From the NCBI GenBank assembly GCA_946011725.1, contig CAMGBT010000013.1, positions 1 through 40,801 on the forward strand: 40,801 bases of DNA. The letters are read 5' to 3'. A program made the position numbers and the translations under genes. Of the stretch, positions 1 through 40,801 are shown piece by piece; position 1 is the first letter of the stretch; each line of letters begins with the position of its first letter. Source of the stretch: an uncultured Bacteroidales bacterium. GTDB lineage: Bacteria; Bacteroidota; Bacteroidia; Bacteroidales; Muribaculaceae. Under the pieces are notes generated by a model. It was not told the origin of the DNA and searched no databases. It saw nothing but the letters and a program-made list of their open reading frames with translations.

Positions 1-1
1 T

Positions 2-352
2 CAACTTCAGTTTCTCGAGTCCCCATTTGGACAAGCGCCGAAGCCTGTAGATACGCCCAAACCTGCCAAGCCCGCCGCACCCAAGCCACAAGCCGCGCCC
101 AAGCCCGCCGCACCGAAGTCGGCACCGAAGTCGGCGCCGAAGGCCTCTTCCGCCAACGTGCAATTGGTGCTCGAAAGCGTGCGCGGCACCGCTTTCAAGA
201 TTCTGGGCGTCCTCACCAAAGCCTACGGCCTGAGCTACGGCGATGCCGGCAAGTTCTTGCGCGACGGCTCCACCCTCCCGGCACTCCCCGCTGCCGAAGC
301 CGCCAAAGTGGCCGAACAGCTCCGCGCCATCGGCTGCGAAGTAAAAGGCTAA
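2..352 (+). CDS. Partial protein with C-terminal L7/L12-like domain (5' end outside window)
   Basis: Only the 3' end is present; the frame is open from base 2 to a TAA at 350-352. The visible part begins QLQFLESPFGQ, continues into a linker of about 35 residues built almost only of Pro, Ala and Lys, and ends with about 65 residues that resemble the C-terminal domain of ribosomal protein L7/L12 (VQLVLESV, then KILGVLTKAYGLSYGDAGKFL, then AAKVAEQLRAIGCEVK). The linker-plus-domain form and the different start of the protein argue against rplL itself, which lies in a ribosomal operon. In some bacterial proteins such a domain is appended to an SPFH or zinc-ribbon protein, but nothing here identifies the N-terminal part. 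Function is unassigned. Confidence 0.7.
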   Translation, partial: QLQFLESPFGQAPKPVDTPKPAKPAAPKPQAAPKPAAPKSAPKSAPKASSANVQLVLESVRGTAFKILGVLTKAYGLSYGDAGKFLRDGSTLPALPAAEAAKVAEQLRAIGCEVKG

Positions 353-432
353 CCGCCTCATCCCCACTCATCTACGCCTCAAATTTGCAATTCGCGAATC
401 GCAAATCACCCGCCACAATAATAGCCCTCATC

Positions 433-492
433 AAAGCTCAGAGCCGTTACAAAAAAGCCATCCATCAGCTTTTTGTAACGGCTCTGAGCTTT
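433..492. terminator. 23-bp perfect inverted repeat between convergent genes; copy 1 of an intergenic repeat
   Basis: Arms at 433-455 and 470-492 are exact reverse complements (AAAGCTCAGAGCCGTTACAA... and its mirror) around a 14-nt loop. Each arm has a run of A/T next to the loop. The hairpin lies between a plus-strand gene ending at 352 and a minus-strand gene ending at 560, so it could end both transcripts. The right arm plus its flank (469-499) recurs near 32881 and 40711, so it is also a member of a dispersed repeat. Confidence 0.65.
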
Positions 493-559
493 AGCGAGGT
501 ACAATGGAAATGCGACCCCGCCCGAGGGCGGAGCCGCATTGGGTCAAGGTCTATAAAGG

Positions 560-3500
560 TTAGAGGCGGATTTTGGTGGCGGTGTTGCCTTGTACGCGGA
601 TGTAGATGCCGGGGGTGAGGTTGGCCGGGTCTACTTGCACGCCTTGCAGGTTGAAGTAGATGGGTGCGGCGGTGTTGTCGCCGGATTCTATATCGATTAG
701 TGACGATACACACGGCAGAATTTGATCCGAAGGAGTGGTGCACACGGGCGCGTCGTTGGGCAGAGCGTACACGCGGTAGCCCTCGTCTTGGAAGAAGCAG
801 TGGAGGTTGCCGGCGTAGTCGAATTTGAGCTGGCCCACGCGAGCGCAGGTCGACGAGGGAATGTCGTACAGGTAAGTGAGCGCCGGGGTGTTGCCGCTCC
901 AGCTAACTGTGTAGATACAAATGTTTTGGGTGATACCGCCCAAGGCCAACAGCGAGGCATCGGCGTTGAGAGCCACGCCCGAGGAGCAGTCGATCGTCGA
1001 GGCGAAATCTTCGCCGGCGTTGTACAGCAGGTTGCCGGCATTATCGATGTAGATCAGCACCGGAGTGGTGGCGGAGTTTTCATCGAGCAATTGGGCGATG
1101 AAAGCGCCGTTGGCGGTGGTAGCCACGTCCACGGAGGAGTTGGTCAGATAGTTAGTGGCTGTGTATTTGCCGGCGAAGGTAGAGGTTGGAGCGGCGGTGA
1201 TTTGGTCGCTTTCGCCGATGGTGTAACGCACTAAGCTATTGGAATATACGTCCTCTTCGAAGGCCCACAGAGAGGTCTCGGCGCCGGTGCCTTGGAATGC
1301 AGCGCAGCAGCTGCCGCCGCCGATGGCCACACCGTTGTAGGTGTAGGCACCGCTGGCCGCTTTGGTGCCTTGGAGCATGTTGACGGGAGCGGCTGCGAAG
1401 TCGGTAGGATCAACGATCCAGTAGCCGGAGTTGGCATCGCTCCAGTCGGCGAACACGGCTCGGCCGCGGAGTTCGCCGCCACGGAAGGCGCTGTGCTTGT
1501 TGGTGGTGCTGAAGGGTGCGCCGGCGTTGAGGCGGGAGTATTCTTCGGCGTAATCGCGGCCGAACAGCGAGAAGCCTTGGCCGTAGCTGTATGCCACTAC
1601 GGTTTTACCGAAAGCGGGCGAGGTGGGGTCGGTGATGGGCACCACGCCGCCGCGGGTGGTGGTTTTGGAGAAGGTGGTCGATTCGCTGAAGAGCTTGGTG
1701 ATGCGGCCCACGGTGTAGCCGTTCACTTCCACTTCCCAGGTGTAGGATTCGTTGCCGAGTTCGGACTGATCAAAGTTGTATGAGTGCGAGCCTTTAGTCA
1801 GTTCACCAAGGTCGCGTACCATTTCCTCGCTGCCGGGTTTGCACGGGTGTAATAGGATGCGTACTTTGGCTGCATCGCCCGAGAGGCTGAAGCTCAGGGT
1901 GAAGGTGCCGTCTGCGAGCACGGCTTTCAGGTCGTAAGCATACTCTGCACGGGTGGCGGCGCCGTTGTTTAAGTTGGTGGTTTTCAGCTCGATAGCGCCG
2001 TTGGAGGAGAGTAACGATGAGTTGATGTAGCCCAGCAGCACGCTGTCGTCGGCATCGGTCACAGCCATGGTTTCGGCAGCCACGAACGCGGGCACCTCGG
2101 AGGCTGCCACGCGAGCGGGAGCGGCTGCCAAGGTCGGATTCACCTTTGAGCCATAGGCTAAGCCGGCGGAGATATTGAGCAGTGTGAAGCCGCCTTTGAC
2201 GGGTGCTGCGGCGTAGATGGTGCCGGCGTTGGCAAAGAAGGAGAAGCCGGTGGTTGTGGCATCAATCAAGCCCGACGACAGTTCGGCGCTCGGGTCGTAC
2301 ATGGTGCTCACGCCGTCGGCGCCGGCCACGAAGGTCCACTGGCTCAGCGTTTGGGTGGAGCCGCTGCCGGCCACTAACACGTTGTCAGTACCGAAGGGCG
2401 ATACGTACAAGTAAATTTTGTCGCCGAAGAGGGTGCGGGCGGTGGCGGTGCCGGCGTAGGAGGTGCGGCAGAATTCGTCGGTGTTGGCAGTGGCGGCGCC
2501 CGAGGTTACTTTCACGCGGCTCAGGCGCAGTTGCTTGGTCGTTGCGTAAGTTTCGGTGGTGAGATAGAGGTAACCGGCGGTGGAAGTGCCTGAGTAGCAG
2601 ATGGATTCGCCGGTGTAGGAGTTGTAATAGTTGCCGGCGGCGGTCACGTTGAGCCATGCCACGGGATTGCCGGTGGGCAGGCCATTGTCGTCGTTAGCCC
2701 ATTTGTACACGGTCACCGAGCCGGTGTTGTCGTCGTTGGTGCCGCCTAAGGGCGAAGCGATAAGCACGCCGTCGGTGGTGAGGGCGATGTCGGAGCACTT
2801 GCGGCCGCGGGAGGTGTCGAAGGTGGAGGACGAGCCGGAGTTAAGAGTGAACGAGTAGCTCATGCCGGTGGTGGACACGTTGGAGAGAACGGCGCCGGTT
2901 TCGGCATCGAGCACCACTATGTTGGGCTCGTTGGAGCTGTTGAGGGCGAGCACGTACACGCGGCCGTTGCGCACGATTGCGCGGCGGATGGTCTTGCCGC
3001 TGAGCTCGCTTACGGCGGTGGATTCGAGCGCTTGGTGGAAGTTAAGTTCGGTGTCGGGCAGGAACCAGCCGCCGGTCAGCGGGTCGGGGTAGTCGGAGTT
3101 GGCCACCTCCACCACTTCGGGCGGGATGTAACCGCCTTCGGGAGTGAGCTGGAGGTTAGTGTAGGCGATTGCGGCCGCTTTGACCGTTACCGACACGGAG
3201 CCTTCGGGATAACCCGGGCCGGATATTTTGATGGTGTAAGTGCCGGGGGCGAGGTTGCGGAATACGAACACACCGTTATAGTAGCCGTCGGTGGTGTAGG
3301 TGGCCAGCTTTGTGCCGGCGCTGTCAAAGAGGGTGGCGGTCATGCCGTTGAGCGGCTTGTAGGTGTCGAGCGTGCCGCTGCGGCCTGCGTATTGCGCGTG
3401 GGTGAAGGTCTCGGTGGCCGAACGCACCACGCCGTGGATGTCGCCGGTGGTGATGTCTGTCAAGCCGAAGTAGTCGGCGATGCCGTGGGCGTAGTTGGCG

Positions 3501-4321
3501 CCTTCGAGGTACGATGATTGCACGTTCATGGCGCGGTGGCGAGCCGGCGAGTAGGTGTGGCAGTAGCCTTCGACCAAGTAGCCCGGCACGCTGTGCTTGA
3601 GCACGCCCAAATAGCCGGTGTAGCCTAACGATGAGGTGGAACTGCTGCCATAGAATGTGATGTCGCCGCGGATGTTAGTGGAGGTGCTGCTCAACATCAA
3701 GTTGGAGTTGGCGATGATGTACGGCCACGCCTTGGCGGCCATGTTGTAGCAGGTGGTGACGAAGGTAGGCACGGTGGTGTAGGCCGACTTGTCCTTGCCG
3801 CGGTACAGAATTAGCGCGCGGTTGGCGTTGACATCGCCGGCCGCGTCGGAGTGGATGGAGATGAACATATCGAAGTTGTTGGCTTCAACTTCGGCAGCCA
3901 CTTGCGACAGCGAGCGATTGTACTTGGTGGCGTTGGCGGAGTTGGTGGTATTGGAAGAGGCATATGGGCCGCATTTCACACGGCTCATCACGATGTTGTT
4001 GCTCATATCCAAGGCGGCGCCAACGGAGTAGCGCACGGTGGTGGATTGGTTGAGCTTCGGGTCGAACTTCAAGCCGTAGGCGCGCAAGGTTTCCAACACG
4101 CCGAAGCCCTTCCACAAGTTGGTGTTGGATTCGAAGAAACTGAGGGTGTCGGTGTTGGTCGACGAGTACGAGTTGGGGTGGTTGACCAACTGCATCGGAC
4201 GGTCGTTAGCCGTCCACGAGCCATGGCCGGGATTGATGTACACGCGCAGAGACGAGGCGGTGACGGCGTAGGCCGACACGCCGATGGCTAATGCCATCAT
4301 TGCTGTGAGAAACTTTTTCAT
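560..4321 (-). CDS. Secreted N-acetylmuramoyl-L-alanine amidase with C-terminal propeller-like region
   Basis: 1253 residues. A signal peptide (about 1-20, MKKFLTAMMALAIGVSAYA) precedes an Amidase_3-type zinc amidase domain, which cleaves the amide bond between MurNAc and the stem peptide. The family ligands are visible: H33 in INPGHG, E64 in FFESNTN, H157 in ISIHSD, and the likely catalytic E251 in YLVEGYCHTY. A short carboxypeptidase-regulatory-like beta-sandwich follows (about 315-390, with GVFVFRNLAPGTYTIKI). About 800 residues of Ser/Thr/Gly-rich repeats then resemble a secreted beta-propeller. The end (YFNLQGVQVDPANLTPGIYI) resembles the short C-terminal tail of many Bacteroidales secreted or surface proteins. 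The gene starts 9 nt after the TAG of the upstream propeller gene, so the two were probably co-transcribed. The amidase call is firm; the function of the long C-terminus is inference. Confidence 0.85.
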   Translation of the reverse strand: MKKFLTAMMALAIGVSAYAVTASSLRVYINPGHGSWTANDRPMQLVNHPNSYSSTNTDTLSFFESNTNLWKGFGVLETLRAYGLKFDPKLNQSTTVRYSVGAALDMSNNIVMSRVKCGPYASSNTTNSANATKYNRSLSQVAAEVEANNFDMFISIHSDAAGDVNANRALILYRGKDKSAYTTVPTFVTTCYNMAAKAWPYIIANSNLMLSSTSTNIRGDITFYGSSSTSSLGYTGYLGVLKHSVPGYLVEGYCHTYSPARHRAMNVQSSYLEGANYAHGIADYFGLTDITTGDIHGVVRSATETFTHAQYAGRSGTLDTYKPLNGMTATLFDSAGTKLATYTTDGYYNGVFVFRNLAPGTYTIKISGPGYPEGSVSVTVKAAAIAYTNLQLTPEGGYIPPEVVEVANSDYPDPLTGGWFLPDTELNFHQALESTAVSELSGKTIRRAIVRNGRVYVLALNSSNEPNIVVLDAETGAVLSNVSTTGMSYSFTLNSGSSSTFDTSRGRKCSDIALTTDGVLIASPLGGTNDDNTGSVTVYKWANDDNGLPTGNPVAWLNVTAAGNYYNSYTGESICYSGTSTAGYLYLTTETYATTKQLRLSRVKVTSGAATANTDEFCRTSYAGTATARTLFGDKIYLYVSPFGTDNVLVAGSGSTQTLSQWTFVAGADGVSTMYDPSAELSSGLIDATTTGFSFFANAGTIYAAAPVKGGFTLLNISAGLAYGSKVNPTLAAAPARVAASEVPAFVAAETMAVTDADDSVLLGYINSSLLSSNGAIELKTTNLNNGAATRAEYAYDLKAVLADGTFTLSFSLSGDAAKVRILLHPCKPGSEEMVRDLGELTKGSHSYNFDQSELGNESYTWEVEVNGYTVGRITKLFSESTTFSKTTTRGGVVPITDPTSPAFGKTVVAYSYGQGFSLFGRDYAEEYSRLNAGAPFSTTNKHSAFRGGELRGRAVFADWSDANSGYWIVDPTDFAAAPVNMLQGTKAASGAYTYNGVAIGGGSCCAAFQGTGAETSLWAFEEDVYSNSLVRYTIGESDQITAAPTSTFAGKYTATNYLTNSSVDVATTANGAFIAQLLDENSATTPVLIYIDNAGNLLYNAGEDFASTIDCSSGVALNADASLLALGGITQNICIYTVSWSGNTPALTYLYDIPSSTCARVGQLKFDYAGNLHCFFQDEGYRVYALPNDAPVCTTPSDQILPCVSSLIDIESGDNTAAPIYFNLQGVQVDPANLTPGIYIRVQGNTATKIRL

Positions 4322-4330
4322 GGCTCGGGA

Positions 4331-5233
4331 CTATTTGAGGTTGATAATGAAGAGCTCACCTTGCAGGGTGGAGTAGGCAATGCGCTTGCCGTTGGCCGAT
4401 GCCGACGGATAGAAGGCAATCTGGCTGTCGTTGGTCAGAGTCTGGCGGTTGCCGTTGAGGTCGGCCACGACGATGGCTTACTGTGTGAAGTTGACGCCGT
4501 CATCATAATCTTCCATGCCCACCAGCAGGTCGTTGGTGAGCCATTTGGCGGCATTGAGGTAGCCGATGGGGCGCACGTTCGAGCCGTCGATGTTGCACAC
4601 GAAAGTGCCTTCGCCGCACAGACAGTACACCACCTTGGTGCCATCGGGACTTACGGCCGGCCAGATGTACGAGCCGCGGCCTTGCGGGTCGAGGGTGGTG
4701 GTTTCACCATTAATGGTGATTTCCAAATGACCATAGTTGATCGAAGCCACCGGCAGCGATTGCGCCGCGGTGGAGGCAAAACTACGGGCGCGTGCGCGTC
4801 CGTTTTCCACGGCGATCACGCCTGTGCGCGAGATTGCCACGCCGGCATTGAGGTGGCGCGACGGTGCTACAAGCTCCACTTCGCTACCGGTAGCGAAGTT
4901 CACGCTGTGCAACGAGTTCATACGAAGGTGCTCATCGGTAAAGGTCACGGCATTGAACACCACGTTCGCACCGTCGGGTGAGATAACCACTGTGGACGAT
5001 AATCCATTGTTAGTGAGCGTTTTGGTGGCGCCGGTGGCGATGTCCACGCGCGTTAGAGTGCCACCGCCCATCTCGCCAATCACGGCGAAGGACCCATCAG
5101 GGCTGATGGTGGCATGTTCGCTGGCGATGCCCTCCGGTAGCTGCACCCGCTGAGTCGACAGCGGTTCTACCAATTGAGCTTTCACCAACACAGCCATGGC
5201 AAGAGCCACGGTTACGGAGAAAAGTTTCTTCAT
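4331..5233 (-). pseudogene. Secreted TolB/WD40-like beta-propeller protein, interrupted by an in-frame TAA
   Basis: The gene starts with a signal peptide (MKKLFSVTVALAMAVLVKA) and has propeller blades marked by repeated SPDG motifs (ATISPDGSFAVIG, VVISPDGANVVF, AVSPDGTKVVY). Translation stops at TAA 4478-4480 after residue 251 (ending DGVNFTQ). The same frame continues without a shift for another 48 codons as AIVVADLNGNRQTL...FYPSASANGKRIAY...LQGELFIINLK, which is plainly the last blade, ending at TAG 4331-4333. One base change from a Tyr codon (TAC or TAT) would produce the TAA. The TAG lies 9 nt before the amidase start, the spacing expected of an operon. A sequencing error or a real strain-specific nonsense mutation would look the same; a stable truncated protein missing one blade is also possible. 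Confidence 0.8.
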
Positions 5234-5344
5234 AGGGGATTAATAGTTGTAATATAGGATTAAATAGTTGAAATAACGGTACTTAGATAATTGTCAGTTA
5301 ACGATTGGTATTCTAAAAAGGAAAAACCACAGCGGGTAAGACCT

Positions 5345-5425
5345 CAAAAGTAGGATTGTTGTTAAAGATAATTGCAAAATTATAACTTTTTGCAAAGTTA
5401 AGCAAAATTCTTCAAATCAACCAAA
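5345..5425 (-). promoter_or_regulatory. Two candidate Bacteroidetes-type promoters for the propeller-amidase pair
   Basis: On the minus strand, TTTG (5422-5425) lies 21 nt before TAACTTTG (5393-5400), close to the Bacteroidetes -33/-7 consensus. A second match, TTTG (5375-5378) 22 nt before TACTTTTG (5345-5352), is nearer the gene. They would give leaders of roughly 150 and 105 nt. The remaining 5234-5532 is AT-rich and holds no gene that I can support. Confidence 0.5.
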
Positions 5426-5453
5426 TTTTTCGCAAAAAAACCGCCAAAATAAT

Positions 5454-5495
5454 TCCAACAATTTTTACGCCCAATTTGGCCAATCATCATTTTAA
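5454..5495 (+). repeat. Direct repeat A, left edge of the AT-rich island
   Basis: A 42-nt sequence beginning TCCAACAATTTTTAC recurs at 10941-10982 in the same orientation with four mismatches. The two copies bracket the phage remnants, IS fragments and three-gene cassette. It may be an attachment-site-like duplication or a solo remnant of sequence that accompanies the IS. Confidence 0.55.
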
Positions 5496-5532
5496 TTAAT
5501 AATTAAAAAATAACCGGCTTCATTTTGGAGGT

Positions 5533-5901
5533 TCACCTATGCAGCCCTTTGAGATAGTGGTATGTCGTTGAAAATGATTTAAATACATCCCTGATAAAAT
5601 CACCCCTGCGCCAGACGGCGGCAGTAGCAAGACAAGTGTCGTAGCGGAGACCGCCGCCGAAACAGACTTCAGCATTGAATATTTGGCACGTGGAGAGCGT
5701 CTCATCGTCCTCGATGAGCTTCAATATGTCGAATGGCATATTGTTGTCGCCTCCCCACGGCATATAAGAAAGCGTGTCGTCGATGATGACCGGCACGATG
5801 TCAACGTCTTCTTTGAAGACCGCTGACGAGTTCACTTGAAACGCCGCCCGAGCCGACAGGTTCGGTAGCGTTTCGACCGAGTTAAAATTAAGCGAGTCCA
5901 T
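5533..5901 (-). pseudogene. N-terminal fragment of a phage portal-like protein
   Basis: 122 residues. The first 90 or so, with LPNLSARAAFQVNSS, SYMPWGGDNNMPFDILKLIE, DDETLSTCQIFNAEVC and GGGLRYDT, read like the start of the portal-type protein found in Bacteroidales phage-like elements. A portal protein would be several hundred residues long. Here the frame drifts into a Lys/Arg/Tyr-rich tail and stops at 5533, so it is a truncated remnant. The neighbouring 77-residue gene and the chimeric fragment at 6703 suit a decayed phage structural cluster. The portal assignment rests on recognising the motif pattern without a search. Confidence 0.45.
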
Positions 5902-5961
5902 AACATTGTAGTTTTTGCTACAAAGTTATGGACCCGCAATGCGTTCCGAAAAGACATAGAA

Positions 5962-6375
5962 TTAGTAATCAACTAAATACACTCCACCCCATATAGATAA
6001 TATTGCCATTATCCAAGAACATACTGATGGCAAAATTGAAAAATATGGTGGGATTTTACGATAGAGTTTTATCGAAATAATAAATCCCAATATAAACCAT
6101 ATTGAGTACGAGTTTATAATTAACCAAGCAATGGGAGCTAATTCATCATGTTTTACATTATCCATAAAAAGCGATCCATAGAAAACAAGAGGAGCACCAA
6201 TTATTGGCAGAGCAAAAATGAAAGTACTCCAAAAGTACCATTTGGCAACATTATATTTTTTCGATAACCCTTTGCCGCAAAAATATATACCAACAATCAA
6301 CCCAATTACGATTTTCGCAATTATTGAATATTGATAAATAAAAACAATAATGTCTTTGAAAGTAATTATTTCCAT
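5962..6375 (-). CDS. Small hypothetical membrane protein (about four TM segments)
   Basis: 137 residues and strongly AT-rich compared with the chromosome around it. Hydrophobic segments are visible at about 9-31 (IIVFIYQYSIIAKIVIGLIVG), 45-68, 80-102 (IAWLIINSYSIWFILGFIISI) and 110-134. No family is recognised. The gene lies between two phage-like remnants on the same strand and has its own good promoter only a few bases upstream of the ATG, so its transcript may be leaderless. It could be an accessory cargo gene; no function can be given. Confidence 0.6.
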   Translation of the reverse strand: MEIITFKDIIVFIYQYSIIAKIVIGLIVGIYFCGKGLSKKYNVAKWYFWSTFIFALPIIGAPLVFYGSLFMDNVKHDELAPIAWLIINSYSIWFILGFIISIKLYRKIPPYFSILPSVCSWIMAILSIWGGVYLVDY

Positions 6376-6379
6376 ATAG

Positions 6380-6410
6380 CAAAGTTACGAATAATCCGCG
6401 AAAAATCAAA
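6380..6410 (-). promoter_or_regulatory. Bacteroidetes-type promoter of the 137-residue membrane protein
   Basis: Minus-strand TTTG (6407-6410) is 19 nt before TAACTTTG (6380-6387), a full consensus match. The ATG ends at 6375, so the expected transcription start, 5-8 nt below the -7 box, falls at or next to the ATG and leaves no room for a ribosome-binding site. The -33 box overlaps the stop codon of the upstream 77-residue gene. Confidence 0.65.
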
Positions 6411-6639
6411 GAAATACTTCACAATCATTCACGGAAAATATGCAACAATCTCTGATTTTGCGGATTTGCCCTGACGAGAGCAATTTTATATTGCGAGTGC
6501 CGGCATAAAAATCGTAGCGGAGCGAGATGCAATTATGCAGGTGAAGTATTTCGCCGTTAGCTTTCCAAACTGAAATATCCACCGGGTCGCCGCTGTTAAG
6601 CATGGTGCGAGCCTTGGTAAAGTGTATTGCTTTTGACAT
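6406..6639 (-). CDS. Conserved hypothetical protein of phage-like type, 77 residues
   Basis: Small soluble protein starting MSKAIHFTKARTMLNSGDPVDISVWKANGEIL and ending GQIRKIRDCCIFSVNDCEVFL. I associate this kind of protein (a VWK..G.I motif, then ...GTRNIKLL.SGQIRK.RD) with the genes next to portal-like genes in Bacteroidales phage elements, but the family has no function that I can name. It lies downstream of the fused fragment at 6703 and upstream of the portal fragment on the same strand, as expected if all are leftovers of one phage module. It appears complete. Confidence 0.55.
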   Translation of the reverse strand: MSKAIHFTKARTMLNSGDPVDISVWKANGEILHLHNCISLRYDFYAGTRNIKLLSSGQIRKIRDCCIFSVNDCEVFL

Positions 6640-6702
6640 AGCGGTTATCGTTGAAAGTTTATCGTTTATCGAACCTCTCTAACCAATAACCACTAACCTA
6701 TT

Positions 6703-7089
6703 TTACCGAAAGGTATAATCATAAGGTTCTGTGAATATGCCTAAGCCTAAGGGATTTCGCTGTGCGATGCGGTTCTCCGCATATCGCCAGAAACCAACGA
6801 AATCAAACAACTTGCCGAACACCACCTTAGGGCCAACAATCGAAATTTGGTCATTGGACAAGCTCTCGATAAAATCCGAGACCTCCTGCTTGGGTGGTGG
6901 ATTGAACAGATTATAGAATGTACCCGTTTGACGAGCGATGAACTCGCGGGCTTGCTCAACCATGCGATCTATCTCCGTCTGGTCAGTTGAGCTCCCAAAA
7001 CTCCTAACCATAACATTGTTTCGCCCCCATTTTTGGAGGACGCGCACGCTGATGGAGCCTGATTTGTTCTTGGATTTATTGATAAACAT
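6703..7089 (-). pseudogene. Chimeric ORF: transposase N-terminus fused in frame to an unrelated C-terminus
   Basis: Starts at the transposase ATG (7087-7089, MFINKSKNKSGSISVRVLQKW) and matches the N-terminus of the transposase at 10830 almost residue for residue up to KLFDFVG (DNA match ends near 6792). It then switches to WRYAENRIAQRNPLGLGIFTEPYDYTFR and stops at 6703. The last part has no counterpart in the IS. Its place, directly upstream of the 77-residue and portal-like genes, suggests it is the C-terminal end of a phage packaging gene, such as a terminase, cut by the IS and a later deletion; that identity is inference. The frame stays open across the join, so a fused protein of 128 residues could be made. 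Confidence 0.6.
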
Positions 7090-7193
7090 AGTACAAAGAT
7101 ACGCCGCGTTACCCAAATTACCAAATCGCCAATAGCTAATTGGTTGAAAATCAGCGAAAAAAAAATCAGCAAAATAGTGACGAAAACAGGAAA
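6792..7193 (-). mobile_element. IS fragment, copy 1 (5' end only; IS1634-like)
   Basis: The 5' part of an IS, shared at high identity with copy 2 (about 10532-10937). It covers the upstream non-coding end, running to the GTGACGAAAACAGGAAA sequence near 7193, and roughly the first 100 codons of the transposase. Everything downstream of codon 100 is missing and replaced by other sequence. The family call comes from copy 2, which keeps the conserved C-terminal part. Terminal inverted repeats could not be defined. Confidence 0.6.
7094..7125 (-). promoter_or_regulatory. Transposase promoter in IS copy 1
   Basis: Minus-strand TTTG (7122-7125) is 20 nt before TATCTTTG (7094-7101). The box lies only 4 nt above the ATG at 7087-7089, so the transcript would be leaderless. 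In copy 2 the same box reads TGTCTTTG, one base off consensus. Confidence 0.5.
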
Positions 7194-7256
7194 GTGTATA
7201 TAAGAAAAAAATCAAAAAATCCATTTGGTACACTTTCTTTTAACATTCATTAATCT

Positions 7257-7284
7257 TTTGATAATCAAAATTTTTGTAACTTTG
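7257..7284 (+). promoter_or_regulatory. Promoter of the three-gene ATPase/STAS cassette
   Basis: TAACTTTG at 7277-7284 is an exact Bacteroidetes -7 box on the plus strand. The best -33 match, TTTG at 7257-7260, is 16 nt upstream, shorter than the usual 19-21. The expected start near 7290 leaves a leader of about 25 nt before the ATG at 7315. The box lies just outside the end of IS copy 1, so the cassette appears to carry its own promoter. Confidence 0.55.
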
Positions 7285-7314
7285 TATTAATTTACTTATA
7301 CACATAATACTCAA

Positions 7315-8628
7315 ATGTTCTCACTAAAGCAATTAATCATTGAGCAAAAGGTTTATCGCAGACGTAGGAAAATGCGCTTGAGTACGAAACGTGCAGATAA
7401 TCGTATTCTTAAGATAAGAGCCGGAGACATAACAAAATATGCATCAAAGGTTATTCAGTTTATACTTGAGCAAGGTGGAAGCAGAAAATACACATCAAAC
7501 GAAATTGATGTGCCGCAACGAATGTGCTTTAAGTCAAACTTCATTGATTGCGTAAACTTCTTAAATGACGTTGTATTGGCATACTGCAATAACACTGGTA
7601 ATCTCATACTGAATTTTTCAAATTGTAAGGAGGCTTCAATTTCTGCACTTATAACATTAAAAACGATTCTGGAGGAATTGCTTATTTTTGGTCAAAATAC
7701 TGCAAAAAGCAGATACAAAGAAAAAGCAAAATCAATCAGAATGATTCCATCTAAATCAAATAAAATAAATAGATACTTATTTACTCTTCACGTTGCAAAT
7801 TTCCCTGTCAGTGAGGAAGAACAACGAGAGTATATATCGTTAGGTCTGCATAGAGGAAAATCTCGGAACTACAAGGAAAATAGAAAATCAGTTGTCTCTC
7901 GAATCGTAACACAGTTTGTAGAAAACACAGCAGAGAGGTTCAGTGTGGGGTTTGATGAACGTGGGCAAAACTACATGGAGGGTATGGTAGGTGAGATTTT
8001 GTCCAACGCAGAAGACCACAGCCTTAAAAAAAGTGAATGGTTCGTTGATGGAGTTTCTTTCCTTCACAAAGAAAAAGATAATGAAGTCATAGAGTTCAAT
8101 TTAGCAATTATAAACTATGGATATTCTATGTACGATGGATTTGAACAGACAAAAAATGAGAATTATCAAACTTACGAGAAATTAGAGTGGCAATATAAGA
8201 TACATAAGAATCTTTTCTCAATTACCAAAAAATTTGAGAGAGAACCATTGTTTGTTCTATATATGCTAAATGAGGGTATCAGTCGCTTGAAGTACTTAGA
8301 ACCAAGTCGTGGTAATGGAACAATGACGTTTATCAAATCATTTATTGAGTTGGGAAAATTCTGTAACGAAGATTCTTCATATGAGCCTGAGATGAACATT
8401 ATTTCAGGTCATACTGTTTTAACTTGTACGGAAGAATATGCTCCTTTTTCTGATAATAATCACTATAAACTTACATTAAACAAAGAAAAGTCTTTAAGCG
8501 CATTACCTGATTCTTCTGTGCTAAAATATTTCGCAGGAGCAGTATTCCCTGGAACAATATTGGATTGTAAGATTTTTCTTAACAAACGAGACTTGGAAAA
8601 AAACATAAAAGATAAAGTGAATAACTAA
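7315..8628 (+). CDS. GHKL (histidine kinase-like) ATPase-domain protein, first gene of the cassette
   Basis: 437 residues, AT-rich, no signal peptide. The C-terminal half looks like a GHKL ATP-binding domain: the N-box-like E227-IL-x-N231-AEDH235 (GEILSNAEDHS) and, about 100 residues later, a glycine-rich segment RGNGT (332-336) followed by MTFIKSFIELG. No phospho-accepting His domain and no membrane segment is visible, so it resembles a stand-alone anti-sigma-factor-like or MORC/Hsp90-like ATPase more than a sensor kinase. The N-terminal half (1-200) is unassigned and basic at the start (KVYRRRRKMRLSTKR). A second ATG at residue 20 is a possible alternative start. The next gene encodes a STAS-like protein 17 nt downstream, the classic companion of such an ATPase. 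The ATPase call is moderate and the signalling role is inferred. Confidence 0.65.
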   Translation: MFSLKQLIIEQKVYRRRRKMRLSTKRADNRILKIRAGDITKYASKVIQFILEQGGSRKYTSNEIDVPQRMCFKSNFIDCVNFLNDVVLAYCNNTGNLILNFSNCKEASISALITLKTILEELLIFGQNTAKSRYKEKAKSIRMIPSKSNKINRYLFTLHVANFPVSEEEQREYISLGLHRGKSRNYKENRKSVVSRIVTQFVENTAERFSVGFDERGQNYMEGMVGEILSNAEDHSLKKSEWFVDGVSFLHKEKDNEVIEFNLAIINYGYSMYDGFEQTKNENYQTYEKLEWQYKIHKNLFSITKKFEREPLFVLYMLNEGISRLKYLEPSRGNGTMTFIKSFIELGKFCNEDSSYEPEMNIISGHTVLTCTEEYAPFSDNNHYKLTLNKEKSLSALPDSSVLKYFAGAVFPGTILDCKIFLNKRDLEKNIKDKVNN

Positions 8629-8645
8629 CGAAATATATAAACGAA

Positions 8646-9005
8646 ATGGAAACAAAACATATTACAATGACAACAGAACATCGAGGAGGGAAATCGAGCT
8701 CTTCTTTTTCTGGACGTGCTGAAGGAGAAAAGGTTCGAGAAGTCTTGTCACTTGATGAAAAAGATGTTGATGATTGCAATTACATCATAGACATTCCTTC
8801 TGGTACATCTGCGTTTAATCCATCTTTTTATTTAGGATTTCTTTTTCCAAGTATCAAAAATCTTGGAGTTGAGAAATTCCTTTCAAAGTATCAATTTAGT
8901 TTTTCAAATCTATCACCTACACTTAAATCATTGATTGAAGATGATTTGCGTGAAGGGCTACGAAATGCGTCTAATGAACTAAATTTCTCAACAGGGTTAG
9001 ATTAA
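8646..9005 (+). CDS. STAS-like (DUF4325-like) small protein, second gene of the cassette
   Basis: 119 residues. The centre reads SLDEKDVDDCNYIIDIPSGTSAFNPSFYLGF, then LFPSIKNLGVEKFLSKYQF. This is the strand-helix pattern of a STAS-like domain of the DUF4325 kind: a beta strand ending in IID, a short loop, then PSF opening a helix. The N-terminal 45 residues are polar, with a Ser/Gly run (GGKSSSSFSGRAEGEK). STAS proteins bind GHKL anti-sigma-like kinases in partner-switching systems, and this gene directly follows such an ATPase. The similarity is structural in flavour and weak in sequence, so it needs a profile search. The gene is followed 5 nt later by the third member. Confidence 0.5.
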   Translation: METKHITMTTEHRGGKSSSSFSGRAEGEKVREVLSLDEKDVDDCNYIIDIPSGTSAFNPSFYLGFLFPSIKNLGVEKFLSKYQFSFSNLSPTLKSLIEDDLREGLRNASNELNFSTGLD

Positions 9006-9010
9006 CTAAT

Positions 9011-9532
9011 ATGGATTGTAAAATTGCATTATCTGATATTATCACGTGGGGATTGACAATTTTAGGATTTGCTATTGCTATATGGCAATTCAGAAGTCAA
9101 ATGACAAAAGATAGAGAAAACCGTGTTAAAGAGAATAAAACTACGTGGTTCCTTAATGTAATCGTTCTGCCTCATTTAGAAGGGCTTCACAAATTCTATA
9201 AAGAATTGAGTGAAAACGTTCAATCAGAATCAAAGGAACTGGATAATTATACAACGCGAGAGCACAAAGTCTTTTTAGAACAAAAAGGAAAGGCAATTAA
9301 TTCGTTAAAAAAAGATATCTCAGATTTTTTTGACTTTCTAAATCCTTTAATAATTTCTCATTCAAATTCGTTAGGAAAAGAAATTCAACAAATCAAAAAT
9401 GATCTCGAAGATGATATAGCAAAATTCTTTGATAAAGAAGATAGATCTTTAGACTTAATATCTATCAAAATTAATAATAACAAGCAAAAGTTACTTCAGG
9501 CTCTAAACTGTGAGTTATCAGTAAACAAATAA
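9011..9532 (+). CDS. Membrane-anchored helical protein, third gene of the cassette
   Basis: 173 residues. One N-terminal transmembrane segment (about 9-27, DIITWGLTILGFAIAIWQF) is followed by a basic stop-transfer stretch (RSQMTKDRENRVKENK) and a long, charged, helical cytoplasmic region with coiled-coil character (HKFYKELSENVQ, KKDISDFFDFLNPL, KEIQQIKNDLEDDIAKFF). No enzyme motif is seen. The start lies 5 nt after the STAS-like stop, so translation is probably coupled. A terminator follows directly, which marks this as the last gene of the unit. It could be the membrane output or sensor of the module; nothing in the sequence shows which. Confidence 0.6.
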   Translation: MDCKIALSDIITWGLTILGFAIAIWQFRSQMTKDRENRVKENKTTWFLNVIVLPHLEGLHKFYKELSENVQSESKELDNYTTREHKVFLEQKGKAINSLKKDISDFFDFLNPLIISHSNSLGKEIQQIKNDLEDDIAKFFDKEDRSLDLISIKINNNKQKLLQALNCELSVNK

Positions 9533-9533
9533 A

Positions 9534-9568
9534 ATAAGCGGGGCTATCAACCTCGCTTATCTTTTTCT
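9534..9568 (+). terminator. Rho-independent terminator of the three-gene cassette
   Basis: ATAAGCGGGG (9534-9543) pairs with CCTCGCTTAT (9551-9560) around a 7-nt loop, with one G-T wobble, and is followed by CTTTTTCT. It begins two bases after the TAA of the third gene. Confidence 0.8.
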
Positions 9569-9577
9569 AAAAGCCAA

Positions 9578-9778
9578 TCAATCACCTTTCTTATGGGTAT
9601 GTGGTTTCAATGATGGCGTGTTTCCGGGAGTAGATTTGTTATCCCTTTGTCGTCTGTCTGGTTGACCAGTAGATTTAGCAATCCTTTTTGGTCCTGGTTT
9701 TATTCCCATACGGTATAAGATTAAGAGTATTGTGGCAATATCGCCTATTATCAAATATGCAAATACCGTGCCAGACAT
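9578..9778 (-). CDS. Possible small membrane protein, 66 residues
   Basis: Reads MSGTVFAYLIIGDIATILLILYRMG followed by a basic, Pro/Lys-rich tail (KPGPKRIAK, KPHTHKKGD). One hydrophobic segment with a positively charged tail is a coherent small membrane protein, and the base composition matches the island. It converges on the cassette and ends just past its terminator. No promoter or family was recognised and the size is small, so it may not be real. Confidence 0.3.
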   Translation of the reverse strand: MSGTVFAYLIIGDIATILLILYRMGIKPGPKRIAKSTGQPDRRQRDNKSTPGNTPSLKPHTHKKGD

Positions 9779-9839
9779 TATACTGACAAAAGGCTATTTA
9801 CTGACATTATCTTGCCACGTGGGCAACCTCCTGCTTTCG

Positions 9840-10830
9840 TCATGCGTTACCCAAATCGCGTTTGACCCAATTTTCGACCAGCCGGAAGAGCTCAGCCTGC
9901 TCTTCATCCATGCCAAGCATCACCTTAGTTGGCTGTGTGTGGCCGGGCTTGGTGTAGGTTAGAGCGTACATGGTTTTGACAAGCTCGCGAGCTCTTTCCA
10001 AAGTAATGGTGGACTGGGCTGCTTTCAGCAAGCGTTCCATCTCTAACTACAAAACGTAGGCGCAGAAGCAGATACATATATGTCCTTCGATTCGATTGCG
10101 CAGACGGTGGTACATTGGCCGGATCTGAAGGTCGGATTTGTTCATCCGGAATGCTCGCTCGATAAACCACAGGTTGTGGTAGTTGGCAATCACTTCTTCA
10201 TCGGTTAGTTTGGTGTTGGTTACATATCCTTTGAGGCCATCCCAAACTGCATCTTGCTCGAAGGCCTCAAGGTCTATACTTATGGTTGTCTCACCTTCAA
10301 GACGGAGGTATTTGTTTGGAGCTATGCGCAAAAGTAATCTGTTCAATGCGATCCTTGATGTCAGCCTTTGCCGGATTACGGTCACAAAGTTTATCAAGAT
10401 ATCGATAAACCTTATTCACGTCATACGCCACCCCATTGTATCTCCAAAGATAATCAACCGTTTTCAGCTTACTGCCGGGTGCCACCAGCCGACTCAAAAC
10501 CAGCGGGCGGAACAACCCTCCAATCTTTCCATAACCAACGTAATCAAACAACTTGCCGAACACCACCTCAGGGCCAACAACCGAAATTTGGTCATTGGAC
10601 AAGCTCTCGATAAAATCCGAGATCTCCTGATTGGGTGGTGGATTGAACAGATTATAGAATGTACCCGATTGACGAGCGATGAACTCGCGGGCTTGCTCAA
10701 CCATGCGATCTATCTCCGTCTGGTCAGTTGAGCTCCCAAAACTCCTAACCATAACATTGTTTCGCCCCCATTTTTGGAGGACGCGCACGCTGATGGAGCC
10801 TGATTTGTTCTTGGATTTATTGATAAACAT
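9840..10830 (-). pseudogene. IS1634-like transposase, internally deleted and with a nonsense codon
   Basis: The N-terminal part starts at the ATG 10828-10830 (MFINKSKNKSG) and reads through RLVAPGSKLKTVDYLWRY to DRIEQITFAHS. Near 10325-10335 the frame changes and the protein resumes in the C-terminal region (LRLEGETTISIDLEAF, then YVTNTKLTDEEVIANYHNLW and FIERAFRMNKSDLQIRP), so the middle of the DDE domain is missing. A TAG at 10047-10049 then interrupts AYVL*LEMERLL, after which the same frame continues to TGA 9840-9842. The retained block Y..LW.IE..FR..KSDL..RP is the E region of the DDE domain, typical of IS1634/IS4-group enzymes. At least two independent lesions show that the gene is dead. 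Confidence 0.75.
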
Positions 10831-10937
10831 GGTGCAAAGACACGCCGCGTTACCCAAATTACCAAATCATCAATAGCGAATTATTTGAAAATCAGCGAGA
10901 AAATTTTTCAGCAAAAAAGTGATGAAAACAGGAAAAT
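9840..10937 (-). mobile_element. IS fragment, copy 2 (IS1634-like, internally deleted)
   Basis: The upstream end runs to about 10937, where the match with copy 1 stops (…GAAAACAGGAAA), and abuts direct repeat B. The downstream boundary lies somewhere at or below 9840; I could not see a convincing inverted-repeat end. It has the same orientation as copy 1 and differs from it by only scattered substitutions over the shared 400 nt, so both came from closely related copies. Confidence 0.6.
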
Positions 10938-10940
10938 AAA

Positions 10941-10982
10941 TCCAACAATTTTTACCCCCAATTTGGGCTATCATCATTGTAA
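10941..10982 (+). repeat. Direct repeat B, right edge of the AT-rich island
   Basis: Matches 5454-5495 at 38 of 42 positions in the same orientation. To its right, GC-rich housekeeping sequence resumes (nfnL ends at 11089). Confidence 0.55.
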
Positions 10983-11011
10983 ATGTATGACTTTGGGTAC
11001 AGTTATGTGTG

Positions 11012-11057
11012 GACCATCCGGGTATGGCGCGGCTTGCTGCGCCATACCCGGATGGTC
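11012..11057. terminator. 19-bp perfect hairpin downstream of nfnL
   Basis: Arms 11012-11030 (GACCATCCGGGTATGGCGC) and 11039-11057 are exact reverse complements around the 8-nt loop GGCTTGCT. The hairpin lies 32 nt past the nfnL stop. There is no T-tract on either side, so it is not a textbook Rho-independent terminator; it could stabilise the 3' end of the mRNA or end transcription with another factor. Confidence 0.6.
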
Positions 11058-11088
11058 GGGGGATTGTGAGATTAGTTGGCTTTGGGCG

Positions 11089-12543
11089 TTATTTTTGGAG
11101 GGCGGCGGCCATGGAGGCGGCTGCGTGGCGTCCGTCGCCCATGGCGAGGATGACGGTGGCGCCGCCGCGGACGATGTCGCCGCCGGCGTAGAGGTTGACC
11201 AGCGAGGAGCGGAGGTCGTCGTTGACTTCGATGGTGCCGCGACGGCTGATGTCGAGGCCTTTGAAGGAGTTGGGAATTAGCGGGTTAGGCTGTACACCAA
11301 CGCTGACGATGACTACATCAACGGGTATTTCGTCGATGGCGCCTTCGATGGGCACGGGGCTGCGACGGCCGGAGGCGTCGGGTTCGCCGAGTTCCATGCG
11401 CTGCACGCGCATGGCGCGCACGTGGCCGCGTTCGTCGCCGAGGTATTCCACTGGATTGGCAAGAGTCATGAATTCCACGCCTTCTTCTTTGGCGTGAGCC
11501 ACTTCTTCCAAGCGAGCGGGCATTTCGGCTTCGGAGCGGCGGTAAACCAAGAATGCTTTCTCGGCGCCCATGCGCAGGGCGGTGCGCACGGAGTCCATGG
11601 CGGTGTTGCCGCCGCCGATCACGGCCACGCGTGCGCCGCGGGGCACGGGGGTGGCGTAGCCTTCGGTGCCGCCGTGCATGAGGTTGACACGGGTGAGGTA
11701 CTCGTTGCTGGAGAGGATGTTGATGAGGTTTTCACCGGGGATGCCCATGAATCGGGGCAGACCGGCGCCGCTGGCCACGAAGATGCCTTTGAAGCCGTCG
11801 GCCACGAGGTCGTCGTAGCTCAGGGTCTTGCCCACTACTACGTCGGTGTGGAATTCGACGCCCATGGCGCGGAGGGTGTCCAATTCGGCGTCGACCACCG
11901 AGTTGGGCAGGCGGAATTCGGGGATGCCGTATTTGAGCACGCCGCCCACTTGGTGGAGGGCTTCAAACACGGTGACGGCGAAGCCGCGGCGAGCCATGTC
12001 GCCGGCGAAGGATAGGCCGGCGGGGCCGGAACCGATCACGGCTACGCGGATGCCGAGCGGTGCGGCGGCTTCGGGCTTGGGGCGAGCGGGATCGAGGCGG
12101 GCGCTATCGGCGGCGAAGCGTTCCAGCCAGCCGATGGCCACCGGCTCTTTCTTCATTTTATTATAGATGCAACGGCTTTCGCACTGGCGTTCTTGGGGGC
12201 AGACGCGGCCGCAGACGGCGGGTAGGGCGGAGGTGCGGCGCAGTACGGTGTCGGCCTCGAGGATGTGGCCGCGTTGGATGTTCTTGATGAAGCCGGGGAT
12301 GTCGATGCCCACGGGGCAACCGGTGACGCATTGCGGGTCGGGGCAGTCGAGGCAACGGGTTGCTTCGGTGTGAGCCATTTCGGCGGTGAGACCGCAGTTC
12401 ACTTCGTCGTTGGAGTGAATACGCTCTTCTGGCGCGAGCATGGGCATCTTGGCACGGGGAATGGCGGTGCGTTCTTTCGGTGCGATTTCAGCGCGCAGAT
12501 CGGCGCGCCATTGCGAATCGCGAGTGTCGATATTCTGTGACAT
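11089..12543 (-). CDS. nfnB: NfnL-type large subunit of NADH-dependent ferredoxin:NADP+ oxidoreductase (GltD-like)
   Basis: 484 residues. The N-terminal ferredoxin-like domain has two cysteine sets, C64-x2-C67-x4-C72-x3-C76 and C111-x3-C115-x5-C121-x3-C125, which bind 4Fe-4S clusters. Two dinucleotide folds follow: VAVIGSGPAGLSFAGDMARRG for FAD and VAVIGGGNTAMDSVRTALRMG for NADP(H). This is the glutamate synthase small-subunit fold. The preceding gene encodes a DHOD-electron-transfer-like subunit 21 nt upstream, which makes the pair an electron-bifurcating NfnAB rather than a glutamate synthase; no gltB-like large subunit is present. The enzyme couples NADPH, NAD+ and reduced ferredoxin in the cytoplasm of anaerobes. 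Last gene of the OMP-tsaD-cinA run. Confidence 0.85.
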   Translation of the reverse strand: MSQNIDTRDSQWRADLRAEIAPKERTAIPRAKMPMLAPEERIHSNDEVNCGLTAEMAHTEATRCLDCPDPQCVTGCPVGIDIPGFIKNIQRGHILEADTVLRRTSALPAVCGRVCPQERQCESRCIYNKMKKEPVAIGWLERFAADSARLDPARPKPEAAAPLGIRVAVIGSGPAGLSFAGDMARRGFAVTVFEALHQVGGVLKYGIPEFRLPNSVVDAELDTLRAMGVEFHTDVVVGKTLSYDDLVADGFKGIFVASGAGLPRFMGIPGENLINILSSNEYLTRVNLMHGGTEGYATPVPRGARVAVIGGGNTAMDSVRTALRMGAEKAFLVYRRSEAEMPARLEEVAHAKEEGVEFMTLANPVEYLGDERGHVRAMRVQRMELGEPDASGRRSPVPIEGAIDEIPVDVVIVSVGVQPNPLIPNSFKGLDISRRGTIEVNDDLRSSLVNLYAGGDIVRGGATVILAMGDGRHAAASMAAALQK

Positions 12544-12564
12544 ATGTAGTTGATGTTCAGAAGA

Positions 12565-13347
12565 TTAGTTATAAGCGCGGAGGCGCATCATCATCTCGTC
12601 GAAGTCCACTTTGTGGGCATCGAATTCCGGGCCGTCGACGCATACGAACTTGGTTTTGCCATCCACGGTGACGCGGCAAGCGCCGCACATGCCGGTGCCG
12701 TCGACCATGATGGTGTTGAGCGACGCGATGGTGGGCACGTTGTATTTTTTGGTGAGCAGGGCCACGAATTTCATCATGATTGCGGGTCCGATGGTAACGA
12801 CTTGGGCCACCGGTTCGCGTTGGATTACTTGCTCCACGCCGGCGGTGATGAGGCCTTTTTGGCCGTAAGATCCGTCGTCGGTCATGATAATGACTTCGTC
12901 GGAGTATTTGGCCACTTGCTCCTCGAGGATGATGAGGTCGCGAGTGCGGGCGGCAAGCACGCTGACCACGCGGTTGCCGGCTTCCTTGAAGGCGCGGATG
13001 ATGGGCAGCAGGGGTGCTACGCCCACGCCGCCACCGCAGCAAACCACGGTGCCAACTTTCTCAATATGAGTGGCTTGGCCCAGGGGACCAACCACATCGC
13101 GCAGGTAGTCGCCCTCGTTGAGAGCGCAGATTTTGGCCGAGCTGTCGCCCACGGCTTGCACCACCAATGTGATGGTGCCGCGGTCGGTGTCGGAGTCGGC
13201 GATGGTGAGCGGAATGCGTTCGCCGTGGTCGTCAACGATGACGATGACGAAGTGGCCGGGGCGGCGGGAGCGCGCTATCAGAGGCGCTTCGACCTCGAGG
13301 CATACCACGCGCTCGGAGAAATGACGTTTTGCTACAATTTTGTTCAT
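12565..13347 (-). CDS. nfnA: NfnS-type small subunit (FAD/NAD-binding, 2Fe-2S)
   Basis: 260 residues, full family length. The N-terminal flavin-binding barrel (RRPGHFVIVIVDDHGERIPLTI) is followed by an NAD-binding domain (VGTVVCCGGGVGVAPLLPI). Near the C-terminus, DGTGMCGACRVTV with a second cysteine pair element in KFVCVDGPEFD provides the 2Fe-2S site seen in PyrK-like subunits. It lies 21 nt upstream of nfnL and 15 nt downstream of cinA. As the subunit that meets NAD(H), it would pass electrons to the large subunit's flavin. Without the adjacent nfnL it could be mistaken for PyrK, but no pyrD is nearby. Confidence 0.85.
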   Translation of the reverse strand: MNKIVAKRHFSERVVCLEVEAPLIARSRRPGHFVIVIVDDHGERIPLTIADSDTDRGTITLVVQAVGDSSAKICALNEGDYLRDVVGPLGQATHIEKVGTVVCCGGGVGVAPLLPIIRAFKEAGNRVVSVLAARTRDLIILEEQVAKYSDEVIIMTDDGSYGQKGLITAGVEQVIQREPVAQVVTIGPAIMMKFVALLTKKYNVPTIASLNTIMVDGTGMCGACRVTVDGKTKFVCVDGPEFDAHKVDFDEMMMRLRAYN

Positions 13348-13362
13348 ATCGTAAAAGGTGTT

Positions 13363-14589
13363 TTAGATTCGTTTTAACAGGCCGAGGAGGCCGACATCGG
13401 TGGCGCGGTCGATGATGCGAGCGCGGTTGCCGGGGAAGTGAAATTCTTCGGATTCTACGTGGCCGTTGACGCACCAGCCGATCCACACTGTACCCACGGG
13501 TTTGGCCGCATTGCCGCCGCCGGGGCCGGCGATGCCGCTGGTGGCCACGGCGCAGGTGGCGCCGGTCTTTTGGCAAGCTCCGGCGGCCATTTGTTCCACC
13601 ACGGCGCGGCTTACGGCGCCTTGGCGGGCGATGTCGAAGGCCGACACGCCGAGCAGACCGCTTTTGACCTCGTTGGCATAGCTGACCACCGAGCCGAGGT
13701 AAACGTCGCTGCACCCGGCGATGGAGGTGATGCGGTGGGCGATGTTGCCGCCGGTGCAACTTTCGGCGGTGGCGATGGTAAATCCGCGCTGACGGAGGCG
13801 TTCGAGCACGATTTCAGCGGGTGTGGCGTTGCCGTCGTACACCAGCAAATCGCCCAGCGAGGCGATGAGCTGCTGACGTGCGGCTTGGAAGAGCGGTTCG
13901 ATGCTGTCGGAGCCGCGGCCATCGAGGCGCAGGCGGATGAAGCCGTTGGCGGGCAGGTAGGCCAGATGTATGCCGGTGGGCAGGGCGGATTCAAACGAGG
14001 CGAGGCGTTCGGCCAAGTCGCTCTCGGTTATTCCACTGACTATCAGGGTGGAATGGAGCAAACGGATGTCGGGGGCGAAGCGCTGCATCATGGCGGCGAA
14101 GACTTCGGGGAGCATGCCTTCGGTTTCGAAGGGCACGCCCGGCAGGGTTACGAGGACTTTGCCCTCGCGTTCGAACCACATGATGGGCGCGGTGCCGAAG
14201 CGGTTTTGGATTACGCGGCACGAGGATGGCACCATGGCTTGCGATTCGGTGAGCGCGTTGAGGTTGAGGTGTCGCTTTTCGAAGATGAGGCGGACGTTGG
14301 CTGCCACTTCGGGGTCGTGGCGGAGTTCGCCGCCGAAGATGTCCATGAGTACGGTTTTGGTGATGTCGTCCTTGGTGGGGCCGAGGCCGCCGGTGGTGAT
14401 GACCAAGTCGGCTTGACTGAGGGCCCGGTTCACGGCTTCGGTTATGGCCGCGCGGTCGTCGCCCACGGTGGCGATGGAAGTGATTTCCCAGCCGGCGGGG
14501 CCGAATTGGCGGGCGATGGCACCGGAATTGGTGTCGGTGACTTGCCCGATGAGAATTTCGTCGCCAATGATTATGATTGAAAGACGCAT
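13363..14589 (-). CDS. cinA: CinA family protein / nicotinamide-nucleotide amidase
   Basis: 408 residues, the usual two-domain length. The N-terminal MoaB/MogA-like domain has IIIIGDEILIGQVTDTN and LVITTGGLGPTKDDITK. The C-terminal PncC-like amidase domain has the TIATAESCTGGNIAHRIT and VATSGIAGPGGG motifs. The protein deamidates NMN to NaMN and has ADP-ribose pyrophosphatase activity in characterised members, so it recycles pyridine nucleotides. It follows tsaD by 27 nt and precedes nfnS by 15 nt, which puts an NAD-repair gene next to an NAD(P)-dependent enzyme. Nothing looks broken. Confidence 0.93.
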   Translation of the reverse strand: MRLSIIIIGDEILIGQVTDTNSGAIARQFGPAGWEITSIATVGDDRAAITEAVNRALSQADLVITTGGLGPTKDDITKTVLMDIFGGELRHDPEVAANVRLIFEKRHLNLNALTESQAMVPSSCRVIQNRFGTAPIMWFEREGKVLVTLPGVPFETEGMLPEVFAAMMQRFAPDIRLLHSTLIVSGITESDLAERLASFESALPTGIHLAYLPANGFIRLRLDGRGSDSIEPLFQAARQQLIASLGDLLVYDGNATPAEIVLERLRQRGFTIATAESCTGGNIAHRITSIAGCSDVYLGSVVSYANEVKSGLLGVSAFDIARQGAVSRAVVEQMAAGACQKTGATCAVATSGIAGPGGGNAAKPVGTVWIGWCVNGHVESEEFHFPGNRARIIDRATDVGLLGLLKRI

Positions 14590-14616
14590 AGTGTTAGGTG
14601 GTTAAAGCGTTGCGGC

Positions 14617-15642
14617 TTAGATGGTTACGCGAGCGTAAGGCACTTGGTCGTAGCGACAGAATTGATGGTCTAAGTATTTGAAGTAACCGGCAATGGCCAC
14701 CATGGCGGCATTGTCGGTGGTGTAAGCTCGTTCGGGGATAAAAGCCTCGATGCCACGCTGTTGGCAGAAGTCGGCCACGGCTTGGCGCACGCCGGAGTTG
14801 GCCGAGACGCCGCCGCCGATGGCCACGGTGCGAGCGCCGGTGGCGTCGACAGCTTTGGCCAACTTGTCGAGCAGGATGTCGATGATTGTGGCTTGAAGCG
14901 AGGCGGCCAAATCGGCCTGATTTTTGGCGATAAAGTCAGGGTCGAGGCGGAGCGCGTCGCGCAGGGTGTAGAGGAACGAGGTCTTGAGGCCGGAGAAGCT
15001 GTAATCGAAGCCGGGGATGTGCGGTTTGGCGAATTTGAACGCCTTGGGGTTGCCCTGCGCGGCCAGGCGGTCGATGTGCGGGCCGCCGGGGTAGGGGAGG
15101 CCCATCACCTTGGCGCATTTGTCAAAGGCTTCGCCGGCGGCATCGTCGATGGTGCGACCTAAAATCTCCATGTCGTTGTAACTTTTTACGTTGATAATCT
15201 GGGAGTTACCGCCGGAGATGAGCAGGCATAGGAAGGGAAACTGCGGCACGCGGTCGTCGGGCTGTCGGCGCACGAAGTGGGCCAACACGTGGCCGTGGAG
15301 GTGGTTGACATCGATGATGGGGATGCGCAGTCCCAACGACATGCCCTTGGCAAAAGAGGTGCCGACTAATAGCGAGCCGAGCAGCCCCGGGCCGCGGGTG
15401 AATGCGATGGCGCTGAGGTCGGCTTTGGTGATGCCGGCGCGGCGCAGGGCGGCGTCGACCACCGGCACGATATTCTGTTGGTGGGCGCGCGATGCGAGTT
15501 CAGGCACCACGCCGCCGTATTCCTCGTGGACGCTTTGCGAAGCGGTGACGTTGCTCAGCTGCAGGCCGTCGGCGATGACGGCGGCGGAGGTGTCGTCGCA
15601 CGAGGATTCGATACCTAAGATGATAGTACGATTGTCAGACAT
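14617..15642 (-). CDS. tsaD: tRNA N6-adenosine threonylcarbamoyltransferase TsaD
   Basis: 341 residues, family-typical. Starts MSDNRTIILGIESSCDDTS, the nucleotide-binding start of the ASKHA fold. The metal-binding H114-x3-H118 is in DVNHLHGHVLAH, and GGGVSANSGVR near the C-terminus completes the ATPase-like fold. TsaD transfers the threonylcarbamoyl group to A37 of tRNAs that read ANN codons. The start codon overlaps the stop of the upstream outer-membrane protein gene by one base (TAATG), so translation is coupled. Confidence 0.97.
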   Translation of the reverse strand: MSDNRTIILGIESSCDDTSAAVIADGLQLSNVTASQSVHEEYGGVVPELASRAHQQNIVPVVDAALRRAGITKADLSAIAFTRGPGLLGSLLVGTSFAKGMSLGLRIPIIDVNHLHGHVLAHFVRRQPDDRVPQFPFLCLLISGGNSQIINVKSYNDMEILGRTIDDAAGEAFDKCAKVMGLPYPGGPHIDRLAAQGNPKAFKFAKPHIPGFDYSFSGLKTSFLYTLRDALRLDPDFIAKNQADLAASLQATIIDILLDKLAKAVDATGARTVAIGGGVSANSGVRQAVADFCQQRGIEAFIPERAYTTDNAAMVAIAGYFKYLDHQFCRYDQVPYARVTI

Positions 15643-16145
15643 TAAAAAATGTAACTAAGTCCGGCTGTGACGTATGTGGCCGAATATTTTTTAATTAATG
15701 TGTATTTAGCTTCGAGGGTGAGCTTCATGGATGCGTTGCAGCGGTATTCGAAGCCGGCACCGAGGTTGAGGCCGAAGCGGGTGGTGTGGGTGGTGACATC
15801 GTTGGAGTTCTCGTCGATGCCGTGCCAAGCCCATGAGTTGAGCGAGACGCCGGCTAAAGGGTAGAGGTTGACGCGGTCGCCGGTGGAGATGGCAAAGGGG
15901 GTGTGCACGTTCACGTCAAGCAGGAACGCGTCTCGCTGATTATGGCGGAATGCGCAGCCGATTTCCGGCACTAAACGCAGGTGCTCGGTGAAATTATATT
16001 GAAACACTAATCCGGCCACGGCTGATTCGTTCTCCGAAACGTATCCTAATTTCGGACCGAACGACTTTTCGCCGGGCTGTAATTGAGCGCTGCTTGTGGC
16101 CACTGCGAGCAGTGCAGCCACCATGGTGAGGATGAGTTTTTTCAT
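15642..16145 (-). CDS. Small outer-membrane beta-barrel protein
   Basis: 167 residues. A clear signal peptide (MKKLILTMVAALLAVATSSAQ) precedes alternating polar/hydrophobic strands with aromatic ends (AVAGLVFQYNFTEHLRLVPEIG, TTRFGLNLGAGFEYRC, YVTAGLSYIF), ending in Phe as barrel proteins do. It resembles the general OmpW/porin-like barrel family of Bacteroidetes; no substrate can be named. It is the first gene of the tsaD run and overlaps tsaD by one base. Confidence 0.75.
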   Translation of the reverse strand: MKKLILTMVAALLAVATSSAQLQPGEKSFGPKLGYVSENESAVAGLVFQYNFTEHLRLVPEIGCAFRHNQRDAFLLDVNVHTPFAISTGDRVNLYPLAGVSLNSWAWHGIDENSNDVTTHTTRFGLNLGAGFEYRCNASMKLTLEAKYTLIKKYSATYVTAGLSYIF

Positions 16146-16177
16146 ATCGTGTAAGAGTCTATGCGAGTATTAGTCTG

Positions 16178-16185
16178 CAAAGTTA
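16178..16185 (-). promoter_or_regulatory. -7 box for the OMP-tsaD-cinA-nfnAB run
   Basis: Minus-strand TAACTTTG, with the ATG 33 nt downstream. No good TTTG is seen at -33; the best candidate is GTTG near 16209-16212. Confidence 0.5.
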
Positions 16186-16302
16186 GCGATTTTTTTGGAA
16201 CTACCGCGCAACATTGTGAAAAAGTTGGCGAATTGAATTTTTTTCAACGTAAAACGTAAACGTAGAACGAATTTTTTATTATTTTTGTTGATTGGTAGTT
16301 CG

Positions 16303-18810
16303 TTAAAGTTGGCGGAGGGTATCGAGCAGGCGTTGGTGGATGTTGATGGTGTAGCCTTCGGAGATGAAAACCACGCGGTTGAAGGTGTCGGCGATGAGCA
16401 CCAACGGCTTTTGGGAACCGAACTGCGCCATTTCGGCGGCGATACGGCCATCGACATCGGTGCCGAACACCACGTTGCGCGGCAAGTTGGGGAAGGCTTG
16501 GCGGTTGAAGCGTGCGGCCTCGTCGGCATCGGCAAAGAGGAGCAACAGCGTGCCACCCCACTGCTCGAAGTCGGCCGCTTGGAGCGATATGTCGTTGAGA
16601 ATGTGGGCGGTAGGCTCGTGGTTAGGGCTGATGAGCGCCACCACGTAGTAGCCGCGGCCGGTGGTAGAGAGGATGCTCTTGTCGGCGTTGAGCGCCAGGT
16701 CGTGGTAGATGTTTTCGCTGTTGAAGTTGCCCACCACTTGCACGGCGGTGTCGCTCTGGCGGATGGTGAGCGGATGGCGGGTGACTGTGTCAGCTTCAAC
16801 GTGGAAGAAGTCGAGCTGCGCCATGACGGTGCCGTCGGCCAAGCGCTGTCCGGTGACCAAGAGGTTTTGGCCGGCATCCACGCGCATGCCGCGGGCGAAG
16901 GTGGCGCTCCACGGGGTGATGTCGTCGAAGTTGAGCTGGGTGGGCGCGCCGCCGGCCAAGGTTGCCACGGAGAAGTGGGTGTAATAGCCGGGGTCGTCGA
17001 TGCGTCCGGTGGTGGTGTAATCCAGCACCAATGTGCCGGCAGGGATGGCGTCGGAGTCGGTGGCGGTGCGGGAGTCGGGGAAGACCACCTCGCAGTCACG
17101 GCCGTCGGGTTGGAGGTAGTGCAGGCGACCGGTCACGGGGTCGAGGTAGGCCGGCACGCCCATCGAGCGCAGCGAGGCCGCGGCGAAGATGTCGCGCGAG
17201 CGCGGGTCGATGTTGCGGCGGTGGCGGTAGACCATTTCGGGCGAGATGGTCACGCCGCGGTTAGTGGAGCGCGGGTCGATGGTGATGTTGTCTTCAATCC
17301 ACTTCACCCACTGCTCGGCGGTGAGGCCGGACGGCAGGTTGGCGGCGAAGAATGAGCGGTAGGGCGTGAGGGTTTCGTTCCACAACCGCGGACACATTAT
17401 ATAATTAATGTACGCGAGGGTGTCGACGCCGGCCGGCAGGTCTTCGCGGTAAAAATCGCTGAGGATGCGTGGCTCGATGTCGCGGATGTCTTTTTCGCTG
17501 AGCGATTGTAAAAACCTTACGGCCAGGGTTTTATCGGCGGCTGAGGTGAGGAAGTCGGCGATGGTGCGGTGGTTGCCGTAGGCGTGTACTAACAGCTGCG
17601 CGGCTTCGGCCGGCAGGCTGTGTTCGGCTACGAACCGGGCGGCGGATTCATCGGTGAAGAAGGTGGCCATGTAGGCGTGGCGGATGGAGTCTTCCACGGC
17701 GAATCGGCGCGAGTTTTCGGCGCGTTGAGCGGCGGTGGGCTGCGGAATGGAGCCGCCGGGCTCGGGCGGCACGAGGTCGTATTCCACTGTGCCACAGTAT
17801 GTTGCATCCTTGTCGAGGACGATGTCAACGAGGCCGTCGCGGCCCACGCTGTATTTGGTGAAGCCGAAGGCGGAGCCGTCGGCGGCGGTGGCCCATACCA
17901 CCACGTCGCCCAATCCGGCGGTGAGCGAGGCGCAGCCGGCCGCATCGGCGGTTTTGGTGGCTAAGGGGTAGAGCTCGGCATAGTTATAGAGCATGAAGCG
18001 CACGGCGGACCCGGCGGACGGCGAGCCGTCGGCGGTGAGCACGCGCACTGTGGCTTGCGCTACGGGCGCGTAGTTGGCGGTGACGTTGATTTGGGTGTAG
18101 AATGGCGATGTGGCGAGCACTTCTTCCGGACCATCGTAACCGGCTAATGCGTTGGTATTCATCAATATACCGCGCGATGCCGGTTGATTGAACCATGCCA
18201 AATCGAGCAGCGGTTCCGGCTCGCAAGCGCCCAAGAAATGCCATGCGCCGTCGACCCACACTTCCACCCACGCGTGGTTGTCGTCGGTGTGCGCCCATCG
18301 CGGGGTGTACACCTGGCGGGCGGGGATGCCCACGGCGCGCATGGCGGCCACGGCCAGCGTGGACTCTTCGCCGCAACGACCGAAGGAGGTGCGGATGGTG
18401 GCCAGTGGCGGCGAGGTGCGCGAGTCGCTCGGGCGATAGGTGACGTGCTCGTGCAGCCAGTGGTTCACTTCTAAGGCCGCTTCGGTCATTGTAAGCCCTT
18501 GAACACGAGGCTTTAAGGCTTCGAATAGCACCGAGCGCGCCGAGTCGAGATGTTCGTTGTTCACCCGCACCGGCAGCACGAAGTTGCGGAACTCGCGCTC
18601 GGGCACCTGTGTGCCCCAAGGCAACTCGCGACGCGCACGAAGTGATAATTCCGCGTTCCACTCAAAAAATTCACGCGGATAATCCAAGCTATCTGCCTGC
18701 ATCATAGACTGATACAGGAAATCCACATACTCCGATGCGGTGGTTTGAGCAGCGGCGCGAGGCATAAACAAAGCCGATGCAAATATGGCGGCAATCAACA
18801 GTCGTTTCAT
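16303..18810 (-). CDS. Secreted transglutaminase-like domain protein
   Basis: 835 residues. A signal peptide (MKRLLIAAIFASALFMPRAAA) is followed by a transglutaminase-core domain (about 105-205) with the catalytic Cys in SFGRCGEES (C146) and His in DDNHAWVEVWVDG (H179); the third acidic residue is less clear. A carboxypeptidase-regulatory-like beta domain follows (about 255-345, with VRVLTADGSPSAGSAVRFMLYN). The long C-terminal part ends with a thioredoxin-like or peroxiredoxin-like look (WGGTLLLLFADADEAARF, FGSQKPLVLIADTFNRVVFISEGY). Such proteins usually act as cysteine peptidases or cross-linkers in the periplasm or on the surface. The start overlaps the cutC stop (ATGA), so it is the last gene of the nnr-to-transglutaminase run. 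Confidence 0.8.
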   Translation of the reverse strand: MKRLLIAAIFASALFMPRAAAQTTASEYVDFLYQSMMQADSLDYPREFFEWNAELSLRARRELPWGTQVPEREFRNFVLPVRVNNEHLDSARSVLFEALKPRVQGLTMTEAALEVNHWLHEHVTYRPSDSRTSPPLATIRTSFGRCGEESTLAVAAMRAVGIPARQVYTPRWAHTDDNHAWVEVWVDGAWHFLGACEPEPLLDLAWFNQPASRGILMNTNALAGYDGPEEVLATSPFYTQINVTANYAPVAQATVRVLTADGSPSAGSAVRFMLYNYAELYPLATKTADAAGCASLTAGLGDVVVWATAADGSAFGFTKYSVGRDGLVDIVLDKDATYCGTVEYDLVPPEPGGSIPQPTAAQRAENSRRFAVEDSIRHAYMATFFTDESAARFVAEHSLPAEAAQLLVHAYGNHRTIADFLTSAADKTLAVRFLQSLSEKDIRDIEPRILSDFYREDLPAGVDTLAYINYIMCPRLWNETLTPYRSFFAANLPSGLTAEQWVKWIEDNITIDPRSTNRGVTISPEMVYRHRRNIDPRSRDIFAAASLRSMGVPAYLDPVTGRLHYLQPDGRDCEVVFPDSRTATDSDAIPAGTLVLDYTTTGRIDDPGYYTHFSVATLAGGAPTQLNFDDITPWSATFARGMRVDAGQNLLVTGQRLADGTVMAQLDFFHVEADTVTRHPLTIRQSDTAVQVVGNFNSENIYHDLALNADKSILSTTGRGYYVVALISPNHEPTAHILNDISLQAADFEQWGGTLLLLFADADEAARFNRQAFPNLPRNVVFGTDVDGRIAAEMAQFGSQKPLVLIADTFNRVVFISEGYTINIHQRLLDTLRQL

Positions 18811-19544
18811 ATCGATTGAATGATTTTTGATACTTCTTCTTGGTTGGTAGTCAGGCGATTAGTTTCGTTGTCGGCGGCACCCATGGCCACGCCGTCGCGG
18901 CTGAATTGCATGCGCGAGGGCACGGCGGCACGTGCGGATGCGTGAATCTGCGTGCAGCCCGAGCGGCGCAGGATTTCGGCCGCGTTGGCGCTGTTGACGC
19001 CGGCGGCGGCGATGATGGTGATGCGGTTGGATGCTTCTGTGTGCAGTTGGCGCAACATCTCCACGCCTTCCCATGCCGAGGGAGCGCAGCCGGAAGTGAG
19101 CAAGTAGTCGCATCCGAGTGCAATTATCTGATTTAGAGCTGTTAACGGCTCGGCTACGCGGTCGAAAGCGCGGTGAAAAGTCACGCTAAGCTCGTGCGCC
19201 TTGGCGCGGTTGACCATGGCTTGGCAGGAGTCGAGGTCGATGGAGCCATCGGGACGTAGGGCACCAATCACCACGCCGTGAGCGCCGGCGCGGGCTGCGG
19301 CATCGATGTCGGAGAGCATAACGGTCACTTCGGCGGGTGAGTACACGAAGTCGCCCTCGCGCGGCCGAATGAGCACGTGCACGCGCAGCCCGTCCACCTT
19401 AACTGCCTCATTTATAAAGCCTAACGATGGCGTGAGGCCGCCTAAGGCCAAGGCGCTGCACAGTTCCACGCGCTGCGCTCCGCCGCGAGCGGCTGCTCGG
19501 ACCGAATCAATGTCGCCGGCACAAATTTCAAGGACGTTTTTCAT
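18807..19544 (-). CDS. cutC: CutC family protein
   Basis: About 245 residues from the chosen start at 19542-19544 (MKNVLEICAGDIDSVRAAARGG), which lies 10 nt after the recX stop; an ATG further upstream at 19577 would run back into recX. The TIM-barrel motifs are present: GAQRVELCSALALGGLTPS, VHVLIRPREGDFVYS, VTFHRAFDRV, and a C-terminal block ending HASARAAVPSRMQF. CutC was first linked to copper tolerance in E. coli, but its biochemical role is unsettled. Its last bases overlap the start of the transglutaminase-like gene. Confidence 0.92.
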   Translation of the reverse strand: MKNVLEICAGDIDSVRAAARGGAQRVELCSALALGGLTPSLGFINEAVKVDGLRVHVLIRPREGDFVYSPAEVTVMLSDIDAAARAGAHGVVIGALRPDGSIDLDSCQAMVNRAKAHELSVTFHRAFDRVAEPLTALNQIIALGCDYLLTSGCAPSAWEGVEMLRQLHTEASNRITIIAAAGVNSANAAEILRRSGCTQIHASARAAVPSRMQFSRDGVAMGAADNETNRLTTNQEEVSKIIQSI

Positions 19545-19554
19545 GGTTAACAGC

Positions 19555-20019
19555 TTAGTTTTTAAGGTATTGCGCAATCAAATCAGGCTCGAAGCCGCGA
19601 GAGGCCGCATGGCGGAAGATGCGCGTGCGGCCCTCGTAAGAGTCCGGGTCGGGTTCGCGCCGTCGGGCGGCCTCCACCACCGCTTGCAGGCGCTCGGCAT
19701 ACACTTTCGGGTCAATCGCCTCCAAGGCGTCGGCCACGATGGCTCGCGGGATGCGTTTTTGCGCCAAGGCGGCGGCTATCTTGCGGCGACCCCAGCCGGC
19801 GTACTCCACTTTCGAGCGCACAAATGCACCGGCAAAACGGGCTTCATCGAGGTAGCGTTCGTCGGTTAACCGGCTGATAATCTGCTCAATATCAGCGGAG
19901 TGCAGGCCGCGACGGATGAGCCGCTGGCGCACCTCGTCGGGCGCGTATTCAGCACGCGAGCACAGCGTGCGGGCATAGTCTAAGGCCGCTTCCGCGGACC
20001 ATTCTTTCGGCGCTTTCAT
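19555..20019 (-). CDS. recX: Regulatory protein RecX
   Basis: 154 residues, within the family's length. The three-helix repeats typical of RecX can be followed: EVRQRLIRRGLHSADIEQIISRLTDERYLDEARFA, then GRRKIAAALAQKRIPRAIVADAL, then a C-terminal repeat ending RGFEPDLIAQYL. RecX binds RecA filaments and limits their activity. There is no recA in the window. The start overlaps the end of prmC by 4 nt. Confidence 0.93.
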   Translation of the reverse strand: MKAPKEWSAEAALDYARTLCSRAEYAPDEVRQRLIRRGLHSADIEQIISRLTDERYLDEARFAGAFVRSKVEYAGWGRRKIAAALAQKRIPRAIVADALEAIDPKVYAERLQAVVEAARRREPDPDSYEGRTRIFRHAASRGFEPDLIAQYLKN

Positions 20020-20864
20020 CGTTGAGCAATGGCAAATCGTTGGCGGCCGCAGAAGTCGCGTTTCACATCCACGCGAGCGAAGCCTTCGGCGTGTAACATT
20101 TCTACTAACTGCTTGGCAAACAGTGGGTTAATTTCAAAATACAGTGTGCCTTCGGGCCGCAAAGCCGCGCGAGAATAGCGGGCGATGGTGCGGTAGAACA
20201 GCAATGGGTCGGCGTCGTCGACGAATAGCGCCGTGTGCGGTTCGAAATCCAACACGCGCGGCTCCATCTCGGCCGCTTCGCTGCGCGCGATGTATGGCGG
20301 GTTGCTCACAATCACGTCGTACAGCGCGTTGTCGGGTAGCGGCTCGTGCAGGATGTCGGCGTGGAAGAAATCCACGGCGGCGCGGAGTTGGCGCGCGTTG
20401 TCGCGAGCCACTTCGAGGGCTTCGGCGCTGATGTCGCATGCGTCGACGCGAGCAAACGGCAAGGCGCGGCTGAGCGCGATGGCGATGCAACCGGAGCCGG
20501 TGCCGATGTCGAGCACGCGCAGGTCGCGGCCGGCGCGGTGGCGGTCGGTGATGATGTCCACGAGGCCTTCAGTTTCGGGCCGCGGGATGAGTGTGGAAGG
20601 CGTAACTCGCAGATACATACCGCAAAAGCGTGCGCGGCCCACCACGTATTGCGGCGGTTGGCCCGCGGCGATGCGGTCGGACATCGACAGCAGCAGGTCC
20701 ACCGTTTCGGGCTCCAACGGCCGCTCGCCGTGGCACATCACGTCCACGGGCGAGGCGAAAGCCACGTCCTCCAACAGCAGTCGCACCGTCGACCGCGCTT
20801 CGCCGGCATCGAGCGCTGCGGTTAACTTGCTTGTCAGCAGCTTGTTACACTCTTCGAGGGTCAT
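20016..20864 (-). CDS. prmC: Peptide chain release factor N5-glutamine methyltransferase
   Basis: 282 residues. The Rossmann SAM-binding motif (VLDIGTGSGCIAIALSRALP) and the glutamine-binding NPPY signature (VSNPPYIARSE) are intact, behind the usual N-terminal helical domain with PPQYVVGRARFCG and TLIPRPETE. It methylates the GGQ glutamine of release factors RF1 and RF2 with SAM. The start overlaps the obg stop by one base (TAATG) and the end overlaps recX by 4 nt, so the three are tightly coupled. Confidence 0.97.
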   Translation of the reverse strand: MTLEECNKLLTSKLTAALDAGEARSTVRLLLEDVAFASPVDVMCHGERPLEPETVDLLLSMSDRIAAGQPPQYVVGRARFCGMYLRVTPSTLIPRPETEGLVDIITDRHRAGRDLRVLDIGTGSGCIAIALSRALPFARVDACDISAEALEVARDNARQLRAAVDFFHADILHEPLPDNALYDVIVSNPPYIARSEAAEMEPRVLDFEPHTALFVDDADPLLFYRTIARYSRAALRPEGTLYFEINPLFAKQLVEMLHAEGFARVDVKRDFCGRQRFAIAQR

Positions 20865-22111
20865 TAATTCGAAGTTTGGTCGTCCTCTTCTTGGTCCACA
20901 GCGTCGTCGCCGAACTCAAACGGGTCGTAAGCGTCCTCGTCGTCGTAGTCCACGTCTTCGCCCCATGCTTCGGCGCTGATTTTGCGCAGGTCTTCGGCCT
21001 CAGCTTCGGCCTCTTCGGCAGTGGGCACGTGGGCAAATATGAACTCGTCCTCGGTGGCCACGCGGTGGGCTTCGTCCAAGTTGCGGCGAGCTATATCGAT
21101 GGTAGCGAGGCGGTTAGCATCGTCGGTAATGGCGCGCCAGAGGATGTCTTTCAACTCGGTGAGGCCAATCTGGGCCACCGAGGAAATGAACACGCAGGGT
21201 AAATCGTCGGGCAACGTCTTGGCAATTTCGGCGGTGAGCTCTTCGTCGAGCATGTCGCACTTGGTCACAGCCAACACGCGCGCTTTGTCGAGCAACTGCG
21301 GGTTGAATTGCTCCAATTCGTGCAGCAGGATGTGGTATTGCTCGGTGATGTCGTCGGCATCGGCCGGCACCATGAACAGCAGCACGGCATTGCGCTCGAT
21401 ATGGCGCAGGAAGCGCAGTCCGAGGCCGCGGCCTTCGCTGGCGCCCTCGATGATGCCGGGGATGTCGGCCATCACGAACGAGCGGTTGTCGCGATAGGCC
21501 ACGATACCTAATTGCGGCTCCATGGTGGTGAAGGGATAGTCGGCAATCTTGGGGCGGGCGGCTGAGATGCTCGACAGCAAGGTCGACTTGCCCGCGTTGG
21601 GGAAGCCTACCAAGCCTACGTCAGCTAACACTTTGAGTTCCAATACGATACTCTTCTCAACTCCAGGTTCGCCCGGTTGCGCATAACGCGGAGTGCGGTT
21701 GGTGGGGCTTTTGAAATGCCAGTTGCCAAGGCCGCCGCGCCCGCCGCGCAGCAGCTTGAGTTCTTGGCCGTGCTCGGTGACTTCGGCGAGGTATTCGCCG
21801 GTTTCGGCATCGAATACCACAGTGCCGCAGGGCACTTCCACCACCACGTCATCGCCGTCGCAACCGAAGCTGCGACCGCCCGAGCCGGCTTGGCCGTTGC
21901 CGGCAAAGATGTGTCGGCGATATTTGAGCGGCAGCAGGGTCCACATGTGGGAGTTGCCGCGCAAGATAATATGTCCGCCACGGCCGCCGTCGCCGCCGTC
22001 GGGTCCGCCTTTCGGCACATATTTGGCGCGATAAAAATGGCGCGAGCCGGCGCCACCATTGCCTGAGCGGCAAAGGATTTTCACGTAGTCGATAAAATTG
22101 GATTCGGGCAT
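20864..22111 (-). CDS. obg: GTPase Obg
   Basis: 415 residues. The N-terminal Obg domain is glycine-rich ([27 protein letters not shown]). The G domain shows G1 ([11 protein letters not shown]), G3 ([16 protein letters not shown]) and G4 (VTKCD). A final acidic tail of about 35 residues ([19 protein letters not shown]) is typical of Bacteroidetes Obg and replaces the C-terminal OCT domain of Gram-positive forms. Obg takes part in late 50S ribosome assembly and stress control. It follows the sugar-nucleotidyltransferase gene by 22 nt. Confidence 0.97.
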
Positions 22112-22133
22112 ATTCAGTAATGTTTGAGGCTGA

Positions 22134-23189
22134 TTATAAGGAAGTTAAGTTGCGATGGTGGCGCATCAGTTCGCCGGCTTGGCGGAAGTCGACCGGAGAG
22201 CCCACGTCGATCCACGTGCCTTTGATGGGGTAGTAAGCCACATGGCCGCCGCGGGTGATAATTTGCTCCACCAAGTCGGTGGCGTCGGTGCGCCTTTCGA
22301 GCGGCTGTGCGCGCAACAGTCTATTATTAAATATGTATATGCCGGCGTTGGCATAGTAGGAGTACGACGGCTTCTCGGCAATGCCGGTCACGCGGTCGTT
22401 GTCGAGCGTCAGAATGGCGTAAGGCACTGATACTTGGTACGGTATCACTGCGATGGTGGCCTCTGCGCCGCTGTCGCGATGCTTCAGATACAGCTCCTCG
22501 AAGTTGATGGTGGTGAGCAAATCGGAGTTCATCACGATGGTGTTGCCCTCGGCGGGGATGTCGGCCAAGGCGGCCGAACCGATGGTGCCCAAGGGTTGGT
22601 CTTCAAGCACGCATTTCACCTGCACACCGGCCACCGGTGCGGCGAAGTGGTCGAATAGTTGCTCAGCTAAGTATCTGGTAGTCACGGTGATATTGTCGAT
22701 GCCCACTGCTGCCAAGGCTTCGATATTATAGTCGATGATGGCCTTGCCTTCGATTTGCAGCAGCGGTTTGGGCGTGGTGAGGGTCATCGGACGCAGACGT
22801 TCGCCCTTGCCGCCGGCCATGAGAATGGCGCTCAGCGGCAGCAGCGAGCGCGTGCGGCTGAGATTGATGATGTCCACTAAGCGGCCTTCGCCATCGATGC
22901 GCGGCACCATCGAGATGCCTTTGAGGCGACATTCGCGCAGCAAATTGGCGGCCTCGTCGGTGCGCTCGGTGCCCACTGCTTTGAAGGTGCGGCACGCTGC
23001 ATCGGCCACTGTATCAGTGAGTTGGCGTCCGGCCAATAGGGCGCGGCGGATGTCGCCGTCGGTGAGCGACCCTACCACGCGCTCGGTGTCATCGGTTACA
23101 AACAGCGTCATCTCGCTGCCGCTGAGCCGGTTGAGCTGCGCCAAGGCATCCAAAAGTGTTGCGGTTGAAGATATAATATGCTTATTCAT
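22134..23189 (-). CDS. CBS-domain sugar nucleotidyltransferase (PtmE-like)
   Basis: 351 residues. Two CBS domains (about 1-60 and 60-115, with [17 protein letters not shown]) precede an NTP-transferase domain with [15 protein letters not shown] (122-136), the substrate lysine segment [11 protein letters not shown], and a C-terminal [15 protein letters not shown]. This CBS-plus-nucleotidyltransferase order is that of PtmE, which makes GDP-glucosamine for legionaminic acid in Campylobacter. Here the gene is 2 nt from a CMP-nonulosonate synthetase and close to a 2-epimerase, so a part in the same pathway is likely. A mannose-1-phosphate or glucose-1-phosphate substrate cannot be excluded from the sequence. 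Confidence 0.78.
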
Positions 23190-23191
23190 AG

Positions 23192-23899
23192 CTACTTAAC
23201 GTTTTGTTGGGCAATTAAGGCTTCGGCCACGAGCCAGTCGGTGGGCGTGTCGAGGTCAATGCTGCGGCTGCGCGGCATTTCGATGGGCATCCGGCGCGGA
23301 AATTTGCCTAACGGCCAGTGGCGAATCGCCTGAGGGTCAATCACATACACTGCGCCATTATATTCCCATGCCTTTGGCGCATCTTGGCGGCGGGTGTACA
23401 GGCCGTCGCCCTTGCTGATGTGCAGGAAGCCGGTGTCAGGCTCAGTTTCGAAGCAGTTGTAATAGGGGTTAGAGGCGGCTTCGACCACGCTCACCACCAT
23501 GTCGGGCCGATGCTGTGCGAAGAGCGCCACGGCGGCGCTGATGTCGGCGGCGGTGCGCAGCGGCGAAGTGGGTTGAAGCAGCACCACGCAGTCGTAGGTA
23601 ATACCTTGACTGTCAGCGTAATCCATTGCATCGATAATCACTTCGCGCGAGCCGGCGGTGTCGGTGGCCAGCTCCGCAGGACGCATGTAATCCACGGCCA
23701 AGTGGCTGAAATCACGCGCCACTTGCGCTATCTCGGCATCGTCGGTGGAGAGGATGATGTGGCGGTCGTCGGCACCGGCAGCGCGCGCTTCGGCTATGGC
23801 GTAGTCGATTAACGGCCTGCCACCCAGCAACTTAATGTTCTTGCGAGGTATGCCTTTGCTGCCTCCGCGGGCAGGGATGATGTATAATGGCGTCAGCAT
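23192..23899 (-). CDS. CMP-nonulosonate (acylneuraminate) cytidylyltransferase
   Basis: 235 residues, the short form without an extra C-terminal domain. The start has the signature IIPARGGSKGIPRKNIK, followed by STDD, VVLLQPTSPLR and DLDTPTDW, all conserved in the family. The enzyme activates a nine-carbon acid (sialic, legionaminic or pseudaminic) with CTP. The start overlaps the 3' end of the epimerase gene by 7 nt. With a LegG-like epimerase and a PtmE-like gene on either side, legionaminic acid is the best guess for the substrate, but the sequence alone does not separate NeuA, LegF and PseF. Confidence 0.87.
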   Translation of the reverse strand: MLTPLYIIPARGGSKGIPRKNIKLLGGRPLIDYAIAEARAAGADDRHIILSTDDAEIAQVARDFSHLAVDYMRPAELATDTAGSREVIIDAMDYADSQGITYDCVVLLQPTSPLRTAADISAAVALFAQHRPDMVVSVVEAASNPYYNCFETEPDTGFLHISKGDGLYTRRQDAPKAWEYNGAVYVIDPQAIRHWPLGKFPRRMPIEMPRSRSIDLDTPTDWLVAEALIAQQNVK

Positions 23900-25068
23900 G
23901 TGAAATCGATGTCGAAAAATTGTTTGGGTTTATGAGGAAGCGAAACCACGAAGTTGAGCACGGCTTTCTCCATGATTTCCAAGGTGTTAGCCTTGGCATA
24001 GGGGTTGATACGGCGCGCGGCCAACTGCTGCATCTGCGGCGAGAGAGCGCGCTCGATGGCTGCGGCGATTGCGTCGGCGCCTTCGTCGCAATGGATGACC
24101 GATTCGCCGGCCAAACGGCCTGCTTGGCGGATGCCGATGTCCACTGTGGGCGTGCCGGCCGAGGGCACTTCCACCAGCCCGCTGGAGGAGTTGCCGATGA
24201 CCACCTTCGCCGCGGTGATGGCGGCCAAGTAGCGACGCATGCCCAGCGATTTGATGGCGGTGACGCGCTCGGGGTGCGCCGCGGCATAGCGCTCAATCAG
24301 GCGAATGATGCCCATCGACCGCGGGTCGTTGTTGGGGTAGGTGATGATGCAGTGGAGCGCGGGGAAGCGGTCCAAGGCGGCCAGGAGCGCGGCGAAGCGC
24401 TCGGTGGGGTCGGCATCGTCGCAGGTGGCGGGGTGGTAAGTCACCACGGCCAAGTCGGATTCACCGCTGATATTCAGCTCGTTGCGCAGCTCCGCATCGG
24501 TGGGGAAGGGCTGTTGGAACACGTTCCACACGCCGATGGCACCGGTGCACACCACTGTGTCGGGCGCCTCGCCCATCTGAATCACGCGCCGGCGATATGG
24601 TTCGGTGGCTGTGAGGTGGAGCGAGGCTAACTTGGTGATAGCGTGGCGGATAGCATCGTCGATGGCGCCGAGGGTGATTTCGCCGCCGGCGATGTGGATG
24701 ATTGGCACGCGCATGAGCGTGGCCGCCGACGCCACCGCCAACATTTCGTAGCGGTCGCCCAAAATCACCATGGCATCGGGCTGCAATCGAGCTAACTCGC
24801 GAGCGGTGCCGGAGAGGCATTGCGCCATGGCTTCGGCGCGCGCCTGCGGCGAGTCGTCGGCGGAATCGTCCATGGCCACGGTGGCATCCACCGCGAAGCC
24901 GTCGGCCGTAATTTCGTCGATAGTGTGGCCGTAGCGCGGCAGCAAGTGCATATTCGTGGCCAAAATCTGCAACTTTATGTCGGGATTTTGGTGCAACGCC
25001 GTGGCCAAGGGCTTGAGCAAACCCCAGTCGGCCCGAGTGCTTGTGGCTATGCAAATGCTGTGATTCAT
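23893..25068 (-). CDS. Hydrolysing UDP/GDP-sugar 2-epimerase (NeuC/LegG-like)
   Basis: 391 residues. The GT-B-like epimerase fold shows ICIATSTRADWGLLKPLATAL at the start, DAMVILGDRYEMLAVASAA, PIIHIAGGEITLGAIDDAIRH, and VVIGNSSSGLVEVPSAGTPTVDIG. The second and third are typical of hydrolysing epimerases that release ManNAc or its diacetylated analogue from the nucleotide. It precedes the cytidylyltransferase with a 7-nt overlap and follows yicC by 6 nt. No condensing synthase (NeuB/LegI) is in the window, so the pathway must be completed elsewhere. Confidence 0.87.
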   Translation of the reverse strand: MNHSICIATSTRADWGLLKPLATALHQNPDIKLQILATNMHLLPRYGHTIDEITADGFAVDATVAMDDSADDSPQARAEAMAQCLSGTARELARLQPDAMVILGDRYEMLAVASAATLMRVPIIHIAGGEITLGAIDDAIRHAITKLASLHLTATEPYRRRVIQMGEAPDTVVCTGAIGVWNVFQQPFPTDAELRNELNISGESDLAVVTYHPATCDDADPTERFAALLAALDRFPALHCIITYPNNDPRSMGIIRLIERYAAAHPERVTAIKSLGMRRYLAAITAAKVVIGNSSSGLVEVPSAGTPTVDIGIRQAGRLAGESVIHCDEGADAIAAAIERALSPQMQQLAARRINPYAKANTLEIMEKAVLNFVVSLPHKPKQFFDIDFTC

Positions 25069-25074
25069 AAGCGG

Positions 25075-25953
25075 TTACATTACGTTGAGCACCTGCTCTT
25101 TGATTTGCTCGAGGAGGTCCTTCATCTTCACCACGATGCGCTGCATCTCGGCGTGGTTGCTTTTGGAGCCGAGGGTATTGATTTCGCGGCCCATTTCTTG
25201 CGAAATGAAGCCCAATTTCTTGCCTTGGCCGGGCTTACCTTCCATTGTTTCAATGAAATAGCGCAGGTGCTGAGCCAGGCGCTGGCGTTCCTCGTTCACA
25301 TCGAGTTTTTCGATGTAGAATATCATCTCCTGCTCCAAGCGGCCCTTGTCGTAGTCCACGGCGGGAATTTTCGACAGGCCGTCTTCGATGCGGGCACGAA
25401 TTTGCGGCACGCGCTCAGCCTCGAACGGCTCGATTTCTTTCAAAAGTTCGCCGATTTGGGCGATTCGCGGCGCGAAGAACTCTTCCAGACGGATGCCTTC
25501 GGCGCGGCGGTGCGCCATCAGCTGTTCCACGGCTTGGTCGGTGGCCGACAGTAGCGCGGTGCGCACTTCCTCGTTGATGTCGTCGTTGCCTTCGGTAATG
25601 AACACGTCGGGGAAGCGCATCAAAATTGAGTACCACTCTGTGGGTTCGGGGATGCCCAACTGCGCCGATGCCTGGCTAACTTGCTCTTTGTAAGCGGCTA
25701 ACGAGGCCAAATTCAGTTTGACCTGCGCCGGAGCGCCGGCCAGAGATTCCACGGTAACGGTGAGGTCGGCCTTGCCGCGCTCTAACCGAGCCGACACGCG
25801 GTTGCGCACCTCGATTTCGAGTTCGCGCAGCGATGCCGGCACACGCGTGGCCAAGTCCATCTGCTTGGAGTTGAGCGACTTAACCTCAACTGTAAATCTT
25901 TTGCATTGCACTTCGGCGGATGCTTTGCCGAAGCCTGTCATTGAAAGAAGCAT
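25075..25953 (-). CDS. yicC: YicC/YloC family endoribonuclease
   Basis: 292 residues. Starts MLLSMTGFGKASAEVQ, has VEVKSLNSKQMDLATRVP, and ends with the family hallmark FISQEMGREINTLGSKSNH followed by the terminal MKDLLEQIKEQVLNV. YicC-type proteins act on small RNA and mRNA as endoribonucleases. In many Bacteroidetes this gene is followed by gmk and nadD; here the nonulosonate trio takes that place (general knowledge, not tested). Confidence 0.95.
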   Translation of the reverse strand: MLLSMTGFGKASAEVQCKRFTVEVKSLNSKQMDLATRVPASLRELEIEVRNRVSARLERGKADLTVTVESLAGAPAQVKLNLASLAAYKEQVSQASAQLGIPEPTEWYSILMRFPDVFITEGNDDINEEVRTALLSATDQAVEQLMAHRRAEGIRLEEFFAPRIAQIGELLKEIEPFEAERVPQIRARIEDGLSKIPAVDYDKGRLEQEMIFYIEKLDVNEERQRLAQHLRYFIETMEGKPGQGKKLGFISQEMGREINTLGSKSNHAEMQRIVVKMKDLLEQIKEQVLNVM

Positions 25954-25978
25954 ATAATTGGTTGGTTATGGTTGCTGA

Positions 25979-27061
25979 TTATTGAGCGAGTTGCACTATG
26001 GCGCCGGTGGTGGGGTCGAACTGCAACGTGGCCGGTGCTTTCTTGTCGGTGAATAAGCCGGGGTCGATGCCGAACACGCAGCCGAGTTGAGCCAATGTCA
26101 CGTCGGCTTGCGCAATGGTGCGCCCTTCGTACTGCACGCTGATGCGGGCGGTGCCGGGGATTACGTATGCTACACCGTTGGTCGGGAAGCGTTTGGGCTC
26201 GCCCTTATCGGTGAGGGGCAGGCTGCCGGTCTCGAGGATTTGGACGGAGAGGGAGAGCGGAGCGCCGGCCAAGTTGTCGGCCTCGAGGATGCCTTCGTAG
26301 GGCGAGATGCGGGCGATGACTTGGCGGTCAACTTCGTCGGAGTCGGGCACGAACGAGATGGTGCGCACGTTGGTGTAGCGCTGCTCGGTGCCGGCAAACA
26401 TGGCGGTGAGAGCAGCCTCCTGTCCGGCGAGGTTGTCGAGCACCAATTGCATGGCTTGGCCATCGGCGGGCGGATTGTCGCTCTGGCCCGAGAGCAGGTC
26501 GGAACGCATGTCGCGCAGCTCGAAGATGCGCTGGGCGGCCAACTCGGCTCGCTTGGACACCGACGACGAGCGCACCATATCTTGGGTCATGGCTTGGCGT
26601 GCGGCCTCGGTTTCCAGCGGGGTGGGGGCGGCGGCTTGCGCGGTGGGCAGCTCCGGTTGCGCCTGCTCGGCCACCTCTTCGGTGTTGATGGTGAGCGGAC
26701 GGCCGTCGGCGGTGAGCAGCATGGTCACCCCGGAGCCGTTCTTGAATTGCACCTGCCACTGGTTGGAGGTGTCGGCGATGCCGCGGGTGGCGATGGTGAT
26801 GGAGCGAACGCTCACGGTGGTGCTCTCCTCGGTGATGGCATCGGTGATGGCCAAGTGGCGGCGCGCATAGTTGTGGAACTCGCCCGGCACGCGGTGCACG
26901 TGCTCGGTTTCGATGGTGATGTCCACGGCGGTGGTGGGCAGCGAGTACACCAGCGCGTACTCGTTGGCACGGGTGGCGGTGAACTGGCGGGTGCTTTGCG
27001 CCGCGGAGCTCAGCGGCAGCATGGCCGCTATCGAAAGTGCTAAATAGCTGAGTATCTTCAT
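25979..27061 (-). CDS. DUF4831 family secreted protein
   Basis: 360 residues with a signal peptide (MKILSYLALSIAAMLPLSSAAQ). The body begins ANEYALVYSLPTTAVDITIETEHVHRVPGEFHNYARRHL, the pattern of the Bacteroidetes DUF4831 family, and continues through FELRDMRSDLLSGQSDNPPADG and ERYTNVRTISFVPD. The function of the family is unknown; export to the periplasm or outer membrane is expected. It lies 16 nt after nnr and 25 nt before yicC on the same strand. No cysteine follows the signal peptide, so it is probably not a lipoprotein. Confidence 0.8.
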   Translation of the reverse strand: MKILSYLALSIAAMLPLSSAAQSTRQFTATRANEYALVYSLPTTAVDITIETEHVHRVPGEFHNYARRHLAITDAITEESTTVSVRSITIATRGIADTSNQWQVQFKNGSGVTMLLTADGRPLTINTEEVAEQAQPELPTAQAAAPTPLETEAARQAMTQDMVRSSSVSKRAELAAQRIFELRDMRSDLLSGQSDNPPADGQAMQLVLDNLAGQEAALTAMFAGTEQRYTNVRTISFVPDSDEVDRQVIARISPYEGILEADNLAGAPLSLSVQILETGSLPLTDKGEPKRFPTNGVAYVIPGTARISVQYEGRTIAQADVTLAQLGCVFGIDPGLFTDKKAPATLQFDPTTGAIVQLAQ

Positions 27062-27077
27062 AATATCAGGAGTGAGG

Positions 27078-28607
27078 TTATTCGATTATGGATTTGATGG
27101 CACGGCCGATTTGGTCCACCACATCGGAGGCGGTCACGCCGTAGGTGCCGTGGATTTGGGCGGCCAACTCGCCGGCGAGGCCGTGGACGTAGGGGGCGGC
27201 GAAGGCGGCAAATTCGGGCACCATGCCACGGGCCATGAACGAGGCCAGCAGGCCGGTGAGCACGTCGCCGGTGCCGCCCGTGGCCAGCGCAGGAGTGCCG
27301 GTGGGGTTGAAGTACACCTTGCCGTCGGGACGGATGATGGCGGTGTAACGGCCTTTCAGTATGATGATTACCTGCCGCTCGGAGGCCACTTCGATGGCGC
27401 GCAGCAGGCGCGCATATGACGAGGGCTGACGGCCGAACAGGCGGTCGAACTCGCCCACGTGCGGCGTCAAAATCGACATCACCGGGATGTGGTTCATCAT
27501 GTCGGGGCGAATCGACAGGCAGTTGAGCGCGTCGGCGTCCAATATCAGCGGGCGCGATTGAGCGTTGGCCAGTTTGAGGAACGATTCCAACGCGTTGATG
27601 GTTTCATCGGCGGTGCCCAGGCCCGGGCCGATGGCCACCGACTGGAAGTCGTGCTTGAGCTCGATTTCGGTGATGCATACATCGCCGGGGTCGCAGTCAA
27701 ACAGGGCGCACGGCACGGAATTCTGCATGGTGAAATAGCCCACGCGCGGCGAGTGCACCGTCACCTTGCCGCAGCCGCCGCGCAATGCGCTACGTGCTGC
27801 CAACACGGCCGCGCCCATCATGCCGTAGCTGCCGGCAAAGAGGATAGTGCTACCAGCGTCGGTCTTCGATTCGAACGGGTCGCGCGGCCGCAGCACGTGT
27901 TTGATGTCGTTGCGCTCCAACACGCGAAACATCCACGGCGCCGTCTTGATGGCCTTCGCCGAGTAGTCCACCGGCACCACTTTCCACGTGCCCAGCAGTT
28001 CGTGGTTCTCGCGCATAAAGAACGCCACTCGCGGCATGCCAACGGCCAACGTTACGTTGGCATGAATGATATTGCGGCTGATCATACATTCCACCGCATC
28101 CACAATCAAGCCAGAGGGCACATCGATGGCGATGATTCGCTTGGCATTTTCGTTGATATAACGCACGATGCTCTGGTAGCCACCCGGCAGTGGGGTGGTG
28201 CGCTCGGTGCCGAAGATGCCGTCGATCACGGTCACGTCTTCGCTGATGTCGGGCATGGCAAACTGCAGCTCGGTGATTTCGTTCACCGAATCCTCGCCGC
28301 AGTCGTTGCGCATGGTCTCCAACATCTGCTTGCACACCGCTGTGAGGCGCTTGCCGCCGATGTTAAACAGTATCACCTGCGGCTTGTAGCCCTGCATGCT
28401 CAGCTGTCGCGCCGCCGACAGTGCGTAGGCGCCGCACCGCTCCGGCCCGGCAAACATCACCATCCGATGCTCCGGAACCATCGACGTTATAATCTCCGAG
28501 GCGAGCGATTCGCCCACAGCTTCTACAAACTGCGATTCCGTCATGCCGCTCTCGCGCAGCGTGAATTCGTAGATTTGATTGATTTCGTGAGTGGAAAATA
28601 TCTTCAT
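27078..28607 (-). CDS. nnr: Bifunctional NAD(P)H-hydrate repair enzyme (epimerase + ADP-dependent dehydratase)
   Basis: 509 residues, the fused length. The N-terminal NnrE/YjeF epimerase domain (1 to about 220) has VTVIDGIFGTERTTPLPGG and IAIDVPSGL. The C-terminal ribokinase-like NnrD domain (about 235-509) has ILFAGSYGMMGAAVLAARSALRGGCGKVTV, LTPHVGEFDRLFG and the anion-hole motif LATGGTGDVLTGLLA. The enzyme restores damaged NAD(P)H hydrates to usable NAD(P)H using ADP. It is the first gene of the long minus-strand run and is divergent from the Ca2+/Na+ antiporter. Confidence 0.95.
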   Translation of the reverse strand: MKIFSTHEINQIYEFTLRESGMTESQFVEAVGESLASEIITSMVPEHRMVMFAGPERCGAYALSAARQLSMQGYKPQVILFNIGGKRLTAVCKQMLETMRNDCGEDSVNEITELQFAMPDISEDVTVIDGIFGTERTTPLPGGYQSIVRYINENAKRIIAIDVPSGLIVDAVECMISRNIIHANVTLAVGMPRVAFFMRENHELLGTWKVVPVDYSAKAIKTAPWMFRVLERNDIKHVLRPRDPFESKTDAGSTILFAGSYGMMGAAVLAARSALRGGCGKVTVHSPRVGYFTMQNSVPCALFDCDPGDVCITEIELKHDFQSVAIGPGLGTADETINALESFLKLANAQSRPLILDADALNCLSIRPDMMNHIPVMSILTPHVGEFDRLFGRQPSSYARLLRAIEVASERQVIIILKGRYTAIIRPDGKVYFNPTGTPALATGGTGDVLTGLLASFMARGMVPEFAAFAAPYVHGLAGELAAQIHGTYGVTASDVVDQIGRAIKSIIE

Positions 28608-28632
28608 TTTCGTATCTTCGTATATTATTTTG

Positions 28633-28640
28633 CAAAGTTA
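28633..28640 (-). promoter_or_regulatory. -7 box upstream of nnr
   Basis: Minus-strand TAACTTTG, ending 25 nt before the nnr ATG. The -33 region shows no clear TTTG. As the only such box above the 12-kb run down to the transglutaminase gene, it may drive the whole unit. Confidence 0.5.
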
Positions 28641-28683
28641 CGGAATTTTTGTCAATGATAGCGGCTGTTTTGGCGATTTTTAC

Positions 28684-28691
28684 TAACTTTG
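28684..28691 (+). promoter_or_regulatory. -7 box upstream of the antiporter gene
   Basis: Plus-strand TAACTTTG, 31 nt before the ATG at 28723, so the two divergent promoters are about 45 nt apart. No good -33 element at the usual spacing. Confidence 0.5.
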
Positions 28692-28722
28692 TAGCCGAAA
28701 TTTTTTAAATAACAGCACATTT

Positions 28723-29694
28723 ATGATATATATTTACTTAATAATAGGGTTGGCACTGCTTTTGACCGGTGCAAATTACTTGGTAGAATCATCCGTGGCC
28801 ATTGCCCGCCGCGCTCACTTGTCGAACTTCGTCATTGGCCTTACGATCGTGGGCATGGGCACATCCGCGCCCGAACTGCTCATCTCACTCTCCGGCGCAC
28901 TCAGCGGCCACGGCGACTTGGCCGTGGGTAATGTCATCGGTTCGAATATCACCAATGTGCTGCTCATTTTGGGCGCCACCGCCGCCATCGCCCCGTTTGC
29001 CTTCGATCGCGACACCTATCGCCGCGACTTGCCGTTTGCGCTGTTCGCCTCGCTGATGCTGTTAGTGTTGGCCAACGATAGCTTGCTCTTCGGAGCTGAC
29101 GCCAACTCGCTCTCGCGCTTCGACGGCATACTGCTGTTGCTGCTGTTCGCCTCGTATATGTTCTACGTGGTGCGCAACGACCGCAAGAAAGCCGCCTCCG
29201 AGCCGGAGGAAGAACCACAACCGTCGGCGCTGGCGCGCCTGCACCCCGCCTTGCTGTGGGGCATCGCAGTGGTGTCGCTCGGCGGGCTGATTGGCGGCGG
29301 ACAACTCTTCCTCAAAGGCGCCGTGGCCTGCGCCAAAGAATGGGGCCTGAGCGAAGCCGCCATCGCCATCACCATCGTGGCCGTGGGCACTTCACTGCCC
29401 GAACTCATCACCTCCATCGTGGCCGCCTGCAAGCGCAACGCCCAATTAGCCATGGGCAACGTGCTCGGCTCCAACCTCTTTAACATCCTGATGATCATGG
29501 GCATATCCTCCGTGACCGCCCCCATCACCATCAGCGTGGTGGGCATGCTCGACTACCTGATGATGCTTATCTCACTCGCCATGGTATTCGTATTCGTCTT
29601 CACCTTCGGCGTCCGCCGCTTCGACCGCATCGAAGGCCTCATCCTCCTCCTGACCTACCTCGCCTACACCACCTACCTCCTCACCATGGCCTAA
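28723..29694 (+). CDS. Calcium/sodium antiporter, YrbG/CaCA family
   Basis: 323 residues with about ten membrane segments. The two inverted alpha repeats of the CaCA superfamily are intact: VGMGTSAPELLISLSGA with VGNVIGSNITNVLLILG in the first half, and VAVGTSLPELITSIVAA with MGNVLGSNLFNILMIMG in the second. The Glu in each SAPEL/SLPEL motif and the Ser/Asn in GSN coordinate the ions. The central loop (about 150-170) is acidic and cytoplasmic. It stands alone on the plus strand, divergent from nnr and convergent with the META lipoprotein gene. Confidence 0.93.
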   Translation: MIYIYLIIGLALLLTGANYLVESSVAIARRAHLSNFVIGLTIVGMGTSAPELLISLSGALSGHGDLAVGNVIGSNITNVLLILGATAAIAPFAFDRDTYRRDLPFALFASLMLLVLANDSLLFGADANSLSRFDGILLLLLFASYMFYVVRNDRKKAASEPEEEPQPSALARLHPALLWGIAVVSLGGLIGGGQLFLKGAVACAKEWGLSEAAIAITIVAVGTSLPELITSIVAACKRNAQLAMGNVLGSNLFNILMIMGISSVTAPITISVVGMLDYLMMLISLAMVFVFVFTFGVRRFDRIEGLILLLTYLAYTTYLLTMA

Positions 29695-29848
29695 CCGCCG
29701 CGCCCGCTGTGCCGCCGGCCACGCGCGGCCGCGGTGGGTTCTGTGGCGAGGCGGAAGACGAGCTGCGGCGCGCGCGGAGCCTTTTTTGAACCTGCTGCGA
29801 GCTCTTGCTCGCGCGTTGGCTGTGCCGCTTGCCGTGCCGCCAAATGGG

Positions 29849-29887
29849 CCGCACCCCCGCACCCTATGGAAGGGTGCGGGGGTGCGG
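29849..29887. terminator. 16-bp GC hairpin between convergent genes
   Basis: CCGCACCCCCGCACCC (29849-29864) pairs perfectly with 29872-29887 across the 7-nt loop TATGGAA. It separates the antiporter (ends 29694) and the META gene (ends 29912). No T-tract. The rest of 29695-29911 is GC-rich with short self-complementary stretches and no gene. Confidence 0.6.
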
Positions 29888-29911
29888 GTTGTATGGTTAC
29901 CGAGGCGGGTC

Positions 29912-30916
29912 TTATTCTTCGGTGTCGAGGCCGTCGAGGGGGAGGCGGCGGAGGGTGAGCAGGGCCACGCCTTGGTCGTCGAGGATGACCACGCGGTCAT
30001 GGCCTTGGGGGGCGGCGGTGTAGGCTTGTTCGAGGGCCACGAGCATGGCGGTTTCTTGTGCGGTGTGGGGGCAGGCCATGCGGGTAACGCCTAAGTTGCT
30101 GAAGTCTACGGCGTTGCCGATGCGGTGGTCGAGATAGATGTCGCCGTTGAAGTAGTTGCATCCGGTGTTACCGTGGATTCGGTGTTGGTTGATGTCGATG
30201 AAGAGGGTGGCTTCGACTTCGAGTTGGTCGAGGCCGTTGATGGCGTCCACGGCCCAGTTGCCGTTGAGGAAGGAGAGGTCGCCACGGCGCAAGCGCATGA
30301 TTGACTGGTTGTTATGGCATACGTCGAGGAATGTCTCCGGGCCGTTGTGCGAAATTTTGAGGCGGATGTTTTCGGTGCCGAGGGCCACGTTGATTTCGTG
30401 GTCGAATTGCACTTCGGCGCAGTATTTCATGGTGGAAGCGCCGGGGCCGAGGATGAGCTGGTCTTTGTCGGTGAGGGAGAACGAGCCGGTGAGGTTGTTG
30501 CAGCCGTTGTAGGCGTAGAACATACCGGTGGAGGGCTCGAAGATGATGTAGGGCATGTCTTCGTCGCGGTCGATGGCGGTGTCACCCACGGAGATGATGA
30601 CCCATTCGCCGGCGATTTCGCGAGCGATTTCAGTGTCGGGCAGGTCGGCGGGCTCGGGCAATTGCGACTGCGGTTCGGCGGGCTGTTCGGCGGCTGTGTC
30701 AACGGGCGCTTGTTCGGGTTGGGGCGCGGGCTGAGCGGCTTCGGCGGACTGAGCGGGGGTGAAGGCCTGTTCGGGTGTGGTGGCCGGTTGGGCGGGTGTG
30801 GTGGTTTGAGTGGTGGCACCTTGGTCACCGCGGATTTTTTCGGCGTTAGAGAAGATGGAGCATGAGCAGGTGCATGCTGCCAAGGCTATGATTGCGGAAA
30901 TGAGTGAGTATTTCAT
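29912..30916 (-). CDS. META/HslJ-domain lipoprotein
   Basis: 334 residues. A lipoprotein signal (IIALAACTCSCS) is followed by a low-complexity linker of about 70 residues rich in Gln, Pro, Ala, Thr and Glu. Two META-type domains follow, each with a Trp start and an NGCN/TGCN motif: GEWVIISVGDT...YNGCNNLTGSFSL (about 100-215) and GNWAVDAINGL...GNTGCNYFNGDIYL (about 217-325). Members such as HslJ are heat- or stress-related envelope proteins with no catalytic activity shown. The linker would let the domains reach away from the membrane. No -7 box was found in its upstream region, so it may be read from rpsO. Confidence 0.85.
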   Translation of the reverse strand: MKYSLISAIIALAACTCSCSIFSNAEKIRGDQGATTQTTTPAQPATTPEQAFTPAQSAEAAQPAPQPEQAPVDTAAEQPAEPQSQLPEPADLPDTEIAREIAGEWVIISVGDTAIDRDEDMPYIIFEPSTGMFYAYNGCNNLTGSFSLTDKDQLILGPGASTMKYCAEVQFDHEINVALGTENIRLKISHNGPETFLDVCHNNQSIMRLRRGDLSFLNGNWAVDAINGLDQLEVEATLFIDINQHRIHGNTGCNYFNGDIYLDHRIGNAVDFSNLGVTRMACPHTAQETAMLVALEQAYTAAPQGHDRVVILDDQGVALLTLRRLPLDGLDTEE

Positions 30917-30926
30917 AATTCTTTTT

Positions 30927-30990
30927 TAGGTAAGAGTGGAGAGGTAAGGGGTAAGAGGTAAGAATGGATGGGTAAGAGGGAGGAGTGGGG
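30927..30990 (-). repeat. CTTACC-rich pyrimidine tract upstream of the META gene
   Basis: On the minus strand the leader has several CTTACC or CTTACCC units separated by CT-rich spacers, giving a strongly one-sided pyrimidine run before the RBS-poor start region. The 240-nt gap 30917-31156 otherwise holds only the rpsO terminator-like hairpin. Confidence 0.4.
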
Positions 30991-31063
30991 GCGGGGGTAG
31001 GGCGGTCAAGCGCGTTTTATTATGAAGGGGGGTGGCGCGGGTTGGCGCGTGGTGCGATTTTGT

Positions 31064-31107
31064 TGAAAACGGGCCGCGTCATACCCCATTGAGGGATGAT
31101 GCGACCC
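31064..31107 (-). terminator. Terminator-like hairpin after rpsO
   Basis: On the minus strand GGGTCGCATCAT (31107-31096) pairs with ATGACGCGGCCC (31082-31071), with one wobble and one mismatch, and is followed by CGTTTTC. It starts 50 nt after the rpsO stop. Confidence 0.5.
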
Positions 31108-31156
31108 GTGATTGGTTGTCGGTGTGCGCAACGATTCCGTCGTGGTTCGAGCGGAA

Positions 31157-31432
31157 TTATTTGCGGATACCGAGTTCTTTTTGAGCGATGATGGCGCGGT
31201 AGCGGGTGATGTCCTTGCGCATGAGGTAGTCAAGGAGGCGACGACGCTTACCAACGAGCATCTTCAGAGCGCGCTCAGTTGTATGATCTTTGTGATTTGA
31301 CTTGAGGTGTTCAGTCAAATGAGCGATACGGATGGAGAATAATGCAATCTGGGCTTCAGGTGAGCCAGTGTCAGTCTTGCTCTTACCGTACTTCTCGAAG
31401 ATCTGTACTTTTTCTTCAGAACTTAAGTGCAT
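31157..31432 (-). CDS. rpsO: 30S ribosomal protein S15
   Basis: 91 residues. The sequence is S15 throughout: KYGKSKTDTGSPEAQIALFS, IRIAHLTEHLKSNHKDH, and RALKMLVGKRRRLLDYLMRKD. It binds 16S rRNA early in assembly of the small-subunit platform. It stands as a single gene with its own promoter and terminator-like hairpin. The leader of about 40 nt is short for an autoregulatory pseudoknot like that of E. coli. Confidence 0.98.
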   Translation of the reverse strand: MHLSSEEKVQIFEKYGKSKTDTGSPEAQIALFSIRIAHLTEHLKSNHKDHTTERALKMLVGKRRRLLDYLMRKDITRYRAIIAQKELGIRK

Positions 31433-31479
31433 TCTTGGAAGTTTTTAAGTGGTTAATAATATATTTTTGAAATCGGGTG

Positions 31480-31511
31480 CAAAGTTAGCAAAAATTTTGC
31501 AGATATGCAAA
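31480..31511 (-). promoter_or_regulatory. rpsO promoter
   Basis: Minus-strand TTTG (31508-31511) is 20 nt before TAACTTTG (31480-31487), with the ATG 48 nt downstream. Full consensus form. Confidence 0.7.
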
Positions 31512-31525
31512 TAAAAAATGCGGAA

Positions 31526-31861
31526 TTAGTCTTTAGCGGAGCGTTCGCGCACGGGATTGCGGTAGTAGAGCTTGCCGTCGATGTACTCTTGTGTGGCGAT
31601 CAGAGTGGGTTTGGGCAGCTTTTCGTAGTAGCGCGAGATTTCGATTTGCTCGCGGTTTTCGGTCACTTCTTCGAGGTTGTCGTTGAGCGAGGCAAACTCT
31701 TGAAGCTTTTTTTCGAGGTCGTCGCGCATGGCGCCGGCGATTTGGTTAGCGCGTTTGGCAATGATGCAGACGGTTTCGTAGATGTTGCCGGTGGGCTCGG
31801 CGAGTTCCACCAAGTCGCGGGTTACGGTGTTAAGCGGAGCGTTAGATTTCTTGTAGTCCAT
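31526..31861 (-). CDS. rpoZ: RNA polymerase omega/Rpb6-like subunit
   Basis: 111 residues, longer than E. coli omega. The core VTRDLVELAEPTGNIYETVCIIAKRANQI corresponds to the omega/Rpb6 helix pair, and the C-terminal part (KLPKPTLIATQEYIDGKLYYR) is the form usual in Bacteroidetes. Omega helps fold and hold the beta-prime subunit. It follows bamD by 17 nt, a conserved neighbourhood in this phylum, and no separate promoter was seen. Confidence 0.85.
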   Translation of the reverse strand: MDYKKSNAPLNTVTRDLVELAEPTGNIYETVCIIAKRANQIAGAMRDDLEKKLQEFASLNDNLEEVTENREQIEISRYYEKLPKPTLIATQEYIDGKLYYRNPVRERSAKD

Positions 31862-31878
31862 TTGCCGTTAGATGTATT

Positions 31879-32685
31879 TTAGTCGTGTACGTATTTGCTT
31901 GCGATGGCGAAGATATTGTCGGCCTCTTCGCGGTGGGGGCTGTCGGGGTAGTTGTTGATGAAGGAGTAGTATTCATCGATCACTTCGCGGAAGCGTTCTT
32001 CCTTGCGCTCGTCGATTGAGAGCTGTGCTTCTTGGAAGCGAGCTTTGAGGATGAGCAGTTCGAGTTCTTCCTTGTATTTGGAGTATGGATAGTCGCGGAC
32101 GGCGTTTTGCGCCACGATGATGCAGCTTTGGTAGTTATTGCCCATGTAGGTGCCAAGGTTGTAGTAGAGCATAGCGTTCTGCAACTGCTTGAGTGTCAAC
32201 TTGTCTTGCAGTTCGAAGATTGCGGCTTGGGCTTGGGGCACCTTGTCGCTGCGGGGGAACAGGTCGAGGAAAGCTTGCAACTCTTGGATGCCTTGCACGG
32301 TGGTGGACTGGTCGAGCTGCGGGTCGGGCGAATCGAGGTAGTAACCGTAGCCGCAGTAGAAGCGGGCGGGCTCCACGAATTTGCCTTTGGGGTAGCGCTG
32401 ATAGTAGGAGCGGAATGTGGCGCCGGAGGAGATGTAGTCGCGGTTCTCGAAGTAACTCATACCCAACAGGTAGAACGATTCTTCGGCGCGGTCAGTGCCC
32501 TTGAACACGGTGCTACATTCTTTGAACAGCGTAGCGGCTTGCAGATATCGACCTTCTTCGAATGCTTGCTTGGCGTATTCGAACTTGTAATTGTAGTCGG
32601 TACTTTTGAGCACACGTTGGTATTCGCCGCAGGAGCAAACCAGCAGCGCCAACAGGGAGAGGATGAGGTATTTTGCGGTATTCAT
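31879..32685 (-). CDS. bamD: Outer-membrane assembly lipoprotein BamD
   Basis: 268 residues. Lipoprotein signal LLALLVCSCGEYQ, then tetratricopeptide-like repeats (YAKQAFEEGRYLQAATLFKECS, AEESFYLLGMSYFENRDYISSGATF, and near the C-terminus FREVIDEYYSFINNYPDSPHREEA). BamD is the essential lipoprotein partner of BamA in folding outer-membrane barrels. The gene has its own promoter and is followed by rpoZ. Confidence 0.95.
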   Translation of the reverse strand: MNTAKYLILSLLALLVCSCGEYQRVLKSTDYNYKFEYAKQAFEEGRYLQAATLFKECSTVFKGTDRAEESFYLLGMSYFENRDYISSGATFRSYYQRYPKGKFVEPARFYCGYGYYLDSPDPQLDQSTTVQGIQELQAFLDLFPRSDKVPQAQAAIFELQDKLTLKQLQNAMLYYNLGTYMGNNYQSCIIVAQNAVRDYPYSKYKEELELLILKARFQEAQLSIDERKEERFREVIDEYYSFINNYPDSPHREEADNIFAIASKYVHD

Positions 32686-32710
32686 TTATTCAGATGCAGA
32701 ATTGAACACG

Positions 32711-32738
32711 CAAAGTTACGAAAATATTCTCGAACAAA
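32711..32738 (-). promoter_or_regulatory. bamD-rpoZ promoter
   Basis: Minus-strand TAACTTTG (32711-32718), ending 25 nt above the ATG; the nearest TTTG (32735-32738) is only 16 nt upstream. Confidence 0.55.
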
Positions 32739-32880
32739 AAAATTTGGCGCTAATTCTTTGAGATTTTTTAAGAAGAAAAGTGAAAAAATGCTTGCCGCGC
32801 CCCCTCCCACCTTATTAATTATATACGCGCGCGAGCGGGAGTGGTCATTTACAGCGGCAGATTGGTGAATGTATGAGGAG

Positions 32881-32911
32881 GCTTCGCTAAAGCTCATAGC
32901 CGTTACAAAAA
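32881..32911 (-). repeat. Intergenic repeat, copy 2 (TTTTTGTAACGGCT family)
   Basis: On the minus strand it reads TTTTTGTAACGGCTATGAGC followed by TTTAGCGAAGC, one base different from copies 1 and 3 in the conserved part. It is single here, without the mirrored arm of copy 1. The gap 32686-33194 between bamD and the M16 peptidase also holds their two divergent promoters and nothing else that I can support. Confidence 0.65.
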
Positions 32912-33072
32912 CTGGTGTAGATGAAATGTGGTCTCTAATAGTTGAGATTGGTTGGAGGAATCTTTCGTGGTTTGTTTGGTCGAGTGGTGTCGCTATGGGT
33001 GCGGGAGGAGTGGGTCGGATGGGTGGTTTTGCGGAAAATTTCGGGGAAAATTCATTTTTAACAGAGATTAAC

Positions 33073-33103
33073 ATTGAGGGGTGTCATTTTTTTGTTAACT
33101 TTG
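33073..33103 (+). promoter_or_regulatory. Promoter of the M16 peptidase gene
   Basis: ATTG (33073-33076), one base off TTTG, is 19 nt before TAACTTTG (33096-33103). A leader of about 85 nt follows to the ATG at 33195. Confidence 0.6.
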
Positions 33104-33194
33104 CGTCTAATTGAGTGAGATAGAACAAACTACCAACCCTTTTGCAGGGCTTAATCTTCTGAAAATCAATATAATTAACTTCATAACTATACGC

Positions 33195-36023
33195 ATGAAC
33201 AAGTTGTTTAAAAGCGGTTTGGCCATTTTGATGGTCGTGTTCACCGCTATTTGTGCCTTCGCACAAGATGCTGCCGAGCAACTCCAGCAGCTCCCGCTTG
33301 ATCCGGCAATCCGCACCGGCGTGTTGCCCAACGGTCTCACCTATTTTATCCGTCACAACGAAACCCCCAAAGGCCAGGCTGATTTCTACATCGCCCAAAA
33401 GGTTGGTTCAATCCTCGAAGACGACAACCAACGCGGCCTCGCCCACTTCTTGGAGCACATGTGCTTCAACGGCACCCAAAACTTCCCCGACAAGGGTGTG
33501 ATCAACTGGTTGGAATCAATCGGTGTGAAGTTCGGCTACAACCTCAACGCTTACACCTCGGTTGACGAAACCGTTTACAACATCTCCAGCGTGCCCGTAG
33601 CTCGTCAGAGCGTGCAAGACAGCTGCTTGCTCATCCTCCACGACTGGGCCGACGCCCTCACCCTCGCTCCCGAGGAAATCGACGCCGAACGTGGTGTGAT
33701 CCACGAAGAATGGCGCCGCAGCCATGCCGGCCAGATGCGTATCATCACCGATCTGCTCCCCGTGATCTATCCCGGCTGCAAATACGGCGAACGCCTGCCC
33801 ATCGGCACCATGGAAGTAGTGGACAACTTCCCCCACCAAGCTCTGATTGACTACTATGAAAAATGGTATCGTCCCGACCAACAAGGTATTATCGTAGTCG
33901 GTGACATCGATGTAGACTACATCGAATCAAAGATCATCGAAATCTTCTCGCCCATCCAAATGCCCGAGAACGCTGCCGAACGCACTTACGAACAAGTACC
34001 CGACAACGAAGGCACCATCTACGCTATCGGCCACGACCCCGAAATGGCTATGACTGTGGCTATGATGATGTTCAAATTTGATCCCCTGATTCCCCGCGAA
34101 GCGCGCAACACCCAAGTGTACTTCCCCATAAGCTACATGACCCGCATGGTCACCTCCATGCTCAACCAACGCCTCAGCGACCTGGCCAAAGATCCCGCCT
34201 GCCCCTTCGCTATGGCTTCGATCGAGATCGGTGACTTCTTCATCTCCAAGACCAAATCCGCTCTCACTCTGCAAGTTATCCCCAAAGGCGACGACATCCA
34301 ACCCGCTCTCGCTGCCGCTTACCGCGAACTGCTCCGCGCCGCACGCGGTGGCTTCACCATCAGCGAATACGACCGCGCTAAAGCCGAACTCATCTCGCGC
34401 TACCAACGCCTCTACGATTCCCGCAACAACACCGAGAGCGATAGCTACTCTCGCGAAATCGTTCGCTTCTTCGTGGACAACGAACCCATGGTAGGCATCG
34501 AACTCGAAAAGCAAATTTACGACCAAATGGCTCAATTCATTCCCGTTGACGCCATCAACCAACTCCTGCCCGAACTCGTAACCGAGAACAACCGCGTTAT
34601 CGCCGTTATGAGCCCCGAAAAAGAAGGTTTCCCCTACGCCACTGAAGCCGGCCTCAGCGCCGCTCTCTCCGCCGTAGATGCCGAAGACATCGAACCCTAT
34701 GCCGAAGAAGTGCGCACCGATCCCCTCATCCCCGCCCTGCCCGCTGCCGGCACCATCACCGCCGAAAAGCACAACGCTCAATGGGATGCCACCGAGTTCA
34801 CCCTCTCCAACGGCCTGCGCGTAATCGTTAAGCCCACCACCTTCAAAGAAAACGACATCCAATTCCAAGCCATCGCCAAGGGCGGCTATTCCGTAGCTTC
34901 CGAAGCCCTCGCTCCCTCGATCATCTGCTTGCCCTACACCGGCAGCCAAAACGGTCTGGGCGCCTACACCAACTCCGATGTTGAAAAATACCTCATGGGC
35001 AAACAAGTGGGCGTAAGCTTGGATATCGACACCTACGACCGCTCCTTGCAAGGCACTTCCACCGTGGCCGACATGCCCACTCTGATGGAACTCATCTACG
35101 CTTACTTCACCGAGTACAAACTCTATCCCGAAGATTTCAACTCGATGGTTAGCCTGCTCCAAACCGCTCTCGGTAACCAAGAAAGCACCCCCGACTTCAA
35201 GTTCCAATCGCTCATCAACAGCACCCTCTACCGCGCTGCCGCCGAGCAAATGATTACCACCGAAATCCTCGGCCAAGCCGACTGCGCAGCCACCGAAGCC
35301 TTCGTGCACCAAATGCTTGCCAACGCCGGCGACTTCACCTTCATATTCGTTGGTAACATCGACCTCGAAGCCTTCAAACCCTTGATGTGCCAATACCTCG
35401 CCACCCTGCCCGTGGACGCCAACGCTTCCGTGAAATTCGTCAACGACCCCGCTTTCGAAGTTCGCACCGGCAACAAGGTGACCACCGCCACCACCGAAAT
35501 GAGCACTCCTCAAACCTGGGCTTACATCAACTACCAAGGCCAATTCCCCTACAGCGCTCGCAACCGCGCCATTGCTTCCATCGCCGGCCAAATCCTGAGC
35601 AAACGCCTGCTCAACAAGGTCCGCGAAGAAATGGGTGCCACTTACTCCATCGGCGCTTCCTGCTACATGAGCCGCGAGCTCCTCAACAACGTTGTGCTCC
35701 GCACCATGTGGCCCATGAGCCCCGAACTCTCCGCCGACGTATTCGCCGCCGTTGAAACCATCGTCTTCAACATGTGCTACGACGTCACCGAAGACGAACT
35801 CAACCCCGTCAAAGAATACATGGTGAAAGAAGCCATCGCATCCTTGGATGAAAACACCGACTGGTGCTCCGCCATCGCCGCCACCCAGCTCAATGGTATT
35901 GACGTGTTCAACGGCGCCGTTGACACCATCAACTCCATCACCGTCGACGACATCCGCATGTTCATGCGCAACTTCCTGGATCAAAACAATCGTCAAATGA
36001 TCATCCTCAACCCCGCTCAATAA
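33195..36023 (+). CDS. Secreted M16 (pitrilysin/insulinase) family zinc peptidase
   Basis: 942 residues from ATG 33195, chosen because a signal peptide starts there (MNKLFKSGLAILMVVFTAICAFA); an upstream in-frame ATG at 33111 lies almost on the transcription start. The inverted zinc motif is H84-FLE87-H88, and E165 in EIDAERG is at the 76-residue spacing expected of the third ligand. Two M16 halves are present; the second (from about 520, TLSNGLRVIVKPTTFKENDIQF) lacks the HxxEH motif, as usual for the inactive half. The R/Y pair appears in LNKVREEMGATYSIGAS near the C-terminus. Codon use is strongly biased (CCC for Pro, CTC for Leu, CAA for Gln, AAC for Asn), a sign of high expression. Peptide degradation in the periplasm is the likely role. 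Confidence 0.93.
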   Translation: MNKLFKSGLAILMVVFTAICAFAQDAAEQLQQLPLDPAIRTGVLPNGLTYFIRHNETPKGQADFYIAQKVGSILEDDNQRGLAHFLEHMCFNGTQNFPDKGVINWLESIGVKFGYNLNAYTSVDETVYNISSVPVARQSVQDSCLLILHDWADALTLAPEEIDAERGVIHEEWRRSHAGQMRIITDLLPVIYPGCKYGERLPIGTMEVVDNFPHQALIDYYEKWYRPDQQGIIVVGDIDVDYIESKIIEIFSPIQMPENAAERTYEQVPDNEGTIYAIGHDPEMAMTVAMMMFKFDPLIPREARNTQVYFPISYMTRMVTSMLNQRLSDLAKDPACPFAMASIEIGDFFISKTKSALTLQVIPKGDDIQPALAAAYRELLRAARGGFTISEYDRAKAELISRYQRLYDSRNNTESDSYSREIVRFFVDNEPMVGIELEKQIYDQMAQFIPVDAINQLLPELVTENNRVIAVMSPEKEGFPYATEAGLSAALSAVDAEDIEPYAEEVRTDPLIPALPAAGTITAEKHNAQWDATEFTLSNGLRVIVKPTTFKENDIQFQAIAKGGYSVASEALAPSIICLPYTGSQNGLGAYTNSDVEKYLMGKQVGVSLDIDTYDRSLQGTSTVADMPTLMELIYAYFTEYKLYPEDFNSMVSLLQTALGNQESTPDFKFQSLINSTLYRAAAEQMITTEILGQADCAATEAFVHQMLANAGDFTFIFVGNIDLEAFKPLMCQYLATLPVDANASVKFVNDPAFEVRTGNKVTTATTEMSTPQTWAYINYQGQFPYSARNRAIASIAGQILSKRLLNKVREEMGATYSIGASCYMSRELLNNVVLRTMWPMSPELSADVFAAVETIVFNMCYDVTEDELNPVKEYMVKEAIASLDENTDWCSAIAATQLNGIDVFNGAVDTINSITVDDIRMFMRNFLDQNNRQMIILNPAQ

Positions 36024-36041
36024 TCGAGCGCCAATCCCCAT

Positions 36042-36085
36042 AAAGCGGGCGGTTCCACACACAGTGGCACCGCCCGCTTTCTTTC
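36042..36085 (+). terminator. Terminator of the M16 peptidase gene
   Basis: AAAGCGGGCGGT (36042-36053) pairs exactly with ACCGCCCGCTTT (36069-36080) and is followed by CTTTC. It starts 18 nt after the stop codon. Confidence 0.8.
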
Positions 36086-36092
36086 CCCCCGC

Positions 36093-36211
36093 AATTGTAC
36101 CACCAAAATCATATTGTACCACCAAATTCAGTGGTACAATCCCTAATAATTGCCAAACAAGTTGATTGTATCCCCAAATTTAGTGGTATAATTATTTGGC
36201 AGTGGTGCAAT
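36093..36211. promoter_or_regulatory. Operator-like array of six ATTGTACCAC half-sites upstream of fic
   Basis: Half-sites: ATTGTACCAC at 36094 and 36113; its mirror GTGGTACAAT at 36131; ATTGTATCCC at 36165; GTGGTATAAT at 36183; GTGGTGCAAT at 36202. Two full palindromes form (36113-36140 and 36165-36192), both with an 8-nt spacer that reads CAAATT(C/T)A. The last half-site lies between the -33 and -7 boxes of the fic promoter, and the second palindrome ends just before the -33 box. This is the layout of a repressor operator. The winged-helix segment downstream of the Fic domain is the obvious candidate reader (inference). Confidence 0.65.
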
Positions 36212-36226
36212 TTATTACTAACTTTG
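36195..36226 (+). promoter_or_regulatory. fic promoter
   Basis: TTTG (36195-36198) is 20 nt before TAACTTTG (36219-36226), full consensus. The expected start near 36232 leaves about 8 nt before the ATG at 36240. Confidence 0.7.
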
Positions 36227-36239
36227 CAAAAAAAATAAT

Positions 36240-37013
36240 ATGAAACGAGGCACCTCTGAATTATTAGCCCATTGGATGGAACTGAAGCCTTTGCGAGATA
36301 AGGCCAAGGACAGGCTTGCTCGAAAGTTCTCGATTGAGTTCAACTATAACTCCAACCATATTGAAGGCAACACTTTGACTTACGGCCAGACGGAAGTATT
36401 GCTACTATTCGGTAAGGTTATAGGCGAAGCTAAAATGCGCGACCTTGAAGAGATGAAGGCTCACAACATCGGCCTTCGGATGATCCTTGATGAGGCTTGC
36501 ACTGACCGTCCTTTGACGGAGATGTTTATACGCCAAGTACACCAAACGCTATTACGAGAGGATTATGTGGTCCATCGTACTCTTCCCGGCGGTATGAGCA
36601 GTTCATACACCGTTCACGCAGGATGCTACAAGACGCGCCCCAATTCGGTGATAACACTCTCAGGTGAACGCTTTGAGTATGCTTCGCCGGAGGAAACTCC
36701 AATGCTGATGACCGATTTGATTCAATGGTATCAAACCGAAGAGGCCAAGGGCGAACTTAATCCATTGGAGCTGGCTGCAATGTTTCATTATCGCTATATC
36801 CGAATACATCCATTTGAGGATGGTAATGGTCGCATAGCACGCTTGATAATGAACTATATCCTGAGCCGACATCAATATCCATTGATTGTAGTGCCAACAA
36901 AGTCCAAGCAGGAATATCTGTCGGCATTATCGGCCGTGGATGTTGCCGTTGGCTCGTTGCCCGTGAATGGTGCGCGTGCAAACTTGCAACACGTGCGGCC
37001 ATTTATAGACTAG
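36240..37013 (+). CDS. Fic family protein (class II, AMP-transferase fold), C-terminally truncated
   Basis: 257 residues up to TAG 37011-37013. The Fic active-site motif is intact: H190-PFEDGNGR198 in IRIHPFEDGNGRIARLIM. The N-terminal inhibitory motif (S/T)xxxE(G/N) is S38-NHI-E42-G43 in YNSNHIEGNTLTYGQ, so this is a class II Fic with its own antitoxin-like helix. A beta-hairpin flap region is present (GGMSSSYTVHAGCYKTRPNSV). Fic proteins transfer AMP (or other groups) to target hydroxyls. The same frame continues after the stop as LERLMVAEMQ and a winged helix, so the full protein was about 355 residues and the stop is most simply a Tyr-to-stop change (FID-Y-LERLM). The catalytic domain should still fold. 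Confidence 0.85.
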   Translation: MKRGTSELLAHWMELKPLRDKAKDRLARKFSIEFNYNSNHIEGNTLTYGQTEVLLLFGKVIGEAKMRDLEEMKAHNIGLRMILDEACTDRPLTEMFIRQVHQTLLREDYVVHRTLPGGMSSSYTVHAGCYKTRPNSVITLSGERFEYASPEETPMLMTDLIQWYQTEEAKGELNPLELAAMFHYRYIRIHPFEDGNGRIARLIMNYILSRHQYPLIVVPTKSKQEYLSALSAVDVAVGSLPVNGARANLQHVRPFID

Positions 37014-37307
37014 CTCGAACGTCTAATGGTAGCCGAGATGCAAACTCATTTGGAGAAGGCTCCGGGCACGAGCACTCAATGGTGGTTTAATGGAGGTTGG
37101 GTTTCGCTCAAGAACCAACTTGCGGAAGAAATCATCTGTGAAATCCAAGCCAATCCGCAGGTCTCCATTCGTTCGTTAGCTGCCAAAGTAGGTGTGAACA
37201 CCTCCGCTATACAACGACATATTAAGCACATGCAAGAGCAAGGCTATCTTGTGCGACAAGGCAGTGTCACTCGCGGTTCGTGGCACCTGCTACTGACTCG
37301 GCTGTAA
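37014..37307 (+). pseudogene. Detached winged-helix C-terminus of the Fic protein
   Basis: The frame of fic continues past its TAG for 97 codons to TAA. It contains EIICEIQANPQVSIRSLAAKVGVNTSAIQRHIKHMQEQGYLVRQG, a standard winged helix-turn-helix, as found at the C-terminus of many Fic proteins. An ATG at 37026 could restart translation and give a 93-residue DNA-binding protein, but no good ribosome-binding site is visible before it. If so, the two domains would be made as separate proteins. Confidence 0.7.
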
Positions 37308-37386
37308 GCCCATTATGAATTATGAATCATGCATAATGAATTTTTTGCCGAAAAAGTAGAAAAAATGGCCAATTTGGCGATTTTTC

Positions 37387-37417
37387 TTGCATAATTGTGC
37401 AAGATTTTGTAATTTTG
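37387..37417 (+). promoter_or_regulatory. Promoter of the OmpA-family gene
   Basis: CTTG (37386-37389) is 20 nt before TAATTTTG (37410-37417), with the ATG 37 nt below at 37455. The 147 nt between fic and this gene otherwise hold AT-rich sequence with a short GCATAATTGTGC palindrome. Confidence 0.5.
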
Positions 37418-37454
37418 TAGCTCAAAATTGAATAAATAGCCCAAGTGTCTGTTG

Positions 37455-38579
37455 ATGAATAAGTTTGCAACTATCATATTATTAATGTTTGTGGCGGCGT
37501 GGCCCTCGGTTGCGCAGCAAGCTTATTTTCAGCCGGAGCTGACCGACAATTGGTCTGTGGGCATCTCGGCCGGCGGCATCGCGCCACTCAACGGCGGATT
37601 CTTCCCCAACACTCGCGGCGCATTCGGCGTGGATTTTTCCAAAGATGTCACCCCGGCATTCCGCGTGGGTGTTGACGCGTTTTGGAGCGTTAACACCTCG
37701 CGTTGGCCCGGATTGTTGCCGCAGTCAACCTTCTTCGACCACCAATACCTGGGCCTTTACGGCGCCGTGGACCTGCTCCGCTTGGGCGCCGCCGACCCGC
37801 GATTCGGCTTAGCCATCGCCGCCGGCAGCGGTTGGGGGCATCGCTTCGCCACCGGTCCGACCTTGGACTCCAACTTTTTCGCCACCCATGCCGGCCTGAT
37901 GCTCAGTATGCGCCTCAATCGCGCTCTCAGTTTGGAACTCCATCCACGCTTTGTGTGGAACATGTCCGACACAAAGTGCCGCCAATCCTCCGCCTGCTAT
38001 TCGGCCAATCGCGCCGCCTTCATGCTTATGGTGGGCTTGCGCTATCATTTCGGTCCGGGCTTCATCCCCGCACCGCTCTGCGACCCCGCTCAGCTCGGCC
38101 TGCTCAACGGCCAAATCAATTCGCTGCGCTCACAAGTGGATATGCTCTCCACCGACCTTACCAACACCAATTCGCAGCTCATTATGACCGAACAAGAGCT
38201 GCAAGAAGCGCGCCGCCGCAACGGAGTGGTGCGCGAAGTGGCCGTGGACAACCATCTCAACACCGTGGTCGACGTATTCTTCTACCAAGGCTCGTCCACC
38301 GTAAGCCCCGACCAAATGCCCAACGTGGAGCGCGTGGCTATGTACCTGCGCAATAATCCCGGCTGGCGCGTGGAAATCACCGGCTACGCCTCGCGCGACG
38401 GCAGCGATGTCACTAACAATCGCTTGGCTCGCTATCGCGCCGACGCTGTCAAAAAATTGCTTATCGACCGCTACCACATCGCGCCGGAACGCATCACCGC
38501 CACCGGCAAAGGCGTTGGTAGTCTCTTCGAAGAGCCCTCGTGGAACCGCGTGAGCGTGTGCACACTCATCGACCGTTAA
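37455..38579 (+). CDS. OmpA family outer-membrane protein
   Basis: 374 residues from ATG 37455, which sits directly at the signal peptide (MNKFATIILLMFVAAWPSVAQQ). An N-terminal eight-stranded barrel-like region (about 25-205) has repeated Gly/aromatic strands (SVGISAGGIAPLNGG, HQYLGLYGAVDLL, MLMVGLRYHFGPGF). A short coiled coil follows (LLNGQINSLRSQVDMLSTDL). The C-terminal OmpA/MotB-like peptidoglycan-binding domain has VEITGYASRDGSDVTNNRLARYRADAVKKLL and ERITATGKG. This ties the outer membrane to the cell wall. It is followed 26 nt later by a SemiSWEET gene. Confidence 0.9.
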   Translation: MNKFATIILLMFVAAWPSVAQQAYFQPELTDNWSVGISAGGIAPLNGGFFPNTRGAFGVDFSKDVTPAFRVGVDAFWSVNTSRWPGLLPQSTFFDHQYLGLYGAVDLLRLGAADPRFGLAIAAGSGWGHRFATGPTLDSNFFATHAGLMLSMRLNRALSLELHPRFVWNMSDTKCRQSSACYSANRAAFMLMVGLRYHFGPGFIPAPLCDPAQLGLLNGQINSLRSQVDMLSTDLTNTNSQLIMTEQELQEARRRNGVVREVAVDNHLNTVVDVFFYQGSSTVSPDQMPNVERVAMYLRNNPGWRVEITGYASRDGSDVTNNRLARYRADAVKKLLIDRYHIAPERITATGKGVGSLFEEPSWNRVSVCTLIDR

Positions 38580-38605
38580 ATCCTTTACACACAACTATTT
38601 TCACC

Positions 38606-38872
38606 ATGGATCTTGCCAACATCTTCGGGTGGGTTGCCACCCTGTCAATGCTTATGGGCTACCTGCCCCAAGCCATCAACACCTTGCGTACTCGCCAAAC
38701 CGACGGCATATACTTCCCCACCTTCCTTATGATGGGCTTCGGCTCGCTATTCTTCGCACTCCAAGGCTTGGTGCTCAGCAACTGGCCCCTGATGGTCACC
38801 AACACCATCACCCTTATCTGCTGCATCATCATCACCGGCATCAAAATCCAAAACGGCCGCAAGCGCAAATAG
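38606..38872 (+). CDS. SemiSWEET sugar transporter
   Basis: 88 residues, three membrane segments, from ATG 38606 (an upstream in-frame ATG at 38540 lies inside the OmpA gene). Starts MDLANIFGWVATLSMLMGYLPQAINTLRTRQTDGI, with the PQ motif in the first helix (GYLPQ) and the loop typical of the MtN3/SWEET half-repeat, and continues FPTFLMMGFGSLFFALQG. SemiSWEETs act as dimers and move sugars passively across the inner membrane. The tail NGRKRK is cytoplasmic. Confidence 0.9.
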   Translation: MDLANIFGWVATLSMLMGYLPQAINTLRTRQTDGIYFPTFLMMGFGSLFFALQGLVLSNWPLMVTNTITLICCIIITGIKIQNGRKRK

Positions 38873-38910
38873 CCACCGCGACCTACATCCGTTCGTCGAA
38901 CAATAGTGGG

Positions 38911-39005
38911 TCAAACGAAATAACGAAGAAACGAATTAACGATTAACGTAACGTTGAACGAATTTTTTTAATTCGTTGTTTCGTTAATTCGTTTTATTCG
39001 TTTCA
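38911..39005. repeat. ACGAA/TTCGT palindromic element, copy 1
   Basis: The left half repeats AACGAA (for example AACGAAATAACGAAGAAACG) and the right half mirrors it (AATTCGTTGTTTCGTTAATT), so the strand can fold back on itself. It lies between the convergent SemiSWEET and CpsB-like genes and may end both transcripts. A second, unrelated small hairpin (GGCTGTAA...TTACAGCC, 39021-39046) overlaps the stop of the next gene. Confidence 0.6.
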
Positions 39006-39038
39006 ACAGCTTCCTTTTCAGGCTGTAAATGATGCGGC

Positions 39039-39773
39039 TTACAGCCGGTCGTTGAGCACGCGATTGGCTAACGCATCGCGGTGGCGCTTGTAGTCCTTGG
39101 TGCAGAGGTAGTCGGAGATGGCTGCAATGTGGCTGCGACGGTGTATGTCCGTGCCCACAAAGTCCACATACCCTTGCTCGATGAGGTATTCGGCAAAGCG
39201 CTTCTCATTGCGGCCATAGTGGCCGGCCAAACTCAGAAAGTTGATTTGGAACATCAGCCCGGCATCGTGTAGCGCCTTGTAGCGGCCCTTGTGCGCGTAA
39301 TAGTAGGCATAGCGTTCGGGGTGCGCCAAGATCGGGCGGAAGCCCTTCACTTGCAGTTCGAACACTAAGTTGTCGATGTTCCACGGCTCTTGGATGAATG
39401 AGTTCTCGATGAGCAAATAGTTGTCGGGTAGCGGCATGAGTATGCCCTTGTCCAGCTGCTCGGCAAAGAGGTCGTCGATGCGGTACTCCGCGCTGTTGCT
39501 CAGCTCGATTTCGATGCCGCGAGCGTCCAACTCGTTTTGCAACGCCGTGCGAGCGGGCGCCACCGTGTCGGGCGTGTTGGGGAAGGTGCCGAAGGTCACG
39601 TGCGGCGAAGCTATTATGCGCCGAATGCCCCACTGCTTCATACCCTCGATCAGCTCCACCGAGGTATTCACATCAGGCGAACCATCATCGATACCCGGCA
39701 GCACGTGGCAGTGGATATCGGTCGACACAAACAAAGATTCCGGTGCGGATTTTTTAGAAAAGAAATTAAACAT
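39039..39773 (-). CDS. PHP-family tyrosine-protein phosphatase, CpsB/YwqE type
   Basis: 244 residues. The PHP metal-binding motifs are present: STDIHCHVLPGIDDG (18-31), IIASPHVTFG, LAHPERYAYY and FVGTDIHRR. Enzymes of this type remove phosphate from the tyrosine-rich tail of the capsule/exopolysaccharide chain-length kinase (Wzc/CpsD). No such kinase or polysaccharide gene lies nearby. It has its own good promoter and lies between two palindromic elements of related sequence. Confidence 0.88.
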   Translation of the reverse strand: MFNFFSKKSAPESLFVSTDIHCHVLPGIDDGSPDVNTSVELIEGMKQWGIRRIIASPHVTFGTFPNTPDTVAPARTALQNELDARGIEIELSNSAEYRIDDLFAEQLDKGILMPLPDNYLLIENSFIQEPWNIDNLVFELQVKGFRPILAHPERYAYYYAHKGRYKALHDAGLMFQINFLSLAGHYGRNEKRFAEYLIEQGYVDFVGTDIHRRSHIAAISDYLCTKDYKRHRDALANRVLNDRL

Positions 39774-39799
39774 AACAGCTTATCCGTAGAATTTGGCTG

Positions 39800-39831
39800 C
39801 AAAGTTACGAAAAATTAGTCAGTTGCACAAA
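39800..39831 (-). promoter_or_regulatory. Promoter of the CpsB-like gene
   Basis: Minus-strand TTTG (39828-39831) is 20 nt before TAACTTTG (39800-39807), with the ATG 27 nt below. Full consensus form. Confidence 0.7.
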
Positions 39832-39859
39832 TTTTTTCACATTATAATATATAAATAAG

Positions 39860-40012
39860 CACGGCTCTTTCATTTAAACTTCGGTAATTGCAAATAGCGG
39901 CTAAACGAATAAAACGAATCAACGAAGTAACGAAAAAATTAATATAATTCGTTATTTCGTACTTCGTTTCTTCGTTTAACCCCACCACTGCACCTTAAAT
40001 GAAAGAGCCGTG
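39860..40012. repeat. Nested palindromic element, ACGAA copy 2 with 18-nt outer arms
   Basis: Outer arms CACGGCTCTTTCATTTAA (39860-39877) and its exact mirror (39995-40012) enclose an inner fold-back made of repeated ACGAA (39903-39935) and TTCGT (39948-39977). The 153-nt unit lies between the CpsB-like promoter and the end of the Spy-like gene, in a 297-nt gap with no gene. It could be a large terminator or a small non-autonomous element. Confidence 0.65.
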
Positions 40013-40070
40013 TATAAATAAGGCACCGGCCGAAGTCGATGCCTTGAGGAGATTGGAGAGCGGAGAATGA

Positions 40071-40550
40071 TTATTGTTGAGGAGTACGTTGGCGTTGGCC
40101 TTGGCGGCGCATGCGGTGCTGACCTTGCGCGGGGACGGAGTCGTTGAATTGGGTGCCGGGTTGACGCAGACGGCGGTTTTGGCCCACGGGCTGGTTGTAG
40201 CCGTTAATGGCTATGTTCTCGAGGTATTGCACATATTGCTCAGGGGTGAGGACTTGTTTGAGCTGATCGAGATAGTCACGGCGGGCTTGCTGCTGCAGCT
40301 GGCGGCGCGATTGCTGTCCGGATTGGATCGAATCCACAGCGGCGCGTTGCTCGGCGGTGAGCTCGATTCCGGCGAACGGATCCACCCGCGCTTGGCGCAT
40401 TTGGCGGGCGGGACGTTGGCGTTGGCAGTTGGCCGTGCTGTCGCAGCAGGTAGCTTGGCTTTGGCATTGTTGTTGGCATTGGCCTTGAGATTGAGCGGAG
40501 GCAGAAAGGACGGCGATGCCCATAGCTGCGAGGAGAATGAAATGTTTCAT
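40071..40550 (-). CDS. Small secreted Spy/LTXXQ-like protein, Gln- and Cys-rich
   Basis: 159 residues with a signal peptide (MKHFILLAAMGIAVLSASAQ). Immediately after cleavage comes a short Cys/Gln segment (GQCQQQCQSQATCCDSTANC, five cysteines), then a helical part with two LTxEQ-type motifs (IELTAEQRAAVDSIQ and VLTPEQYVQYLENIA) separated by a Gln/Arg-rich helix, the pattern of Spy/CpxP-like periplasmic chaperones. The C-terminus is basic and Gln-rich. A periplasmic stress or metal role would fit the cysteines, but this is inference. No clear promoter: the best upstream box (AAACTTTG at 40599-40606) misses the first base. Confidence 0.65.
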   Translation of the reverse strand: MKHFILLAAMGIAVLSASAQSQGQCQQQCQSQATCCDSTANCQRQRPARQMRQARVDPFAGIELTAEQRAAVDSIQSGQQSRRQLQQQARRDYLDQLKQVLTPEQYVQYLENIAINGYNQPVGQNRRLRQPGTQFNDSVPAQGQHRMRRQGQRQRTPQQ

Positions 40551-40710
40551 AACAGTTATTTTTTGCGGTTTTCATCATTTCAGACCCTTCCCGCCCCCCA
40601 AAGTTTAATCGCCCCCGCCCCTTTAAGCATCCTTAACACCTCCCCAAAAATTTTCACAACCCGCCCAATCACCAATTATAAATTTTGCATTATACATTCG
40701 CCGAGAAGCC

Positions 40711-40742
40711 CTTTTGTAACGGCTCTGAGCTTTAGCGAAGCC
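40711..40742 (+). repeat. Intergenic repeat, copy 3 (TTTTTGTAACGGCT family)
   Basis: Reads CTTTTGTAACGGCTCTGAGC followed by TTTAGCGAAGCC, matching the right arm of copy 1 (469-499) and, in the opposite orientation, copy 2. The rest of 40551-40801 is C-rich non-coding sequence with no gene visible. Confidence 0.65.
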
Positions 40743-40801
40743 CCTCCCTCTCTCGTCCCTCGTTCCTCTCAAAAGCCGCCATTCGTAAAATATGTTGAAT
40801 A

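Follow-up and report, generated by a model that had tools for sequence, protein, structure and literature searches.

A three-gene unit encoding a homologue of VapK-type kinases, a small STAS-like protein and a one-TM helical protein (genes A, B and C) was found in the window, which is the whole 40,801-nucleotide stretch of Bacteroidales (Muribaculaceae) contig DNA that was analyzed. The trio probably serves in phage defence or in a shutdown under stress, and it would be a previously unrecorded cousin of VapKSC. It should be called a relative of CapKS and VapKSC that follows the same logic and not a member of either, because the PIN toxin of VapKSC and the DNA-binding domains of CapKS are missing.

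The main text of Chambers et al. (EMBO J 2026; PMC13373217) describes CapKS as a STAS-GHKL kinase-substrate pair that controls immune operons, in which CapK (HTH-STAS-GHKL) phosphorylates CapS (STAS-wHTH) on ssDNA and a promoter is thereby released. In the vapKSC operon, described there as a toxin-antitoxin system, VapK acts on VapS and frees a PIN toxin (PMC13373217). VapKSC conferred ~100-fold (about 2-log) protection against one phage, which required the Ser, the putative ssDNA-binding residue of VapK, and the toxin; the aromatic residues VapK F54 and CapK W68 are those that stack with ssDNA (PMC13373217).

Gene order, inheritance and genomic context of the trio

The trio and the features closest to it in the window are as follows.

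6792..7091, - strand: truncated IS transposase copy in the left flank, 98% identical to 10533-10832
7277..7285, + strand: Bacteroidota-type -7 promoter element TAACTTTGT, 30 nt before the gene A ATG (weak evidence)
7315..8628, + strand: gene A, 437 aa; basic helix, STAS-like domain and divergent GHKL ATPase/kinase domain (VapK/CapK-like)
8646..9005, + strand: gene B, 119 aa; DUF4325-family STAS-like protein
9011..9532, + strand: gene C, 173 aa; one-TM protein whose helical bundle is probably cytoplasmic; putative effector, or else an anchor in the membrane
9534..9560, + strand: intrinsic terminator of the operon, a hairpin and T-tract (fold energy -13.4 kcal/mol, z = -5.4)
10047..10857, - strand: IS transposase remnant DDE_Tnp_1 in the right flank (Pfam PF01609, E 2.6e-6)

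All three genes are intact open reading frames on the + strand, separated by 17 nt (A-B) and 5 nt (B-C), and their GC content is 31-35% compared with ~60% in the surroundings. The first-pass annotation had described three intact, tightly spaced and AT-rich genes with a strong terminator, and each of these features was confirmed. Its further claim that the trio has its own promoter was over-stated. A weak -7 element is present, such elements being only mildly enriched upstream (7 versus 2.9 expected), but no sigma70-type site above background was detected upstream of gene A.

As had also been proposed, the trio lies in a decayed mobile island rich in IS and phage remnants. The truncated IS fragment of the left flank has more copies elsewhere in the same genome. 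The right flank holds a DDE transposase piece (10047-10397) and a second copy of the IS fragment (10533-10832), and a phage portal protein fragment was found near the trio at 5533-5901 (phrog_11226, 4e-4). A related trio also occurs on phage-like contigs (L026-L028). Since none of the 48 other genomes of the genus carries gene A (present in 1 of 49), the trio was probably acquired recently. In a search for an empty site, the gltD-like gene of the right flank was present in 19 of 21 genus genomes, but the left flank was not syntenic, and the empty site could therefore not be cleanly delimited. A PD40 gene in the left flank (4478-5233) has a 74%-identical copy on contig C14 of the same genome and an additional 70% partial match on contig C66. 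Farther away, positions 36240-37013 encode a Fic/DOC-domain protein (PF02661, 2e-21), a further possible conflict gene.

Distant homologues of A (25-29% identity) were detected by tblastn on seven plasmid records, and in all five records inspected two genes of the expected size come after A. The alignment of these plasmid homologues was used to search genome and viral contigs for more, and a phylum search added two full trios. The first-pass annotation had named a neighbourhood survey as the check on whether the three genes co-occur and lie near known defence genes. In all 36 loci retained after duplicate removal, A is followed by B and then C in constant order and on the same strand. The only exceptions are L024, where the contig ends inside A, and L071, where the third gene was assigned by position and not by profile. 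The genes mostly overlap or are separated by gaps within ~25 nt. The hosts belong to at least four phyla and include Bacteroidota, Gammaproteobacteria, Burkholderia, Clostridia MAGs and one Gemmatimonadales MAG, and the trio is carried on chromosomes, plasmids (some of them small and mobilisable, such as a 6.8-kb Providencia plasmid) and prophages. Tblastn searches with A against GenBank phages and blastn searches for a prophage trio in E. coli genomes returned no match.

Between pairs of loci, the degrees of divergence in A, in B and in C are correlated (Mantel r 0.88, 0.85 and 0.79; values reached by 0 of 5000 permutations), and the trio has thus been inherited as a block. Its nearest relative is the trio of a Bacteroides MAG (L007), with 68% identity overall and 67, 75 and 59% identity for A, B and C, respectively. 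Between these two trios pN was 0.16-0.26 and pS 0.79-0.89, which supports purifying selection on all three genes and agrees with the selection that had been suspected from their undamaged state.

Several copies occupy positions typed as prophage cargo. In a P2-like IMG/VR contig (L031) the trio has a CI-type repressor on one side and an integrase on the other, both confirmed with PHROGs, and in a second IMG/VR contig (L034) a PHROGs-confirmed integrase follows downstream. PHROGs-confirmed terminase genes lie near the trio in L033 and L035, with the trio upstream of them in L033, and the trio likewise precedes terminase genes assigned by reading alone in L075 and L076. Defence genes lie within 5 kb of some copies, which is an association and not an enrichment. 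On a Spirosoma plasmid (L003) the neighbour is Zorya II (ZorA2, ZorB2 and ZorE2), and in L020 a Type I methylase, AbiEi, AbiEii and a specificity subunit come directly after the trio. A PLD-helicase (L023) and a HamB-type helicase (L010) lie near two other copies. Gene content after C differs between loci; in the window, the trio is closed by its own terminator.

Domain make-up of the three proteins

In the AlphaFold2 model of A (20-row alignment; pLDDT 86, pTM 0.88), residues 2-35 form a long N-terminal helix, residues 63-182 a mixed alpha/beta domain and residues 190-423 a GHKL-like domain. Against a VapK-type profile, built from the K proteins of vapKSC-type and related DUF4325 loci, A was aligned by hhalign over 275 columns spanning STAS and GHKL (Prob 98.2, E 5e-14), and some of the reference kinases themselves match Pfam HATPase_c (1.7e-6) and STAS. 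Judged by this profile comparison, A is homologous to VapK-type kinases over its full length. The earlier description of A as a GHKL ATPase captured its divergent GHKL domain but overlooked the STAS-like domain and the basic N-terminal helix of the same protein. The window A has no Pfam, NCBIfam or PADLOC family and no Pfam HTH, and it matches phrog_3364, a family of unknown function, at 4e-7. Foldseek against the PDB gave no match below 1e-3; the four best entries, all of them weak (top E 0.08), were UsfX/RsfB or SigF/UsfX structures. One match at 3e-4, without a name, was obtained among viral structures.

The N-box-like (GEILSNAEDHS) and G-rich (RGNGT) motifs to which the first-pass annotation had drawn attention are the best-conserved parts of A among 35 homologues. 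Residues E227, N231, H235, G269, R332, G333 and G335, which cover the N-box and RGxG, are invariant in 35 of 35. Position 267 corresponds to the G1-box Asp, which is invariant in the VapK-type reference set; in the trio it is Asn in 33 of 35 homologues and Asp in two, both from Clostridia. Relative to the GHKL superfamily, A thus keeps the N-box and RGxG while the G1 Asp is mostly replaced, and this substitution may alter ATP binding or catalysis. The first 50 residues of full-length members contain 11-23 K/R compared with 0-7 D/E. No conserved aromatic is present at residues 105-107, to which VapK F54 was mapped by inference, and because of this the ssDNA trigger may not apply to the trio. 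The basic N-terminal helix could be an alternative sensor to ssDNA stacking.

A STAS-like nature had been predicted for B and is supported at the family level. Nine of 19 B homologues match Pfam DUF4325 (PF14213, "STAS-like"; best 2.3e-9), the Spirosoma homologue exceeding the gathering cut-off at 23.1 bits, and hhalign against a VapS-type profile gave an E value of 2.7e-5. The window B is itself too divergent to reach the DUF4325 threshold and has no Pfam, NCBIfam or PADLOC family. The profile searches that the first-pass annotation had named as the check on the GHKL and STAS folds recovered homology for A (VapK-type) and for B (VapS-type, and DUF4325 through its homologues). Neither of the outcomes that it had listed as refuting, lack of a GHKL or STAS fold and absence of co-occurrence of the three genes, was observed. 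Gly23, Gly27 and Ser60 are invariant in 34 of 34 B sequences. Ser60 occupies the N-terminal end of the helix that carries the phosphorylation site in SpoIIAA, CapS and VapS, and in the profile alignment it falls one residue after VapS S48 and SpoIIAA S58. At the exact position of the VapS phospho-Ser, residue 59 is S, P, T or K (Ser in 19, Pro in 13), the window B having Pro. Ser60 is accordingly termed here a candidate phosphoacceptor.

Gene C encodes a one-TM helical membrane protein, as initially described: a TM segment was predicted in 33 of 34 homologues with a simple hydropathy cut-off, and the AlphaFold2 model (pLDDT 87) consists of a 72-residue helix holding the TM segment and three further helices. 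Positive charges after the TM segment suggest that the helical domain is cytoplasmic. A W....(I/V)(I/V).P motif is frequent among C homologues, and some gammaproteobacterial members have, by reading, an additional signal-like N-terminus. Searches of Pfam, NCBIfam and PADLOC with C gave only chance-level matches and no PIN match, and Foldseek returned only helical bundles at chance level (FliS and designed proteins, for example) and no known effector fold. C is nevertheless a putative effector on account of its gene position, which is the one that the VapC toxin occupies in vapKSC.

Comparison with known systems and alternative readings

The partner-switching logic without a sigma factor that had been read from the window matches the published anti-phage design of CapKS and VapKSC (PMC13373217). 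Like VapKSC, the trio is a three-gene operon in which a STAS-GHKL kinase without an HTH is combined with a small STAS protein and a third gene, C being placed like VapC, and both are mobile and found close to defence genes. In contrast to VapKSC, the third gene of the trio encodes a one-TM helical protein and not a PIN nuclease (gene 3 of a vapKSC-type locus, L040, does match PIN), A starts with a basic helix, its GHKL domain is rich in insertions and its G1 Asp is replaced by Asn, the invariant Ser of B lies one residue away from the VapS site, and a conserved aromatic is lacking at the mapped ssDNA-stacking position. With CapKS the trio shares a STAS-GHKL kinase gene followed by a STAS-substrate gene and an association with defence. 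However, CapK has an N-terminal HTH where A starts with one long basic helix, CapS has a C-terminal wHTH where B has ~110-120 aa and no extra domain, and the trio brings its own third gene in place of controlling a downstream immune operon. The main text of Chambers et al. contains no membrane-protein variant; "transmembrane" occurs zero times and "membrane" four times, in passages that are unrelated where seen (PMC13373217). No published description of the trio was found in a search that had most subscription papers, preprints and supplements outside its scope.

We lean towards a self-contained module of the CapK/VapK kind, in which A would phosphorylate B, B would free C and C would halt growth at the membrane, resulting in phage defence. 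The STAS-GHKL kinase A would be cytosolic and would detect infection or damaged nucleic acid, for which its basic N-terminal helix, the STAS-GHKL groove or both might serve. In the resting state, B would be bound to C and C would be held inactive. Once triggered, A would phosphorylate B, most likely at the invariant Ser60, and phosphorylated B would release C, which could then act at the inner membrane and stop growth. The outcome would be a population shielded from phage or a stabilised carrier mobile element. We infer the defence function from context, namely the defence-gene neighbours and the prophage cargo slots. A broader and more tentative proposition, plausible but short of probable, is that there is a widespread and undescribed class of kinase-STAS-membrane-effector immune modules, in which a divergent GHKL kinase with Asn in the G1 box and a basic N-terminal sensor helix would respond to a non-ssDNA trigger and free a new type of single-TM helical effector from a DUF4325 antitoxin. 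The CapK/VapK switch would in that case be a general control unit for different killing devices, membrane attack included.

Carriage on small mobilisable plasmids and prophages would also fit a toxin-antitoxin-type addiction module, with C as toxin, B as antitoxin and A as a stress-releasing kinase, and with defence incidental or absent; VapKSC itself is described as a toxin-antitoxin system in the main text of PMC13373217. Some copies of the trio, however, lie in chromosomal defence neighbourhoods, and three co-conserved genes that include a sensor kinase exceed the needs of plasmid addiction, so that we consider such a role unlikely. It is more doubtful still that A functions as a pseudokinase or as an ATP-dependent scaffold, the switch then operating by nucleotide-dependent binding of B and not by phosphorylation, a proposal that would be compatible with the module of the CapK/VapK kind. 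The Asn at position 267, set against the invariant Asp of the VapK-type kinases, would favour it, but the catalytic Glu, Asn and His of the N-box and the RGxG loop are invariant in A, and Ser60 of B is invariant, as a phosphoacceptor would be.

GHKL/STAS pairs classically control sigma factors, as in SpoIIAB/SpoIIAA and RsbW/RsbV, and the one TM and modelled cytoplasmic helical bundle of C could serve as an anchor. The trio could on these grounds be a stressosome-like membrane stress sensor or relay, in which A and B would be brought to the membrane by C, acting as sensor or anchor, and the output would be regulation of host targets and not killing. The GHKL kinase and STAS antagonist logic is indeed that of anti-sigma partner switching (SpoIIAB/SpoIIAA, RsbW/RsbV, UsfX/RsfB), but in the trio A has a fused STAS domain, the membrane protein is always present, and no sigma factor or PP2C phosphatase recurs nearby. 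No sigma factor, phosphatase or other output gene recurs across the 36 loci, in which B and C are the only constant partners of A, and a sigma factor was therefore rejected as the missing partner. Moreover, the trio is self-contained, sporadic and mobile, which fits conflict modules better than housekeeping regulation. We regard a relay of this kind as very unlikely.

VapKSC (2026) established that a toxin can be kept in check by a kinase-STAS pair, and the trio suggests that the same switch may be coupled to a membrane protein. The kinase-STAS pair would then be a modular defence chassis. A function would also be provided for part of DUF4325 and phrog_3364, both families of unknown function.

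Other DUF4325 loci

Searches via DUF4325 also recovered vapKSC-type loci (STAS-GHKL, VapS and PIN, or parts of this set) in Bacteroidota (L040, L045, L052, L060 and L065). L039 (1522-3363) has a more distant arrangement of three genes, of which the first encodes a 369-aa protein weakly similar to A (E 8e-4), the second a DUF4325 protein (3e-11) and the third a membrane protein; this locus is possibly a second membrane-effector branch. In L041, L042, L044, L046-L050 and L053, DUF4325 forms the C-terminal end of ~260-360-aa open reading frames, the N-terminal parts of which are HTH-like and GHKL-like where read; these possibly combine kinase and substrate in a single chain. Kinase-STAS pairs without an obvious toxin were seen in further Bacteroidota loci (L056-L059), the L059 stretch containing the STAS gene only. 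In L061, genes for a RadC-domain protein and an integrase come after a kinase-STAS pair.
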